Positions 1-44,965 of a DNA stretch of 44,965 nucleotides are shown here, in pieces. The notes beneath the pieces were generated by a model that was not told the DNA's origin, ran no database searches, and was given only the letters and a program-made list of their open reading frames with translations. The stretch is from an archaeon (lineage in GTDB: Archaea > Nanobdellota > Nanobdellia > SCGC-AAA011-G17 > GW2011-AR20). Both the position numbers and the translations under genes were made by a program. The DNA is taken from the NCBI GenBank assembly GCA_002688355.1, contig NZCT01000018.1, positions 1 through 44,965 of the forward strand. The letters are read 5' to 3'. How positions within the stretch are numbered: the first letter of the stretch is position 1; each line of letters starts with the position of its first letter.

Positions 1-16
1 AACTTTTTACTCACAG

Positions 17-99
17 AAGAAAGAAGTAATTTGTAAATTGATAGCATATAATTTAGATAGAAAAATTAAATCAATTTTAGTAGGGTTTCAGCAGAGCCC
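17..99. repeat. Left copy of an 83-bp terminal inverted repeat
   Basis: Bases 17-99 are the exact reverse complement of the last 83 bases (44883-44965). The inner end can form a GU-containing hairpin (GGGTTTCAGCAGAGCCC, 83-99). The copy lies directly upstream of the prepilin promoter, and the other copy lies directly upstream of the Sec61-beta promoter in the same orientation relative to its gene. Bases 1-16 continue past the point where the other copy is cut off by the window end, so the repeat may be longer than 83 bp. A dispersed repeat that stopped assembly is the simplest explanation. Confidence 0.9.
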
Positions 100-107
100 A
101 ATCACAG

Positions 108-180
108 AAAGATTTATATATAAAAATTTATATTCATTTTATAGATAATAATAAAAAATAATAAAAAAATGAGGTGAAAA
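108..180 (+). promoter_or_regulatory. Promoter and Shine-Dalgarno of the first prepilin gene
   Basis: A TATA-like run (TTTATATATAAA, about 112-123) is followed by an AT-only leader and a clear GAGGTG sequence at 171-176, 8 nt before the ATG at 185. A leader with a Shine-Dalgarno sequence is uncommon in this window, where most starts sit about 25 nt from the TATA element, and suggests a strongly translated message. Confidence 0.6.
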
Positions 181-184
181 AAGA

Positions 185-634
185 ATGTTTAAAAAAAGTG
201 GTAAAAGAGCTCAAGCAGCTATGGAATTTTTAATGACATATGGTTGGGCTATTTTAATAATATTGATTGCTTTAGGGGTGTTGTTTTATTTAGGAGTATT
301 TAATCCGCAAACACCTACTAATTGTATACCAAACGCACCTATTTCTTCATGTAATGTGTTGCTTACAGCAACTGGTGGTGAAGTATCTGTGTCATATCCA
401 ACAGCAATAGCTAATACTGTGACATTTACTGGATTGACATTTACATCTGGTGGAACAGCTTGTTCGCATTCAGCTACATTAACATCCGGTACAGGTATAT
501 CTTTCACAGCTGCACAATGTGCTCATGGATTGTCTGCCGGAGATAAATTTAATGGAGAAGCTTTAGTAACGTACATCAGAGAAGGTAGTGATATAACTCA
601 AACTGCAAGACTGACATTTTCAGGAACTGCATAG
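185..634 (+). CDS. Class III prepilin (archaeal type IV pilin-like protein)
   Basis: This is a 149-residue pilin-like surface protein. The basic N-terminus (K3, K4, K7, R8) is followed by AQAAMEFLMTYGWAILII. This matches the class III signal (QxxxE), with predicted prepilin-peptidase cleavage just before Q10 and E14 at mature position +5. The hydrophobic helix covers about residues 15-37. The rest is a Thr/Ser/Gly-rich beta-type domain with cysteines in the pattern typical of small DPANN pilins. The start is fixed by the GAGGTG sequence 8 nt upstream. A poly-T terminator follows, and a paralogue lies 68 nt downstream. Filament formation, adhesion or host contact is inferred; no pilus ATPase or platform protein is in the window. 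Confidence 0.85.
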   Translation: MFKKSGKRAQAAMEFLMTYGWAILIILIALGVLFYLGVFNPQTPTNCIPNAPISSCNVLLTATGGEVSVSYPTAIANTVTFTGLTFTSGGTACSHSATLTSGTGISFTAAQCAHGLSAGDKFNGEALVTYIREGSDITQTARLTFSGTA

Positions 635-636
635 AG

Positions 637-660
637 TTTTTTTTCTTTTTTTTCTTTTTT
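637..660 (+). terminator. Poly-T terminator after the first prepilin gene
   Basis: Three runs of T interrupted by single C residues directly follow the stop codon. Archaeal RNA polymerase terminates on such T tracts. The next gene has its own TATA element at about 672-680, which supports termination here. Confidence 0.6.
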
Positions 661-702
661 AAAATAGGAATATTTATATATTAGCTCTTGTTTTAATAAA
701 TT

Positions 703-1242
703 ATGTTTAATAAAAGAAGTGACAAAAAAGCTCAAGCAGCTATGGAATTTTTAATGACATATGGTTGGGCTATTCTAATAATTCTTGTTGTTTTAGGTGC
801 TTTATTTTATTTAGGAGTTTTTAGTCCAAATATATCAACTTCATGTACTCCTTTTCCACCAATAAGTTCTTGTGATATAAAACTTATTCCGTCGGTTGCT
901 CCTGCTGCTGATACTTTTGAATTATCTATAGTGTACCCTCCAACAATAAATAACGTTGCACTTTTTGGATGGGATTCAACTGCAAACCCTGCTGAGACAG
1001 ATGTTGCTTCTATAGAATTTGATGTCGGTGGGGCTGATTGCGATGTTGATGATTCTACAGACGCAGATAGAGCTCTTGTATCTGGCACTGCAAAAACATT
1101 TACATGCACTAATGTTAGACATGGATTAACTACTGGAGATCAATATGCTGGAGATGTTGTTCTAGAGTATCAATTGCAAGGCAGCACAATAAGTCATAAG
1201 ATAAGATTATCTATAACTGGAACAGTAGAAGAAGAAGAGTAA
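703..1242 (+). CDS. Class III prepilin paralogue
   Basis: This 179-residue paralogue of the preceding pilin has the same AQAAMEFLMTYGWAI core, with Q11 at the predicted cleavage site, E15 at +5 and a membrane helix at about 16-38. The C-terminal domain has diverged and carries an acidic EEEE tail. The TATA element (TTTATATA, 673-680) lies about 26 nt before the ATG, so this message should be leaderless, unlike its neighbour. A stretch of 46 nt (729-774) is identical to 208-253 of the first gene even at synonymous sites. Five nt separate the stop from the next gene, so it may be transcribed with it. Confidence 0.85.
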   Translation: MFNKRSDKKAQAAMEFLMTYGWAILIILVVLGALFYLGVFSPNISTSCTPFPPISSCDIKLIPSVAPAADTFELSIVYPPTINNVALFGWDSTANPAETDVASIEFDVGGADCDVDDSTDADRALVSGTAKTFTCTNVRHGLTTGDQYAGDVVLEYQLQGSTISHKIRLSITGTVEEEE

Positions 1243-1247
1243 TTCTA

Positions 1248-1601
1248 ATGAACATATTAAAAGATAAAGAAATAATTGTAGAGAATGTAAAATATTGTGA
1301 TAGTTTATTTTCTAGAGCAAAGGGATTAATGTTCTCTAAAGAATTAAAAGATACTGAAGGGCTGATTTTAGTTAGTGATAATGAGTCAATAGTAAAAAGT
1401 ACAATACATACTTTCTTTTGTTTTTATTCTATGGATGTATTATGGTTAAATAAAGATTTAAAAGTTGTAGATAAGAAAGAAAATTTAAAACCTTTTAAGC
1501 TTTCAATAAAACCAAAAAAACCAAGTAAATATGTTTTAGAATTAAAAAATGGAAAAAGCAAAGATATTAAAATAGGAGATAGATTAACTTTTATAGAATA
1601 A
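1248..1601 (+). CDS. DUF192 family protein
   Basis: This is a 117-residue DUF192 protein. The family signature is visible as the SRAKGLMF segment near residues 23-30 (family: RxRGLM), the central Phe-rich strand with IHTFFCFYSMDVLWL in place of the usual FWMKNT-LDILF, and the closing KYVLELKNG...IKIGD. The biochemical function of DUF192 is unsettled; many bacterial members are secreted, but no signal peptide is seen here. It starts 5 nt after the prepilin and ends 3 nt before RNase J, so the three probably form one transcript. Confidence 0.8.
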   Translation: MNILKDKEIIVENVKYCDSLFSRAKGLMFSKELKDTEGLILVSDNESIVKSTIHTFFCFYSMDVLWLNKDLKVVDKKENLKPFKLSIKPKKPSKYVLELKNGKSKDIKIGDRLTFIE

Positions 1602-1604
1602 AGA

Positions 1605-2933
1605 ATGAAAGTATATACAATAGGTGGATTTAGTGAAGTTGGCAAAAACATGTGTGCTGTTGAAATAGAAGACGAGATTGTTATATTTGATATGGGTTTG
1701 TACCTTCCTAAATTATTAAATAGAGAAGAAGAGGGAGATACTAGAGAGTTATCAACAAATGAATTAATCAAAATTGGTGTATTACCAGATGATACTTTTT
1801 TAGAAGAGAATTCTCATAAAGTTAAAGCTATAGTTATTAGTCATGCTCATTTAGATCATGTTGGTGCAGCACCTTATTTAGCTGCTAAATATGATTGTCC
1901 TATTATTGGAACACCTTATACTATTGAAATATTAAAAACAATGGTTAGAGATAATGAGGTTAGATTAAAAAATAAATATATCGCATTAACTTCTAATGAT
2001 TTGTACAAAATTAGTGATAATATTAAATTAGAGTTTGTTAATATGACACATTCTACTGTTCAAGTTGTTTTATGTGCTTTACATTCAGATGAAGGGATTT
2101 TTGTTTATGCTAATGATTTTAAGTTTGATAATAATCCTGGAATTGGGAAAGCTCCAAATTATAAGAAATTAGAAGAATTAGGAAAAAAAGGAGTTAAAGT
2201 TGCTGTTATAGATGCTTTAAACTCAAAGGAAGAAAAGAGAACTCCAAGTGAGAAAATAGCTAAGGAATTATTAAAAGATGTAATGTATGGTGTAAATGCT
2301 GTGAATAAGGTTATCTTAGTTACGACGTTCTCGAGTCATATTCCTAGATTAAAAAGTATTATAGAATTTGGTAAGCATTTAAATAGAAATATTGTTTTTC
2401 TTGGTCGTTCGTTACATAAGTATGTTTCAGCTGCACAGAAATTAGGTATTGTGGATTTTAAAAGAGATATTGAATTAATTGGATATTCGAATAGTGTTAA
2501 AAAGAAATTAAGCATGATTGAAAAGAATAGAGATAAATATATCATCGTTTGTACGGGAAATCAAGGAGAACCTGGTTCTATTTTATCTAGATTAAGTAAA
2601 AATGAGTTACCATTTGGGTTTAAAGATGGAGATATTGTAATATTTTCTTGTAGAACTATTCCTACACCTGAAACTATTGCGAATAGAGAATTATTAGAAA
2701 GAAAATTAAAGCAGAAGAAAGCTAGAATCTTTAAAGATATACATGTTTCAGGACATTTAGCTAGAGAAGATCATAGAGATTTTATTAATATGATGAAACC
2801 TGAACATATTATTCCTGCACATGGTGATATTGAGAAGTTAACTGGATTAAGTGAATTAGCTACTGAGATGGGTTATAAATTTAATAAAACTATACATGTT
2901 ATGCAAGATGGTAGTGTTTTAGAAGTTAAATGA
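1605..2933 (+). CDS. rnj: Archaeal RNase J (metallo-beta-lactamase / beta-CASP ribonuclease)
   Basis: This 442-residue enzyme has the usual length of archaeal RNase J, a 5'-to-3' exoribonuclease in mRNA turnover. The zinc motif HAHLDH is at residues 80-85. Further metal motifs are THSTVQ near 148 and ANDFKFD near 170. The beta-CASP part contains a GNQGEPGS segment near 320, and the late SGHLAREDH plus IIPAHGD supply the last histidine ligands. It follows DUF192 by 3 nt with no promoter of its own. Alternative members of the beta-CASP group such as aCPSF1 carry N-terminal KH domains, which are absent here. Confidence 0.88.
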   Translation: MKVYTIGGFSEVGKNMCAVEIEDEIVIFDMGLYLPKLLNREEEGDTRELSTNELIKIGVLPDDTFLEENSHKVKAIVISHAHLDHVGAAPYLAAKYDCPIIGTPYTIEILKTMVRDNEVRLKNKYIALTSNDLYKISDNIKLEFVNMTHSTVQVVLCALHSDEGIFVYANDFKFDNNPGIGKAPNYKKLEELGKKGVKVAVIDALNSKEEKRTPSEKIAKELLKDVMYGVNAVNKVILVTTFSSHIPRLKSIIEFGKHLNRNIVFLGRSLHKYVSAAQKLGIVDFKRDIELIGYSNSVKKKLSMIEKNRDKYIIVCTGNQGEPGSILSRLSKNELPFGFKDGDIVIFSCRTIPTPETIANRELLERKLKQKKARIFKDIHVSGHLAREDHRDFINMMKPEHIIPAHGDIEKLTGLSELATEMGYKFNKTIHVMQDGSVLEVK

Positions 2934-2985
2934 TTGATGCTATAATATAGATATTCTTATTAGTTATTGTTAATTTACTTGTTTC

Positions 2986-3270
2986 ATGGAATGTGTATAT
3001 ATTATGGAAGCATATTTTGATAAAGGTGATAGGACGATAAATTATGGCATTCAAATAGGCAGATATGGAGATACTATAACAGTTAGTCGAAAAGATGAAA
3101 ATCAATTAATAAATATCATTAAAAAATTATCCAAAAAATACATAGTTGTCGTAGATGAACCTGAAGAGATAGATACTGAGGAAGCAAATTTTGCTGAATC
3201 AACTTATAGAAAAATTACAAATGAAGATTTATTGAAAAGACTACATGATGAAAAAATTAACTGGAGATAG
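2986..3270 (+). CDS. Small protein of unknown function
   Basis: This is a 94-residue acidic protein that I do not recognise. It has an alternating strand/helix pattern (YGIQIGRYGDTITV, then an amphipathic helix IINIIKKLSKKY, then YIVVVDEPEE) and a charged C-terminal helix. There are no cysteines suggesting a metal site and no membrane segment. A second in-frame ATG at 3004 is equally possible because the region around the expected TATA position is only weakly TATA-like. It is separated from RNase J by 52 nt and converges with the methyltransferase gene. Confidence 0.55.
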   Translation: MECVYIMEAYFDKGDRTINYGIQIGRYGDTITVSRKDENQLINIIKKLSKKYIVVVDEPEEIDTEEANFAESTYRKITNEDLLKRLHDEKINWR

Positions 3271-3294
3271 AGAATTTTGAAAATGTTGAATTTG

Positions 3295-3780
3295 CTAAAT
3301 AATAAATATAATATCTTTATCTTCTTCTATTTTCTTGAAGCTATTGAAATGTTTTTCTAGTATTATTTTAAACGTTGGTAATTTTTTGGATGTTTTTAGG
3401 AATGAAATTGCTATGTTATTATTTTTAGAGGTTCTTTTTATTTCTAATAAAGCTTTTTCCATGTTGTTAAAGTTGTGAAATGCTGTTACTGAAATTATTG
3501 TGTTAAATGTTTTATCTTTAAAAGGAAGAGATTCTGCAAGTGCATATTTTAAATTATTATAATTTTTTGAACCAATTTTTAACATTTCTTTGTTATTGTC
3601 TATGCCAATTGATTTTATTTTAAAGAAATTAGTTGAGATTCCAGTACCACAACCAATATCTAGTAAAGGTTCAATGATGTTTATGTTATCTTTTATTATG
3701 TTTAATTTGTTTAGTTGTTCCTCTTTGTGTAAATTATTGTAAGAAGAAGCTATAAGGGAATAATCTATTTTATTTTCCAT
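3295..3780 (-). CDS. Class I SAM-dependent methyltransferase
   Basis: This 161-residue protein is a minimal Methyltransf_11-type enzyme. Motif I is LLDIGCGTGIS near residues 39-49, the acidic end of strand 2 is IGIDNN, and ALAESLPFKDKTFNTIISVTAFHNF covers motifs II to IV. The fold seems to end shortly after strand 5-6, so it is near the lower size limit for the family. The substrate cannot be told. It is divergent from the cysteine desulfurase gene, with 40 nt between the start codons. Confidence 0.75.
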   Translation of the reverse strand: MENKIDYSLIASSYNNLHKEEQLNKLNIIKDNINIIEPLLDIGCGTGISTNFFKIKSIGIDNNKEMLKIGSKNYNNLKYALAESLPFKDKTFNTIISVTAFHNFNNMEKALLEIKRTSKNNNIAISFLKTSKKLPTFKIILEKHFNSFKKIEEDKDIIFII

Positions 3781-3793
3781 AATTAGAATGATT

Positions 3794-3808
3794 TAAAAAT
3801 ATATTAAA
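3794..3808 (+). promoter_or_regulatory. TATA element for the cysteine desulfurase gene
   Basis: An AAAATATATTAAA-type element is centred about 22 nt before the ATG at 3821, which implies a nearly leaderless transcript. It lies in the 40-nt divergent interval shared with the methyltransferase gene. Confidence 0.5.
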
Positions 3809-3820
3809 ATCTATGTTTTT

Positions 3821-4939
3821 ATGGAAATTTACTTAGATAATGCGGCTACGACTAAAGTAGATGATACTGTGTTAAAGAGTATGTTGCCTTTTTTGAAAGA
3901 TAAGTATGGTAACGCTAGTTCTATTTATAGAATTGGAGAAGAAAATCGTGAAAAGATAGAGGAAAGTAGAAATAAGATTGCTAAATTTTTAGGTGTTAAT
4001 AATAATGAGATTATATTTACGTCTTCTGGAAGTGAAGCTAATAACTTTGCGTTAAAGGGAGTTATGTTAAGAGAGAAGAATAAACATGTTATAACAACAA
4101 AAATAGAGCATAGTTCTGTTTTGAATACTTGTAAATATTTAGAGAAGTTTCATAAAGTTACGTATTTGGATGTTAATGAAGAAGGTTTTGTTGATTTATC
4201 TCAATTAAAGAAAGCAATTAGTAAAGACACTATTTTAGTTTCAGTTCAAAGTTCTAATAATGAAATTGGAGTTATTCAAGATATTAAAGAAATTGGTAAA
4301 ATATGTAAGAAGAATAAAGTTTTATTGCATGTAGATGCGGTTCAGTCTTTTGGGAAAACTCCTTTAGATTTAAAGAATATAGATCTACTTACAATAAGTG
4401 CGCATAAAATTTATGGTCCTAAGGGAATTGGGGTTTTGTATGTTAAAGATGGCGTTAAAATTGATCCTTTAATACATGGAGGGGAACAAGAATTTGGTTT
4501 ACGTGGAGGGACTGAAAATGTTGCTAATATTGTTGGTTTTGGGGAAGCTGTTGAGTTGATTAATTTTAAAGAGCAAGATAAAATTATTAAATTAAGAGAA
4601 CTACTAATTAAAAGAGTTTTAAATGAGATTCCTGATTCTTTTTTGAATGGTTCTTTGGATAAGAGATTATCAAATAATGCTAGTTTTGGTTTTAAGGATG
4701 TTTATGGAGAAGATGTTGTTAAGCATTTGAATTATAACAATGTATTTTGTAGCACTGGAAGTGCTTGTACTCAAGGTACTGTGGAAGTTAGTCATGTTTT
4801 GAAATCTTTAGGATTGAATGATAAAGATGCAAGATCTTGTATAAGAATGACTTTAGGTAAGTATAATACTGAAAAAGAGGTAAAATTTGTAGTAGAGAAC
4901 TTGAAAATTGTAATAGATAGCTTACGAAAAGTTTTATAA
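3821..4939 (+). CDS. iscS: Cysteine desulfurase (NifS/IscS family)
   Basis: This 372-residue PLP enzyme takes sulfur from cysteine to form a persulfide for Fe-S clusters or tRNA thiolation. Visible features are YLDNAATT at the N-terminus, SSGSEANNFALKG, the EHSS segment with H97, HVDAVQSFGK, the PLP lysine K196 in SAHK, and the catalytic C316 in STGSAC. The length is normal. No IscU or SufBC partner is in the window, but the ThiI-like, ubiquitin-like and TtuA-like genes at 19.6-21.3 kb are plausible sulfur acceptors. A short interval separates its stop from tRNA-Gly, so transcription may run into the tRNA. Confidence 0.93.
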   Translation: MEIYLDNAATTKVDDTVLKSMLPFLKDKYGNASSIYRIGEENREKIEESRNKIAKFLGVNNNEIIFTSSGSEANNFALKGVMLREKNKHVITTKIEHSSVLNTCKYLEKFHKVTYLDVNEEGFVDLSQLKKAISKDTILVSVQSSNNEIGVIQDIKEIGKICKKNKVLLHVDAVQSFGKTPLDLKNIDLLTISAHKIYGPKGIGVLYVKDGVKIDPLIHGGEQEFGLRGGTENVANIVGFGEAVELINFKEQDKIIKLRELLIKRVLNEIPDSFLNGSLDKRLSNNASFGFKDVYGEDVVKHLNYNNVFCSTGSACTQGTVEVSHVLKSLGLNDKDARSCIRMTLGKYNTEKEVKFVVENLKIVIDSLRKVL

Positions 4940-4964
4940 GATAGTTTTTGTTTAGATTTAATAT

Positions 4965-5036
4965 GCGCTAGTAGTATAGTGGTTAGTATATTGGCCTTCC
5001 AAGCCGAGGACCGGGGTTCAAATCCCCGCTGGCGCA
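4965..5036 (+). tRNA. tRNA-Gly (anticodon TCC)
   Basis: The cloverleaf folds cleanly. The acceptor stem is GCGCTAG with CTGGCGC, the anticodon arm is TTGGC-CTTCCAA-GCCGA giving anticodon TCC, the T arm is CGGGG-TTCAAAT-CCCCG, and the discriminator is A. CCA is not encoded, so the CCA enzyme in this window is needed. No good TATA element precedes it, so it may be read from the cysteine desulfurase promoter. A protein gene begins 8 nt after its 3' end. Confidence 0.95.
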
Positions 5037-5044
5037 TTTTCAAA

Positions 5045-5203
5045 ATGAAAAATTGGGAAGTTACAATAATTGAATTTCAAACTGAATCTGGAGATAAAAA
5101 ATATAAAGTAACAAGAAGAATGCCAAGCCTAATTGTTGCTGAAACTAAAGTCTTTTCAAGTAAAGAGCAAGCTAAAAATCAATTTGAAGAATGGTTAAAA
5201 TAG
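5045..5203 (+). CDS. 52-residue protein of unknown function, directly after tRNA-Gly
   Basis: This small basic/acidic mixed protein starts MKNWEVTIIEFQTESG and has the look of a three-stranded sheet plus a C-terminal helix (SSKEQAKNQFEEWLK). I do not recognise it. The ATG lies only 8 nt after the tRNA 3' end, so the TATA position would fall inside the T arm. Expression is therefore probably by cotranscription with tRNA-Gly and 3' processing. The longer upstream reading frame runs through the tRNA and is not a credible start. The gene overlaps the convergent phosphatase gene by 9 nt. Confidence 0.6.
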   Translation: MKNWEVTIIEFQTESGDKKYKVTRRMPSLIVAETKVFSSKEQAKNQFEEWLK

Positions 5204-5500
5204 TTCATTCATTTTATCTCTAATATTATTGATTAATTCTGGTTGATTATATTGGTAAATATCTGGAATATTTAAAGATATTATTTGTTTTTGCATATAT
5301 TCTTTAGGGAATCTCTTAGCTATTTCTTCTCTTTGAAAATCTTCCATAACTAGAATAGTATCTGCCCATAATAATTCTTTTTTTGTAACTGGTTTTCCAT
5401 TAAATAAACCATTAGATTTTACATTGAATTTATCTTTAAATAAATGTTCAGCTGTTTTGCTTCTATGCTTATTTTGATTACATATAAACAATAGTTTCAT
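5195..5500 (-). CDS. Small low-molecular-weight tyrosine phosphatase-like protein
   Basis: This 101-residue protein starts MKLLFICNQNKHRSKTAE. It carries the P-loop C7-x5-R13 followed by Ser of low-molecular-weight protein tyrosine phosphatases. WADTILVMEDFQ is the family's conserved helix/strand segment, and IPDIYQY near residue 84 takes the place of the general-acid loop. At 101 residues it is much shorter than the classical enzymes (about 150) and belongs to the compact form seen in many prokaryotes. The substrate is unknown. It stands alone, convergent with the preceding small gene. Confidence 0.75.
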   Translation of the reverse strand: MKLLFICNQNKHRSKTAEHLFKDKFNVKSNGLFNGKPVTKKELLWADTILVMEDFQREEIAKRFPKEYMQKQIISLNIPDIYQYNQPELINNIRDKMNELF

Positions 5501-5586
5501 AGTTTTTTTAAAATTTTAACTATTATAAAATTTTTGTTTTTAGGATAATTCATTAAATTTAAATATTAACTTCTTAACTCAAAAAT

Positions 5587-6216
5587 ATGAAAAATAAAAA
5601 TATAATTGTATTTTCTCCACATAATGATGATTTAGAGTTAGCTATGGGTGGAACTGCTTTAAAATATCAAGATGAAGGATATAACATAATAAAGGTTATT
5701 TTTGCTGCTGGACATATGTCAAACCCTCATTTAAAGGAAGAATATGTTGTTAAAGCTAGAGAAAGACAAGCTTTGAAAGTAGAGAGAAAATTTGGATTTT
5801 ATAAGACTATTTTTTTTAAATTAGAAGATACAAAATTTAAACATGAGATTGAATTTGTTAGGAAGGATATTGAGAAATTGATTAAAAAATATGAACCTAA
5901 GAAGATTTTCATACCTGCATTTCAAGATGTTCACCCAGATCATAGAGCTGTAACAAAATTAGTTAAAGATATTTTAAAAAATAAAAATGTAGAAATATTA
6001 GCCTATGAAGTCTGGAGTTTCTTAGATGAGAATTTACCAAAAGTTTATATTGATGTAACACCTTACTTTAAAGATAAAATTGAGATGATTAAGATATTTA
6101 AACCAACAGAATGGTTTTCAGTGTATATGCAGTATATTCCAATTTACTTAAGAGCGTTAAGATTTGGAAGGAAAATTAATGTTAGATATGCTGAGAGATT
6201 TTATAGGTTAATGTAA
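5587..6216 (+). CDS. LmbE/PIG-L family deacetylase
   Basis: This 209-residue protein has the zinc motif of the LmbE/PIG-L N-acetylglucosamine deacetylase family as FSPHNDDLE (residues 9-17). The usual PHPDDE has become PHNDDLE, but H12, D14 and D15 are kept. The second site HPDHR is at residues 116-120 and supplies the other zinc histidine. The ATG is about 26 nt after a weak ATTTAAATATT element. The next gene, a GT-B glycosyltransferase, follows after one base. The pair should therefore build and deacetylate a sugar on a lipid or glycoconjugate; the exact substrate cannot be told from sequence. Confidence 0.85.
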   Translation: MKNKNIIVFSPHNDDLELAMGGTALKYQDEGYNIIKVIFAAGHMSNPHLKEEYVVKARERQALKVERKFGFYKTIFFKLEDTKFKHEIEFVRKDIEKLIKKYEPKKIFIPAFQDVHPDHRAVTKLVKDILKNKNVEILAYEVWSFLDENLPKVYIDVTPYFKDKIEMIKIFKPTEWFSVYMQYIPIYLRALRFGRKINVRYAERFYRLM

Positions 6217-6217
6217 G

Positions 6218-7312
6218 ATGAAAATTTTATTTGTTATTACGGGAATTGGGCTAGGACATACAATAAGAGAAGAAGCATTAATTAATGAAATTTTAAAAAA
6301 TAAACCCAAGACTAAAATAGAGATAAGTGGTTTTAAGAATTCTTATAGATATTTTAAAGATAAGTTCAAAACTAGTAAGATAATTGGACATAAATTTCCA
6401 GAAACTTCTTTTCATGTTAGTTTGTTAAAAACTGCTGTAGCTAATATCCCATATCCATTATATTTTTTGCATGATTGTATTAAGTTATATTTTCAAGTTA
6501 AGAGATTTAAACCAGATTTGATGATTGTTGATATGCAACCTGTTGGAGTTTTCATTGGTAAATTGTTGGGAATTAAGACTGTTTCTATTTATAACTTGAA
6601 TTTAGAGAAGTGGGATGATTTTATGGAAAAGGAAGAGGTTACCTTTGGAAATAAGATACATGCTAAAGTATTTTTTAGACAAATTTCTAATACTTATAAA
6701 AATTCAGATATTGTTGTTATTCCTACGGTTGAGAAACAGAAGAAAAGAGGAAAGGAAAATTATGTTAATCCTATGATAAGAGTTTCTCCTGAAAAATTAC
6801 CAGATGTAGGTGTTTTAATGAAAAAATTGGAATTAGATAAGAAACCTATATTAGTAATGCTGGGAGGATCTGAATTTGGATTTTCTGTTACTGAACATAT
6901 TATTAATATTTCTAAAAAATCAAGAGAACAATTTGTGTTATTTGGATATAAAGATTTTGAGGAAGATAATGTTAAATCTTTTAAATTTAAAGAGAATTTC
7001 TTGGAATACTTGAAAGTTTGTAAGGGTGTTATCGTCATAGCTGGACATAATACTTTATCTGAAGTTATTGTGTATAAGAAACCTGCATTAATATTCCCTT
7101 TCAAGAATTATTTAGAGCATTATGTTAATGTTTATGGATTAGATGATATTGCTACTATTAGATATTTAGATAATATCTCTTTTGAGATAATTAATGAATC
7201 TGTTAAAGAATTTCTTAGAAATATTCCTGTTTTACAAGGAAGAATTAATGAAATGAATGTTAAAGGTAATGGAGCTTCACAAGCTTACAAGATAATTTTT
7301 GATAAAAAATAG
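6218..7312 (+). CDS. GT-B glycosyltransferase (MurG/GT28-like)
   Basis: This 364-residue protein begins MKILFVITGIGLGHTIREE, the glycine loop and His of GT-B enzymes of the MurG/GT28 type. The C-terminal donor domain shows MLGGSEFGFSV near 214, AGHNTLSEVIVYKKPALIFP near 273-292 (the usual GGxxTxxEal.gkP.l..P motif) and a histidine-containing loop (YLEHYVN). It is translationally coupled to the deacetylase gene 1 nt upstream. A role in making an archaeal surface glycan or glycolipid is inferred. Its end overlaps the convergent gene by 36 nt. Confidence 0.83.
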   Translation: MKILFVITGIGLGHTIREEALINEILKNKPKTKIEISGFKNSYRYFKDKFKTSKIIGHKFPETSFHVSLLKTAVANIPYPLYFLHDCIKLYFQVKRFKPDLMIVDMQPVGVFIGKLLGIKTVSIYNLNLEKWDDFMEKEEVTFGNKIHAKVFFRQISNTYKNSDIVVIPTVEKQKKRGKENYVNPMIRVSPEKLPDVGVLMKKLELDKKPILVMLGGSEFGFSVTEHIINISKKSREQFVLFGYKDFEEDNVKSFKFKENFLEYLKVCKGVIVIAGHNTLSEVIVYKKPALIFPFKNYLEHYVNVYGLDDIATIRYLDNISFEIINESVKEFLRNIPVLQGRINEMNVKGNGASQAYKIIFDKK

Positions 7313-8116
7313 CCATCTTTCTGGTTCTTCTCTTTTTAATAAACCTTCAATTGAATAAATAGCAACTTTTTCTGCTCCAGAATTATTAATCATATCTAGA
7401 TCTTGTTTGAATTGTTCTATGTTTTTGTATGTCTTTTCATGTTTTAAAATTCCAGGACCTATTAAACCTATAGAAAACATTACTTTGTTTTTGTATTTTC
7501 TTACTGCTCTTCTTGTCCATAATGACATATAGATCCTAATTAAAGGTCTTAATACTTGGCCGGAAAATGTTGTATAACACATTATATTTTTAACCATATT
7601 TTCTTTAGGTTCTATGTACATTCCTTGTCTTTTAAGGTACCATTTAGCTAGGGGGAACTCATTTATTATTAATTGAATATTATTTACTACAGTTTCTACT
7701 TTTGTTTTTTTAGACAATTTGTAAATGAAATCTTTTAGATAATCATTATTCTTTCCTTTTTTGAAAATTTGTTTAATTGCTAGAGATATTATTTTAAGAT
7801 TGGTGTACTTCCACTTTGGAACTGGAGGTTCTAGATCTATTTTTATGTTTAAATTTTCGAATTGTTTTAATGAGTTTATATCCTCTTTTTCTGTAAAGCC
7901 AGAGAACCAGTAACCTTTATCCATATCTAAAATAGGCCAAACACTTAATTGAATATATTTGCTTGTTACTTTTTCTTGGATATTTTGGAAATCTTTTAGT
8001 GTTTTAGAAGCTACGTAAATTTCTATGTTGAATTTTAATCTTGAGATTGTTTTGTTAAGAAAAGTCCAATCTACTTTATTAGGAAATTCACACCAGAAGA
8101 TAACTTTTTTTAACAT
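7277..8116 (-). CDS. Unknown protein, possibly TIM-barrel-like
   Basis: I do not recognise this 279-residue protein. It starts MLKKVIFWCEFPNKVDW. The order of elements resembles a barrel: a strand at each of VIFWCEF, IEIYVAS, LSVWPILD and IKIDLEPP, and near the end MFSIGLIGPGIL and AEKVAIYSIEGLL. The IDLEPP and YSIEGLL segments supply acidic residues where a glycosidase-type barrel would place catalytic groups, but this is only a pattern reading. It overlaps the end of the glycosyltransferase by 36 nt on the other strand. A functional link to glycan metabolism is possible and unproven. Confidence 0.6.
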   Translation of the reverse strand: MLKKVIFWCEFPNKVDWTFLNKTISRLKFNIEIYVASKTLKDFQNIQEKVTSKYIQLSVWPILDMDKGYWFSGFTEKEDINSLKQFENLNIKIDLEPPVPKWKYTNLKIISLAIKQIFKKGKNNDYLKDFIYKLSKKTKVETVVNNIQLIINEFPLAKWYLKRQGMYIEPKENMVKNIMCYTTFSGQVLRPLIRIYMSLWTRRAVRKYKNKVMFSIGLIGPGILKHEKTYKNIEQFKQDLDMINNSGAEKVAIYSIEGLLKREEPERWLFFIKNYLVSL

Positions 8117-8151
8117 ATAAAATTAAAGAACTAAATAGTATATAACTTTTT

Positions 8152-8862
8152 TTATCCTAAGTAATTTAGGTCTCTTTTATCTTTTGCCTTTGTTGCTGCT
8201 TTACTTTGATCCATTAAAGTTTTTAGTTTAGCTTCGAATTCTTCAGCCTTTTTTAATAATGGTTTGTAATCAACTTTTAGATTTAAATATTTATCAAGAG
8301 ATTCTACTATTCTTGCTGCCCCTCTAGAATCTGGTAATCCAGAAGAAGTTTCTACGAAAATGCAAGACATTGGTAAGCCAGTGTGTAATAACATAGAACC
8401 TGTTACACCCATTATTATTCCTTCTTTTAGTTTTTCTACTTTTATATCTTCAAATTTCTTTTTACTTTTCTCAATATTAGAATAATAAAAACTTTTAGGA
8501 TTAGTTTTAGGTGCTTGTGGATTTCCAACACCTTCTAAGGAAATTAATTCTTTAGCTTTTAGTTGTTTACATAATTGATAAACCATATCTGATATTTTCC
8601 ATTCTAAACCATTAATGCTTGTTACAGCGTGAATTATTACGATATTATGCTTTTTAGAGTAAAATAAACCAAGAGGTTCTACAACTTCTGAATTATGGAT
8701 AGCTGCTATGGGCATTATTTCATGTGTAAATAGCTTTCCCATTGGTTTTGCGTTTAAATGTTCAACTAGAAATTCTGTTGCTATTGTTCCTACAAATCCA
8801 AAGCCTGGAAAACCTTCAATAACAATTGGATTCTTTGGTCTTTTACTTAATCTTAGTTCCAT
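8152..8862 (-). CDS. PAC2 family protein (proteasome assembly chaperone-like)
   Basis: This 236-residue protein belongs to the PAC2 family. The conserved glycine-rich EGFPGFGFVGTIA is near residues 17-29, and VTGSMLLHTG and the SGLPDSRGAARIVESL segment are also typical. The C-terminus is a charged helix (LLKKAEEFEAKLKTLMDQ) continuing to a lysine-rich tail. Archaeal PAC2 homologues such as PbaB assist proteasome-related complexes. No proteasome subunit is in the window. A TATA element (CTTTATAAATA, about 8888-8900) lies about 30 nt before the start. Confidence 0.85.
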   Translation of the reverse strand: MELRLSKRPKNPIVIEGFPGFGFVGTIATEFLVEHLNAKPMGKLFTHEIMPIAAIHNSEVVEPLGLFYSKKHNIVIIHAVTSINGLEWKISDMVYQLCKQLKAKELISLEGVGNPQAPKTNPKSFYYSNIEKSKKKFEDIKVEKLKEGIIMGVTGSMLLHTGLPMSCIFVETSSGLPDSRGAARIVESLDKYLNLKVDYKPLLKKAEEFEAKLKTLMDQSKAATKAKDKRDLNYLG

Positions 8863-8905
8863 CTTTTTTTATTATAGAAAAGTAAAGTTATTTATAAAGT
8901 TTATG

Positions 8906-9196
8906 TTATGTTGGATATAGAACAGAACAAATTTGATTATGCAAATTATTGTATTCCTCTTGTAAACTTTTTTTAACTTTTTTAAATCCTTTATATGGGC
9001 ATGGAGAATCTGGTTGATATCTTTCTCTTAATTTTGTTAGAAAATTAAACTTTATGTTTTCAAGATCTAATGTATACTGACTAATGTCTGTTGGTTGAAG
9101 GTTGATAATCTTTGTTGCAAATTCTAAATCATTTAGAACTTCTACTTCTAAAAATTGTTCAAAACTTCTATTTATCTTTCTTTTTAGAAAGGACAT
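8906..9196 (-). CDS. Small protein of unknown function
   Basis: This is a 96-residue, mainly helical protein beginning MSFLKRKINRSFEQFLEVE. It holds two cysteines (CPYKG and QICSV) that do not form a recognisable metal motif. I do not recognise a family. A TATA-like element (CATTTAAATAAAT, about 9215-9227) precedes it, so it should have its own promoter, divergent from the next gene. Confidence 0.5.
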   Translation of the reverse strand: MSFLKRKINRSFEQFLEVEVLNDLEFATKIINLQPTDISQYTLDLENIKFNFLTKLRERYQPDSPCPYKGFKKVKKSLQEEYNNLHNQICSVLYPT

Positions 9197-9270
9197 AGTC
9201 CTTAGGAAGACTTTATTTATTTAAATGTTCTTATAAATAAACTTAAATATAAGTTTTGATTTATATTTCT

Positions 9271-9627
9271 ATGATTGGTTTTAATTATAAAATTGAAGAG
9301 GGTAAAAATATTGAAGATGAAGTTTTTAGAATATATCATTTGTTAAAACCATTATTGCCTTATGATAAAGATGATCTAAATGATAAATTTATTGAATATG
9401 AGATTGAAGGAACAGGATATTTAATTTGTGGTTTAGGCGCTGAAATTGATAGATTAGAAAATATTCCTGAAGATAGAGATGTTGGAGTTATGGACATGCA
9501 TAATAGTTTTCCTCTGCTTATTAGTTATGATATTAACCCTAATATGGACCTTGAAAAACAAGTAGTAATTACATCAATAGACTTAGACGAAAAAGAGATT
9601 AGAGAAGAGATTAATAATTATAAATAA
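9271..9627 (+). CDS. Acidic protein of unknown function
   Basis: This 118-residue protein is rich in Asp and Glu and starts MIGFNYKIEEGKNIEDE. I chose the ATG at 9271 because a TATA-like element (AAATATAAG, 9245-9253) is about 24 nt upstream. The alternative in-frame TTG at 9256 would be too close to that element. The sequence alternates strands and helices (YLICGLGAEIDRLENI, FPLLISYDINP, QVVITSIDLDEKEI), suggesting a compact alpha/beta domain. Family unknown. Confidence 0.55.
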   Translation: MIGFNYKIEEGKNIEDEVFRIYHLLKPLLPYDKDDLNDKFIEYEIEGTGYLICGLGAEIDRLENIPEDRDVGVMDMHNSFPLLISYDINPNMDLEKQVVITSIDLDEKEIREEINNYK

Positions 9628-9668
9628 AAAATAGAAATGTTTATTAGGGTATAAACTATTGAGTTTAT

Positions 9669-10136
9669 ATGGTAAAAACTTCTAAGGAAGAAATTATCTG
9701 GATTTTATTAAGAATTAGTATGGGTTGGATTTTTTTCTGGGCTTTTATTGATAAAGTATTTGGATTAGGTTATGCAACAGAAGCCGGAAAATCTTGGTTA
9801 GATGGAGTTTCTCCAACATTAGGATTTTTAAAATTTGGAACTCATGGACCTTTAAGTGGTTTTTACCAAAGTATTGCAGGTAGTGCTTTAGTTGATTGGT
9901 TGTTTATGATAGGATTATTAGGAATTGGATTGGCGCTTATTTTTGGAGTTTTCATAAGGTTTGCTTCATATAGTGGAGTAGTGATGATGTTATTAATGTG
10001 GTCTGCTTTGATATTGCCTGAACATAATCCAATTTTGGATGAACATATAATTTATGGAATAATTTTAATTGGGTTAGCAGTTACAAGATCCGGTAGAGGA
10101 TTTAGTTTGAATAAATATTTCTCTAAGAAAAAATAG
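9669..10136 (+). CDS. DoxX/DoxD family membrane protein
   Basis: This 155-residue protein has four predicted membrane helices (about 9-29, 72-95, 98-117 and 122-140). It carries the DoxD-like N-terminal pattern RISMGWIFFWAFIDKVFG followed by a glycine-rich loop (SWLDGVSPTLGFLKFG). DoxD is the membrane subunit of thiosulfate:quinone oxidoreductase, while the wider DoxX family has varied redox links. Because VKOR, a thioredoxin-like lipoprotein and CcdA follow on the same strand, a quinone-linked or disulfide-related role is inferred. Confidence 0.78.
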   Translation: MVKTSKEEIIWILLRISMGWIFFWAFIDKVFGLGYATEAGKSWLDGVSPTLGFLKFGTHGPLSGFYQSIAGSALVDWLFMIGLLGIGLALIFGVFIRFASYSGVVMMLLMWSALILPEHNPILDEHIIYGIILIGLAVTRSGRGFSLNKYFSKKK

Positions 10137-10171
10137 AAATATTTATTAACAAGTTTTTATTTTGAGTTAAA

Positions 10172-10552
10172 ATGGATAACATAAAAAAAGCAGAGTGGGT
10201 TCTTAGAATTGGAGTTGCTGGTGAGTTCTTAGGTCATGGTGTGTTTGCTTTAGGAGTTAAACAAGGTTGGATTCCTTACTTTACAAATCTAGGGTTGACT
10301 GAAGGATTTGCAGGTATAGCTTTACCCTTGATAGGTATTATGGATATAGTAGTTGCTTTGATAGTATTAGTAAAACCATATAATTTTGTACTTGGTTGGG
10401 CTACTATATGGGGATTTTGGACTGCTTTATTAAGACCTGTTTCAGGAGGTTCCTGGTGGGACTTTATTGAAAGGTTTGCAAATTGGGCAGCACCATTAGC
10501 TTTGATATACCTAAGAGGATTTCCTAAAAACTGGAAAGACTGGTTTAAGTAA
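10172..10552 (+). CDS. DoxX-like four-helix membrane protein
   Basis: This is a 126-residue membrane protein with a DoxX-like arrangement. A first helix begins KAEWVLRIGVAGEFLGHG, helices cover about 42-66 and 70-87, and a final amphipathic section contains RPVSGGSWWDFIERFANW, a motif seen in small DoxX-like proteins. It lies 35 nt after the first DoxX gene and 17 nt before VKOR, so the set is probably cotranscribed. The function is not established. Confidence 0.65.
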   Translation: MDNIKKAEWVLRIGVAGEFLGHGVFALGVKQGWIPYFTNLGLTEGFAGIALPLIGIMDIVVALIVLVKPYNFVLGWATIWGFWTALLRPVSGGSWWDFIERFANWAAPLALIYLRGFPKNWKDWFK

Positions 10553-10569
10553 AACCTACAAGAGAAAAA

Positions 10570-11010
10570 ATGGAAGAAAAAAGAGGATTGTATATAATCT
10601 TAATTAGTTCGATTTTGGCAATTATTACCTCTGGATATTTATTAAATTTGCATTATTCTGAAACAGAGAGCTTTTGTGATGTTAGTCAAGAAATTTCTTG
10701 TGATATTGTGAATAAAAGTATATATTCTGAAATCTATGGTATTCCTGTTTCTTTACTCGGAATGTTGACTTTTATTTTTATTTCTGTACTTGTTCTATTT
10801 GCCTTGAATAATAAAAAAATATTTGGATTTGAGAAACAAGATATGTATGATTGGATTTTTTGGATTATGATTTTTAGTATATTCTTTGCTTTGTATTTGG
10901 TTTACATTGAAATATTTGTTTTATATGCTGTGTGTCCTTTATGTGTCCTTTTAGATATTTTGATAGTTATTGTTTTTGTTGTAGTAATGAAATTAAGAGG
11001 TAAAAAATGA
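10570..11010 (+). CDS. VKOR family disulfide-forming membrane protein
   Basis: This 146-residue protein is a vitamin K epoxide reductase homologue. The four key cysteines are C36 and C44 in the external loop and C122-P-L-C125 in the redox-active CxxC. The conserved Ser in SEIYGIP follows the loop pair. Membrane helices are at about 7-26, 60-79, 94-119 and 126-142. VKOR passes electrons from secreted thiols to quinones and so drives disulfide formation. It lacks the thioredoxin domain fused in many bacterial VKORs; instead a separate thioredoxin-fold lipoprotein starts inside its last codons (ATGA overlap, 4 nt). Confidence 0.9.
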   Translation: MEEKRGLYIILISSILAIITSGYLLNLHYSETESFCDVSQEISCDIVNKSIYSEIYGIPVSLLGMLTFIFISVLVLFALNNKKIFGFEKQDMYDWIFWIMIFSIFFALYLVYIEIFVLYAVCPLCVLLDILIVIVFVVVMKLRGKK

Positions 11011-11390
11011 AAAAAATATTAGTTGGATTATTTGTCTTGTTTACTATTTTTTTGGTTGGATGTTCTGGTGTGAAACACACTCAAGAATCTGTAGATGTTT
11101 TAGCAAATTGCTTAGCAGATAAAAATGTTAAGGAATATGGTGCATTTTGGTGTCCAAACTGTGCTAAACAGCAAAAAATGTTTGGCCCTTCATATAGCAT
11201 AATAAAGGAAAGAAATGTCTATGTTGAATGTGACCCTAGAGGTGATCATCAACAAGCGAATCTTTGTTTAGAAAAAGAAATACAAAGATATCCTCATTGG
11301 GAATTTCCTGATGGATCTTTTGAAATTGGAGCACAAGATTTAGAGATCTTAGCAGAAAGATCAGGTTGTGAGAAACCTATAAGAAAATAA
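11007..11390 (+). CDS. Thioredoxin-fold lipoprotein, VKOR partner
   Basis: This 127-residue protein begins with a signal peptide ending in the lipobox-like LVGC19, so it should be anchored on the outer face of the membrane. The redox motif is AFWC49-P-N-C52, followed by KQQKMFG. YPHWEF at about 95-100 holds the cis-proline. Extra cysteines are C35, C75, C87 and C121. The whole pattern matches the thioredoxin domain fused to bacterial VKOR. It overlaps the VKOR gene by 4 nt, and CcdA follows immediately (stop at 11390, next start at 11391). Confidence 0.88.
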   Translation: MKKILVGLFVLFTIFLVGCSGVKHTQESVDVLANCLADKNVKEYGAFWCPNCAKQQKMFGPSYSIIKERNVYVECDPRGDHQQANLCLEKEIQRYPHWEFPDGSFEIGAQDLEILAERSGCEKPIRK

Positions 11391-12101
11391 ATGGCAATTG
11401 ATGTTACTTGGCCTGTTGTAATAACAACTGCATTAGTAGATTCTATTAATCCATGCGCTATTGGTGTTTTAATTTTGTTAATTGGTACTTTAATTTCAAT
11501 ATCTAATAATAAGAAACGAATGTTGAGTGTTGGATTGATTTATATCGCTTCTGTTTATATTGTATATTTTTTAGCTGGAATTGGTTTGTTATTGTTTATA
11601 CAGAGGTTAAATATTGCACAACCTTTGAGTATTTTTGTTGGAGCTCTAGTAATAATACTTGGATTTATTGAAATAAAAGATTTCTTTTGGTATGGCAAAG
11701 GTTTATCTTTAAGTATTAATCCTAAGTATGTGAAGTATATAGAGAGAAAAACTAAGAGACTTACTATTCCTGCTGCTATTGTTTTAGGAGCTTTTGTTGC
11801 TGCAGTAGAATTACCTTGTACAGGTGGACCTTATTTAGCTATTACAACTTGGATAGCACAAGCACAAACACTACCAATAGTTGGTTTATATTATTTGTTA
11901 GTTTATAATTTTATTTTTGTATTACCTTTAATTGTAATAGTTTTATTAGTTTATTTTGGCGTAAAAGTTCAAAAAATACAAGAATGGAAACAAGATTATA
12001 GGAAATGGATGAGATTAGCTATTGGTCTAATTTTGATTATATTAGGAGTATTATTAATTTTAATAGCTTATAATGTAATTACCTTTGGTTTACATGGTTA
12101 A
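11391..12101 (+). CDS. ccdA: CcdA/DsbD-like thiol-transfer membrane protein
   Basis: This 236-residue protein has about six membrane helices and the two redox cysteines of the CcdA/DsbD core: C22 in DSINPCAIGVL and C143 in ELPCTGGPYL. CcdA carries reducing equivalents from cytosolic thioredoxin to outside proteins. Together with VKOR (oxidising) and the thioredoxin-like lipoprotein it makes a complete outside thiol-disulfide circuit. It is directly joined to the lipoprotein gene with no gap. Confidence 0.88.
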   Translation: MAIDVTWPVVITTALVDSINPCAIGVLILLIGTLISISNNKKRMLSVGLIYIASVYIVYFLAGIGLLLFIQRLNIAQPLSIFVGALVIILGFIEIKDFFWYGKGLSLSINPKYVKYIERKTKRLTIPAAIVLGAFVAAVELPCTGGPYLAITTWIAQAQTLPIVGLYYLLVYNFIFVLPLIVIVLLVYFGVKVQKIQEWKQDYRKWMRLAIGLILIILGVLLILIAYNVITFGLHG

Positions 12102-12144
12102 TTTATGACAAAAGGTTTATAAACTACTTCCCTATACTAAATAT

Positions 12145-12285
12145 ATGAAAATAAGGAAGAGGTTGACAAAGATATTTATAGGGTTAACTCATTTTTCTAG
12201 GAAGATAAGTTTTACATCTCCAATTACAATTTGTTTAATAGGAATAACAATATTCTTAGTTAAGAATTCTCATATATATGAATAA
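12145..12285 (+). CDS. 46-residue membrane mini-protein of unknown function
   Basis: A short ORF starts MKIRKRLTKIFIGLTHFSRK and continues with a hydrophobic segment at about residues 29-43 (ITICLIGITIFLV). A clear TATA element (GGTTTATAAAC, about 12113-12123) lies about 26 nt before the ATG, the spacing seen for the other leaderless genes here. The strongly basic N-terminus would stay in the cytosol. It ends next to the stop codon of the convergent GTPase gene. No family is recognised; the promoter spacing is the main support. Confidence 0.5.
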   Translation: MKIRKRLTKIFIGLTHFSRKISFTSPITICLIGITIFLVKNSHIYE

Positions 12286-13479
12286 TTATTTTTTAGTTAT
12301 TATTTCTATAACATCTAAGTTTTTTAGATGATGATCTTTTCCTATTACTTTTTTTGTTTTTACATCTATTGCTTTGATGAATGAGTTACCAATATCTGTA
12401 TGTAATTTAAATGCGAAATCTAGAGCTGTTGACTCTTCTGGAAGTAAGAAGCAATCTGGTAAAATATTTCCTTTTGAATCTTTTAAATTATTTAAACCAC
12501 CTGGGAAAATTGCTATATACTTTAATAAATTAAAAACAGTTTTGTTTAATACTTCTTGTAAACCTGTTGTTTTGTATTTTTTTAAAATATTTTCCTTTAT
12601 ATGTGTTAATGCTTTAGATTGTTGTTCTGTTATGTTTTCATTTATTATTTTGAAATCATTTTCACCTGGAATATATTCTATTAATTTATTTTTAGAAGCT
12701 TCACGTAAAGCTAATTCTGAATCTGCTGAGCATGGAATTATTTCGTAATCTTTAAACTCTTTTTGCATTTTTTTTAGATTTTCTTGAGAACCTTGAATGT
12801 CTATTTTATTAGCTGCTATTATCATTGGTTTTGATAATTTTCTTAATGTTGTTGCTAGTTCTTTTAAATTATTATCAGACCAAGTCATTGGATCTTCAGA
12901 TATGTTTAATTTTTTTATTGAGTTTTCAACATGTGATTCTGTAACTTTTAATCCTGATAATTGTTTTGCTAAGGCTATTACTATATTCTTTTTCTCTTGG
13001 GATATTGTTCTTGCGAATTTTTCCCAACCTTTTTGTAAGATTTGATAATACCACATATCTAATTCATTTTCAATAACTTTTAGATCTTCTATTGGGTTAT
13101 TTGTTAAAGGTTGTACTTTTTCACCTTGTGCATTTGTAGATCCTGAAATATCTATTATATGAATTAAAGCATCTGCTTCTCTTATATCATTTAGGAACTC
13201 GTTACCAAGGCCTTTACCAGAATGAGCACCTTCTACTAAACCTGCAATATCCATTAAATCTATTGGAACAAATCTTTTGTGATTTAAGCAAAAACCTAAT
13301 CTTGGATTACATTGTACTTTGAAAAAAGAATCTGCACAATCTATTTTTACATAGCCAATTCCTGAATTTGATTTTATTGTTGTAAATGGACGTTCTGCTA
13401 TTTCTATATCTGCTAAAGTTGCTGCTTTGAAAAATGTTGATTTTCCTACAGAAGGTTTTCCTATTAATGCAATTATCAT
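12286..13479 (-). CDS. ychF: YchF/Obg-like GTPase
   Basis: This 397-residue protein is the archaeal YchF-type member of the Obg family. G1 is GKPSVGKS (7-14), G3 is D77-I-A-G80, G4 is N224-K-I-D227, and G5 is SA (251-252). A helical insertion lies between G3 and G4, and a C-terminal TGS-like domain covers about 322-397 (AIDFAFKLHTDIG-type segment). These proteins are linked to ribosomes and translation. The archaeal form is longer than bacterial YchF's GTPase domain alone and ends in the TGS domain, as here. aEF-2 is divergent, 83 nt away. Confidence 0.92.
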   Translation of the reverse strand: MIIALIGKPSVGKSTFFKAATLADIEIAERPFTTIKSNSGIGYVKIDCADSFFKVQCNPRLGFCLNHKRFVPIDLMDIAGLVEGAHSGKGLGNEFLNDIREADALIHIIDISGSTNAQGEKVQPLTNNPIEDLKVIENELDMWYYQILQKGWEKFARTISQEKKNIVIALAKQLSGLKVTESHVENSIKKLNISEDPMTWSDNNLKELATTLRKLSKPMIIAANKIDIQGSQENLKKMQKEFKDYEIIPCSADSELALREASKNKLIEYIPGENDFKIINENITEQQSKALTHIKENILKKYKTTGLQEVLNKTVFNLLKYIAIFPGGLNNLKDSKGNILPDCFLLPEESTALDFAFKLHTDIGNSFIKAIDVKTKKVIGKDHHLKNLDVIEIITKK

Positions 13480-13562
13480 GATAATTTATTTTGAAATAGA
13501 ACTTATAAATGTAATTGAATTAACCACAAATCTTAAAAAGCTAAACTTTAGAGAAATTTATA

Positions 13563-15746
13563 ATGGCTGAAACACTAGCAGAGAAAATTAGTAGGATTAT
13601 GAGAACTCCTAAATTTATTAGGAATATTTGTACTTCTGCTCATATTGATCATGGAAAAACTACTTTCTCAGATAATATTATGTTAGGTGCTGGAATGGTT
13701 TCTGAAGAACTAGCTGGTTCACAATTAGTTTTAGATTTTAGGGAAGATGAGAAAGAAAGGGGAATTACTATTGATTCTGCGAATGTCTCTATGGTTCATG
13801 AAGTTGAAGGAGAAGAATTTTTAATTAATTTGATTGATACTCCAGGGCATGTTGATTTTGGTGGTGATGTTACTCGTGCAATGCGTGCTATTGATGGAAC
13901 TATTATTTTAGTTGATGCTGTTGAAGGTGTTATGCCTCAAACTGAAACTGTTATTAAACAAGCATTACGAGAAAGAGTAAAACCTTGTTTATTTATTAAT
14001 AAAGTTGATAGATTAATTAGAGAAGTTAAGTTAACTCCTGAAAAAATGCAGGAACGATTTATGAAAGTAATTGAAGATGTTAATAAGTTTATTAGTTCTG
14101 TAGCTCCTGAGGAATTTAAAGATGTGTGGAGAGTTAATGTTCAAGATGGAAGTGTAGCCTTCGGAAGTGCTTTTCATAAATGGGGTTTATCTGTTCCTTA
14201 CATGCAAAAAAATGAAATTACATTTAAAGATGTTATTGACGCTTACGAGGGAGATAATTATCAAGAACTAGCAAAGAAAGCTCCTTTGCATCAAGTTGTT
14301 TTGAATATGGTAATTAAACATCATCCTAATCCTGTTGAATCTCAAAAATATAGAATCCCTAAAATTTGGAGAGGAGAATTAGAGAGTAATGAAGGTAAAT
14401 CTTTAGTTAATTGTGATCCTAATGGACCTGTTGCTTTTGTAGTTACTAAAATTGTTATTGATAAACACGCTGGGGAAATTGCAGCTGGAAGGTTATTTTC
14501 CGGGACACTAAAACAAGGAGAAGAAATTTATATGAATTTAGCTAAGAGAAGATTAAGAATTCAACAAATTAATTTGTATAAAGGACCAACAAGAATTAAT
14601 GTTGATAATGTTCCCGCTGGAAATATTGTAGGTATTGTAGGGTTAAAGGATGCTTTTGCTGGTGAGACTGCATCAACAGAAGAGATTGAACCTTTTGAAG
14701 CTATTAAGCATATTTTTGAACCTGTTGTGACTAAAAGTTTGGAAGCTAAGAAACCAAGTGATTTACCGAAGTTAGTTGAAGTTTTAAAACAAGTTAATAA
14801 AGAAGATCCTAGTATTTCTGTTCAAATAAATGAAGATACTGGAGAAAATTTAGTATCTGGAATGGGAGAATTACATTTAGAAGTTATTGAAAATAGAATT
14901 AGAACTGAGAAAGATTTAGATATTATGACTGGTAATCCTATTGTTGTTTATAGAGAAACTGTTACTGGTAAAAGCCCTGAAGTTGAAGGTAAAAGTCCAA
15001 ATAAACATAATAAATTTTACATAACTGTTGAACCATTAGAACAAGAAGTTTATGAAGCTATTAAATCTGGAGATATTCCTGAAGGAAAGTTAAAGAAGAA
15101 AGATCAAGATGTTACTGATAAATTTGTTAAATTAGGTTATGATACTAAGGTTGCTAGAAAAATTTCTGATGTTTTCAAAGGTAATGTTTTAATTGATGCT
15201 ACTCGTGGAATAGTACATATTGGAGAAATTATTGAGATGGTGATAGATGGATTTGAACAAGTAATGAGTGAAGGCCCATTAGCTAGAGAACCTGGTTTTA
15301 ATATTAAAGTAAGTTTGACTGACACTAAGTTACATGAAGATGCTATCCATAGAGGTCCTGCACAAGTATTACCTGCTGTTAGAGATGCTATAAGAGGAGC
15401 TATGAATAAAGCATCTTGTTTGATATATGAGCCAATGCAAATTGTTCAGATTGAATCTCCTGCTGAGTATTTAGGTGAGATAAGTAAATTAGTCCAAAAT
15501 AAAAGAGGGCAATTATTAGATATGAATCAAGAAGGAGAACATATATCTGCTCAAGCTAAATTACCTGTTGCTGAAATGTTTGGATTAAGTAATGATTTAA
15601 GAAGTTCTACTGGCGGTAGAGGAAATTTCTATGTTGTAGATCAAGTATTTGAGAAGTTACCTCATGATTTACAAGATAAGATTATTAAACAGATTAGAGA
15701 AAGAAAAGGATTGAAGGTTACTGAAGAAGTTGAGGAAGAGAGTTAA
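13563..15746 (+). CDS. fusA: Translation elongation factor aEF-2
   Basis: This 727-residue factor drives ribosomal translocation. G1 is AHIDHGKT (26-33), G3 is DTPGH (92-96) and G4 is NKVD (146-149). H596 in AIHRGPAQ is the site converted to diphthamide in archaea and eukaryotes and ADP-ribosylated by diphtheria toxin. All five EF-G/EF-2 domains appear present. A CTTAAAAAG element lies about 26 nt before the ATG. The stop codon overlaps the stop of the convergent repeat-protein gene by 4 nt. Confidence 0.97.
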   Translation: MAETLAEKISRIMRTPKFIRNICTSAHIDHGKTTFSDNIMLGAGMVSEELAGSQLVLDFREDEKERGITIDSANVSMVHEVEGEEFLINLIDTPGHVDFGGDVTRAMRAIDGTIILVDAVEGVMPQTETVIKQALRERVKPCLFINKVDRLIREVKLTPEKMQERFMKVIEDVNKFISSVAPEEFKDVWRVNVQDGSVAFGSAFHKWGLSVPYMQKNEITFKDVIDAYEGDNYQELAKKAPLHQVVLNMVIKHHPNPVESQKYRIPKIWRGELESNEGKSLVNCDPNGPVAFVVTKIVIDKHAGEIAAGRLFSGTLKQGEEIYMNLAKRRLRIQQINLYKGPTRINVDNVPAGNIVGIVGLKDAFAGETASTEEIEPFEAIKHIFEPVVTKSLEAKKPSDLPKLVEVLKQVNKEDPSISVQINEDTGENLVSGMGELHLEVIENRIRTEKDLDIMTGNPIVVYRETVTGKSPEVEGKSPNKHNKFYITVEPLEQEVYEAIKSGDIPEGKLKKKDQDVTDKFVKLGYDTKVARKISDVFKGNVLIDATRGIVHIGEIIEMVIDGFEQVMSEGPLAREPGFNIKVSLTDTKLHEDAIHRGPAQVLPAVRDAIRGAMNKASCLIYEPMQIVQIESPAEYLGEISKLVQNKRGQLLDMNQEGEHISAQAKLPVAEMFGLSNDLRSSTGGRGNFYVVDQVFEKLPHDLQDKIIKQIRERKGLKVTEEVEEES

Positions 15747-17356
15747 TTTAAACTATCTGTTCCTGGAATTTTTAATTCTATTATTTTTTGATAATAACCT
15801 TCTATTTTTTTACCTAGATTATAAATAAACTTATCTTTTGAATTTGTTAACCTTTTTAATTTATCCATTATTCCCTTGGGATCTTTATTAAAAATAGGTT
15901 GATAATAATCTATAGATATTTGATAAATTATATCTTCTGTTTTTAGTTTTATTTCTAGGGGTAAATCAGCTATTATTTCTATTGGAGAAATAATCTCTCC
16001 TTTTATTGTTGTAAATGGGTATATAGCATTAGATATTTTTCTTTCTGTTAATAATCTAGCTATATTTTCTTCATCTTGTATTCTATCCGGGAATAGTTCT
16101 TTTAGTATAGATGTCACATCTTTTGTATATCCATTTACTGTAGATAAAGAAGCTACTTTATTAGCTGTTTCATTTTCTTCTAAGAATTCTTGTAATTGTT
16201 CTTTTGTTTGTATTTGTTTGTTTGAGTAACCAAATATTTCTCTTGCATTATTTAATGTACCATAATGTTTTAACATAGCAAAATATAATGTAGAATTTTT
16301 TTTCTTTAGTTCTCTATATTTTGGGAAATCTCCAAGTTCTTTTATAATTTCCATTAGATCTTTCTTTATATCATCTTTGCTTTTATAGTACCCATTTGGT
16401 TTTTTCAATGGTTCAAACCCAAATTCCTTTCTTGCATTATTTAATGATTTATAATGCTTATTTATAGCTCCTGGCAAAGAACCATGACTTTCTTTTAATT
16501 CCTCTGACTTTGGAAAATATCCTAATTCTTCTATAAGATTGCTTAATTCTTTATCTACATTAGGTTTATCTTGCCAATACCCTCTTGGTCTTTTATTTTC
16601 CTTAAACCCTAACACTTCTCTTGCATTATTTAATGTGTCATGATGTTTTTTTATTGCACCATATAGAGATCCGTTATAATCTCTTATTTCATTTGTTATG
16701 GGAAAATGTCCTAATTCTTCTATAAGATTGCTTAATTCTCTATCCACATTATCTTTATTGTTCCAATAACCTTTTGGTTTTGTTTCAATCTCAAATCCAA
16801 ATGCTTCTCTTGCATTATTCACATTATCATAATGTTTTATTACCGCATTAACCAAAGAACCATTTTCATCCATTAGTTCTCTCGAACTAGGAAAATGCCC
16901 CAATTTTTCTATTAAGATTTTCAGTTCTCTATTAACATTATCTTTATCATTCCAATACTTTTGAGGTTTCTTCTGAATATCAAATCCAAATGCTTCTCTT
17001 GCATTATTTATACTTCCATAGTGTTTTACTATTGCTCTATTTAAAGAACTATTTTTTTCATTTAAATCGGAACTACTTGGAAAATCTCCAAGATTTTGTA
17101 TAATTTCTTTTATCTCTCTATTTAAATTTTTTCTATCATCCCAATAGTTACTTTTTTTCCTGATTGGTTCAAACCCAAATTCCTTTCTTGCATTATTTAT
17201 ACCACCATAATGTTTTTTTATGGATTTTTCAATACTTGAATTTATTGCACTTAATTCTCTACTTATTGGAAAGTATCCCAATTCTTTGATTATCTCTTCT
17301 AACCCTTTATTTAGATTATCAATATCATTCCAATATCCATTTGGTTTATATTCCAT
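15743..17356 (-). CDS. Protein with six tandem HNH-associated repeats
   Basis: This 537-residue protein has residues 4-381 made of six tandem units of 62-64 residues. Each unit reads roughly GYWxDKxN, then an aliphatic helix, LGxFP, a second helix, KHYGxxNNAREAFGF. This matches the 'homing endonuclease associated repeat' (HNH_repeat) type, small helical DNA-binding modules. The C-terminal 156 residues (382-537) form an unrelated mixed domain with no HNH or other nuclease motif that I can see. The ATG lies 1 nt after the stop of the SNF2-methyltransferase gene, so the two are one operon and probably one system. DNA binding is a family-based inference; sequence-specific reading by six modules is speculation. 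Confidence 0.82.
   Translation of the reverse strand: MEYKPNGYWNDIDNLNKGLEEIIKELGYFPISRELSAINSSIEKSIKKHYGGINNARKEFGFEPIRKKSNYWDDRKNLNREIKEIIQNLGDFPSSSDLNEKNSSLNRAIVKHYGSINNAREAFGFDIQKKPQKYWNDKDNVNRELKILIEKLGHFPSSRELMDENGSLVNAVIKHYDNVNNAREAFGFEIETKPKGYWNNKDNVDRELSNLIEELGHFPITNEIRDYNGSLYGAIKKHHDTLNNAREVLGFKENKRPRGYWQDKPNVDKELSNLIEELGYFPKSEELKESHGSLPGAINKHYKSLNNARKEFGFEPLKKPNGYYKSKDDIKKDLMEIIKELGDFPKYRELKKKNSTLYFAMLKHYGTLNNAREIFGYSNKQIQTKEQLQEFLEENETANKVASLSTVNGYTKDVTSILKELFPDRIQDEENIARLLTERKISNAIYPFTTIKGEIISPIEIIADLPLEIKLKTEDIIYQISIDYYQPIFNKDPKGIMDKLKRLTNSKDKFIYNLGKKIEGYYQKIIELKIPGTDSLN
16214..17347 (-). repeat. Six tandem ~189-bp coding repeats
   Basis: These are the DNA units for the six protein repeats. 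Unit starts on the minus strand are near 17347, 17155, 16969, 16780, 16591 and 16402. The units are clearly diverged in sequence, so they are old duplications rather than recent copies. The most constant part encodes NNAR(E/K)xFGF, visible on the plus strand as recurring CTTGCATTATT. Confidence 0.85.
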
Positions 17357-17357
17357 T

Positions 17358-19544
17358 TTATTTTTCTCTAATCTTTTTCCTTAGATCATTTTTTGTATAA
17401 TCTCCAAAAAATTTAAGAAGATTTGAATCTAAAATTGTATCATTTACATCATCTACTTTATCTAAAGTATAAACTCCAAATTTGGATTTTTCAGATTGCA
17501 TAATTCCACTATATTCACCCATTATATTAAAACCTAATTTTTTAGCTGCAAAGCTGAATCTATCATTATCATTCTCATCTAAATAACTAGAATTAAGTAA
17601 TATTATTGATTTTCCATTTTTTCTTAAGGTTCTATTTATTTCTATTAATACATTTTCTCTTTCATTATTTTCTGGATTTACCATTTGATATGCTAATGAA
17701 CAAACAATTAAATCTATACTTTTATCTTTTATTGGAAGAGTATCCATTGGAGATCTCACAAGTTTATTTTCTTTATATAGTTCTTTCCCCTTGTGCAACA
17801 TGAATGGATCTATATCTAAACTTATAACAGGTTCATTAAGTGAAATTCCTAAAGCACCTATCCCACATGCTAAATCCAATTTTACTTCTAATGGGTTTTC
17901 TTTTTCTAATTCTTCTATGATTCCTAGATAGATATTAGAAGCATTTTTAGACATTTTAAATTTGGGATATAATTCAGCAACACTCTGAGCTGATTCTGGG
18001 TCTCTCTTCAAAAATCTTGATACTTTATCTTTTCCTTGACCTCTAAAACGTATAAAATGGCTAACTAATTTTTGATCTATTGATTTGGTTGATTCTTTTA
18101 TTTTCCTTGTTTTTTTTGCTTCCTGGAAATCCTCAAGATCTTTTTTCGATAATGTAATTCCACTTGTCATATATCTAAATCTTGTTTCTTTATTTCTGTT
18201 TAATCCAAGAATAGCTTCTTCAATACTTTCTACATCTTCAACCTTTGTGACTAGATTGTAAATGTTAAGTCTATCTTTTTTTATTTCACCATTTCTTAAA
18301 GACCTTCTATTTCTTTGACTAAGTTCAGCAGGTGTCCATGGGATGCCCAAATGAACTATCCCTGTAGCAGCTGTTAAATCCACACCTTCATTCATTGTTG
18401 TTGTTGCAATTAGAATTTTATAATCTGGATCAAATTGAAATAATTTTCTTCTTATTTCCCTTTCACTTTCCAATCCTTTCTTTGAATCAGAACTTACATC
18501 ACCATCTATAACTAAAACACCATATTCTTTATATCTATCATATAATTTATCAACTACACCTGTTTTAAGATTTGTAAAGACAACAACTTTACCATTGTTT
18601 CCTATCTCATCATTAATTATAGAATCTAAAGCCTGATATTTTAAAGATTCAATTTTTTTAAAATTATTCCTTAAACTTGGATTTTCTATAAATCTAGGGT
18701 CAACTAAAGATGGATCTAATGAGGCTTTTTCTAATTGCATTAATTTACTTCCAAAAGAAGTTTCTTGTTCAAGAACACTATAATAAACATCTGCATTATC
18801 TCCTGATAAAGGCACTATAATATCTTGTTCTCTAACTTCTGGAAGATTTTCTTGTATATAATCTTTAGTTTCTCTTCTTATCATTCTTTCATGAAGAATT
18901 CTTTTAACCGCTTCTGGATCATTTTTATAAAGATACAAGAATTTACTCTTGACTGATTTTATTTCTTTTGGATCTTCTAAGTTTACAGGATAGTTATTTG
19001 GCTCTAAAAGAGAAAATAACATATACAAATCTACTATGCTATTTGGAATAGGTGTTCCTGATAGCGCACTTAGATATTCTGTTTGATCTGCTATTCTTTT
19101 TACAGTTGTTGTTCTTAATGCACTTGGGTTTTTTGCATTGTGAACTTCATCTAGTATTAAATGTTGAAAATTTAGATCCTTTAATTGGTCTGCTCTACCG
19201 TTTTCTTTTGCTATTGACGACATTAAAGAATAACCTCCAATAACCCAATCTGATTTTATGGCATTTTCTAAACCTTGATAAAAGTTACTTGTATCTAATA
19301 TTTGGATTTTTGGATTGTAATGAGGGGCCCATTTCTTTATTTCTCTAGCCCAATGTTCTCTAACAGAACTTGGTGCTATAACTAAAGTTTTAAAATCTGA
19401 ATTTCCTTCTTTTTCTCTCATTAAAGAATCAGCAAATATTGATTGAGATGTTTTATACATGCCCATTTCATCTGCTAAAAGAGCTCTTTTTCTATTAAAA
19501 AGTTCATAGGCTCCTATAATTTGGAAAGGTTTTATATCTTCCAT
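17358..19544 (-). CDS. SNF2-family helicase fused to a SAM methyltransferase
   Basis: This 728-residue fusion has an SNF2 ATPase core at about residues 1-445: motif I ADEMGMYKT (24-32), motif II DEVH (132-135), motif III SGTP (162-165), motif V NEGVDL (385-390) and motif VI QRNRRSLRNGE (410-420). A linker follows, then a class I methyltransferase at about 535-690 with motif I LDLACGIGALG (556-566), LDID (576-579) and DLIVCSLAYQ (611-620). Motif I lacks the usual glycine before the lysine (Y30 in place of G), and motif VI has R413 for G and E420 for Q. The methyltransferase has no NPPY and looks like Methyltransf_11 rather than a DNA adenine methylase. It is the first gene of an operon with the repeat protein. 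Confidence 0.88.
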   Translation of the reverse strand: MEDIKPFQIIGAYELFNRKRALLADEMGMYKTSQSIFADSLMREKEGNSDFKTLVIAPSSVREHWAREIKKWAPHYNPKIQILDTSNFYQGLENAIKSDWVIGGYSLMSSIAKENGRADQLKDLNFQHLILDEVHNAKNPSALRTTTVKRIADQTEYLSALSGTPIPNSIVDLYMLFSLLEPNNYPVNLEDPKEIKSVKSKFLYLYKNDPEAVKRILHERMIRRETKDYIQENLPEVREQDIIVPLSGDNADVYYSVLEQETSFGSKLMQLEKASLDPSLVDPRFIENPSLRNNFKKIESLKYQALDSIINDEIGNNGKVVVFTNLKTGVVDKLYDRYKEYGVLVIDGDVSSDSKKGLESEREIRRKLFQFDPDYKILIATTTMNEGVDLTAATGIVHLGIPWTPAELSQRNRRSLRNGEIKKDRLNIYNLVTKVEDVESIEEAILGLNRNKETRFRYMTSGITLSKKDLEDFQEAKKTRKIKESTKSIDQKLVSHFIRFRGQGKDKVSRFLKRDPESAQSVAELYPKFKMSKNASNIYLGIIEELEKENPLEVKLDLACGIGALGISLNEPVISLDIDPFMLHKGKELYKENKLVRSPMDTLPIKDKSIDLIVCSLAYQMVNPENNERENVLIEINRTLRKNGKSIILLNSSYLDENDNDRFSFAAKKLGFNIMGEYSGIMQSEKSKFGVYTLDKVDDVNDTILDSNLLKFFGDYTKNDLRKKIREK

Positions 19545-19548
19545 TTTC

Positions 19549-19563
19549 TACTATTTAATAGTA
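19549..19563. promoter_or_regulatory. Candidate operator of the SNF2-methyltransferase operon
   Basis: A perfect inverted repeat, TACTATT-T-AATAGTA, lies 4 nt upstream of the start codon at 19544. From the TATA position, transcription should start at about 19550, so a repressor bound here would block initiation. The binding protein is unknown. Confidence 0.5.
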
Positions 19564-19573
19564 AAAATTAACC

Positions 19574-19581
19574 TTTATAAA
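19574..19581 (-). promoter_or_regulatory. TATA element of the SNF2-methyltransferase operon
   Basis: TTTATAAA lies about 33 nt before the start codon and about 25 nt before the candidate operator's inner edge, which fits an archaeal promoter with a leader of only a few bases. Confidence 0.5.
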
Positions 19582-19605
19582 TATTACTTTATTTATTATC
19601 TATAA

Positions 19606-20526
19606 CTAAATTTTTAACTTTTCTACGTAAGTACAAGCTTGACATTTTTCTTTTGATGTAGGTTCTTGGCAAATAGAACAATAATTAATTTTTTTATGTT
19701 TTTTTTTGTATTTTTCCTTTAATATTGATAAAGTTTCTAGAAACGAATTTACTAAACCTACTTTTGTTCCAGGATATTTTTTTTCAAAATTATTTAATAA
19801 ATCTCTAATTTCATGTCTATAACCTATGGAAGCATGAGGACATTCTGAGAATTCTGTCTTAAATCCTTTTAGGAATGCATAAGTAGCTACTTCCTTTTCA
19901 TTAACTAGAAATAGCGGTTTTATTCTCCTAATGAAGTTTTTGTTTTTTACTAAACCTGTTATTGGACCTAATCTTGCGTTGATTTCTTGATTGTTTCTAA
20001 ATTGATTCATTAAAATAGATTGAGATTCATCATCTAAATTATGACCTGTTGCTAGTTTTGTAAAGTTTAATTCCTTAGATTTTTTGTTTAGTAAATAACG
20101 TCTAAAAGTTCCACAAATTGAACATGGCATTATTTTGTTCTTTTTTAAAATAGAATCTAAAGTAGAACCAAATTCTTTTTTGTATGAGAAAATGTTTAGT
20201 TTTATTTTGTTTAATTTACAGAATTTAATTGCATCTTTTATTGTTTTATCTCTATAATCTTTAATACCTTCGTCAATTAATATAGCTTCTAATTTTATAT
20301 CTTTATTTTTAGATCTTATTTTGTTTAGAATATGTAAAACTGTTAGAGAGTCTTTGCCTCCTGAAAGAGCAATACCAATCTTATCTTTATCTTCTATTAG
20401 ATTATATTTTAGAATTGTTTTATTTACTTTCTTTTCAAAATATTTAATGAAATGAGATCTACATAATTTTATTGAACTATTAGTTAGAGTTATTACAGGT
20501 TTTTTTATACAGTTTTTACAATTCAT
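19606..20526 (-). CDS. ttuA: tRNA 2-thiolation enzyme, TtuA/Ncs6 family
   Basis: This 306-residue enzyme has the family layout: an N-terminal zinc finger (C3, C6, C22, H25), the PP-loop ATP site SGGKDS (55-60), Fe-S cysteines C135-SI-C138 and C229, and a C-terminal zinc finger (C283, C286, C295, C298). It activates a tRNA uridine and receives sulfur from a ubiquitin-like carrier. The gene for such a carrier ends inside its start codon (TAATG, 1-nt overlap), and a ThiI-like gene precedes that. Target uridine 34 or 54 cannot be decided from sequence. Confidence 0.9.
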   Translation of the reverse strand: MNCKNCIKKPVITLTNSSIKLCRSHFIKYFEKKVNKTILKYNLIEDKDKIGIALSGGKDSLTVLHILNKIRSKNKDIKLEAILIDEGIKDYRDKTIKDAIKFCKLNKIKLNIFSYKKEFGSTLDSILKKNKIMPCSICGTFRRYLLNKKSKELNFTKLATGHNLDDESQSILMNQFRNNQEINARLGPITGLVKNKNFIRRIKPLFLVNEKEVATYAFLKGFKTEFSECPHASIGYRHEIRDLLNNFEKKYPGTKVGLVNSFLETLSILKEKYKKKHKKINYCSICQEPTSKEKCQACTYVEKLKI

Positions 20527-20720
20527 TATCCACCAGATATAACACTTAGAAGTTTAATTTCATCATTGTTTTCTAATTTTTGATCTAATAATATTAATTC
20601 CTCATTTCTAGAAATAATAACTGTTTCTGGATTAATTTTTAATTTTTTTAATATTTCTTGAGGTGTTAAAGCATTTACGTTTTTTGTAATATTTTCTGAT
20701 TCTATATATACTTGTACCAT
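20526..20720 (-). CDS. Ubiquitin-like sulfur carrier (ThiS/MoaD/TtuB type)
   Basis: This is a 64-residue beta-grasp protein ending in VISGG, the C-terminal Gly-Gly that is thiocarboxylated in ThiS, MoaD and TtuB. The start MVQVYIESEN at 20720 is chosen because it begins 1 nt after the stop of the upstream ThiI-like gene; the longer frame would run into that gene. It lies between two PP-loop genes, so it most likely carries sulfur for TtuA. No separate E1-like activating enzyme is in the window, so activation must come from elsewhere or from TtuA itself. Confidence 0.85.
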   Translation of the reverse strand: MVQVYIESENITKNVNALTPQEILKKLKINPETVIISRNEELILLDQKLENNDEIKLLSVISGG

Positions 20721-20721
20721 T

Positions 20722-21327
20722 TTAAAATATATTATCAACAGATTCTTTTATTAGTTTATTTATATTTAGATTTGTTTCTTGTTGTTCTATAATTGATAAA
20801 TTTGCTTTTGTTACTGGATGTTTTGGGCCTAAGATAGAACATAATTCTGGCCCTGAGCAAATATCATAAGTTTTAATTTTTTTAGAGATGTTTATTATTT
20901 CAATCTTATCATTACATAATAAAGGTCTTAGAATTTCCATTTTTAGTGATTTTGTTATAATTGACATATTTGGTAAAGTTTGAGAAGAAACTTGAGCTAG
21001 ATTTTCTCCTGTTATTAAAAAATCACAGTTTTCTTTCTTTGCTATTGATTCTGCTATTTTGTACATAATTCTTCTAGTTATAACGTAAAACAAAGAATGT
21101 TCAGTTTTTTTTGAGGTTTCTACTTGGACGTTTGTAAATGGAGCTATGATTAATTTTTTTATTTTAAGTTTTTTTTGTAAAATCTTTACTTTTTTTAATG
21201 CGTCATCTCCTGTTAATTTGGAACTGTCAAAGTGTATTGCTATAATATCTAGATTATCTTTTAATAGATTATATGCTACAGCTGAGTCAAACCCTCCAGA
21301 TAGTAATAATAATGCTTTTTTAGTCAT
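20722..21327 (-). CDS. thiI: ThiI-like PP-loop sulfurtransferase lacking THUMP
   Basis: This 201-residue protein equals only the PP-loop domain of ThiI. It has SGGFDS at 10-15, GENLAQVSSQTLPN near 107-120, and PKHPVTKAN near the end. Cysteines C157 and C163 replace the usual CxxC of archaeal ThiI with CX5C. The NFLD and THUMP tRNA-binding domains of full-length ThiI are absent, so tRNA would have to be presented by another protein, or the enzyme has another acceptor. It is the first gene of the three-gene sulfur operon. Confidence 0.82.
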   Translation of the reverse strand: MTKKALLLLSGGFDSAVAYNLLKDNLDIIAIHFDSSKLTGDDALKKVKILQKKLKIKKLIIAPFTNVQVETSKKTEHSLFYVITRRIMYKIAESIAKKENCDFLITGENLAQVSSQTLPNMSIITKSLKMEILRPLLCNDKIEIINISKKIKTYDICSGPELCSILGPKHPVTKANLSIIEQQETNLNINKLIKESVDNIF

Positions 21328-21356
21328 TTTTTGTTAAAATAAAGAAAAAAAGAGAA

Positions 21357-21551
21357 TTAAAAGTTAACTATTTTTGTTGTTTTATTAATTACTGTAATAT
21401 TTCTTGGTTTTAGACTTAATAGTCCTTTTGAGCCACATTCACATTCAACTTCAATAATATTAAATTTTATTTTTATATCTGTATCTCTGTTTAATATTTT
21501 TTGAGATATGTGGAAATCACATTCTTTACTACAACTTGGACATACTATCAT
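21357..21551 (-). CDS. Small zinc-ribbon protein
   Basis: This 64-residue protein begins MIVCPSCSKECDF and has a second pair, VECECGSKG, giving two CxC/CxxC half-sites of a zinc ribbon. The start at 21551 is chosen because GAGGTG lies 9 nt upstream and a TATA-like TTTATAAATTT lies further up. The longer frame would begin in the promoter. It is divergent from the RNA polymerase subunit D gene. Function unknown; zinc binding is inferred from the cysteine pattern. Confidence 0.62.
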   Translation of the reverse strand: MIVCPSCSKECDFHISQKILNRDTDIKIKFNIIEVECECGSKGLLSLKPRNITVINKTTKIVNF

Positions 21552-21631
21552 CACTTCAAACACCTCTTTTATTAAATTTATAAAAAGCAAAAGTTTAAAA
21601 ATGTTCACTCTTGAAAAATACTAATTCTAAA

Positions 21632-22420
21632 ATGGAAATAAAAGTAGTTAATAAAGATAAATCAAATTTGAGTTTTACTGTTGATGGTATCGATAGTGTA
21701 TTTGCAAATACTATTAGAAGAATATCTTTAGTTGAAGTACCTACAATGGCTGTTGATGAAGTTGAATTTTTAAAGAATAGTGGGGCTTTATATGATGAAA
21801 TTATTGCTCATAGATTAGGTTTAGTACCTTTAGTTTCAGATATTGATTCTTATAATGTAAAAGAAGATTGTAAATGTAAAGGAAAAGGTTGTGCTTCTTG
21901 CCAAACTACTTTAAGTTTAGATGTAAAAGGACCTTGTACAGTTTATGCTTCTGATTTAAAATCTAAGGATCCAGCAATAAAAGCAGCTTTTCCTAAAATG
22001 CCTATAACTATTTTATTAAAAGATCAAGCTTTAAAATTAATTGCTACAGCAAAACTTGGAAATGGAAAGAAACATACAAAATTTAGTCCTTGTCATATTC
22101 ATTATAGATTACATCCTGAAGTTAAAGTTGAGAATTCTAAAAATGCTGATGCAGTTGAAAAGATTTGTCCTACACATGTATTTTCTAAAGATGGTGGAAA
22201 ATTAAAGGTTAAGAATGAAATGGATTGTATTTTGTGTAATGCTTGTGTGGATATTGCTGAGCCTTCTGGAAGTGTTAAAGTTGAAGGTAATAAAAATAAA
22301 TTTATATTTTTCATGGAATCTTTTGGACAATTAGATAACAAAAGAGTTATGCAAGAGGCTTTGAAAATATTTGATAGTAAGTTAGATGATTTTTCTAAGA
22401 GTATTAAAAAAGTTAAGTAG
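21632..22420 (+). CDS. rpoD: RNA polymerase subunit D (Rpo3)
   Basis: This 262-residue protein is the archaeal alpha-like subunit (RPB3/RPAC1 homologue). The N-terminus MEIKVVNKDKSNLSFTVDG is followed by FANTIRRISLVEVPTMAVD and HRLGLVPL, which are highly conserved in assembly subunits. The cysteine-rich loop DCKCKGKGCASC and the ferredoxin-like insert ICPTHVF...CILCNAC carry enough cysteines for a 4Fe-4S cluster. The ATG at 21632 is preferred over an in-frame TTG at 21611. Ribosomal genes follow further downstream in the archaeal order. Confidence 0.96.
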   Translation: MEIKVVNKDKSNLSFTVDGIDSVFANTIRRISLVEVPTMAVDEVEFLKNSGALYDEIIAHRLGLVPLVSDIDSYNVKEDCKCKGKGCASCQTTLSLDVKGPCTVYASDLKSKDPAIKAAFPKMPITILLKDQALKLIATAKLGNGKKHTKFSPCHIHYRLHPEVKVENSKNADAVEKICPTHVFSKDGGKLKVKNEMDCILCNACVDIAEPSGSVKVEGNKNKFIFFMESFGQLDNKRVMQEALKIFDSKLDDFSKSIKKVK

Positions 22421-22464
22421 ATAATTAATTTAATATAGTAATTATAAATTCTTATAGATTATAT

Positions 22465-22548
22465 GCGGAAGTGTCAGAGTGGTCAAATGAGCTGGCTTAA
22501 GGAGCCAGTAGCTTAGTGCTTACGCAGGTTCGAACCCTGTCTTCCGCA
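22465..22548 (+). tRNA. tRNA-Leu (anticodon AAG)
   Basis: This is a type II tRNA of 84 nt. The acceptor is GCGGAAG with CTTCCGC and discriminator A; the anticodon arm is CTGGC-TTAAGGA-GCCAG; the long variable arm has an AGC/GCT stem; the T arm is GCAGG-TTCGAAC-CCTGT. The loop reads T33, anticodon AAG, G37. This layout equals the usual archaeal GAG leucine tRNA with A in place of G34. CCA is not encoded. A TATA-like ATTATAAAT (22441-22449) lies just upstream. Confidence 0.93.
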
Positions 22549-22588
22549 ATTAAATAGTTTTAAAAGGTTTTAGACCATTAATTTCTTT

Positions 22589-22996
22589 ATGAATGGATAT
22601 ACTGGAGGAAGGTATATTGAAGGGTTGGATAGATTTTTATTAGAATCAGGTATATCTCAGAAAATACAAAATTTCTTTGGTTTTGCTTCTAGTTTTGAGG
22701 AATTTTTAGAAAAAACAGGAGATGAGAAAATTTTTATAGAATCTGAATATGAAGATTTAAGTATTTCCTATGCCCATAGGATTCAACCTGATATTGGAAT
22801 AAAATTAATTTTTTACAGTAAATCAAATAATTTAAGATCTTTATTTGGAGAATGTGCTTTTTACTCAGAAATTTTTGAAGTGTTGACTGGCAATGGTACA
22901 AATGATATAGATTTAGATATTAGAACAGATGATATTATCTCTAGAAAAAAGAAACAAATAGAAGAAAGATATGATCGAAAAGTAATCATAAGATAA
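22589..22996 (+). CDS. Protein of unknown function
   Basis: This 135-residue protein starts MNGYTGGRYIEGLDRFLLES. Its first half is helical with aromatic residues (IQNFFGFASSFEEFLEKTG); the second half has strands (KLIFYSKSN) and ends in a basic helix. I do not recognise it. A GTTTTAAAAGG element about 26 nt upstream suggests it is transcribed from its own promoter, separate from tRNA-Leu. Confidence 0.55.
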   Translation: MNGYTGGRYIEGLDRFLLESGISQKIQNFFGFASSFEEFLEKTGDEKIFIESEYEDLSISYAHRIQPDIGIKLIFYSKSNNLRSLFGECAFYSEIFEVLTGNGTNDIDLDIRTDDIISRKKKQIEERYDRKVIIR

Positions 22997-23042
22997 AAAA
23001 TAGGAAACATTTAAATAATTTACATATTTTTTAATAAAGAAA

Positions 23043-23780
23043 ATGTCAACATACTGGATAATTTTAGTTGTATTAATATTTATATCAGGCATTAGAATAG
23101 TAAATCAATATGAGAGAGCTGTTTTGTTTACACTAGGAAAATATAAAGGAACATTACAACCTGGATTTAGATGGATAATTCCTGTTATACAGAGAATTGA
23201 CAAAGTTGATATTAGAGTTATTACTGTTGATATACCTTCACAAGAAGTTATGACACAAGATAACGTACCGATAAAGGTTAATGGTGTTGTTTTCTTTAAA
23301 GTTCTACAAGCGGACAAGGCAATTTTAGAAGTTGAAGAATATAAATTTGCTGTATCACAATTATCACAATCTGCTTTAAGAGATATGACTGGAAAAGTAG
23401 AATTAGACTCTGTTTTATCTAAGAGAGAAGAAATTGGTAAGAAAATAAAAGAAATTGTAGATAAAGAAACAGATCCTTGGGGTATTAAAGTTACAGATGT
23501 TAAGATTAAAGATATTGAATTACCAGATAATATGAAAAGAGCAATGGCAAATCAAGCTGAATCTGAAAGAACTAGAAGAGCTAGAGTTATATTGGCTGGA
23601 GCTGAGAAAGAAGCTGCAAGTAAATTGTTAGATGCTGGAAAGATTATAGATAAATCTCCTTCATCATTAAAATTAAGATTATATCAAACTTTAAGCGATA
23701 TTGCAACTGAGAAAAATTCTACGATAATATTACCATTTCCTGAAGAGATGTTGGAAATGTTTAAACCTAAGAAGAAATGA
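23043..23780 (+). CDS. SPFH/stomatin-like membrane protein (slipin)
   Basis: This 245-residue protein starts with one membrane helix (about 4-20), then the SPFH core: IVNQYERAVLFTLGKY, GFRWIIPVIQRIDKVDIRV, QEVMTQDNVPIKVNGVVFF. A coiled helix follows with ERTRRARVILAGAEKEA. Prokaryotic slipins often pair with an NfeD-type partner, which is not present here. It probably forms an oligomeric membrane scaffold. A CATTTAAATAATT element precedes it. Confidence 0.88.
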   Translation: MSTYWIILVVLIFISGIRIVNQYERAVLFTLGKYKGTLQPGFRWIIPVIQRIDKVDIRVITVDIPSQEVMTQDNVPIKVNGVVFFKVLQADKAILEVEEYKFAVSQLSQSALRDMTGKVELDSVLSKREEIGKKIKEIVDKETDPWGIKVTDVKIKDIELPDNMKRAMANQAESERTRRARVILAGAEKEAASKLLDAGKIIDKSPSSLKLRLYQTLSDIATEKNSTIILPFPEEMLEMFKPKKK

Positions 23781-23837
23781 GTTAGTTTTTTGGAACAAAA
23801 ACATTTATAAAATCAACTAAAGACAAATTTATATAAA

Positions 23838-24206
23838 ATGGTTAAGAGAACTGGACCTCAATCATTAGCATTGCAGAATTTAATTAACGACGTTAAGGAA
23901 GCAAGTGATAATGGTAAGGTTAAATTATGGAAAAGAATTGGATATGAATTAGAAAGATCTACTAGACAAAGAAGATCTGTTAATTTGTATAAGATTGATA
24001 AATCTACTAGAGAAAATGAAATTGCTTTAGTACCTGGAAAAGTTTTAAGTTTAGGTGATTTAACTAAAGGTTTAACAGTTACTGCATATCAATTTTCAAA
24101 AGAAGCTAAGGAAAAGATTAATAAAAACGGTAAAGCAGTTTTATTAAAAGATTTTATAAAAGAAAATAAAGATCCTAAAGGAAAAAGAATTAGAATAATT
24201 GGTTAA
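23838..24206 (+). CDS. rpl18e: Ribosomal protein L18e (eL18)
   Basis: This 122-residue large-subunit protein begins MVKRTGPQSLALQNLINDV and contains the family's LWKRIGYELERSTRQRRSVNL and VPGKVLSLGDL. It is the first ribosomal gene of the archaeal L18e-L13-S9 cluster. A TATA-like CATTTATAAAATC lies about 30 nt upstream. An unrelated small gene begins 1 nt after its stop, an insertion into the usual order. Confidence 0.95.
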   Translation: MVKRTGPQSLALQNLINDVKEASDNGKVKLWKRIGYELERSTRQRRSVNLYKIDKSTRENEIALVPGKVLSLGDLTKGLTVTAYQFSKEAKEKINKNGKAVLLKDFIKENKDPKGKRIRIIG

Positions 24207-24207
24207 A

Positions 24208-24453
24208 ATGGATATAAACATAAATCGTATAGAAGATTTGATAGAATTGACAGAAATAAAGGAAGAAGATAAAGTTGTTTTTATTTATGGACCTGGAAAA
24301 TTTGATGTGTTATCAAGTGAAGATGTTAAAAAACTTCATAAAGATTGGATGAATTATAAAATGGGTTTAAATGATGAAATAAGTGAAAGAAATTCAAATT
24401 ATATAGAGATGTATTTTGATTATCATTATAGTATATGTGACATGGATAAATAA
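24208..24453 (+). CDS. Unknown small protein inserted between L18e and L13
   Basis: This 81-residue acidic protein starts MDININRIEDLIELTEIKEE and contains FIYGPGKFDVLSSEDVKK. I do not recognise it and it is not one of the ribosomal proteins usually found here. The start at 24208 is chosen because it follows the L18e stop by 1 nt; L13 begins 1 nt after its own stop. It must therefore be expressed with the ribosomal proteins. A ribosome-associated or lineage-specific role is inference only. Confidence 0.6.
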   Translation: MDININRIEDLIELTEIKEEDKVVFIYGPGKFDVLSSEDVKKLHKDWMNYKMGLNDEISERNSNYIEMYFDYHYSICDMDK

Positions 24454-24454
24454 A

Positions 24455-24877
24455 ATGGAAATAGATGCTAAAGATTTAATTATTGGAAGATTATCTACTT
24501 ATGTTGCTAAAGAAGCTTTAATGGGAGAGAAGATTAATATTTTAAATTGTGATAAAGCCGTTCTAACTGGAAAGAAAACTGAGATATTTGAAAGATATAA
24601 AAGAAAAATTAGAATGGGAAATCCATTTAAAGGGCCTTTTTTTCCAAGACCAGCTGATAGAATTGTTAGAAGATTAGTTAGAGGAATGTTACCTTTTAAT
24701 AGAACAAGAGGAAGGGATGCTTTTAAAAGAGTAATGTGTTATATTGGTATTCCAGAAGAATTTAAAGATAAGAAATTAGAAACCTTTGATAAATTTCATA
24801 TTAAAAATACTAAGAGTTTAGGTTACGTTACAGTTGGGGAGATATCTGAACATATTGGAGCAAAGAAAAATGGATAA
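24455..24877 (+). CDS. rpl13: Ribosomal protein L13 (uL13)
   Basis: This 140-residue large-subunit protein starts MEIDAKDLIIGRLSTYVAKE and contains the conserved GPFFPRPADRIVRRLVRGMLP segment in its archaeal form. The ATG at 24455 follows the previous stop by 1 nt; a longer frame would begin inside the preceding gene. Its end overlaps the next small gene by 8 nt. Confidence 0.95.
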   Translation: MEIDAKDLIIGRLSTYVAKEALMGEKINILNCDKAVLTGKKTEIFERYKRKIRMGNPFKGPFFPRPADRIVRRLVRGMLPFNRTRGRDAFKRVMCYIGIPEEFKDKKLETFDKFHIKNTKSLGYVTVGEISEHIGAKKNG

Positions 24878-25211
24878 AGTAGAATTAAGATATCATGAAG
24901 AATCTGGAAATTTTGTTTATATTCCAAGTAGTGGGTTGGTTGTTTTTACAAGATCTAATGGACAAATATTTCAGGATGATGATGAAATGAACGGTCTTTT
25001 ATCAGATTCAAAATCATATTTTGAAAGAGAAATTCATCCAAATCATATAGAGAATTTTCTTATTTATCATGCAAAAACATTTAATTTATTGAAGCAAACA
25101 AATGAAGACCCCTCTAATAGATTTTTAAATTATTTATTTCATGAACATAGTAGAAATTTAACAAGTGCATCTATAGATTTAGAATTTGAGAAATTAACAA
25201 ATGGCAAGTAA
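24870..25211 (+). CDS. Unknown small protein inserted between L13 and S9
   Basis: This 113-residue protein begins MDKVELRYHEESGNFVYIP. It has a strand-rich first half (NFVYIPSSGLVVFTRSNGQIF) and a helical second half with several histidines (EIHPNHIENFLIYHAK). No family is recognised. It overlaps L13 by 8 nt and S9 by 11 nt, so translation is probably coupled to both. It is not part of the standard archaeal L13-S9 arrangement. Confidence 0.6.
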   Translation: MDKVELRYHEESGNFVYIPSSGLVVFTRSNGQIFQDDDEMNGLLSDSKSYFEREIHPNHIENFLIYHAKTFNLLKQTNEDPSNRFLNYLFHEHSRNLTSASIDLEFEKLTNGK

Positions 25212-25620
25212 AAATGTAAATAAAAGTATTGTAGTATCTGGAAAGAGAAAGAGATCTATAGCAAGAGCTGTTATAAAAGAAGGAAAAGGCCAGATTAGAA
25301 TTAATCATATTATTTTAGATAAATATGGAAATAAATTATCAAGATTAAGAATTATGGAACCATTAATAATTGCTGGAGATTCTTTAGCTAAGAAAGTTAA
25401 AATTGATGTTAATGTTATTGGTGGTGGATGGCAAGGCCAAACAGAAGCTTCTAGATTAGCTATTGCGCGTGCTTTAATAGCTTATTCTAAAGATAAGAAA
25501 TTAGAAAAAGATTTTATTGAATATGATAGAAATTTATTAGTTGCTGATGTTAGAAGAAATGAACCTAGTAAGCCTAATGATTCTAAACCTAGAGCAAAGA
25601 GAACTAAATCATATAGATAG
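25201..25620 (+). CDS. rps9: Ribosomal protein S9 (uS9)
   Basis: This 139-residue small-subunit protein contains SGKRKRSIARAVIKEGKG and the conserved GGGWQGQTEASRLAIARAL. Its basic C-terminus ends in KSYR, the tail that reaches the ribosomal P site. The start overlaps the upstream small gene by 11 nt. Archaeal clusters often continue with rpoN; here a zinc-ribbon gene and an opposite-strand gene come between. Confidence 0.95.
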   Translation: MASKNVNKSIVVSGKRKRSIARAVIKEGKGQIRINHIILDKYGNKLSRLRIMEPLIIAGDSLAKKVKIDVNVIGGGWQGQTEASRLAIARALIAYSKDKKLEKDFIEYDRNLLVADVRRNEPSKPNDSKPRAKRTKSYR

Positions 25621-25660
25621 TTCTTTATTTATTTTTTAAAATATATATTTCTTACAAATG

Positions 25661-25695
25661 TTGCATGTGCAAGACGCCCCCGCAGAACTTATAAG
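25661..25695 (+). promoter_or_regulatory. GC-rich block and TATA element before the zinc-ribbon gene
   Basis: A 5+5 inverted repeat (TTGCA-TG-TGCAA, 25661-25672) is followed by a C-rich block (GACGCCCCCGC, 25673-25683) and a TATA-like CTTATAAG (25688-25695). The TATA element is about 28 nt before the ATG at 25720. Such GC content is striking in the otherwise AT-only intergenic DNA. It could be an upstream activator site or part of a small RNA. Confidence 0.4.
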
Positions 25696-25719
25696 TAAAG
25701 TTTAATTCTTTAATTATAG

Positions 25720-25887
25720 ATGGTAGAAATGGCAAATTTACAAGGTTATAGTTTTAAGGATTGTGTAGATTGTTCAAAGAGAATTAGAATGCACTATAGT
25801 AATAATAGATATGATAGATTATGTTATGGTTGCTATAGGAAAAATATTATGGTTAATAGATATAAATATCATGGAAATATTTTGTAG
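25720..25887 (+). CDS. 55-residue zinc-ribbon protein
   Basis: This small basic protein reads MVEMANLQGYSFKDCVDCSK, then a second pair CYGCYRK, so C15/C18 and C35/C38 form a probable zinc ribbon. It ends in a basic, tyrosine-rich tail. A promoter with the window's standard TATA spacing precedes it. It resembles small ribosome- or RNA-associated zinc ribbons, but I cannot name a family. An internal ATG at 25729 is an alternative start. Confidence 0.6.
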   Translation: MVEMANLQGYSFKDCVDCSKRIRMHYSNNRYDRLCYGCYRKNIMVNRYKYHGNIL

Positions 25888-25888
25888 A

Positions 25889-26671
25889 TTAATCAAGAGG
25901 AATAGGGTATCTGAGTCTATCTCCATAATATTTGTTTTGAGCCGTAATGTAAGTTACTTTATACCCTTCATTTGTTAAAGATAATTGTTCTATTACGATC
26001 ATTGTATCAAATACTTCATCCCTATATTTATACATTGGTATGGAATAAGATATTTGTGGTTCATATTGGTTATCATTTATTATTCCAATTTTCTTAAAAT
26101 TCTCTAAATCCCCCATTCTTACGTCAACTCTGTGGGAATTATAATAAAAATCTCTCAAATAGAATAAATCTATTGAAGTCGAAGAAATCATTAGACTAGA
26201 TCCAGGTATTAAATCATTTTCATAACCATATAGATCTCCTGAACTAACATTATCCATATGGTTTTCAAGTATTTCATCCAATAATTGACGTCTAAAAATT
26301 CTTGATGTGTATAATTCTCTTCGGGATTCTTCTATAAAATTTCTATCCATATCTTCACGTTTTATTTCAATCTCATCTAGCCAATTAAGATAGTTTTCAT
26401 CAAATTCTTCTCTTATAGCTATTCTTCTTAATCTTTCAGTTTCACTTCTAATTTTTGATAAATCATCTCTTGAATAAATTGGCCTATCACTTAAATCTTC
26501 TAATTCATAATAATCCTCATTGAACTTATCAAATCTTTTTTGTCTAGATTGTTCAACTATAGCACTTTCATTTCCTTTATTTTCTAATGTTATTGAGATA
26601 TCTGAGAAATTTAACGGCATTAACAATAGATTAAGAGCAAGAAATTTTTTTATGTTTCTTTCACCAAACAT
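25889..26671 (-). CDS. Unknown protein with an N-terminal hydrophobic segment
   Basis: This 260-residue protein begins MFGERNIKKFLALNLLLMPL, a basic region plus a short hydrophobic stretch that may be a signal or anchor. The middle is highly charged and probably helical (IRSETERLRRIAIREEFDE). The C-terminal part is strand-rich with many tyrosines (YKVTYITAQNKYYGDRLRYP). The ATG at 26671 is chosen because a CTTTATATATC element lies about 24 nt upstream; an in-frame TTG at 26686 is too close to it. No family is recognised; extracytoplasmic location is possible. Confidence 0.55.
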   Translation of the reverse strand: MFGERNIKKFLALNLLLMPLNFSDISITLENKGNESAIVEQSRQKRFDKFNEDYYELEDLSDRPIYSRDDLSKIRSETERLRRIAIREEFDENYLNWLDEIEIKREDMDRNFIEESRRELYTSRIFRRQLLDEILENHMDNVSSGDLYGYENDLIPGSSLMISSTSIDLFYLRDFYYNSHRVDVRMGDLENFKKIGIINDNQYEPQISYSIPMYKYRDEVFDTMIVIEQLSLTNEGYKVTYITAQNKYYGDRLRYPIPLD

Positions 26672-26760
26672 GTGTTTAATAAACAATTAAGATATATAAA
26701 GATTATTAATTTCTTTAAAATGGTTAAATTTATAAATAGTTTTAATTGTTATTAAGTAAA

Positions 26761-26958
26761 ATGATTATACCTATGAGATGTTTTTCTTGTAATAAACCTG
26801 TTTCACACCTTTGGGAAGAGTTTAAAGAAAGAACTAGTAAAAAGGAAGATAACAAGAAAGTTCTAGATGAATTAGGATTAGAAAGGTATTGTTGCAGGGC
26901 ATTATTCTTAGGCCATGTTGATTTAATAGAAGAAGTTGCAGAATTTAAAAAGGAATAG
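26761..26958 (+). CDS. rpoN: RNA polymerase subunit N (Rpo10)
   Basis: This 65-residue protein starts MIIPMRCFSCNKPVSHLWEEF and contains RYCCRALFLGHVDLIEEV. The four zinc cysteines (CFSC and the CC pair) match RPB10. The ATG at 26761 is the family's start; an in-frame TTG at 26746 is not credible. A TATA-like TTTATAAAT lies about 29 nt upstream. It overlaps the end of the convergent gene by 14 nt. Confidence 0.95.
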   Translation: MIIPMRCFSCNKPVSHLWEEFKERTSKKEDNKKVLDELGLERYCCRALFLGHVDLIEEVAEFKKE

Positions 26959-27544
26959 ATTCAGAGTTATCAATTATTGTTTCTAATTGCACTTCCATTG
27001 ATATTATTTCTTGGTTATTTCCATATTTAATTAAATATTCGTCAATCCATTCTTGGATGAATTTAATATTCTTCATATCTTGAGAGCCCTTGAATAAATC
27101 TAAGGATTCTTCTCGGTATTTGAGAATAAAAGAATCTAGTTTTTTTCTTAAATAAACTTTTTCTAAATTCTCTACTCTTTTTTCATCAAATAAAATATAA
27201 TCTGAACATGTGAAAACGTCTAAAACTTCTTTTAATTCTGTTGAACAGAAATAAGATTGAATGGTATTTTCATAAATTAATTCTTTAAAAGATTCTGTTG
27301 AACTTGATTTATCTAATAATTTGTTAGTTAATATTGCTACATCTGAAATACTATTTTTTAGATATTTTGTAACATTTCCATAAATTTTCCTCTTATCTTT
27401 TGAATAGATGTACCAAGAATTGCCTGAATTATCTATAACTTCTTTAGATAACATGTCCCCATCTGTTGGTAAAAAATAAATATTTGAATAACGTAAAAAA
27501 TTTGCAAAACTATTCACTTCTTGTTCTATTTCTTCGTAATCCAT
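26945..27544 (-). CDS. Protein of unknown function
   Basis: This 199-residue acidic, largely helical protein starts MDYEEIEQEVNSFANFLRYS. It contains a run of alternating charged and aliphatic residues (LEKVYLRKKLDSFILKYREE). There is no visible enzyme motif, membrane segment or metal site. It is transcribed opposite to rpoN and the zincin gene. No family recognised. Confidence 0.55.
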   Translation of the reverse strand: MDYEEIEQEVNSFANFLRYSNIYFLPTDGDMLSKEVIDNSGNSWYIYSKDKRKIYGNVTKYLKNSISDVAILTNKLLDKSSSTESFKELIYENTIQSYFCSTELKEVLDVFTCSDYILFDEKRVENLEKVYLRKKLDSFILKYREESLDLFKGSQDMKNIKFIQEWIDEYLIKYGNNQEIISMEVQLETIIDNSESIPF

Positions 27545-27597
27545 ACAATATTTTGATAATGTAAAGGTTTAAATGTGTTTTTTATTTTGGAATTCTG

Positions 27598-27999
27598 ATG
27601 AGAGATGATATTTGGTTGAAAAAAAGAATGGATAATATTTGGGAATTACTATTTCCAGAGATTTCTAGATTAAATAATGTTAATATTAGATTTAAAGGAA
27701 AATGGAAAAACAAGTTTGGCCATATTATGAAGAAAACTAAAGATACTGAAATTGTTATTAATGGTTTATTTAAAGAATTAAAAGTTCCTGAATATATTAT
27801 AGATATTACAATAGCTCATGAATTAGTTCATTATGCTCATGGATTTAATAGTCCTTTACCAAGATTGCATAAACATCCTCATAAAGGTGGCGTAGTTACG
27901 AAAGAATTAACTAAAAGAGGTTTTGGACATTTATTAAGAAAGGAAAAAGTATTTACGAAGAAGGAATGGTTGGGTATGTATAAGAGTTTGAAACCATAA
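27598..27999 (+). CDS. SprT-like/zincin metalloprotease domain protein
   Basis: This 133-residue protein has the zinc motif H74-E-L-V-H78 followed by a histidine-rich segment (HKHPHKGG, 91-98) that can supply the third ligand. The layout, a short N-terminal sheet followed by HExxH, resembles the SprT/wss type of zincin. It is small and without signal peptide, so it should act in the cytosol. The substrate is unknown. SprT-like proteases in other organisms act on DNA-protein crosslinks, but that role is not shown here. Confidence 0.65.
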   Translation: MRDDIWLKKRMDNIWELLFPEISRLNNVNIRFKGKWKNKFGHIMKKTKDTEIVINGLFKELKVPEYIIDITIAHELVHYAHGFNSPLPRLHKHPHKGGVVTKELTKRGFGHLLRKEKVFTKKEWLGMYKSLKP

Positions 28000-28030
28000 T
28001 ATTTATAAATTTTTCATTGATAGGATTCCT

Positions 28031-28405
28031 ATGAAAAAATCTATATACAGTCATCATGCGGAATATGAATTACAAGATTCAAATAAAATAGACCAAGTGC
28101 ATAGTGATTTTAATCATTGGATAAATGTAATTGAGTTATTAGAAAATAACGAAAAAGCAGAAAGAATTATGGAAGATCTTAGAGGAACTCAAGGTCCTAC
28201 TGTGAATTTTCGTTATGCATTATACCACATTAAAAATGTTTCATTTGTTGCTAGTAGAGTAAGTACCTCGGATGCATATTATCAACCAAAAGTAGCTAAA
28301 GGAATATCTGTTTTAGACGTTTTTCTAACTGGTGAGGAAACTAATGTAAATGATGTTGAAGAAATACTTAAAAAAGAGTATATTAAGTTAGAGCGAAATA
28401 ACTAA
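28031..28405 (+). CDS. Protein of unknown function
   Basis: This 124-residue protein begins MKKSIYSHHAEYELQDSN and shows a helical first half and a strand-rich middle (VNFRYALYHIKNVSFVASRVS). A TATTTATAAATT element lies about 24 nt before the ATG, so it is probably leaderless. It overlaps the convergent RNase P subunit gene by 4 nt. No family recognised. Confidence 0.55.
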   Translation: MKKSIYSHHAEYELQDSNKIDQVHSDFNHWINVIELLENNEKAERIMEDLRGTQGPTVNFRYALYHIKNVSFVASRVSTSDAYYQPKVAKGISVLDVFLTGEETNVNDVEEILKKEYIKLERNN

Positions 28406-28716
28406 TTCTTCTTATTTAACATAAACCTAGTGTATTTTTTACAAGAATTACAATAATAAGTTACTCTATTATTATTTAACCTTACTCTAGCATTAACGCT
28501 AGGAACTAGGTATTTGTAACAGTATTTACAGAATTTTCTTTTGATTGATCTTGGCAATTTTAATTTAATTTTCATAGCAGCTTTTCTAGCTAAAGAAACA
28601 TATCTATCAGAAAGTTTAGGATTTTTTTTAAATTGTATCTTAGCTTCTTTGAATAAATCAATTATATTATTTAAGATTTTTTTCTTTATTCTTTCTTTAT
28701 CTTTGTATCTTATCAT
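28402..28716 (-). CDS. rnp4: RNase P protein subunit Rpp21 (Rnp4)
   Basis: This 104-residue protein has two N-terminal helices and a zinc ribbon with C63-x2-C66 and C89-x2-C92. The segment KFCKYCYKYLVPSVNARVRL matches the Rpp21/Rpr2 family. With the RNase P RNA and the other protein subunits it removes tRNA 5' leaders. Partner subunits and the RNA are not in this window. Confidence 0.9.
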   Translation of the reverse strand: MIRYKDKERIKKKILNNIIDLFKEAKIQFKKNPKLSDRYVSLARKAAMKIKLKLPRSIKRKFCKYCYKYLVPSVNARVRLNNNRVTYYCNSCKKYTRFMLNKKN

Positions 28717-28747
28717 AGAAATATTAAGAATTAATTGTATTTAATTA

Positions 28748-29290
28748 TTATGTATTTTGAAATAAATCTATATAATCTTCTAATCTAGGAGTTATTAAAT
28801 TGTCTAAATATCTTTTCTTATTAGATCTTTTGTTTTTCTTTCCATAATATCTATGTAATTTATTAGCAATTATATCAGCCATATTTACAAGAGAATAATT
28901 CTCATCTGCTTTTGGTTCTATTATAATTTTTGGTAAGTTTTTTGGGTATAAAATTCCTCTAAGACTCTCTACATCTTGGGTCTTTAATTCTCCATCGATA
29001 ATTACAGTATTTACATGTTTAAAATATTTGATGAATTCTGCAAAAACTACTAATGATGCATTTCTATTTCCACCCATTATATCTGCAGATTCTTCTGAAA
29101 TTAGAATATGTTTAAATTCCCTTCTCCCTAATTTTTTAGAAATGTCAAAATTCCCTATGTATTTTTCAAAACCACCTTCTCTTTTTATTATATCACTAGA
29201 ATATGGAGAATATACTGCGACAAATATTTCAGGATACCTTCCATGATTTGATTCATCAATGCTTAAGTTAAATCTTTGTAAATGCTGCAT
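28748..29290 (-). CDS. DUF3800-like RNase H-fold protein
   Basis: This 180-residue protein starts with a strand ending in SIDES (D12, E13), has a central VIIDGE strand and a late KADENYSLVNMADIIA segment. This order of acidic residues and the closing helix resemble the DUF3800 group of the RNase H fold, often found near mobile elements and defence genes. Nuclease or hydrolase activity is a guess based on the acidic residues. It lies alone between Rnp4 and gyrA. Confidence 0.6.
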   Translation of the reverse strand: MQHLQRFNLSIDESNHGRYPEIFVAVYSPYSSDIIKREGGFEKYIGNFDISKKLGRREFKHILISEESADIMGGNRNASLVVFAEFIKYFKHVNTVIIDGELKTQDVESLRGILYPKNLPKIIIEPKADENYSLVNMADIIANKLHRYYGKKNKRSNKKRYLDNLITPRLEDYIDLFQNT

Positions 29291-29341
29291 ATAGTGAAAT
29301 TTTAATTATGATATAAAAAGATAATTATGAAGAATGATATA

Positions 29342-31756
29342 TTATTTACCATTATCTTGAACAACTCTTGCTACTGCAACAACTTTGTCATCTTCTTTTA
29401 ATTTCATTACTCTTACCCCTTGTGTGTTTCTACCAATAACGGAAACGTCTTTAGCGCTAAATCTTATTACTACTCCTTTTTTTGTTATACACATAAGCTC
29501 ATCATCATCCATTATTGTTTTAATTCCTACAACAGGACCATTTTTGTTAGTTATTTTTATATTGGTAACACCTTTTCCGCCTCTTTTGATTAGTCTATAT
29601 TCTTCCATTAAAGTTCTTTTACCAAATCCTTTTTCTGTAATTGTTAATAATGTTGCATCTTGTTTAGCAACTTCTAGGCCCATAACAGAATCTTTAGGAT
29701 TTAATCTTATACCTCTAACACCAGAGGAATTTCTACCCATTTGTCTTGCATCAGATTCTTTGAATTTAACAGCACGACCATTCTTGCTAGCTAGGATCAT
29801 GTTAATGCCTTGAGGAATTAATTTTACTGTTACTAATTCATCTTTTTCTTTTAATTTTATTGCGTTTACTCCTGCTTTTCTTGGTTTTGAGAAGTAAGTT
29901 AATGGTGATTTCTTCATTGTACCATTTTTAGTTGCAAACAATAAGAATAGTTTTTCTGAAAATACTGGAATTGGTAGGATTGATTTTATTTTCTCATCTT
30001 CTTGTAGTTTTAATAAATTAATAATAGCCTTTCCTTTAGAGTAACGAGAACCTTCTGGAACTTTGAATGCTTTTAACCAATGGATACGACCTTTATTTGT
30101 AAAGAATAATAAATAATTGTGGTTGGAAGTTACAAATAAATGTTCTACAATGTCATCATCTTTTGTTTCTGTAGCTCTCATTCCTGTTCCGCCTCTTCTT
30201 TGTTGTTTGTACAAGTCTAGAGATGTTCGTTTAATGTAACCTTCTCTTGTTGCTGTTACTATAACATCTTCTTTTTGTATTAATTCTTCCATATCTATTT
30301 CTTCATCTTCTTGATCTAGGATTTGAGTTCTTCTATCATCCCCATATTTGTCTTTTATTTCTATTAGTTCTTTTTTAATGATGTCAAGAATCTTTTGTTC
30401 TGAAGCTAAAATAGATTTTAAGTCTTCTATTAATTTTAGTAGTTCATTATATTCCTCTTGAATTTTGTTTTGTTCTAAGGAAGTTAATCTTCTTAATCTC
30501 ATATCTAAAATAGCTTGAGCTTGTATTTCTGTTAATTTATACTGTTCAATTAATGAGGATTTAGCAATTTCTTGATCTTGTGATTCTTTTATTAATTTTA
30601 TAATTGCATCTATATTTGCTAAGGCAATTTTTAATCCTTCTAGAATATGAGCACGATCTTCTGCTTTTTTTAATTCAAATTGTGTTCTTCTTGTTACTAT
30701 TCTTTTTCTGTGAGCGATGTAATATTTTATAATTTCAAGTAAAGTTAAAGTTTTAGGTTGGCCTGCGACTAGAGCTAGGATGTTTGCTCCAAAAGTTTCT
30801 TTTAATTGTGTGTGTTTGTATAATTGGTTTAGAATAACTTCTGCATTTGCATTTTGTTTTAATTCTATGACTACACGAATACCTTTTTTATTTGACTCAT
30901 CTCTAATATCTGTTATTCCTTCTACTCTTTTATCTCTTACTAGATCTGCAATATCTTCAACTAAATATGATTTGTTAACTTGATAAGGAATTTCTGTTAT
31001 GATAATTCTATTTTTTTCATCTACTTCTGTTTTAGCTTGTACTTTTATTTTACCTTTTCCTGTTTTGTAGGCTTGTAATATTCCATTTTTACCTAAGATA
31101 CTTGCTCCAGTTGGAAAATCAGGACCTTTAATATGTTGCATCATATCTTCTGTTGTTGCGTCTGGATTGTTAATTAAATCAATAGTAGCATCACAAACTT
31201 CTCTTAAGTTATGTGGTGGAATATTTGTTGCCATACCTACTGCTATGCCGGAAGCACCATTAACTAGTAAGTTTGGAATTTTTCCAGGTAAAACTATTGG
31301 CTCTGTTGTGGAATTATCATAATTTGGAATTAATTTTACTGTGTTTTTATCTATATCTTCTAATAATTCTTCTGCTAGTTTCTGTAAACGAGCTTCTGTA
31401 TATCTTGAAGCTGCAGCAGGATCTCCATCTAAAGAACCAAAATTTCCTTGTCCTTGAACTAAAGGATATCTTAAGGAAAAATCTTGAGCCATTCTAACTA
31501 AAGAATCATAGACAGCTGTATCTCCATGAGGATGATATGATGCTAAAACTCTTCCGATAACAAAAGCTGATTTTCTAAATGGTCTATCGTGTAATAGTTT
31601 AGATTTATACATGGCATAAAGAATTCTTCTATGTACTGGTTTTAAACCATCATTAACATCAGGTAAAGCTCTTGAAGTTATAACGGACATAGCATAGTCT
31701 ATGTAAGATTCCTTCATTTCATCTTCAATTAGTTTTACTTGAATTTCTTCTGGCAT
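29342..31756 (-). CDS. gyrA: DNA gyrase subunit A
   Basis: This 804-residue protein is the cleavage/rejoining subunit. The catalytic tyrosine is Y119 in [10 protein letters not shown]. The quinolone-region residues are T80 and D84 in [10 protein letters not shown]. The beta-pinwheel C-terminal domain carries the GyrA box QRRGGTG, which marks a true gyrase able to introduce negative supercoils rather than Topo IV. Gyrase is a bacterial enzyme acquired by many archaea, including DPANN. It starts 1 nt after gyrB ends, so the two are coupled. Confidence 0.96.
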
Positions 31757-31757
31757 T

Positions 31758-33833
<2,076 letters not shown>

Positions 33834-35432
33834 TTACTCAGTTTTGCTGATTTTTAATCCCATTACATAGAGTTCATCTGCTAATGCTCTCATTGAATCA
33901 AAATTTGCAGTTGGATCTTGATGAGCTCTTCCACAAAGCTCCATAAACTCATTATATGCTATTTCTTGAGCAAGTAAATATGTTGTATATCTTGTGAATT
34001 TACTTTCATCATCTCTTACTCTTTTATAATCTGAATGACCACTATTGATATTTATTGATCCATATGTAGGATCTAATTCACTTCTTAGAGTTTGTTTTTC
34101 TATATCGAACTCTACGAAGTGTGTATTATAATTTCCAGAAATATTTCTTCTTGCTTTTCTTGTTGGCCTATTAACTCCATCTTCAGAAGGTTTTACTGCT
34201 TTTTCTCCTCCTAACCCTGGCCCTGGTTTAGGTTGAGGCCCTGGTCTAGTTCCAGTTTCTTTCTCAGGAGAAGCTATTTGATTATCATCATCAACTGTAG
34301 GCCTTACTGAATCTCCAGGATTTCCTACAATCCATGCAGCATTATGTTCTTTAAAATCTCTAAAAATAACATCAAAATTTCTTAAAATAGTGTCAGAGAT
34401 TTCTAGCTCTCTTGTTCTTTTCTCTCTTGTTTTTAATACATTAATTTGATTATTAAGATAAGCCTCTTGCTCTTTTAATGTATCTATAAATAATTGATAT
34501 CTTGTTCCTTGTCTTACTAAATTATCTCTTTGTGGATTTAATGTTAAAAAATCTTCATTAATTTCCCCTAGTAATCTTCCACTTCCCCATGGCAAATCAT
34601 CAAGTTCATCAAGTGAACTTATTGAGTTAAGAACTTTAACACCTTTATTATGATGCTTTACCTTTTCAGTTTTACCATTAGGATTAATAAATAAATATAA
34701 ATGAACATTACCTATATCAGATTCTCTATCGCTATTTGTGTATTCTATTTGAACTATTTCATCTAATACTTTTTCTCCTCTGTATTCTGCTGGTTCCACA
34801 GAAATTCTTTTTTGACGTGTTCCAATAAATCCCACTTCTGCTTCAAGAATTCCTTCTCTAATTAAAGGGGAATAGAAATCAGCTATCATATTTTTGATAT
34901 GACTAGGAGTAAAGTAACGACCTATAATATCTCTGTTTATTCCATTTAGAATTACTTCTGTTCCATGTTCAAAATCCCCAAAAGGTAAATCTCTTGCATG
35001 AACTTCATCTAACTCTGCATCCATTGAACCATTAGTCATTGTTAAATTATTAAAAAATCCATTATTACTATCAACTTGTCTTGTGTATATTTGACATGTT
35101 CTTGCACCACATGAAACATATGCATGTAACCCTAGTCCTTTTTCCCCCCTTGTAGATCTTACCTCTCTATTTGTTGAGGCACCAATACTTTGAGGTAATG
35201 TTCTTAACTTTTCATGACTCATTCCTACACCGTTATCTCTTAGAACTACTGTTCCTGAATTTTTATTAACAAAAATTTTTAAGTTTATTGGATCATTTCC
35301 TAATCTATTCACTGCATCTACGCTGTTTGATACATATTCTTTAAATGCACTTGGAGGAGTACTATACATTTGCTGAATCTGTCTTATAATGAAAGAAGGA
35401 TCTGCAATTTCATAACTAATACGTTCTGTCAT
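33834..35432 (-). CDS. MORC/MutL-like GHKL ATPase
   Basis: This 532-residue protein has the GHKL ATP site: N-box KEYVSNSVDA (31-40), D66-N-G-V-G70 and RGEKGLGLHAY (95-105), and HGT at 156-158. A second domain with GRLLGEINEDFLTLNPQRD (285-303) matches the S5-type transducer end of MORC/Hsp90-like proteins. A coiled segment (315-345) and a flexible Pro/Gly linker (395-410) follow, then a C-terminal domain (435-532) of unknown type. No nuclease motif is seen. It is preceded by an HTH protein gene 8 nt upstream, and gyrB lies 180 nt downstream. Prokaryotic MORC-type ATPases are known from restriction-like operons; a DNA-clamp role is inferred. Confidence 0.82.
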   Translation of the reverse strand: MTERISYEIADPSFIIRQIQQMYSTPPSAFKEYVSNSVDAVNRLGNDPINLKIFVNKNSGTVVLRDNGVGMSHEKLRTLPQSIGASTNREVRSTRGEKGLGLHAYVSCGARTCQIYTRQVDSNNGFFNNLTMTNGSMDAELDEVHARDLPFGDFEHGTEVILNGINRDIIGRYFTPSHIKNMIADFYSPLIREGILEAEVGFIGTRQKRISVEPAEYRGEKVLDEIVQIEYTNSDRESDIGNVHLYLFINPNGKTEKVKHHNKGVKVLNSISSLDELDDLPWGSGRLLGEINEDFLTLNPQRDNLVRQGTRYQLFIDTLKEQEAYLNNQINVLKTREKRTRELEISDTILRNFDVIFRDFKEHNAAWIVGNPGDSVRPTVDDDNQIASPEKETGTRPGPQPKPGPGLGGEKAVKPSEDGVNRPTRKARRNISGNYNTHFVEFDIEKQTLRSELDPTYGSININSGHSDYKRVRDDESKFTRYTTYLLAQEIAYNEFMELCGRAHQDPTANFDSMRALADELYVMGLKISKTE

Positions 35433-35440
35433 TTTATTTT

Positions 35441-36028
35441 TTACCTTTTTGTTTTATAATCTACATCTAACATCCATTCATTAAGAGGATCTTCTTTGAA
35501 ATAAGTATTAAATAATGTAATCAAATATCCTGCATCTCTTTTGTCTATTACTTTTCCAAGTTGTTGCCTATCTTTTAATGAAGCTTTTTTTAAATCATCT
35601 AGAGATTCTATTAAGCCATAAAATAAATCACTAATTCTATTAAGTTTTTCAGAATAAGTTTCTTCTGGTGAAATTGTCTCTCTTAAATTTTTTATTTCTG
35701 CTTTTAAATTTTTTTCTAAATCATTTAATCCTTTTAAAATATCTTCGTTAGGCTGTGTTAATCTAGAGCTTAGTGTTTTTGTTTCAAATCCCTCATCCCT
35801 AAATTCTTCTTGTTCATTATATCTTTGTCCCAGATAATCATCTATTTTATTTTTTTTCTCTAGTGGCATCTCAGTTGAATTTGCACTAAAATATCTTCGG
35901 ATCGTTTCACCACTTTCACCAAGGTCTTCTGAAAATAATTTCCAAGATAACTTATTTTTTTTCATATATGATCTTACTTGAAGCTTATAATCTTCAGAAA
36001 CTGGTACTTTTTCTATTTTTTTTGCCAT
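35441..36028 (-). CDS. HTH and coiled-coil partner of the GHKL ATPase
   Basis: This 195-residue protein has a lambda-repressor-like helix-turn-helix at about 15-50 (NKLSWKLFSEDLGESGETIR), then a linker and a long coiled-coil region (LKGLNDLEKNLKAEIKNLRE). The C-terminal part is helical with TLFNTYFKEDPLNEW. It is the first gene of the operon, 8 nt before the ATPase gene. A GCTTTTATAAC element (about 36046-36056) lies about 22 nt before the start. It may recruit the ATPase to DNA or repress the operon. Confidence 0.7.
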   Translation of the reverse strand: MAKKIEKVPVSEDYKLQVRSYMKKNKLSWKLFSEDLGESGETIRRYFSANSTEMPLEKKNKIDDYLGQRYNEQEEFRDEGFETKTLSSRLTQPNEDILKGLNDLEKNLKAEIKNLRETISPEETYSEKLNRISDLFYGLIESLDDLKKASLKDRQQLGKVIDKRDAGYLITLFNTYFKEDPLNEWMLDVDYKTKR

Positions 36029-36147
36029 TTGTTTAAATTTTATTTGTTATAAAAGCGATGAATAAGCTTTAAAATCTTATCTTTTTTAATAATTCTAGAG
36101 TAATAACACAGCAATAAACTTATATATTTATCTATTTCATAAAAACT

Positions 36148-37041
36148 ATGGAAAACTTAACAGAAAAATTAAATAGACTTGCAAGCGAGAGACAAGAATT
36201 AGAAGAAGGAGTAAATACTAACTGGCAAAATACCTTACCAGAATATGTTGAAACTTTAAGATCATACGTAAGTTCTTTAACAGTAAACACAGATAGATCT
36301 GTTCAAAATCACGGAATAAATCTAGAAAAAGAAACAAAAAAATCCATGGAAAAACATTCACAATTAATTGATGTTTTAAGTACATACGCTCCTAAACAAA
36401 CTTCTGATACAGAAACAAAAGAATCAAAATTAGCAGCATTAGCAGAAGCAACTGATGAAGATCTTGAAACTATAAAACGAAGTCCTGTAATGGACATTAC
36501 AATAACGTATGAAGGTACTATAAATAGAATCAAGGAAGAAGCAGAACAATTTAGAGAAAGAGGATATGCAACTTCAACTGAGTTAATTCCTTTATTAGGA
36601 TTAGATACAAAGAATAACCGTAGCCAAAGAGCAGTATATGCACAAGCAATTAAAAATCTAAATGACATAGGATATTTTGTAAGTATTACTAAAGATGCTA
36701 ATGGAAGTACATATTTCTTAGCTGCAAATGAAGAGCAATTGGATGTAGATGCAATAAAAACAGATATTGCAGCAGGTTTACCAAATGACGATATTACGAA
36801 AAAACATGGTATAACAGATTACTCAATTAGAGCATATAAAGCTCAAATTACTAGAAAGAATAAAAGACAAGAGATGATAGCAAAATCTAAATTAGATAAT
36901 AAAGCAATAAGAGAAGATATTGAATCAGGTTTACCAAATGATGAACTTAAAGAAAAATACCCTGATTTAAAAGAACCATCTATTAGAGCATTTAGAGCTC
37001 AAATTACTAGATCAAAAAAAAAGTTGGAAACGAAAGAATAA
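36148..37041 (+). CDS. Coiled-coil protein with winged HTH and two tandem HTH modules
   Basis: This 297-residue protein has a helical/coiled N-terminus (1-110), a winged-helix-like domain (about 132-195), and two copies of a module of about 38 residues: residues 201-238 (DIAAGLPNDDITKKHGI) and 252-290 (DIESGLPNDELKEKYPDL), each ending in AxxAQITRxxK. One further copy is in the protein at 38369-39715. It is divergent from the HTH-ATPase operon, with a CTTATATATTT element about 25 nt before its ATG. DNA binding is likely; the system role is unknown. Confidence 0.7.
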   Translation: MENLTEKLNRLASERQELEEGVNTNWQNTLPEYVETLRSYVSSLTVNTDRSVQNHGINLEKETKKSMEKHSQLIDVLSTYAPKQTSDTETKESKLAALAEATDEDLETIKRSPVMDITITYEGTINRIKEEAEQFRERGYATSTELIPLLGLDTKNNRSQRAVYAQAIKNLNDIGYFVSITKDANGSTYFLAANEEQLDVDAIKTDIAAGLPNDDITKKHGITDYSIRAYKAQITRKNKRQEMIAKSKLDNKAIREDIESGLPNDELKEKYPDLKEPSIRAFRAQITRSKKKLETKE

Positions 37042-37097
37042 TAAAAATAAAAAATAGTTTAAGTTCAATATTTTCTGAAAGAGGTATACATTTTTAT

Positions 37098-37301
37098 TTG
37101 CAATCTAAAGAATATGATGTATTAAGGGGAGAGGTAAATGAATTAGACCCTTCTGTTGATATTCCAACAAGAGAAGAGATAAGTGTTTACTATAAAAGAT
37201 GGGGTGATTTTATGAAAGACATGGGCTTACCTTCGAGAAAAAAAATTTTAGATATGTTAAACGATGTTAGAGAAGGTTTGTTAGATGATTTATCTATGTA
37301 A
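37098..37301 (+). CDS. Short ORF, possible gene remnant or HNH-repeat-like domain
   Basis: This is a 67-residue frame starting at TTG. The segment DIPTREEISVYYKRWGDFMK followed by DMGLPSRKK resembles one helical unit of the repeat type seen at 15.7-17.4 kb. The open frame continues upstream of the TTG for about 15 codons without an ATG, so the true start is uncertain and the ORF may be a 5'-truncated remnant. It ends directly before the next ATG (37302), so translation could be coupled. Confidence 0.4.
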   Translation: MQSKEYDVLRGEVNELDPSVDIPTREEISVYYKRWGDFMKDMGLPSRKKILDMLNDVREGLLDDLSM

Positions 37302-38309
37302 ATGGTAAAATATTCAATACTAGAGAAAGAAGGATTTGTTTCATTAAAGGAAGAATTTTTACGTAGATTAGAATTAATTAGAGAAGAGAATCCTTCAATA
37401 TATTCCCCTTTTTTAAATGAAGATATAGTAGAATTATATTATAATAGTGTTGACAATTTTTTATTACATGGTTTATTTGATAGATACAACGCGTTAAGGG
37501 AAAGAGGCTTTAACCGAAAAAAAATTTGTGAGAAAATTGGAATAGATTATGATGAATCAGATTATTTATTAGGCGATGTAGATCAAGATGCTTTATTAAA
37601 TGAATGTGATTCTTTAGATTTTTTATTAAACAATGAAATATTTGGTGTTGTTAATGCAAATGGCGAAAATAAAAAAAGAATTAGAAATTTATTTCCAACG
37701 TTTATAGAGGATCATTTACTTGAAAATACTGATCAAATTAGTTACACTGGATTGGAAAATGTAAATTTTAGAAGTTATGTAACTCTTGCAAGAAATTTAA
37801 ATCAACTTTCTGTTGATAGAAGTCTAATTATCGAGGCTGGTTTAAGAAATTTTAATATAATGAATTCCATTAAACAATACGCAGCTATTTGGGGAGATGA
37901 AGGTTCACATTTATTTGATAATTTAATAATAGAAAAAGGACTAATGAGTGATGTCTTTCAACATATGTATTCTGATACTCACAGGTTTAATGTTGTAAAT
38001 TTAGATTTTGATGGACAATTTTCTCCTAATAAAGAATATACTATTAAATTATTATTTAGAAATAAATTGGTAGATACTCCTGCAATGCTTTTTGTAACTT
38101 TAAATAATAATGAACACAAAAAACTGTGGTTAAAACATTGGTATGATGAGAATGCTGATCAGCATGATTTATTGGATAAAACAATAAGAAAATATTCTGA
38201 AAATAAAAGTGTAGAATTAGTTTATGAAGAGGAATATAGATATGGTGTTTCTGATGAGAAATATAAAGATGGTTCTAAAATGTTATTTTTTGCTTATTTA
38301 ATTAAATAG
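37302..38309 (+). CDS. Unknown protein with possible HTH and Rossmann-like part
   Basis: This 335-residue protein has a possible HTH at about 60-85 (LRERGFNRKKICEKIGIDYD). The second half has strand-helix units (SLIIEAGLRNFNI; FNVVNLDFDGQFS; AMLFVTLNNNEHK) that resemble strands 1, 4 and 5 of a class I methyltransferase-like Rossmann fold. The glycine-rich SAM motif is not evident, so it may be an inactive or divergent form. It directly follows the short TTG ORF. Confidence 0.5.
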   Translation: MVKYSILEKEGFVSLKEEFLRRLELIREENPSIYSPFLNEDIVELYYNSVDNFLLHGLFDRYNALRERGFNRKKICEKIGIDYDESDYLLGDVDQDALLNECDSLDFLLNNEIFGVVNANGENKKRIRNLFPTFIEDHLLENTDQISYTGLENVNFRSYVTLARNLNQLSVDRSLIIEAGLRNFNIMNSIKQYAAIWGDEGSHLFDNLIIEKGLMSDVFQHMYSDTHRFNVVNLDFDGQFSPNKEYTIKLLFRNKLVDTPAMLFVTLNNNEHKKLWLKHWYDENADQHDLLDKTIRKYSENKSVELVYEEEYRYGVSDEKYKDGSKMLFFAYLIK

Positions 38310-38368
38310 TTACTTTAGAATGGTTACAAAACGATAGATTTATAAAGGGTTTGTCTAACTAATTATAT

Positions 38369-39715
38369 ATGGGAATGGAATATTTAAATAAAAAAACTAG
38401 AGAACTAGAAAATTTAGTAAAACAAGTAGATGAAACTAAATTAGAAATTAAAGCTGCTAGAGAAGAAGCTATTAAACAATTAGATACTCAATATGAAGAG
38501 GCAACTAGTAATTTACAAGTTATCTTACATAATGCTGAAGTTTCTGGAATAGATGTTGATACTGCGGCAAAAGAAGAAATTCAAGTATCACAATATGCTA
38601 AAGGAAGAAAACAATTTTTTGCAGATTTAAGAGAATTTATAGATAATTATGGAATACCTATAGAGCCAACTCCTTTAACTCAAGAGGAAAGAAAAGAAGT
38701 TAAAGAAGAACAAGAGGAGAAAGTAGATACATCTTATGATAAACCTGCAACTAAAGAATTAGACAAAGATAGTTTATATGCTGATATGAGAAGTGGTATG
38801 CCTAAAGAGGATGTTATTGAAACTTATGGTATTACTGAAAATCAATATACACGTTTTAAAGCTCAATTAACAAGAGAAGATAAAGGAATAAAATCATATA
38901 AAAGTTCTCTTGATGATAAAGAAAAGGAAGAAGTTAGAGATGCAATTGTTTTATTGTATTCAGAGAATGAACCTATAAATAGTACTAATATCTCAAAACT
39001 TTTAGGCATTGGGAAACAAGGCAAGAAAGTAAGTATTGGAGTTTATTTAAAAGAATTAAATGAAGGGGGCTTACTTCAAGAAACTAACGATAAGAAGAAG
39101 AATGTTACAGAATATAATTTAAACGAAGACAAAGGAGATTTTGAAATATCATTAATAACTGATGAAGAAAAAAGAAAAAATTATACTTCTAGTAATGCAA
39201 ATAAAGGACCAGATGAGATATCAGATATTGTTGATTCTAAAGAAATGGAAAAACCATTAGATCTAAAAACTAGAATTGAATATTCTGCATTTTTTGAAGA
39301 ACCTGCATTTTTAGTTGATCAAATAAAAAGCGAATTGGGAGAACACATTGATGAGATTCATGATATCCTTGTAAATGGATTCGGTTATAAATTTACTCAA
39401 CCTGGAAATGGTGGATCTGGTGTATATCAAGTTCCAATGAATGAAGAGAAAGAAATAATTAATATGACTGAACAAGAGAGAAATAGAAGAGTGCGTGTTG
39501 CATTCCGTGATTGGAAAAAAGGAATAGCATCAACGCAAAAGAAATTATTATCAAAAATAGGTTTAGAATATGTTAAAACTCCTTCAAAAAGAAGTCCTCA
39601 TGGAGAGATAAGAAGAATAGATAACCATAACAGATCAACCCCAACAGCTGGCTCAACTGGTGATTGGAGATGTGGTAGAAACATGGCTTCAGATATAATT
39701 AAACTCTTAGATTAA
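38369..39715 (+). CDS. Multi-domain coiled-coil/HTH protein
   Basis: This 448-residue protein has a long N-terminal coiled coil (about 5-55), the same HTH-like module as the 36148 gene (133-171: DMRSGMPKEDVIETYGI ... FKAQLTRE), a winged-helix domain (about 185-250: INSTNISKLLGIGKQGKKVS), an acidic linker, and a C-terminal domain (388-448) with KRSPHGEIRRIDNHNRS and WRCGRNMASDIIKLL. The last part recalls HicA/dsRBD-like small folds, weakly. A TTTATAAAG element (38340-38348) lies about 25 nt before the ATG. It probably acts with the neighbouring DNA-binding proteins. Confidence 0.65.
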   Translation: MGMEYLNKKTRELENLVKQVDETKLEIKAAREEAIKQLDTQYEEATSNLQVILHNAEVSGIDVDTAAKEEIQVSQYAKGRKQFFADLREFIDNYGIPIEPTPLTQEERKEVKEEQEEKVDTSYDKPATKELDKDSLYADMRSGMPKEDVIETYGITENQYTRFKAQLTREDKGIKSYKSSLDDKEKEEVRDAIVLLYSENEPINSTNISKLLGIGKQGKKVSIGVYLKELNEGGLLQETNDKKKNVTEYNLNEDKGDFEISLITDEEKRKNYTSSNANKGPDEISDIVDSKEMEKPLDLKTRIEYSAFFEEPAFLVDQIKSELGEHIDEIHDILVNGFGYKFTQPGNGGSGVYQVPMNEEKEIINMTEQERNRRVRVAFRDWKKGIASTQKKLLSKIGLEYVKTPSKRSPHGEIRRIDNHNRSTPTAGSTGDWRCGRNMASDIIKLLD

Positions 39716-39773
39716 TTTTTTTAATTCTTATTTTTAACAATATTTATATATTCTTGATTAATTCTATTAAATA

Positions 39774-40391
39774 ATGGATAGAATAATTAAGTTATTAATC
39801 GTATCAGAATTATTTTTATTTACAGGATTTTCTTTAATTGATCCTTTTTTAGCTGTTTTTGTTAAAGAAGATTTGGTTAATGGAAGTTTGATTGCTGCAG
39901 GATTTGCTACAACTTTATTTTTAGTTATAAAATCTGTTGTGCAATTGCCATTTTCAAAATATATTGATAGCCATAGGGATAAATTAAGATTTTTGATCAT
40001 TGGATCTTTGATTGTAAGTACTGTTCCATTTATTTACATATTTGCAACTAGAATTGAGCATATTTATATTGCTCAGATTATTAGAGGTGTTGGTGCTGGT
40101 TTAGCTGTCCCAACATGGTTAGGTTTGTTTACAACACATATTGACAAAGGTAAGGAAAGTTTTGAATGGAGTATTTATAGCACTTCTTTAGGAATGGGTA
40201 TGGCAGTATCAGGATTAGTTGGAGCTACAATAGCTTCTTTCTTAGGTTTTAAAATTACATTTATCATTGTTGGAATATTGGCTTTAATAGGTTCTAGTAT
40301 ATTATTTAAACTTGAGGTACAGGAACATAAGAAAAAAGGCAAAGAAGTTGGTGATATTATGATTAAAAGACATAAAATGCACCATCCTTAG
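39774..40391 (+). CDS. Half-size MFS-type membrane protein
   Basis: This 205-residue protein has six predicted membrane helices and looks like the N-terminal half of a major facilitator transporter: SLIDPFLAVFVKEDL, then the loop FSKYIDSHRDKLRFL (motif A-like) and IRGVGAGLAVPTWLG. Normal MFS proteins have 12 helices in about 400 residues. The stop is followed immediately by the CCA enzyme gene on the other strand with a 4-nt overlap, so no second half is missing through frameshift within view. It may act as a dimer. Confidence 0.72.
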   Translation: MDRIIKLLIVSELFLFTGFSLIDPFLAVFVKEDLVNGSLIAAGFATTLFLVIKSVVQLPFSKYIDSHRDKLRFLIIGSLIVSTVPFIYIFATRIEHIYIAQIIRGVGAGLAVPTWLGLFTTHIDKGKESFEWSIYSTSLGMGMAVSGLVGATIASFLGFKITFIIVGILALIGSSILFKLEVQEHKKKGKEVGDIMIKRHKMHHP

Positions 40392-41617
40392 AGAAGTTTT
40401 AATCTAATTTTCCTTACATTATTTTTAATTATTGAATCTTTTTTAAGTAAGTTTTTCAGAAATGATTTAAGTTTTTTATGTTTTCTTTTTATTTCTATAT
40501 AAACACGAGGACCTTCATTTTTTAATTTATAATCTTTCCACTTTTGTTTGAAAAGTTCTAGATGTTTATTTTCTTTTATCGGCGGTCCGTAGTGTTTTTT
40601 GTAATCTGGTAAAACTTCATCTTTAATGATAAAATAAGAGACTATTTTTCCGTTCCAGCTAATATCATGATCATGTACTGTAAATCCTTCATTTTTTAAT
40701 TTTTTATAAATGTGATTTTGGACTTTTAATATTTTAGCACCTGCAATATCTTCTTTTTCCTTTAGCGATTTTATTTTTAATCTTGCTATTTTAGAATCTT
40801 TATAATTTTCTTTAATTAATTTAAAATTGATTTTCTTTGATTTAAAGAAGTCTTCATTTGGATTTCTTAGATAGTCTTTTGATAGTTGTATAAATTTATT
40901 ATAGTTTTTGTTGGATAAGGCTGCTGATGTGTTTCTTTCTTTTTGAATTGGGTCTATAACTATTAAAGTGGAGAGTCTTGCCTTGTTAATGTTTTTTAAC
41001 CCTAATACTTTATTTTTATAGTATTTTTTAGTATCAATAAATTCATTTTTCTTCCATTGAGATGCGCTTTTAATTAGATTGTAGAATGATTTGTAATGTG
41101 CAACTAAAATTTCTATTGTATAACCTGAAAAGCCTTTAAGATGAGTTTCTGCCCCATATAGCTCATTCTCTTTAAAGAATTTCTTTGCTATTCTAATCTC
41201 ATCTGTGTTTTTAACATTTTTCTTAACCCATGTTGTGTGGAACGGACTTAAATCTGTAATGTTTTTTGCCTGGCTTATTGTTTTAATATCTAGAACTGGA
41301 ATTAGTTCAAATTGGAAACCTTTTTTCTTAACTTGTAGGTAATCTCTACTTCCATGAACTATTTTATATTTTATTTTTTTGAGATTGTTTTTTAGAAACT
41401 CTGAGATGTCTTTATCTTTGAATTTTAAATAATTAAATTTGATGAATAAATCAATATCGTGATTGCCAGATAACCAAGTGTCTTTTGCAAAACTTCCACC
41501 AATTACTATAGAACAATTTTTGAGATTTTGTTTTAAATCTTTTACTAGAGAAATTAATACTTTATTTGATTTTTCTATTTCTTTCTCTGATGGTTTAATT
41601 TCCTGCAAAATTTTCAT
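40388..41617 (-). CDS. cca: Archaeal CCA-adding enzyme (class I)
   Basis: This 409-residue tRNA nucleotidyltransferase adds CCA to tRNA 3' ends. The nucleotidyltransferase site is IVIGGSFAKDTWLSGNHDID, with catalytic D54 and D56 and a third carboxylate in FELIPVLD. The tRNA-binding and tail parts match the archaeal class I type, though it is somewhat shorter than the usual 430-450. Both tRNAs in this window lack an encoded CCA, which agrees with its need. Confidence 0.93.
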   Translation of the reverse strand: MKILQEIKPSEKEIEKSNKVLISLVKDLKQNLKNCSIVIGGSFAKDTWLSGNHDIDLFIKFNYLKFKDKDISEFLKNNLKKIKYKIVHGSRDYLQVKKKGFQFELIPVLDIKTISQAKNITDLSPFHTTWVKKNVKNTDEIRIAKKFFKENELYGAETHLKGFSGYTIEILVAHYKSFYNLIKSASQWKKNEFIDTKKYYKNKVLGLKNINKARLSTLIVIDPIQKERNTSAALSNKNYNKFIQLSKDYLRNPNEDFFKSKKINFKLIKENYKDSKIARLKIKSLKEKEDIAGAKILKVQNHIYKKLKNEGFTVHDHDISWNGKIVSYFIIKDEVLPDYKKHYGPPIKENKHLELFKQKWKDYKLKNEGPRVYIEIKRKHKKLKSFLKNLLKKDSIIKNNVRKIRLKLL

Positions 41618-41648
41618 ATAATTATTTAGATATAGAGATTAATAAATC

Positions 41649-42080
41649 TTATGTATACTTCTTTAATTGCCTTTCTATTATCTCTTCGTTACTTAACTGC
41701 ATAAATTCAGAAACTGCTAAAGTTTCTAGTGCCCCATTTGCTCTTCTGTAGTCCCTTTTCATTTGCCAGACTTTTGATATAAATATACCAATACAATCAT
41801 CTAAGTTTTCCTTTATAGCAATATACTCTACATTTTTTTCTTTGTTCTTTTCTATCATCATTGCGGTCCATTCTTCATCATCAAGAGTTGTTAGTAACTC
41901 TAGATCTGAATCATTTTGATCAAATCTTTTAAGATAGTTTAACACATTTGGATCTCCTCTTTTTCCATTTATAAGTGCAGAATATGATAGTTTCAGTTTG
42001 AATTCGGGCATAACGATAAAATATTCCCAATTTTTAGGTTCTTCATCTTCTCTAATAATCGCTACTTTGTAAACATCCAT
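41649..42080 (-). CDS. Protein of unknown function
   Basis: This 143-residue protein starts MDVYKVAIIREDEEPKNWEY. It has a strand-rich first half and a helical end with KVWQMKRDYRRANGALETLA. No motif or family is recognised. It stands alone on the minus strand between the CCA enzyme and the MscS-like gene. Confidence 0.55.
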   Translation of the reverse strand: MDVYKVAIIREDEEPKNWEYFIVMPEFKLKLSYSALINGKRGDPNVLNYLKRFDQNDSDLELLTTLDDEEWTAMMIEKNKEKNVEYIAIKENLDDCIGIFISKVWQMKRDYRRANGALETLAVSEFMQLSNEEIIERQLKKYT

Positions 42081-42125
42081 GTCAAATCTATAAAAATGAT
42101 ATGGAAAATGTTTATAAAATTTTCC

Positions 42126-42656
42126 TTAGATTTTTTCTACTTTTATCTTAGTTTTTAATACTAATGAGTTTGGAATGTAGATAGAATACTCTTTTGTTTT
42201 TAATAAGGTTTCGTGTAGAGAAATATCCATAATAACTCCACTTAAATTGTTAATTTTTACTTTTGAGCCTAGGTTGAAAAGTTTCTTTACTTTAAATCTA
42301 GATGCAAAATTTGGTATTAGATCTTTTGTTGTAAATACTGAGAATATTGTTAATAATACTATTATTAAACCTATGAAGATGAATACTACTGTAAAGAATA
42401 AACCTAATTGAATTAATGCTACTATAAATGATGCTAAATAGATTAGGTATTTAACTAGATCTGCTATGTTTTCTTCTAAGAATATATTTATTTTATTTCT
42501 TTTCTCTAGTAACCTTTTAATCTCTAATTCTTTCATTATCTTTTTTGTTAAATTTCCTGCAAATCTTCCGAGAATTAATCCTATTATAACAATTATTCCA
42601 GATATTATTAATTTGATTAAAAATACTGACGTGTTTCTAATGAATTCTTCTACCAT
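42126..42656 (-). CDS. Small MscS-like mechanosensitive channel
   Basis: This 176-residue protein has helices at about 10-33, 65-85 and 86-108, followed by a beta-domain (130-176) with the MscS-type GSKVKINNLSGVIMDISLHE and YIPNSLVL. It is shorter than E. coli MscS (286) because the C-terminal alpha/beta cage is missing. It likely relieves osmotic stress or has a small-ion role. Confidence 0.82.
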   Translation of the reverse strand: MVEEFIRNTSVFLIKLIISGIIVIIGLILGRFAGNLTKKIMKELEIKRLLEKRNKINIFLEENIADLVKYLIYLASFIVALIQLGLFFTVVFIFIGLIIVLLTIFSVFTTKDLIPNFASRFKVKKLFNLGSKVKINNLSGVIMDISLHETLLKTKEYSIYIPNSLVLKTKIKVEKI

Positions 42657-42739
42657 TTTAGTTATTTATTGAGGTTGATTTAAAAATATTTTGTTTTGGT
42701 CATACAACATTTTTTATAATTGACATGATTCTTAATATC

Positions 42740-43114
42740 ATGGAAAAGGGTGATTCAGTTCAAACTTATGAAAGATGGTATCAAAAAATATTTCCTCTTT
42801 GTGTATTTGTGTTTACATTATATGGAGTTTCTAGTTTTCTTAGTGATCAAATTACACATTATTTAGCAACTAATGAACTAACTAAATTAAAAAGTGAATC
42901 TGCTCTTGAAAGGTTTGAATATGTTAATGAAGATAATCTAGTGGATAGAATAAGAAAAACCATTGCTCATGAAACATTTCCTATTTACAAGTATGTTGTT
43001 GTTGATTCAGTAGATTATGGAATGTATATAGACGGAGAATTTAAATTTATTTCAGAACCATTGTATAAGAAAATACAGAAAGAAATTGGGAAAAATAAAT
43101 TGAAGCAACAGTAG
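42740..43114 (+). CDS. Small membrane-anchored protein of unknown function
   Basis: This 124-residue protein starts MEKGDSVQTYERWYQKIF with one membrane helix at about 17-34 and a soluble C-terminal domain with strands (YKYVVVDSVDYGMYIDGEF). The ATG at 42740 is chosen because a TTTTATAAT element (about 42711-42719) lies about 26 nt upstream; the in-frame ATG at 42725 would be too close to it. Function unknown. Confidence 0.55.
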   Translation: MEKGDSVQTYERWYQKIFPLCVFVFTLYGVSSFLSDQITHYLATNELTKLKSESALERFEYVNEDNLVDRIRKTIAHETFPIYKYVVVDSVDYGMYIDGEFKFISEPLYKKIQKEIGKNKLKQQ

Positions 43115-43116
43115 AT

Positions 43117-43605
43117 TTAATTGAACTTTTTTAGGCTTAGAAACGCCTTAATTTCATCATAGATATTATATGTATCGTTTTTTAATTCATCATTATAACG
43201 ATCTAGTTTATCTTTTATGAATAGTTTATCGTATAAACCTCTCCAGACCTTTAGAAATGGTTTTTGTTCCCATCTCTGTTCATAATCTGATTCTATGTAA
43301 GATTCAAAAGTAATGTTAAAAGCTCCTCGTAGAAATTTCTTGTTCTTAACTGTAGTTTCATGTATATTCGAGCCAGTGATTCTTACTTCTATTACAAATT
43401 GAGCATAATCATCTACTTTCTTTTCAGCTCTCCAGAATATTTTAACGTTATTTTCTGTTCTAGCGTCAACGTGATATTCTTGTTCATAAAGAGAATAATC
43501 TCTTGAAGTTAACCAATCTTGTATTAATCTAAAGACTTCTCCTGTATCTAGAATATCATCATGAAATACTCTTAAAGGGAAAACAACATAATCGAATTCT
43601 GCCAT
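43117..43605 (-). CDS. Member A of a three-paralogue unknown family
   Basis: This 162-residue protein shares a common plan with the next two genes. The first half ends in a W-containing strand (IFWRAEKKVDDYAQFVIEV), a second half holds ITFESYIESDY, then KPFLKVWRGLYDKLF, and a closing helix IYDEIKAFLSLKKF. There are no cysteines or metal sites. It lies last in a row of three on the minus strand. Family not recognised. The beta-rich, aromatic core suggests a small ligand- or lipid-binding fold, which is a guess. Confidence 0.6.
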   Translation of the reverse strand: MAEFDYVVFPLRVFHDDILDTGEVFRLIQDWLTSRDYSLYEQEYHVDARTENNVKIFWRAEKKVDDYAQFVIEVRITGSNIHETTVKNKKFLRGAFNITFESYIESDYEQRWEQKPFLKVWRGLYDKLFIKDKLDRYNDELKNDTYNIYDEIKAFLSLKKFN

Positions 43606-43645
43606 ATTGTTTAAAATATCTGTTTATTTAATAAATTATTGTTTT

Positions 43646-44152
43646 TTATAATCTTCTTAACGAAAAGAACTCTTTTATAGCATCTTGGAATTGATATGTT
43701 TTTATGTAAACTTCTCTTTTATATGCACCTAATCTTTTTCTAGCTACAACATTAAAGTATATTTTTTTAAGTAGTGAGAATTTCTTCCACTCATCATCTG
43801 TTATTTCAACTTCGCTAGCTATTCTAATTTCAAAATCTCCTTTGTCTAATTTTCTCTTTACATCTCCTACTTCTCCTTCTACGTCTTTCATTCCTACAAC
43901 TAAAAAAGTTATTCTAAAATTAAATTTATAATATTCACTAACTTGATGAGAAGCTACCCAAGCTATCTCTAATAGTCTAGTGTCACCTGTTCTTCTTTCT
44001 ACATATTTTTTTTCTAATTTATGATCATTATCCACATAACCACGATCTTCTAGCCAAAGCTTCATAAATCTATATAAAACCATAAAATCAGTTGTTCCAA
44101 CCCATCTTACTTTTATTCCTGCTGAAGGTGTTAAAGGATATGTTGTTCCCAT
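43646..44152 (-). CDS. Member B of a three-paralogue unknown family
   Basis: This 168-residue protein is the most diverged member: IAWVASHQVSEYYKFNFRI replaces the W..K.DY..F.IEV segment, ITDDEWKKFSLLKKIYFNVV the middle helix, and FQDAIKEFFSLRRL the final helix. Its ATG follows the stop of member C by 1 nt, so the two are cotranscribed. Function unknown. Confidence 0.6.
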   Translation of the reverse strand: MGTTYPLTPSAGIKVRWVGTTDFMVLYRFMKLWLEDRGYVDNDHKLEKKYVERRTGDTRLLEIAWVASHQVSEYYKFNFRITFLVVGMKDVEGEVGDVKRKLDKGDFEIRIASEVEITDDEWKKFSLLKKIYFNVVARKRLGAYKREVYIKTYQFQDAIKEFFSLRRL

Positions 44153-44153
44153 T

Positions 44154-44639
44154 TTATCTATAATGTTTTAATAAACTTTTAATTAAATCATTAAAATCTA
44201 GAGTTTCTTTTTCTAATTTATTTAAATGTTCTATGATTTTTTTCTTGAATATGAAATTGTTATATATATAAAATAGGAATTTTGTAAATGGGTTTTTTTG
44301 GAATTGCTCTGCATAATCTAAGTCTACATGAGAAATTAAATTAATCTTTATCTCTCCATGATATATATTTCCAACTTTTTTAACACCAATGATGAGTATT
44401 TTTACTTCAATTGTATATTGAACATAATCATTTATCTTTCTCTCTCCAAGCCAACCCATTATAATTTCATTACCTTGTGGAAAATTTTTCTCTATTTGTT
44501 CACTTTCTGTAAAATCATATTTATATCTATCAAACCATGGTGGAGCATTTTTGTAAAAGTGATCTATGTCTATAGGACCTTTTACGTGGATAATAAATCC
44601 CTTAGGTGGGGAAACCATTACTTTAGATGAAAAAGTCAT
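44154..44639 (-). CDS. Member C of a three-paralogue unknown family
   Basis: This 161-residue protein contains MGWLGERKINDYVQYTIEV, LISHVDLDYAEQFQKNPF and a closing FNDLIKSLLKHYR. These align with the same positions in members A and B. It is the first of the three in transcription order and lies 42 nt after the Sec61-beta gene on the same strand, so all may share the Sec61-beta promoter. Function unknown. Confidence 0.6.
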   Translation of the reverse strand: MTFSSKVMVSPPKGFIIHVKGPIDIDHFYKNAPPWFDRYKYDFTESEQIEKNFPQGNEIIMGWLGERKINDYVQYTIEVKILIIGVKKVGNIYHGEIKINLISHVDLDYAEQFQKNPFTKFLFYIYNNFIFKKKIIEHLNKLEKETLDFNDLIKSLLKHYR

Positions 44640-44681
44640 GATTAAAGAAAAGAAAGTTTATTAATAAATTTTTTGGTATTT

Positions 44682-44837
44682 TTAGAAGAATACTTGTAAT
44701 ATGATTTCAAAGACCATAACTATAATTATAGCTGCTACAACATGTTCTGGTTCAATTTCTATGCTACTTTTGTAATCATCAAAATATCTAACTAAGCCAC
44801 CCATTCCAGAAGGCATTTGTACTTGTTGATCTGCCAT
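44682..44837 (-). CDS. secG: Preprotein translocase subunit Sec61-beta (SecG)
   Basis: This 51-residue protein reads MADQQVQMPSGMGGLVRYFD, followed by an acidic/basic stretch and one membrane helix (about 32-51) that ends the protein. The PSGxGGLxRYF-D motif and single C-terminal helix identify archaeal Sec61-beta. It associates with SecY and SecE, which are not in the window. A TTTTATATAC element (about 44857-44866) lies about 25 nt before the ATG. Confidence 0.93.
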   Translation of the reverse strand: MADQQVQMPSGMGGLVRYFDDYKSSIEIEPEHVVAAIIIVMVFEIILQVFF

Positions 44838-44882
44838 TTTAATATATTTATAATGAACGTATATAAAAGTTTTGCTATTTTA

Positions 44883-44965
44883 GGGCTCTGCTGAAACCCT
44901 ACTAAAATTGATTTAATTTTTCTATCTAAATTATATGCTATCAATTTACAAATTACTTCTTTCTT
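44883..44965. repeat. Right copy of the 83-bp terminal inverted repeat
   Basis: This is the exact reverse complement of 17-99, ending at the last base of the window, so the copy may continue beyond it. The hairpin part (GGGCTCTGCTGAAACCC) is innermost, just upstream of the Sec61-beta TATA element. Confidence 0.9.

Follow-up and report, generated by a model that had tools for sequence, protein, structure and literature searches.

GHKL ATPases of the prokaryotic MORC and paraMORC groups are the closest described relatives of the locus analyzed in this study. Prokaryotic MORC and paraMORC1-5 proteins are encoded in R-M operons, combine N-terminal GHKL and S5 domains with a variable C-terminal domain and are patchily distributed, with methylases, helicases or R-M genes located near part of the loci. 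MORC proteins are united by the S5 motif GhXhhpXXRhl and are accompanied by an SFII helicase gene in about 70% of loci; DNA looping was proposed for MORC and paraMORC proteins (Iyer et al. 2008, PMC2292703). VcSduA, a GHKL Shedu protein of the paraMORC3 type, consists of a GHKL ATPase, a clamp-like middle domain and its own PD-(D/E)xK nuclease, and acts against phages only when both activities are intact (PMC12137116). Moreover, a survey of 7,747 archaeal genomes from 2026 found R-M and CRISPR-Cas systems to be underrepresented in DPANN archaea (PMC12988326).

The window, i.e., the whole stretch of 44,965 nucleotides analyzed, corresponds to contig C18 of a genome of 962 kb with a completeness of 97%. 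The genome represents a Woesearchaeota-like DPANN archaeon, and its nearest named homologues were found in Candidatus Woesearchaeota MAGs. Features of the locus are compiled in Table 1. Component A is located directly upstream of B with an intergenic gap of 8 nt, as described in the original prediction. Opposite A, across the 119-nt spacer, D1, the 67-aa ORF, C and D2 constitute a divergent operon. Both this divergent A-B/D1-C layout and the order of the six genes (B, A, D1, 67-aa ORF, C, D2) are intact in L049, a locus originating from a second genus of the family.

Table 1. Features of the GHKL ATPase locus and its flanks (positions within the window).
Feature	Position	Strand	Basis or remark
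gyrB-gyrA	29342-33653	-	one flank of the A-B pair
Component B, GHKL + S5 ATPase, 532 aa	33834..35432	-	Pfam, AlphaFold2, Foldseek, motif alignment
B C-terminal domain, about residues 436-532	33837..34127	-	AlphaFold2, alignment
Component A, HTH (by family evidence) + helical/coiled-coil, 195 aa	35441..36028	-	translationally close to B
Divergent-operon spacer, 119 nt	36029..36147		A/T-rich; by eye, TATA-like stretches facing each gene
Component D1, 297 aa, coiled-coil + two tandem HTH-like repeats	36148..37041	+	orthologue in L049
Small ORF, 67 aa	37098..37301	+	kept in L049, 50% identical
Component C, 335 aa	37302..38309	+	class-I-methyltransferase-like C-terminal domain, residues about 141-335
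Component D2, 448 aa, coiled-coil + HTH repeat + C-terminal domain	38369..39715	+	502-aa orthologue in L049
Half-length MFS gene	39774-40391		Pfam MFS_1; opposite flank

Component B was assigned to Pfam HATPase_c_3 with 38.3 bits (cut-off 25), and the GHKL residues E32, N36, D39, D66, G70, G96, K98 and G157 are identical across all 12 aligned homologues, which bears out the complete set of GHKL motifs noticed originally. In the AlphaFold2 model (mean pLDDT 75), the GHKL and S5/transducer domains extend until about residue 300, followed by a helix at residues 310-363 and a Pro/Gly linker that is disordered between residues 367 and 427 (pLDDT under 50). Residues 436-530 form a separate alpha+beta domain, for which pLDDT values mostly range from 81 to 93, with two short blocks at 62-69. 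The transducer-like second domain, the linker and the distinct C-terminal domain of the original prediction were thus recovered in the model. Foldseek matched the fold of B over about 370 residues to Hsp90/TRAP1 (1e-14) and, at rank 41, to the MORC relative SMCHD1 (2e-12). Within the C-terminal domain, N463 and H466 are invariant in 12/12 aligned sequences (INxxH domain). This domain obtained neither a Pfam match nor a significant match in a PDB sequence search, a nuclease was not recognized in it by either search, and judged from its sequence it appears to be novel.

Comparison with curated models clarified what B is not. The name MORC/MutL given at the outset was not upheld, as the MORC S5 motif is missing in 12/12 homologues and B reached 11.7 bits with the MutL model TIGR00585 (cut-off 180). 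Likewise, orthology to TopoVI-B is ruled out (TIGR01052, 23.2 bits versus a cut-off of 380.7), a true TopoVI-B being encoded separately in the genome on contig C25 (576 bits). Models for Hsp90 and GyrB orthologues were far below their cut-offs, and the genome possesses its own GyrB. B shares the GHKL + S5 module with TopoVI-B, GyrB, Hsp90 and MutL but misses all of their curated cut-offs by far. The best NCBIfam match, to the BbrUII/HgiDII restriction enzymes (NF050001; 7.7e-8), covers residues 21-170, i.e., the GHKL part only, and reaches 31 bits compared to a cut-off of 550; the remainder of the protein is unrelated. In a match from Rhizobium (L061), mostly the GHKL domain is in common with B. 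PADLOC reported nothing for B and very weak matches only for its homologues.

Of the features described for MORC proteins, B and its 12 homologues possess the four GHKL ATP-binding motifs, and modeling and Foldseek place an S5 domain after GHKL in B. An SFII helicase neighbor was observed at one locus (L017) among the scanned neighbors of the 12 B loci. Since GHKL and S5 domains are present and the MORC motif is absent, B fits the general description of paraMORC proteins and is regarded as paraMORC-like. It differs from the individual paraMORC types: the ExxxH trait of paraMORC2 occurs in the window protein only and is not conserved in the 12 homologues, Pfam detected neither the C-terminal PD-(D/E)xK domain (DUF4263) of paraMORC3/GHKL Shedu, the invariant residues being N and H, nor the TIR domain of paraMORC4, and the HxH trait of paraMORC5 is absent from the C-terminal sequence by direct reading. 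Thus, B resembles paraMORC and prokaryotic MORC proteins in its N-terminal architecture, its patchy occurrence and the R-M-type genes near part of its loci, but lacks the MORC motif as well as an REase, TIR or HxH C-terminal domain. Instead, it features the INxxH domain and an obligate HTH partner, and the window module contains the C family in place of a known methylase. Similarly, the GHKL ATPase and clamp-like middle domain of VcSduA have counterparts in B, whereas its nuclease, part of a system shown to be anti-phage, has none recognizable in the window module.

Phage rIIA/rIIB, where a GHKL protein also adjoins a partner gene, offers another comparison. Phage rIIA matches the GHKL part and the fold of B, rIIB comes next after rIIA in both phage loci examined, and a search of a viral structure library with B returned Hsp90-like, topoisomerase and rIIA proteins. 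These observations could suggest an rIIA/rIIB-like pair of viral or element origin, in which a mobile element retains a GHKL protein and its HTH partner to counter or exclude other elements. However, sequence similarity ends with the GHKL domain, the C-terminus differs, rIIB was not matched and the gene order is reversed relative to A-B. Furthermore, a full-length homologue of B was not found in the viral contigs, plasmids or phages searched, and no phage gene was recognized among the scanned window proteins, so that this origin is considered improbable.

Component A immediately precedes B in all 12 loci, which come from Woesearchaeota, Nanoarchaeota and Aenigmatarchaeota. Gaps between the two genes range from -86 to +8 nt, and the genes mostly overlap or are separated by at most 8 nt, with the exception of one locus containing Ns in A. 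In ten examined loci encoding C without B, no homologue of A was present (0/10). Based on the arrangement at all 12 loci, A and B constitute an obligate pair. The HTH domain is weak in the window's own A protein (HTH_3, E=0.058 with Pfam) but was detected in 5/11 members of the A family (best 2.5e-5), and A is accordingly described as an HTH protein by family evidence; in addition, a C-terminal motif DxGYL...W is conserved. Regarding the proposal of a DNA-clamp ATPase directed by its HTH partner, coupling of a clamp-type GHKL ATPase to an HTH gene holds in 12/12 loci, whereas placement of B by A is a proposal. Between the window and L049, identities amount to 42% for A, 58% for B, 61% for C and 78% for GyrB. 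The lower conservation of A compared to B and C in these two gyrB-linked loci may be that expected for a fast-changing recognition part, and may also have other causes.

Because the module adjoins gyrB-gyrA, a role as gyrase accessory factor was considered. Adjacency to gyrB applies to the window and L049, but GyrB is encoded in 13/13 genomes of the family compared to three for B, and in G002 about 98 kb separate the B module from gyrB. Distribution largely refutes this role, which is accordingly rated as highly improbable. In other members of the family, the upstream side of gyrB holds different genes, and B was found in 9/145 relatives. A conserved housekeeping context of homologues, which would have spoken against the original reading, was looked for and not found, the occurrence being patchy and non-housekeeping. 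Two further observations concern gyrB loci. In G010 (L079 1882-7847), an HNH/NUMOD protein, a 617-aa protein with a PD-(D/E)xK-like stretch recognized by eye and a 174-aa protein that has a domain in common with D2 are encoded upstream of gyrB. GyrB matches stop near query residue 431 in G012 (C24:18520-21696, L072) and G003 (C5:220-3393, L074) or 499 in G005 (C21:13254-14735, L075), inside open frames of 1070-1146 aa; they restart about 1.25 kb further on in G012 and G003, which suggests inteins or similar inserts.

Component C is located across the divergent promoter, outside the segment that the original prediction covered (33834-36028). Its C-terminal domain is characterized by the motifs YLGLEGxNFxSYL ... 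PExNxRxxNIMxSI ... FNxVxLDYxG. The AlphaFold2 model, of low confidence (overall pLDDT 48), shows the strand/helix order of class-I methyltransferases, and the best 50 PDB matches obtained by Foldseek with this pLDDT 48 model are nearly all SAM methyltransferases. A weak match to Pfam Methyltransf_35 (E=0.035) falls exactly over this domain in a C homologue. None of the curated methyltransferase cut-offs was reached, and the glycine-rich motif I is non-canonical (variant GLEGPxFGSY). Taken as modeled, the domain resembles class-I methyltransferases in a variant form, and methyl transfer would be its predicted activity. C as a partner favors a role of the module that is non-degradative or modifying.

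Members of the C family adjoin A-B in 8/12 loci. In a sample of 371 genomes of the phylum, B occurs in nine and C, counting strong matches, in 15; both occur in five, where they are always adjacent (Fisher p=6e-6, relatedness of genomes being ignored). In AU tests on groups picked after identities had been seen, one group of window/L049/L050/L051/L052 was rejected for the C tree (p-AU 0.002) and one group of window/L049/L016/L056 for the B tree (p-AU 7e-5). This conflict between the B and C trees would mean that C joined A-B more than once and is suggestive of repeated recruitment.

Where C is missing, other enzymes were found: a SNF2-helicase/methyltransferase fusion in L017, and an N6_N4 methylase together with a MamI endonuclease adjoining A in L057. 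The partner slot thus appears to be occupied elsewhere by a helicase/methyltransferase fusion or a MamI-type R-M pair. Furthermore, a nuclease-like gene (NERD) is located about 2.7 kb downstream of B in L050. The expected R-M and helicase neighbors therefore exist for some homologues, but R-M neighbors occur in few B loci only, and the window's own module yielded no match to a nuclease, a helicase or any curated R-M family; the original observation that no nuclease is recognizable there still stands. An endonuclease with its cognate methylase, as in R-M systems, was accordingly found only beside some homologues and not in the window module.

The divergent operon encodes two further likely DNA-binding subunits. 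D1 and D2 share the repeat SIRAxKAQITR, and in L108 the product of a gene adjacent to C contains it as well (1.6e-6). Searched for as a general partner, the repeat yielded weak matches only beyond the window and the loci L049 and L108. The C-terminal domain of D2 is common to the 174-aa protein beside gyrB in G010 (L079 5287-5811); this domain of about 90 aa is HicA/dsRBD-like by eye and has no Pfam match. A coiled-coil protein encoded in L016, L017 and L056 looked alike by eye and was rejected as a fifth common component, its similarity not being significant. Genes of two other loci are also of note. In L050, a 314-aa protein of Ntn-hydrolase/proteasome-beta type by eye, with no Pfam match, is encoded straight after B (9567-10511), and a 409-aa archaeal protein combines sigma-70 region 4 with a bacterial RNA polymerase alpha C-terminal domain (10942-12171). 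In L051 (6040-6930), weak matches to Neur_chan_LBD/memb (pentameric ligand-gated ion channel) were obtained in a DPANN archaeon.

What was established directly for this locus is its gene content and pairing, the conservation of motifs, the co-occurrence of components and the patchy distribution. The locus represents an as yet undescribed DPANN version of the paraMORC/R-M theme. We judge the chances to be about even that it is an accessory R-M-like module, with A-B as the core, an HTH-guided GHKL clamp, and with exchangeable partners, likely serving to tell foreign from own DNA; clamp action, methyl transfer and the defense role are what we infer here. In such a module, A would place or restrain B on DNA by means of its HTH and helices. 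B would dimerize upon ATP binding and close as a DNA clamp, comparable to paraMORC, VcSduA and topoisomerase ATPase modules. A partner enzyme, most often C, would then act on the DNA held by the clamp, the likely purpose being to distinguish foreign from own DNA and to act on it. C could mark self DNA, mark invading DNA or modify something else. Since the window version is devoid of a recognized nuclease, the DNA may end up modified or silenced, or else cut by an unlinked or unrecognized nuclease.

The same absence of a nuclease from the window module, the presence of several HTH proteins and the occurrence of C beside unrelated neighbors in the ten loci without B would also be compatible with nucleic-acid modification or gene regulation. 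DNA or RNA would then be methylated by C, while A and the D proteins would bind DNA and B would remodel the complex; the module would control how the cell expresses its own genes and would not serve defense. The patchy distribution, R-M genes beside other loci, the variable site on the gyrB side and the low identity of A compared to GyrB argue against it, and such a regulatory role is regarded as rather unlikely. A similarly low probability is assigned to the most far-reaching version of the R-M-like module, namely a DPANN-specific, nuclease-free system against foreign DNA in which a GHKL clamp guided by the HTH protein and served by plug-in enzymes, a new methyltransferase-like family among them, would mark or silence invaders as a prokaryotic analogue of MORC-type silencing.

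A GHKL module that recurs in DPANN archaea and combines an undescribed methyltransferase-like family with an HTH adaptor as obligate partner would enlarge their known repertoire. Moreover, a version lacking a recognizable nuclease would allow a test of whether MORC-like clamps can act on foreign DNA in a non-cutting manner, a point that bears on the origin of eukaryotic MORC silencing.

Follow-up and report, generated by a model that had tools for sequence, protein, structure and literature searches.

What is a compact set of genes for a GHKL-type ATPase and several putative DNA-binding proteins doing beside gyrB in a woesearchaeal-type archaeon with a 962 kb genome? We addressed this question in a window of 44,965 nucleotides, which is one whole contig. 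A first-pass annotation had described an accessory gene set between gyrB (31758-33653, minus strand, assigned by NCBIfam) and an MFS gene (39774-40391, plus strand; PF07690, E 1.1e-22), arranged as divergent units, and had read it as an integrated element or a defence island. Six ORFs are found across 33834-39715, and two divergent units flank a gap of exactly 119 nt (36029-36147), as described. At 205 aa, the MFS gene has half the full length, and most of the MFS matches in relatives are likewise open frames of about 180-220 aa. Judged by sequence comparison, the six ORFs are real genes and not chance frames, because the order and orientation of all six recur in the nearest relative, a Woesearchaeota MAG (G006), also beside gyrB. 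The gap, a predicted divergent promoter region without assigned strand, was read by eye; it holds a TATA-like element, TTATATAT, ~28 nt ahead of the start codon ATG at 36148, which is kept in an alignment with the equivalent G006 region. No Rfam families were found in the island.

The minus-strand unit comprises two genes, here termed A and B. Family B (33834-35432, 532 aa) is a GHKL ATPase: its PF13589 match (E 1.6e-9) exceeds the family cut-off, and the superfamily motifs (E..xN.xD, DxGxG, GxxxxG and GT) occur in 8/8 aligned members, with E32, N36, D39, D66, G68, G70, G96, K98, G101, G157 and T158 invariant. A PDB profile search recovered Hsp90 N domains. The predicted layout continues with an S5-like second domain, a disordered-looking linker and a C-terminal domain specific to the family, which carries the pattern RSxLD...IN..H.DY. 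A basic residue, R302, is also invariant in all eight members, and the motif G.....F..L...R at 289-302 presumably recalls the Hsp90 middle domain. B evolves very fast, its end branches having a median of 1.89 vs 0.23 for EF-2. Its partner A (35441-36028, minus strand, 195 aa), a putative HTH and coiled-coil protein, is separated from downstream B by 8 nt; in 11/11 B loci the gene immediately preceding B belongs to family A, with an overlap or a gap of at most 8 nt in ten of them. A PDB profile search with A gave nothing convincing. Among the protein parts named by the first-pass annotation, GHKL thus holds fully, HTH and coiled coil appear as weak family matches (HTH_3 on A, E 0.058), and a Rossmann-like part is borne out partly, by a 335-aa protein of the other unit.

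This plus-strand unit opens with a D-like protein (36148-37041, 297 aa), in which an N-terminal coil is followed by two copies of an HTH-like repeat (residues 201-239 and 252-291), each ending in (A/G)(Y/F)(K/R)AQITR; it has a homologue in G006. Next comes a 67-aa ORF with a TTG start (37098-37301, plus strand), a small conserved protein that is 49% identical to its homologue at the corresponding position of G006. A Pfam search gave no match for it, and homology to HNH_repeat was checked and found unsupported. A second D-like protein (38369-39715, plus strand, 448 aa) closes the unit with a coiled coil, one HTH-like repeat (residues 134-172) and a C-terminal domain that occurs by itself in two shorter proteins, one of 174 aa encoded near gyrB in G010 and one of 201 aa in G066.

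Between the 67-aa ORF and the second D-like gene lies family C (37302-38309, plus strand, 335 aa), which is probably a methyltransferase-like protein of class I fold, active or not. Sixteen aligned members share the pattern YLGLEG / E / NIM.S / G...D / NLDYxG / TLN, and one of them matches Methyltransf_31 at E 0.0058, below the cut-off. Models of C are of low confidence (pLDDT 43 and 35); the C-terminal half of the first, the only one used for fold comparison, resembles the C halves of methyltransferases and also Alba/IF3, which is weak evidence. Comparing the C profile with individual methyltransferases (hhalign) was uninformative, and a PDB profile search with C gave nothing convincing. C was found in 14/330 genomes of the class. 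Where B is lacking, C genes recur next to short HTH or SANT-like genes; such C genes are accompanied by D- and/or E-type genes in G018, G121, G222, G058 and perhaps G324, and in G014 and G202 C adjoins a spore-photoproduct-lyase-type gene.

The B gene occurs in 3/13 genomes of the family (G000, the source genome, G002 and G006), in 8/103 of the order and, across several overlapping searches, in 11 distinct genomes overall. This supports the proposed accessory nature; the opposite pattern, with every relative carrying the same set at this position, was looked for and not seen. Three GHKL matches (G043, G049 and G084) were left out of one 11-match list as other GHKL proteins because they were short, with E 1e-6 or weaker. 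Only G000 and G006 show a link to gyrase: the G002 set is ~97 kb away from gyrB, in G059 the two share one contig ~18 kb apart, and the gene order around gyrB differs in family members other than G006. In a tree of B, G002 does not group with its own family. Horizontal transfer as a reading of this conflict was set aside, as an AU test did not reject the family grouping (p 0.129; 0.387 with fewer rows). Long branches meet in this tree.

A recent insertion is ruled out, because the G006 set is found at the equivalent position, the codon usage resembles that of the host, synonymous sites between G000 and G006 are near saturation in the island as in the flanks, and no marks of integration were seen: no tRNA was found near the island, no att-like repeats bracket it, and no integrase was seen in the contig ORFs or the compared gyrB neighbourhoods. 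The integrated element with sharp borders that had been envisaged is therefore unsupported. B has a somewhat lower synonymous value, with a fourfold-site difference of 0.35 vs 0.49 for gyrB and 0.53 for gyrA; pooling four island genes against five flank genes gave p 0.01, in a grouping picked after the values were seen, on which no conclusion is based. Protein identity between the two genomes is 31-61% for the six cassette genes vs 69-78% for the flanks, and dN is below dS in all six. As far as sequence can tell, the cassette is conserved, fast-evolving and archaeal. Its synonymous sites give it the same age at this locus as the flanking genes, in contrast to most mobile defence genes, which weighs against a defence role.

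Several known systems invite comparison. The best NCBIfam match of B is to the BbrUII/HgiDII restriction enzymes (NF050001, 7.7e-8), but it scores 31.3 bits against a cut-off of 550 and residues 21-170, in the GHKL part, alone match. B also shares the GHKL fold with Hsp90/HtpG and topoisomerase VI subunit B, although it falls far below their NCBIfam cut-offs and the island encodes no chaperone or topoisomerase partner. In PMC12137116, the GHKL-Shedu protein VcSduA combines a GHKL ATPase, as in B, with a C-terminal PD-(D/E)XK DUF4263 nuclease in an anti-phage system, whereas B gave no Pfam match to that nuclease. According to Iyer, Abhiman and Aravind (2008, PMC2292703), GHKL and S5 proteins, namely MORC and paraMORC, accompany helicases, methylases and nucleases in restriction-modification loci. 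B resembles them in its N-terminal GHKL part with full ATP motifs and its predicted S5-like domain with a conserved basic residue, and its loci, like those described there for paraMORC and prokaryotic MORC, are patchy and in some cases lie close to genes for a DNA methylase, an endonuclease, an HNH protein or an SNF2 protein. The same paper gives the motif of the MORC S5-fold domain as GhXhhpXXRhl; unlike MORC, B does not carry it at the equivalent place: as read from the eight aligned rows, the distance from the invariant G289 to R302 is 13 residues, and D, N or V stands instead of G at position 294. B loci also differ from the paraMORC/MORC loci of that text in their constant partner A, the C-terminal domain of B and the lack of a constant helicase or nuclease. 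Set against paraMORC1-5, by description, B has the GHKL part, a putative S5 domain and restriction-type neighbours in 5/11 loci.

Such neighbours bear on the question of defence. Restriction- or nuclease-type genes occur next to or near 5/11 B loci, a count from Pfam scans of chosen neighbours without a control frequency. For example, an N6/N4 DNA methylase (PF01555, 2.4e-47) and a MamI-type endonuclease (PF09567, 2.5e-34), together a type II restriction-modification pair, directly adjoin A-B in G329. An HNH_3 gene follows B in G059 (9.7e-9), a methyltransferase precedes A in G038 (PF13847, 1.1e-6; PADLOC mad2, 4.5e-11), and an SNF2-methyltransferase lies near B in G066 and a NERD/HTH nuclease-like gene near the locus in G023. 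A PD-(D/E)XK nuclease adjoins one locus. The window's own SNF2-methyltransferase gene was rejected as a regular partner, being present in 7/109 relatives (1e-20) with B in G000 and G059 only. None of the genes in the window's island was recognised as a nuclease, PADLOC-DB 2.0.0 gave no convincing match to the island proteins (the best, PtuB1, hits a coiled coil at E 0.0015), and PADLOC models did not match six other B members at E 0.01. The defence island of the first-pass annotation is accordingly possible, with restriction-type genes at some homologous loci speaking for it and the PADLOC result against it.

We consider the six-gene cassette very probably a functional unit. That a 1-Mb genome keeps this ATPase, with its fixed DNA-binding partner and a methyltransferase-like protein, in a cassette that evolves at many times the rate of EF-2 points to a conflict function; a role in genome defence, resting on the gene neighbourhoods, has roughly even prospects. 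The best overall explanation, which we likewise hold as an evenly balanced proposal, is an ATP-gated DNA clamp (GHKL plus S5-like, paraMORC-like) that works with DNA-binding partners of its own and probably acts in defence. A and B would form one complex, in which A may bring B onto DNA and B may close round it as an ATP-gated dimeric clamp through the S5-like domain. C and the HTH-repeat proteins could provide target recognition or marking, so that the whole cassette would control foreign DNA, with the cutting or modifying enzyme perhaps supplied by neighbouring genes where present. More tentatively, these genes might constitute an undescribed archaeal defence system, in which a translationally coupled HTH-GHKL clamp loads onto DNA entering the cell and licenses an effector of methyltransferase fold that lacks a DPPY motif, aided by modular HTH-repeat adaptors and swappable partner modules. 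Equally speculative is that these partners would be restriction, HNH, SNF2 or radical SAM enzymes, varying by locus. Our literature search found no description of this cassette.

Eukaryotic MORC and SMCHD1 organise or silence their own DNA, and A-B-C-D might similarly be a host chromosome factor, a nucleoid or regulator complex encoded near gyrase because the two share a role in DNA topology. Codon usage resembling that of well-kept host genes, the recurrence of the set beside gyrBA in G006, the many DNA-binding parts without a nuclease in the window's set and the absence of relatives from viral and plasmid collections favour this view. We nevertheless regard it as rather unlikely, given that 10/13 family genomes do without the set, that the gyrase link is limited to two genomes and that the rapid evolution of B suits conflict better than housekeeping.

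Still less probable is that the set is left over from an integrated virus or plasmid, as a remnant or in domesticated form, with the regulators and DNA-binding proteins surviving. The patchy distribution would fit, as would the weak similarity of the B N-terminal part to phage GHKL proteins (phrog_6203, 3.1e-11; RIIA, 3.8e-4) and to 11 viral contigs, and the gyrB-proximal HNH gene in G010 with its 174-aa neighbour. However, the island holds no integrase, replication or virion genes or att-like repeats, no relatives of A, C or D were found in the 11 viral loci and no full-length relatives of B or C in phage, plasmid and IMG/VR collections, and its ORFs are complete, with dN below dS and host-like codons. 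Least probable are two unrelated units, an A-B pair and a separate C-D cassette with its own role, which either chance or a common divergent promoter brought together. In favour of this, C occurs without B in 8 of the 14 C genomes and A-B without C in 4/11 loci; against it, A-B and C lie within 1.3 kb of each other, in differing orders, in 7/11 loci, a co-occurrence estimated, though not by a computed test, to be far above chance for two rare genes in ~1 Mb genomes.

The clamp-based defence reading thus remains the one we prefer. As far as searched, the proposed system would be confined to one class of woesearchaeal DPANN archaea, organisms with very small genomes, for which we found few defence systems in the literature. 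If confirmed, it would add a new architecture to the MORC/paraMORC theme of defence by ATP-driven DNA clamps and offer clues to the roles of half a dozen unannotated archaeal families.

The gene set that the first-pass annotation described, namely six open reading frames at 33834-39715, a 119-nt gap and both flanking genes, was recovered by ORF listing and family matches in the window, which is contig C18 in full from a genome of 962,007 bases in 32 contigs. The nearest relative with an island locus, a Candidatus Woesearchaeota MAG (G006, JAGVYY010000046.1), has the same island gene order: locus L042 runs MFS, 448-aa, 335-aa, 67-aa and 297-aa proteins, a divergent 195-aa protein and GHKL ATPase, 199-aa and 63-aa proteins, gyrB and gyrA, the 199-aa frame after the GHKL gene being absent from the window. 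Protein identity between the two is 58% for the GHKL ATPase (B), 44% for its 195-aa partner (A), 61% for the 335-aa protein (C), 31%, 39% and 49% for the 297-aa, 448-aa and 67-aa proteins, and 69%, 78% and 77% for the flanking MFS, gyrB and gyrA products, with dS exceeding dN in every compared gene. The intergenic region (36029-36147) is also kept, with a TTATATAT element, found by eye, about 28 nt upstream of the ATG at 36148. The MFS gene (39774-40391, forward strand) is of half length at 205 aa, and most of its matches in relatives likewise sit in short reading frames, some 180-220 aa long.

Third-base differences between window and G006, counted at fourfold sites where the residue is conserved (saturation expected near 0.6), are 0.35 for GHKL and 0.56, 0.50, 0.50, 0.52 and 0.62 for the 195-, 297-, 67-, 335- and 448-aa genes, alongside 0.55, 0.49 and 0.53 for MFS, gyrB and gyrA. 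Because the order is shared and these differences are near-saturated, the island most likely stood beside gyrB before the two lineages split, and its proteins have most likely been changing fast since; the lower GHKL value counts against a uniform history. The island is accessory, as had been supposed, with B in three of the 13 family genomes. Its patchy distribution speaks for an integrated element, its identical place in G006 and its contig-like codon usage speak against one, and a mobile element is not supported.

At E 1e-3, B had matches in 11 of the 117 relatives, and eight of these were retained as a full-length family (L003-L008 and the two syntenic members). Overlapping searches found B in 8/103 genomes of the order, 10/378 of the class and 8/371 of the phylum, and pooling gave eleven distinct genomes (the window genome G000, G002, G006, G023, G038, G059, G066, G076, G137, G329 and G458). 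B lies about 97 kb from gyrB in G002 and is absent around gyrB in the other family members whose surroundings were read (L049-L054, L060, L061). One protein query of genome contigs returned no relative, and a second returned G006 as its sole match. Among phages and plasmids, matches (three and one records, respectively) were restricted to the N-terminal ATPase part; 11 IMG/VR contigs carry GHKL proteins similar to this part, none accompanied by A or C relatives.

Several relatives have gyrB frames of about 1000-1170 aa (e.g., L060 8517-11699, L061 9310-12732, L121 214-3396) whose alignment with the uninterrupted window gyrB is split near residue 431 or 499, as inteins would cause; gyrA frames are likewise long or split in G003 and G012. 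Upstream of gyrB in G010 (L050 5431-9846), the place corresponding to the island holds genes for an HNH protein (ZorE/IscB-like HNH), a 617-aa protein that looks by eye like a PD-(D/E)XK nuclease, and a 174-aa protein sharing a C-terminal domain with the window 448-aa protein. Elsewhere in the window lie three tandem paralogues (43117-44639, reverse strand; 161-168 aa, mutual identity 19-27%) and two tandem genes (185-1242, forward strand) that look pilin-like by eye and share the segment AQAAMEFLMTYGWAI at their N-termini.

When 127 neighbouring proteins were clustered, B members fell in 11 loci, A members likewise in 11 and C members in seven; L085_7006 was wrongly joined to the A cluster, and the true A of G137 (L085_10663) was read by eye and aligned. 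A is directly upstream of B at all 11 loci, overlapping it or within 8 nt at ten, the exception being G023 (207-nt gap, Ns within A). A and B are a constant gene pair with intact ATPase motifs, and C and D are frequent companions. C lies 59-1274 nt from the pair in 7/11 loci, its side and direction varying between loci. Among 330 class genomes, 14 carry C (16 aligned members, with G014 and G458 added), and eight of these 14 lack B. Around C genes without B, short HTH proteins (type D) and SANT-like proteins (type E) occur together in G018 and G222, type E in G121 and type D in G058; G324 has a nearby HTH-like gene that matches D weakly, and nothing was recognised around C in G288 and G302. C genes in G014 and G202 adjoin a spore-photoproduct-lyase-type radical SAM gene (PF20903, 3e-26 and 1.7e-38; L124 4141-5253 and L146 6163-7284, respectively).

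The D repeat is an HTH-like unit of 40 residues ending (Y/F)(K/R)AxxTR, with two copies in the window 297-aa protein, one in the 448-aa protein and others at the start of D proteins. A nine-copy profile run against 1031 proteins of all long loci gave matches below 1e-15 confined to the source proteins and, at the G006 locus, the second copy, with new matches in G058 (a D protein, 5e-8) and G001 (a 599-aa protein, 6e-7); since source genes were picked by position, the search checks consistency and does not amount to an independent test.

GHKL motifs and R302 are invariant in all eight aligned B members, and a PDB profile search found Hsp90 N-terminal domains (3.9e-10); residues 282-302 presumably resemble the Hsp90 middle domain, including its catalytic arginine. 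Assignment of B as a MORC protein was rejected, as it lacks the MORC signature. A combines an HTH with a coil, its matches weak throughout. C is quite probably methyltransferase-like: conserved residues across its last 200 positions (an acidic residue following strand two, a D following strand three, NLDYxG following strand four, and a terminal hairpin) fit a class I methyltransferase, and one divergent member matches Methyltransf_31 (E 0.0058, under its cut-off). C models are poor (pLDDT 43 and 35), and the better-modelled end of this low-confidence structure is similar to the second half of each of Trm11, Trm14 and Trm5 and equally to Alba and IF3 (Z <8).

Restriction- or nuclease-type neighbours were seen at 5/11 B loci, a raw count uncorrected for background frequency. 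A DNA methylase and MamI-type endonuclease directly adjoin A in G329; a methyltransferase weakly like PADLOC Mad2 (4.5e-11) lies upstream of A in G038; an HNH_3 gene follows B in G059; a SNF2-methyltransferase (L048 8415-10988; PADLOC DrmD 8.4e-13), related to that of the window, is one gene from B in G066; and G023 encodes a NERD/HTH protein with PD-(D/E)XK similarity two genes past an Ntn-hydrolase-like gene. Adjacent genes scanned or read in G000, G002, G006, G076, G137 and G458 included no recognised neighbour of this kind, the window SNF2-methyltransferase being 14 kb from the cassette. At 15743-19544 (reverse strand), this helicase-methyltransferase fusion is paired with a protein that has six HNH_repeat stretches (PF18780 6.3e-29), a pair also found in G003 (L118 2115-6205). 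By eye, G023 has two proteasome-type Ntn-hydrolase-like proteins (L043 7737-8681, 16244-17242), the first of them lying immediately after the GHKL gene and having no Pfam match.

The gene set is real, accessory and conserved as a cassette. Foreign DNA as its target is favoured by patchy distribution, fast evolution and neighbours, whereas age at the locus and a window island without a nuclease speak against this target or for a host role. A and B may form one complex. Because GHKL+S5 proteins would hold DNA by closing upon ATP, and PMC2292703 proposes that MORC and paraMORC proteins loop the DNA that separates a recognition site from a cleavage site, we propose that the pair acts as an ATP-gated clamp. 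The cassette is probably paraMORC-like in its working: A would guide the clamp, and C and D would recognise or mark its targets.
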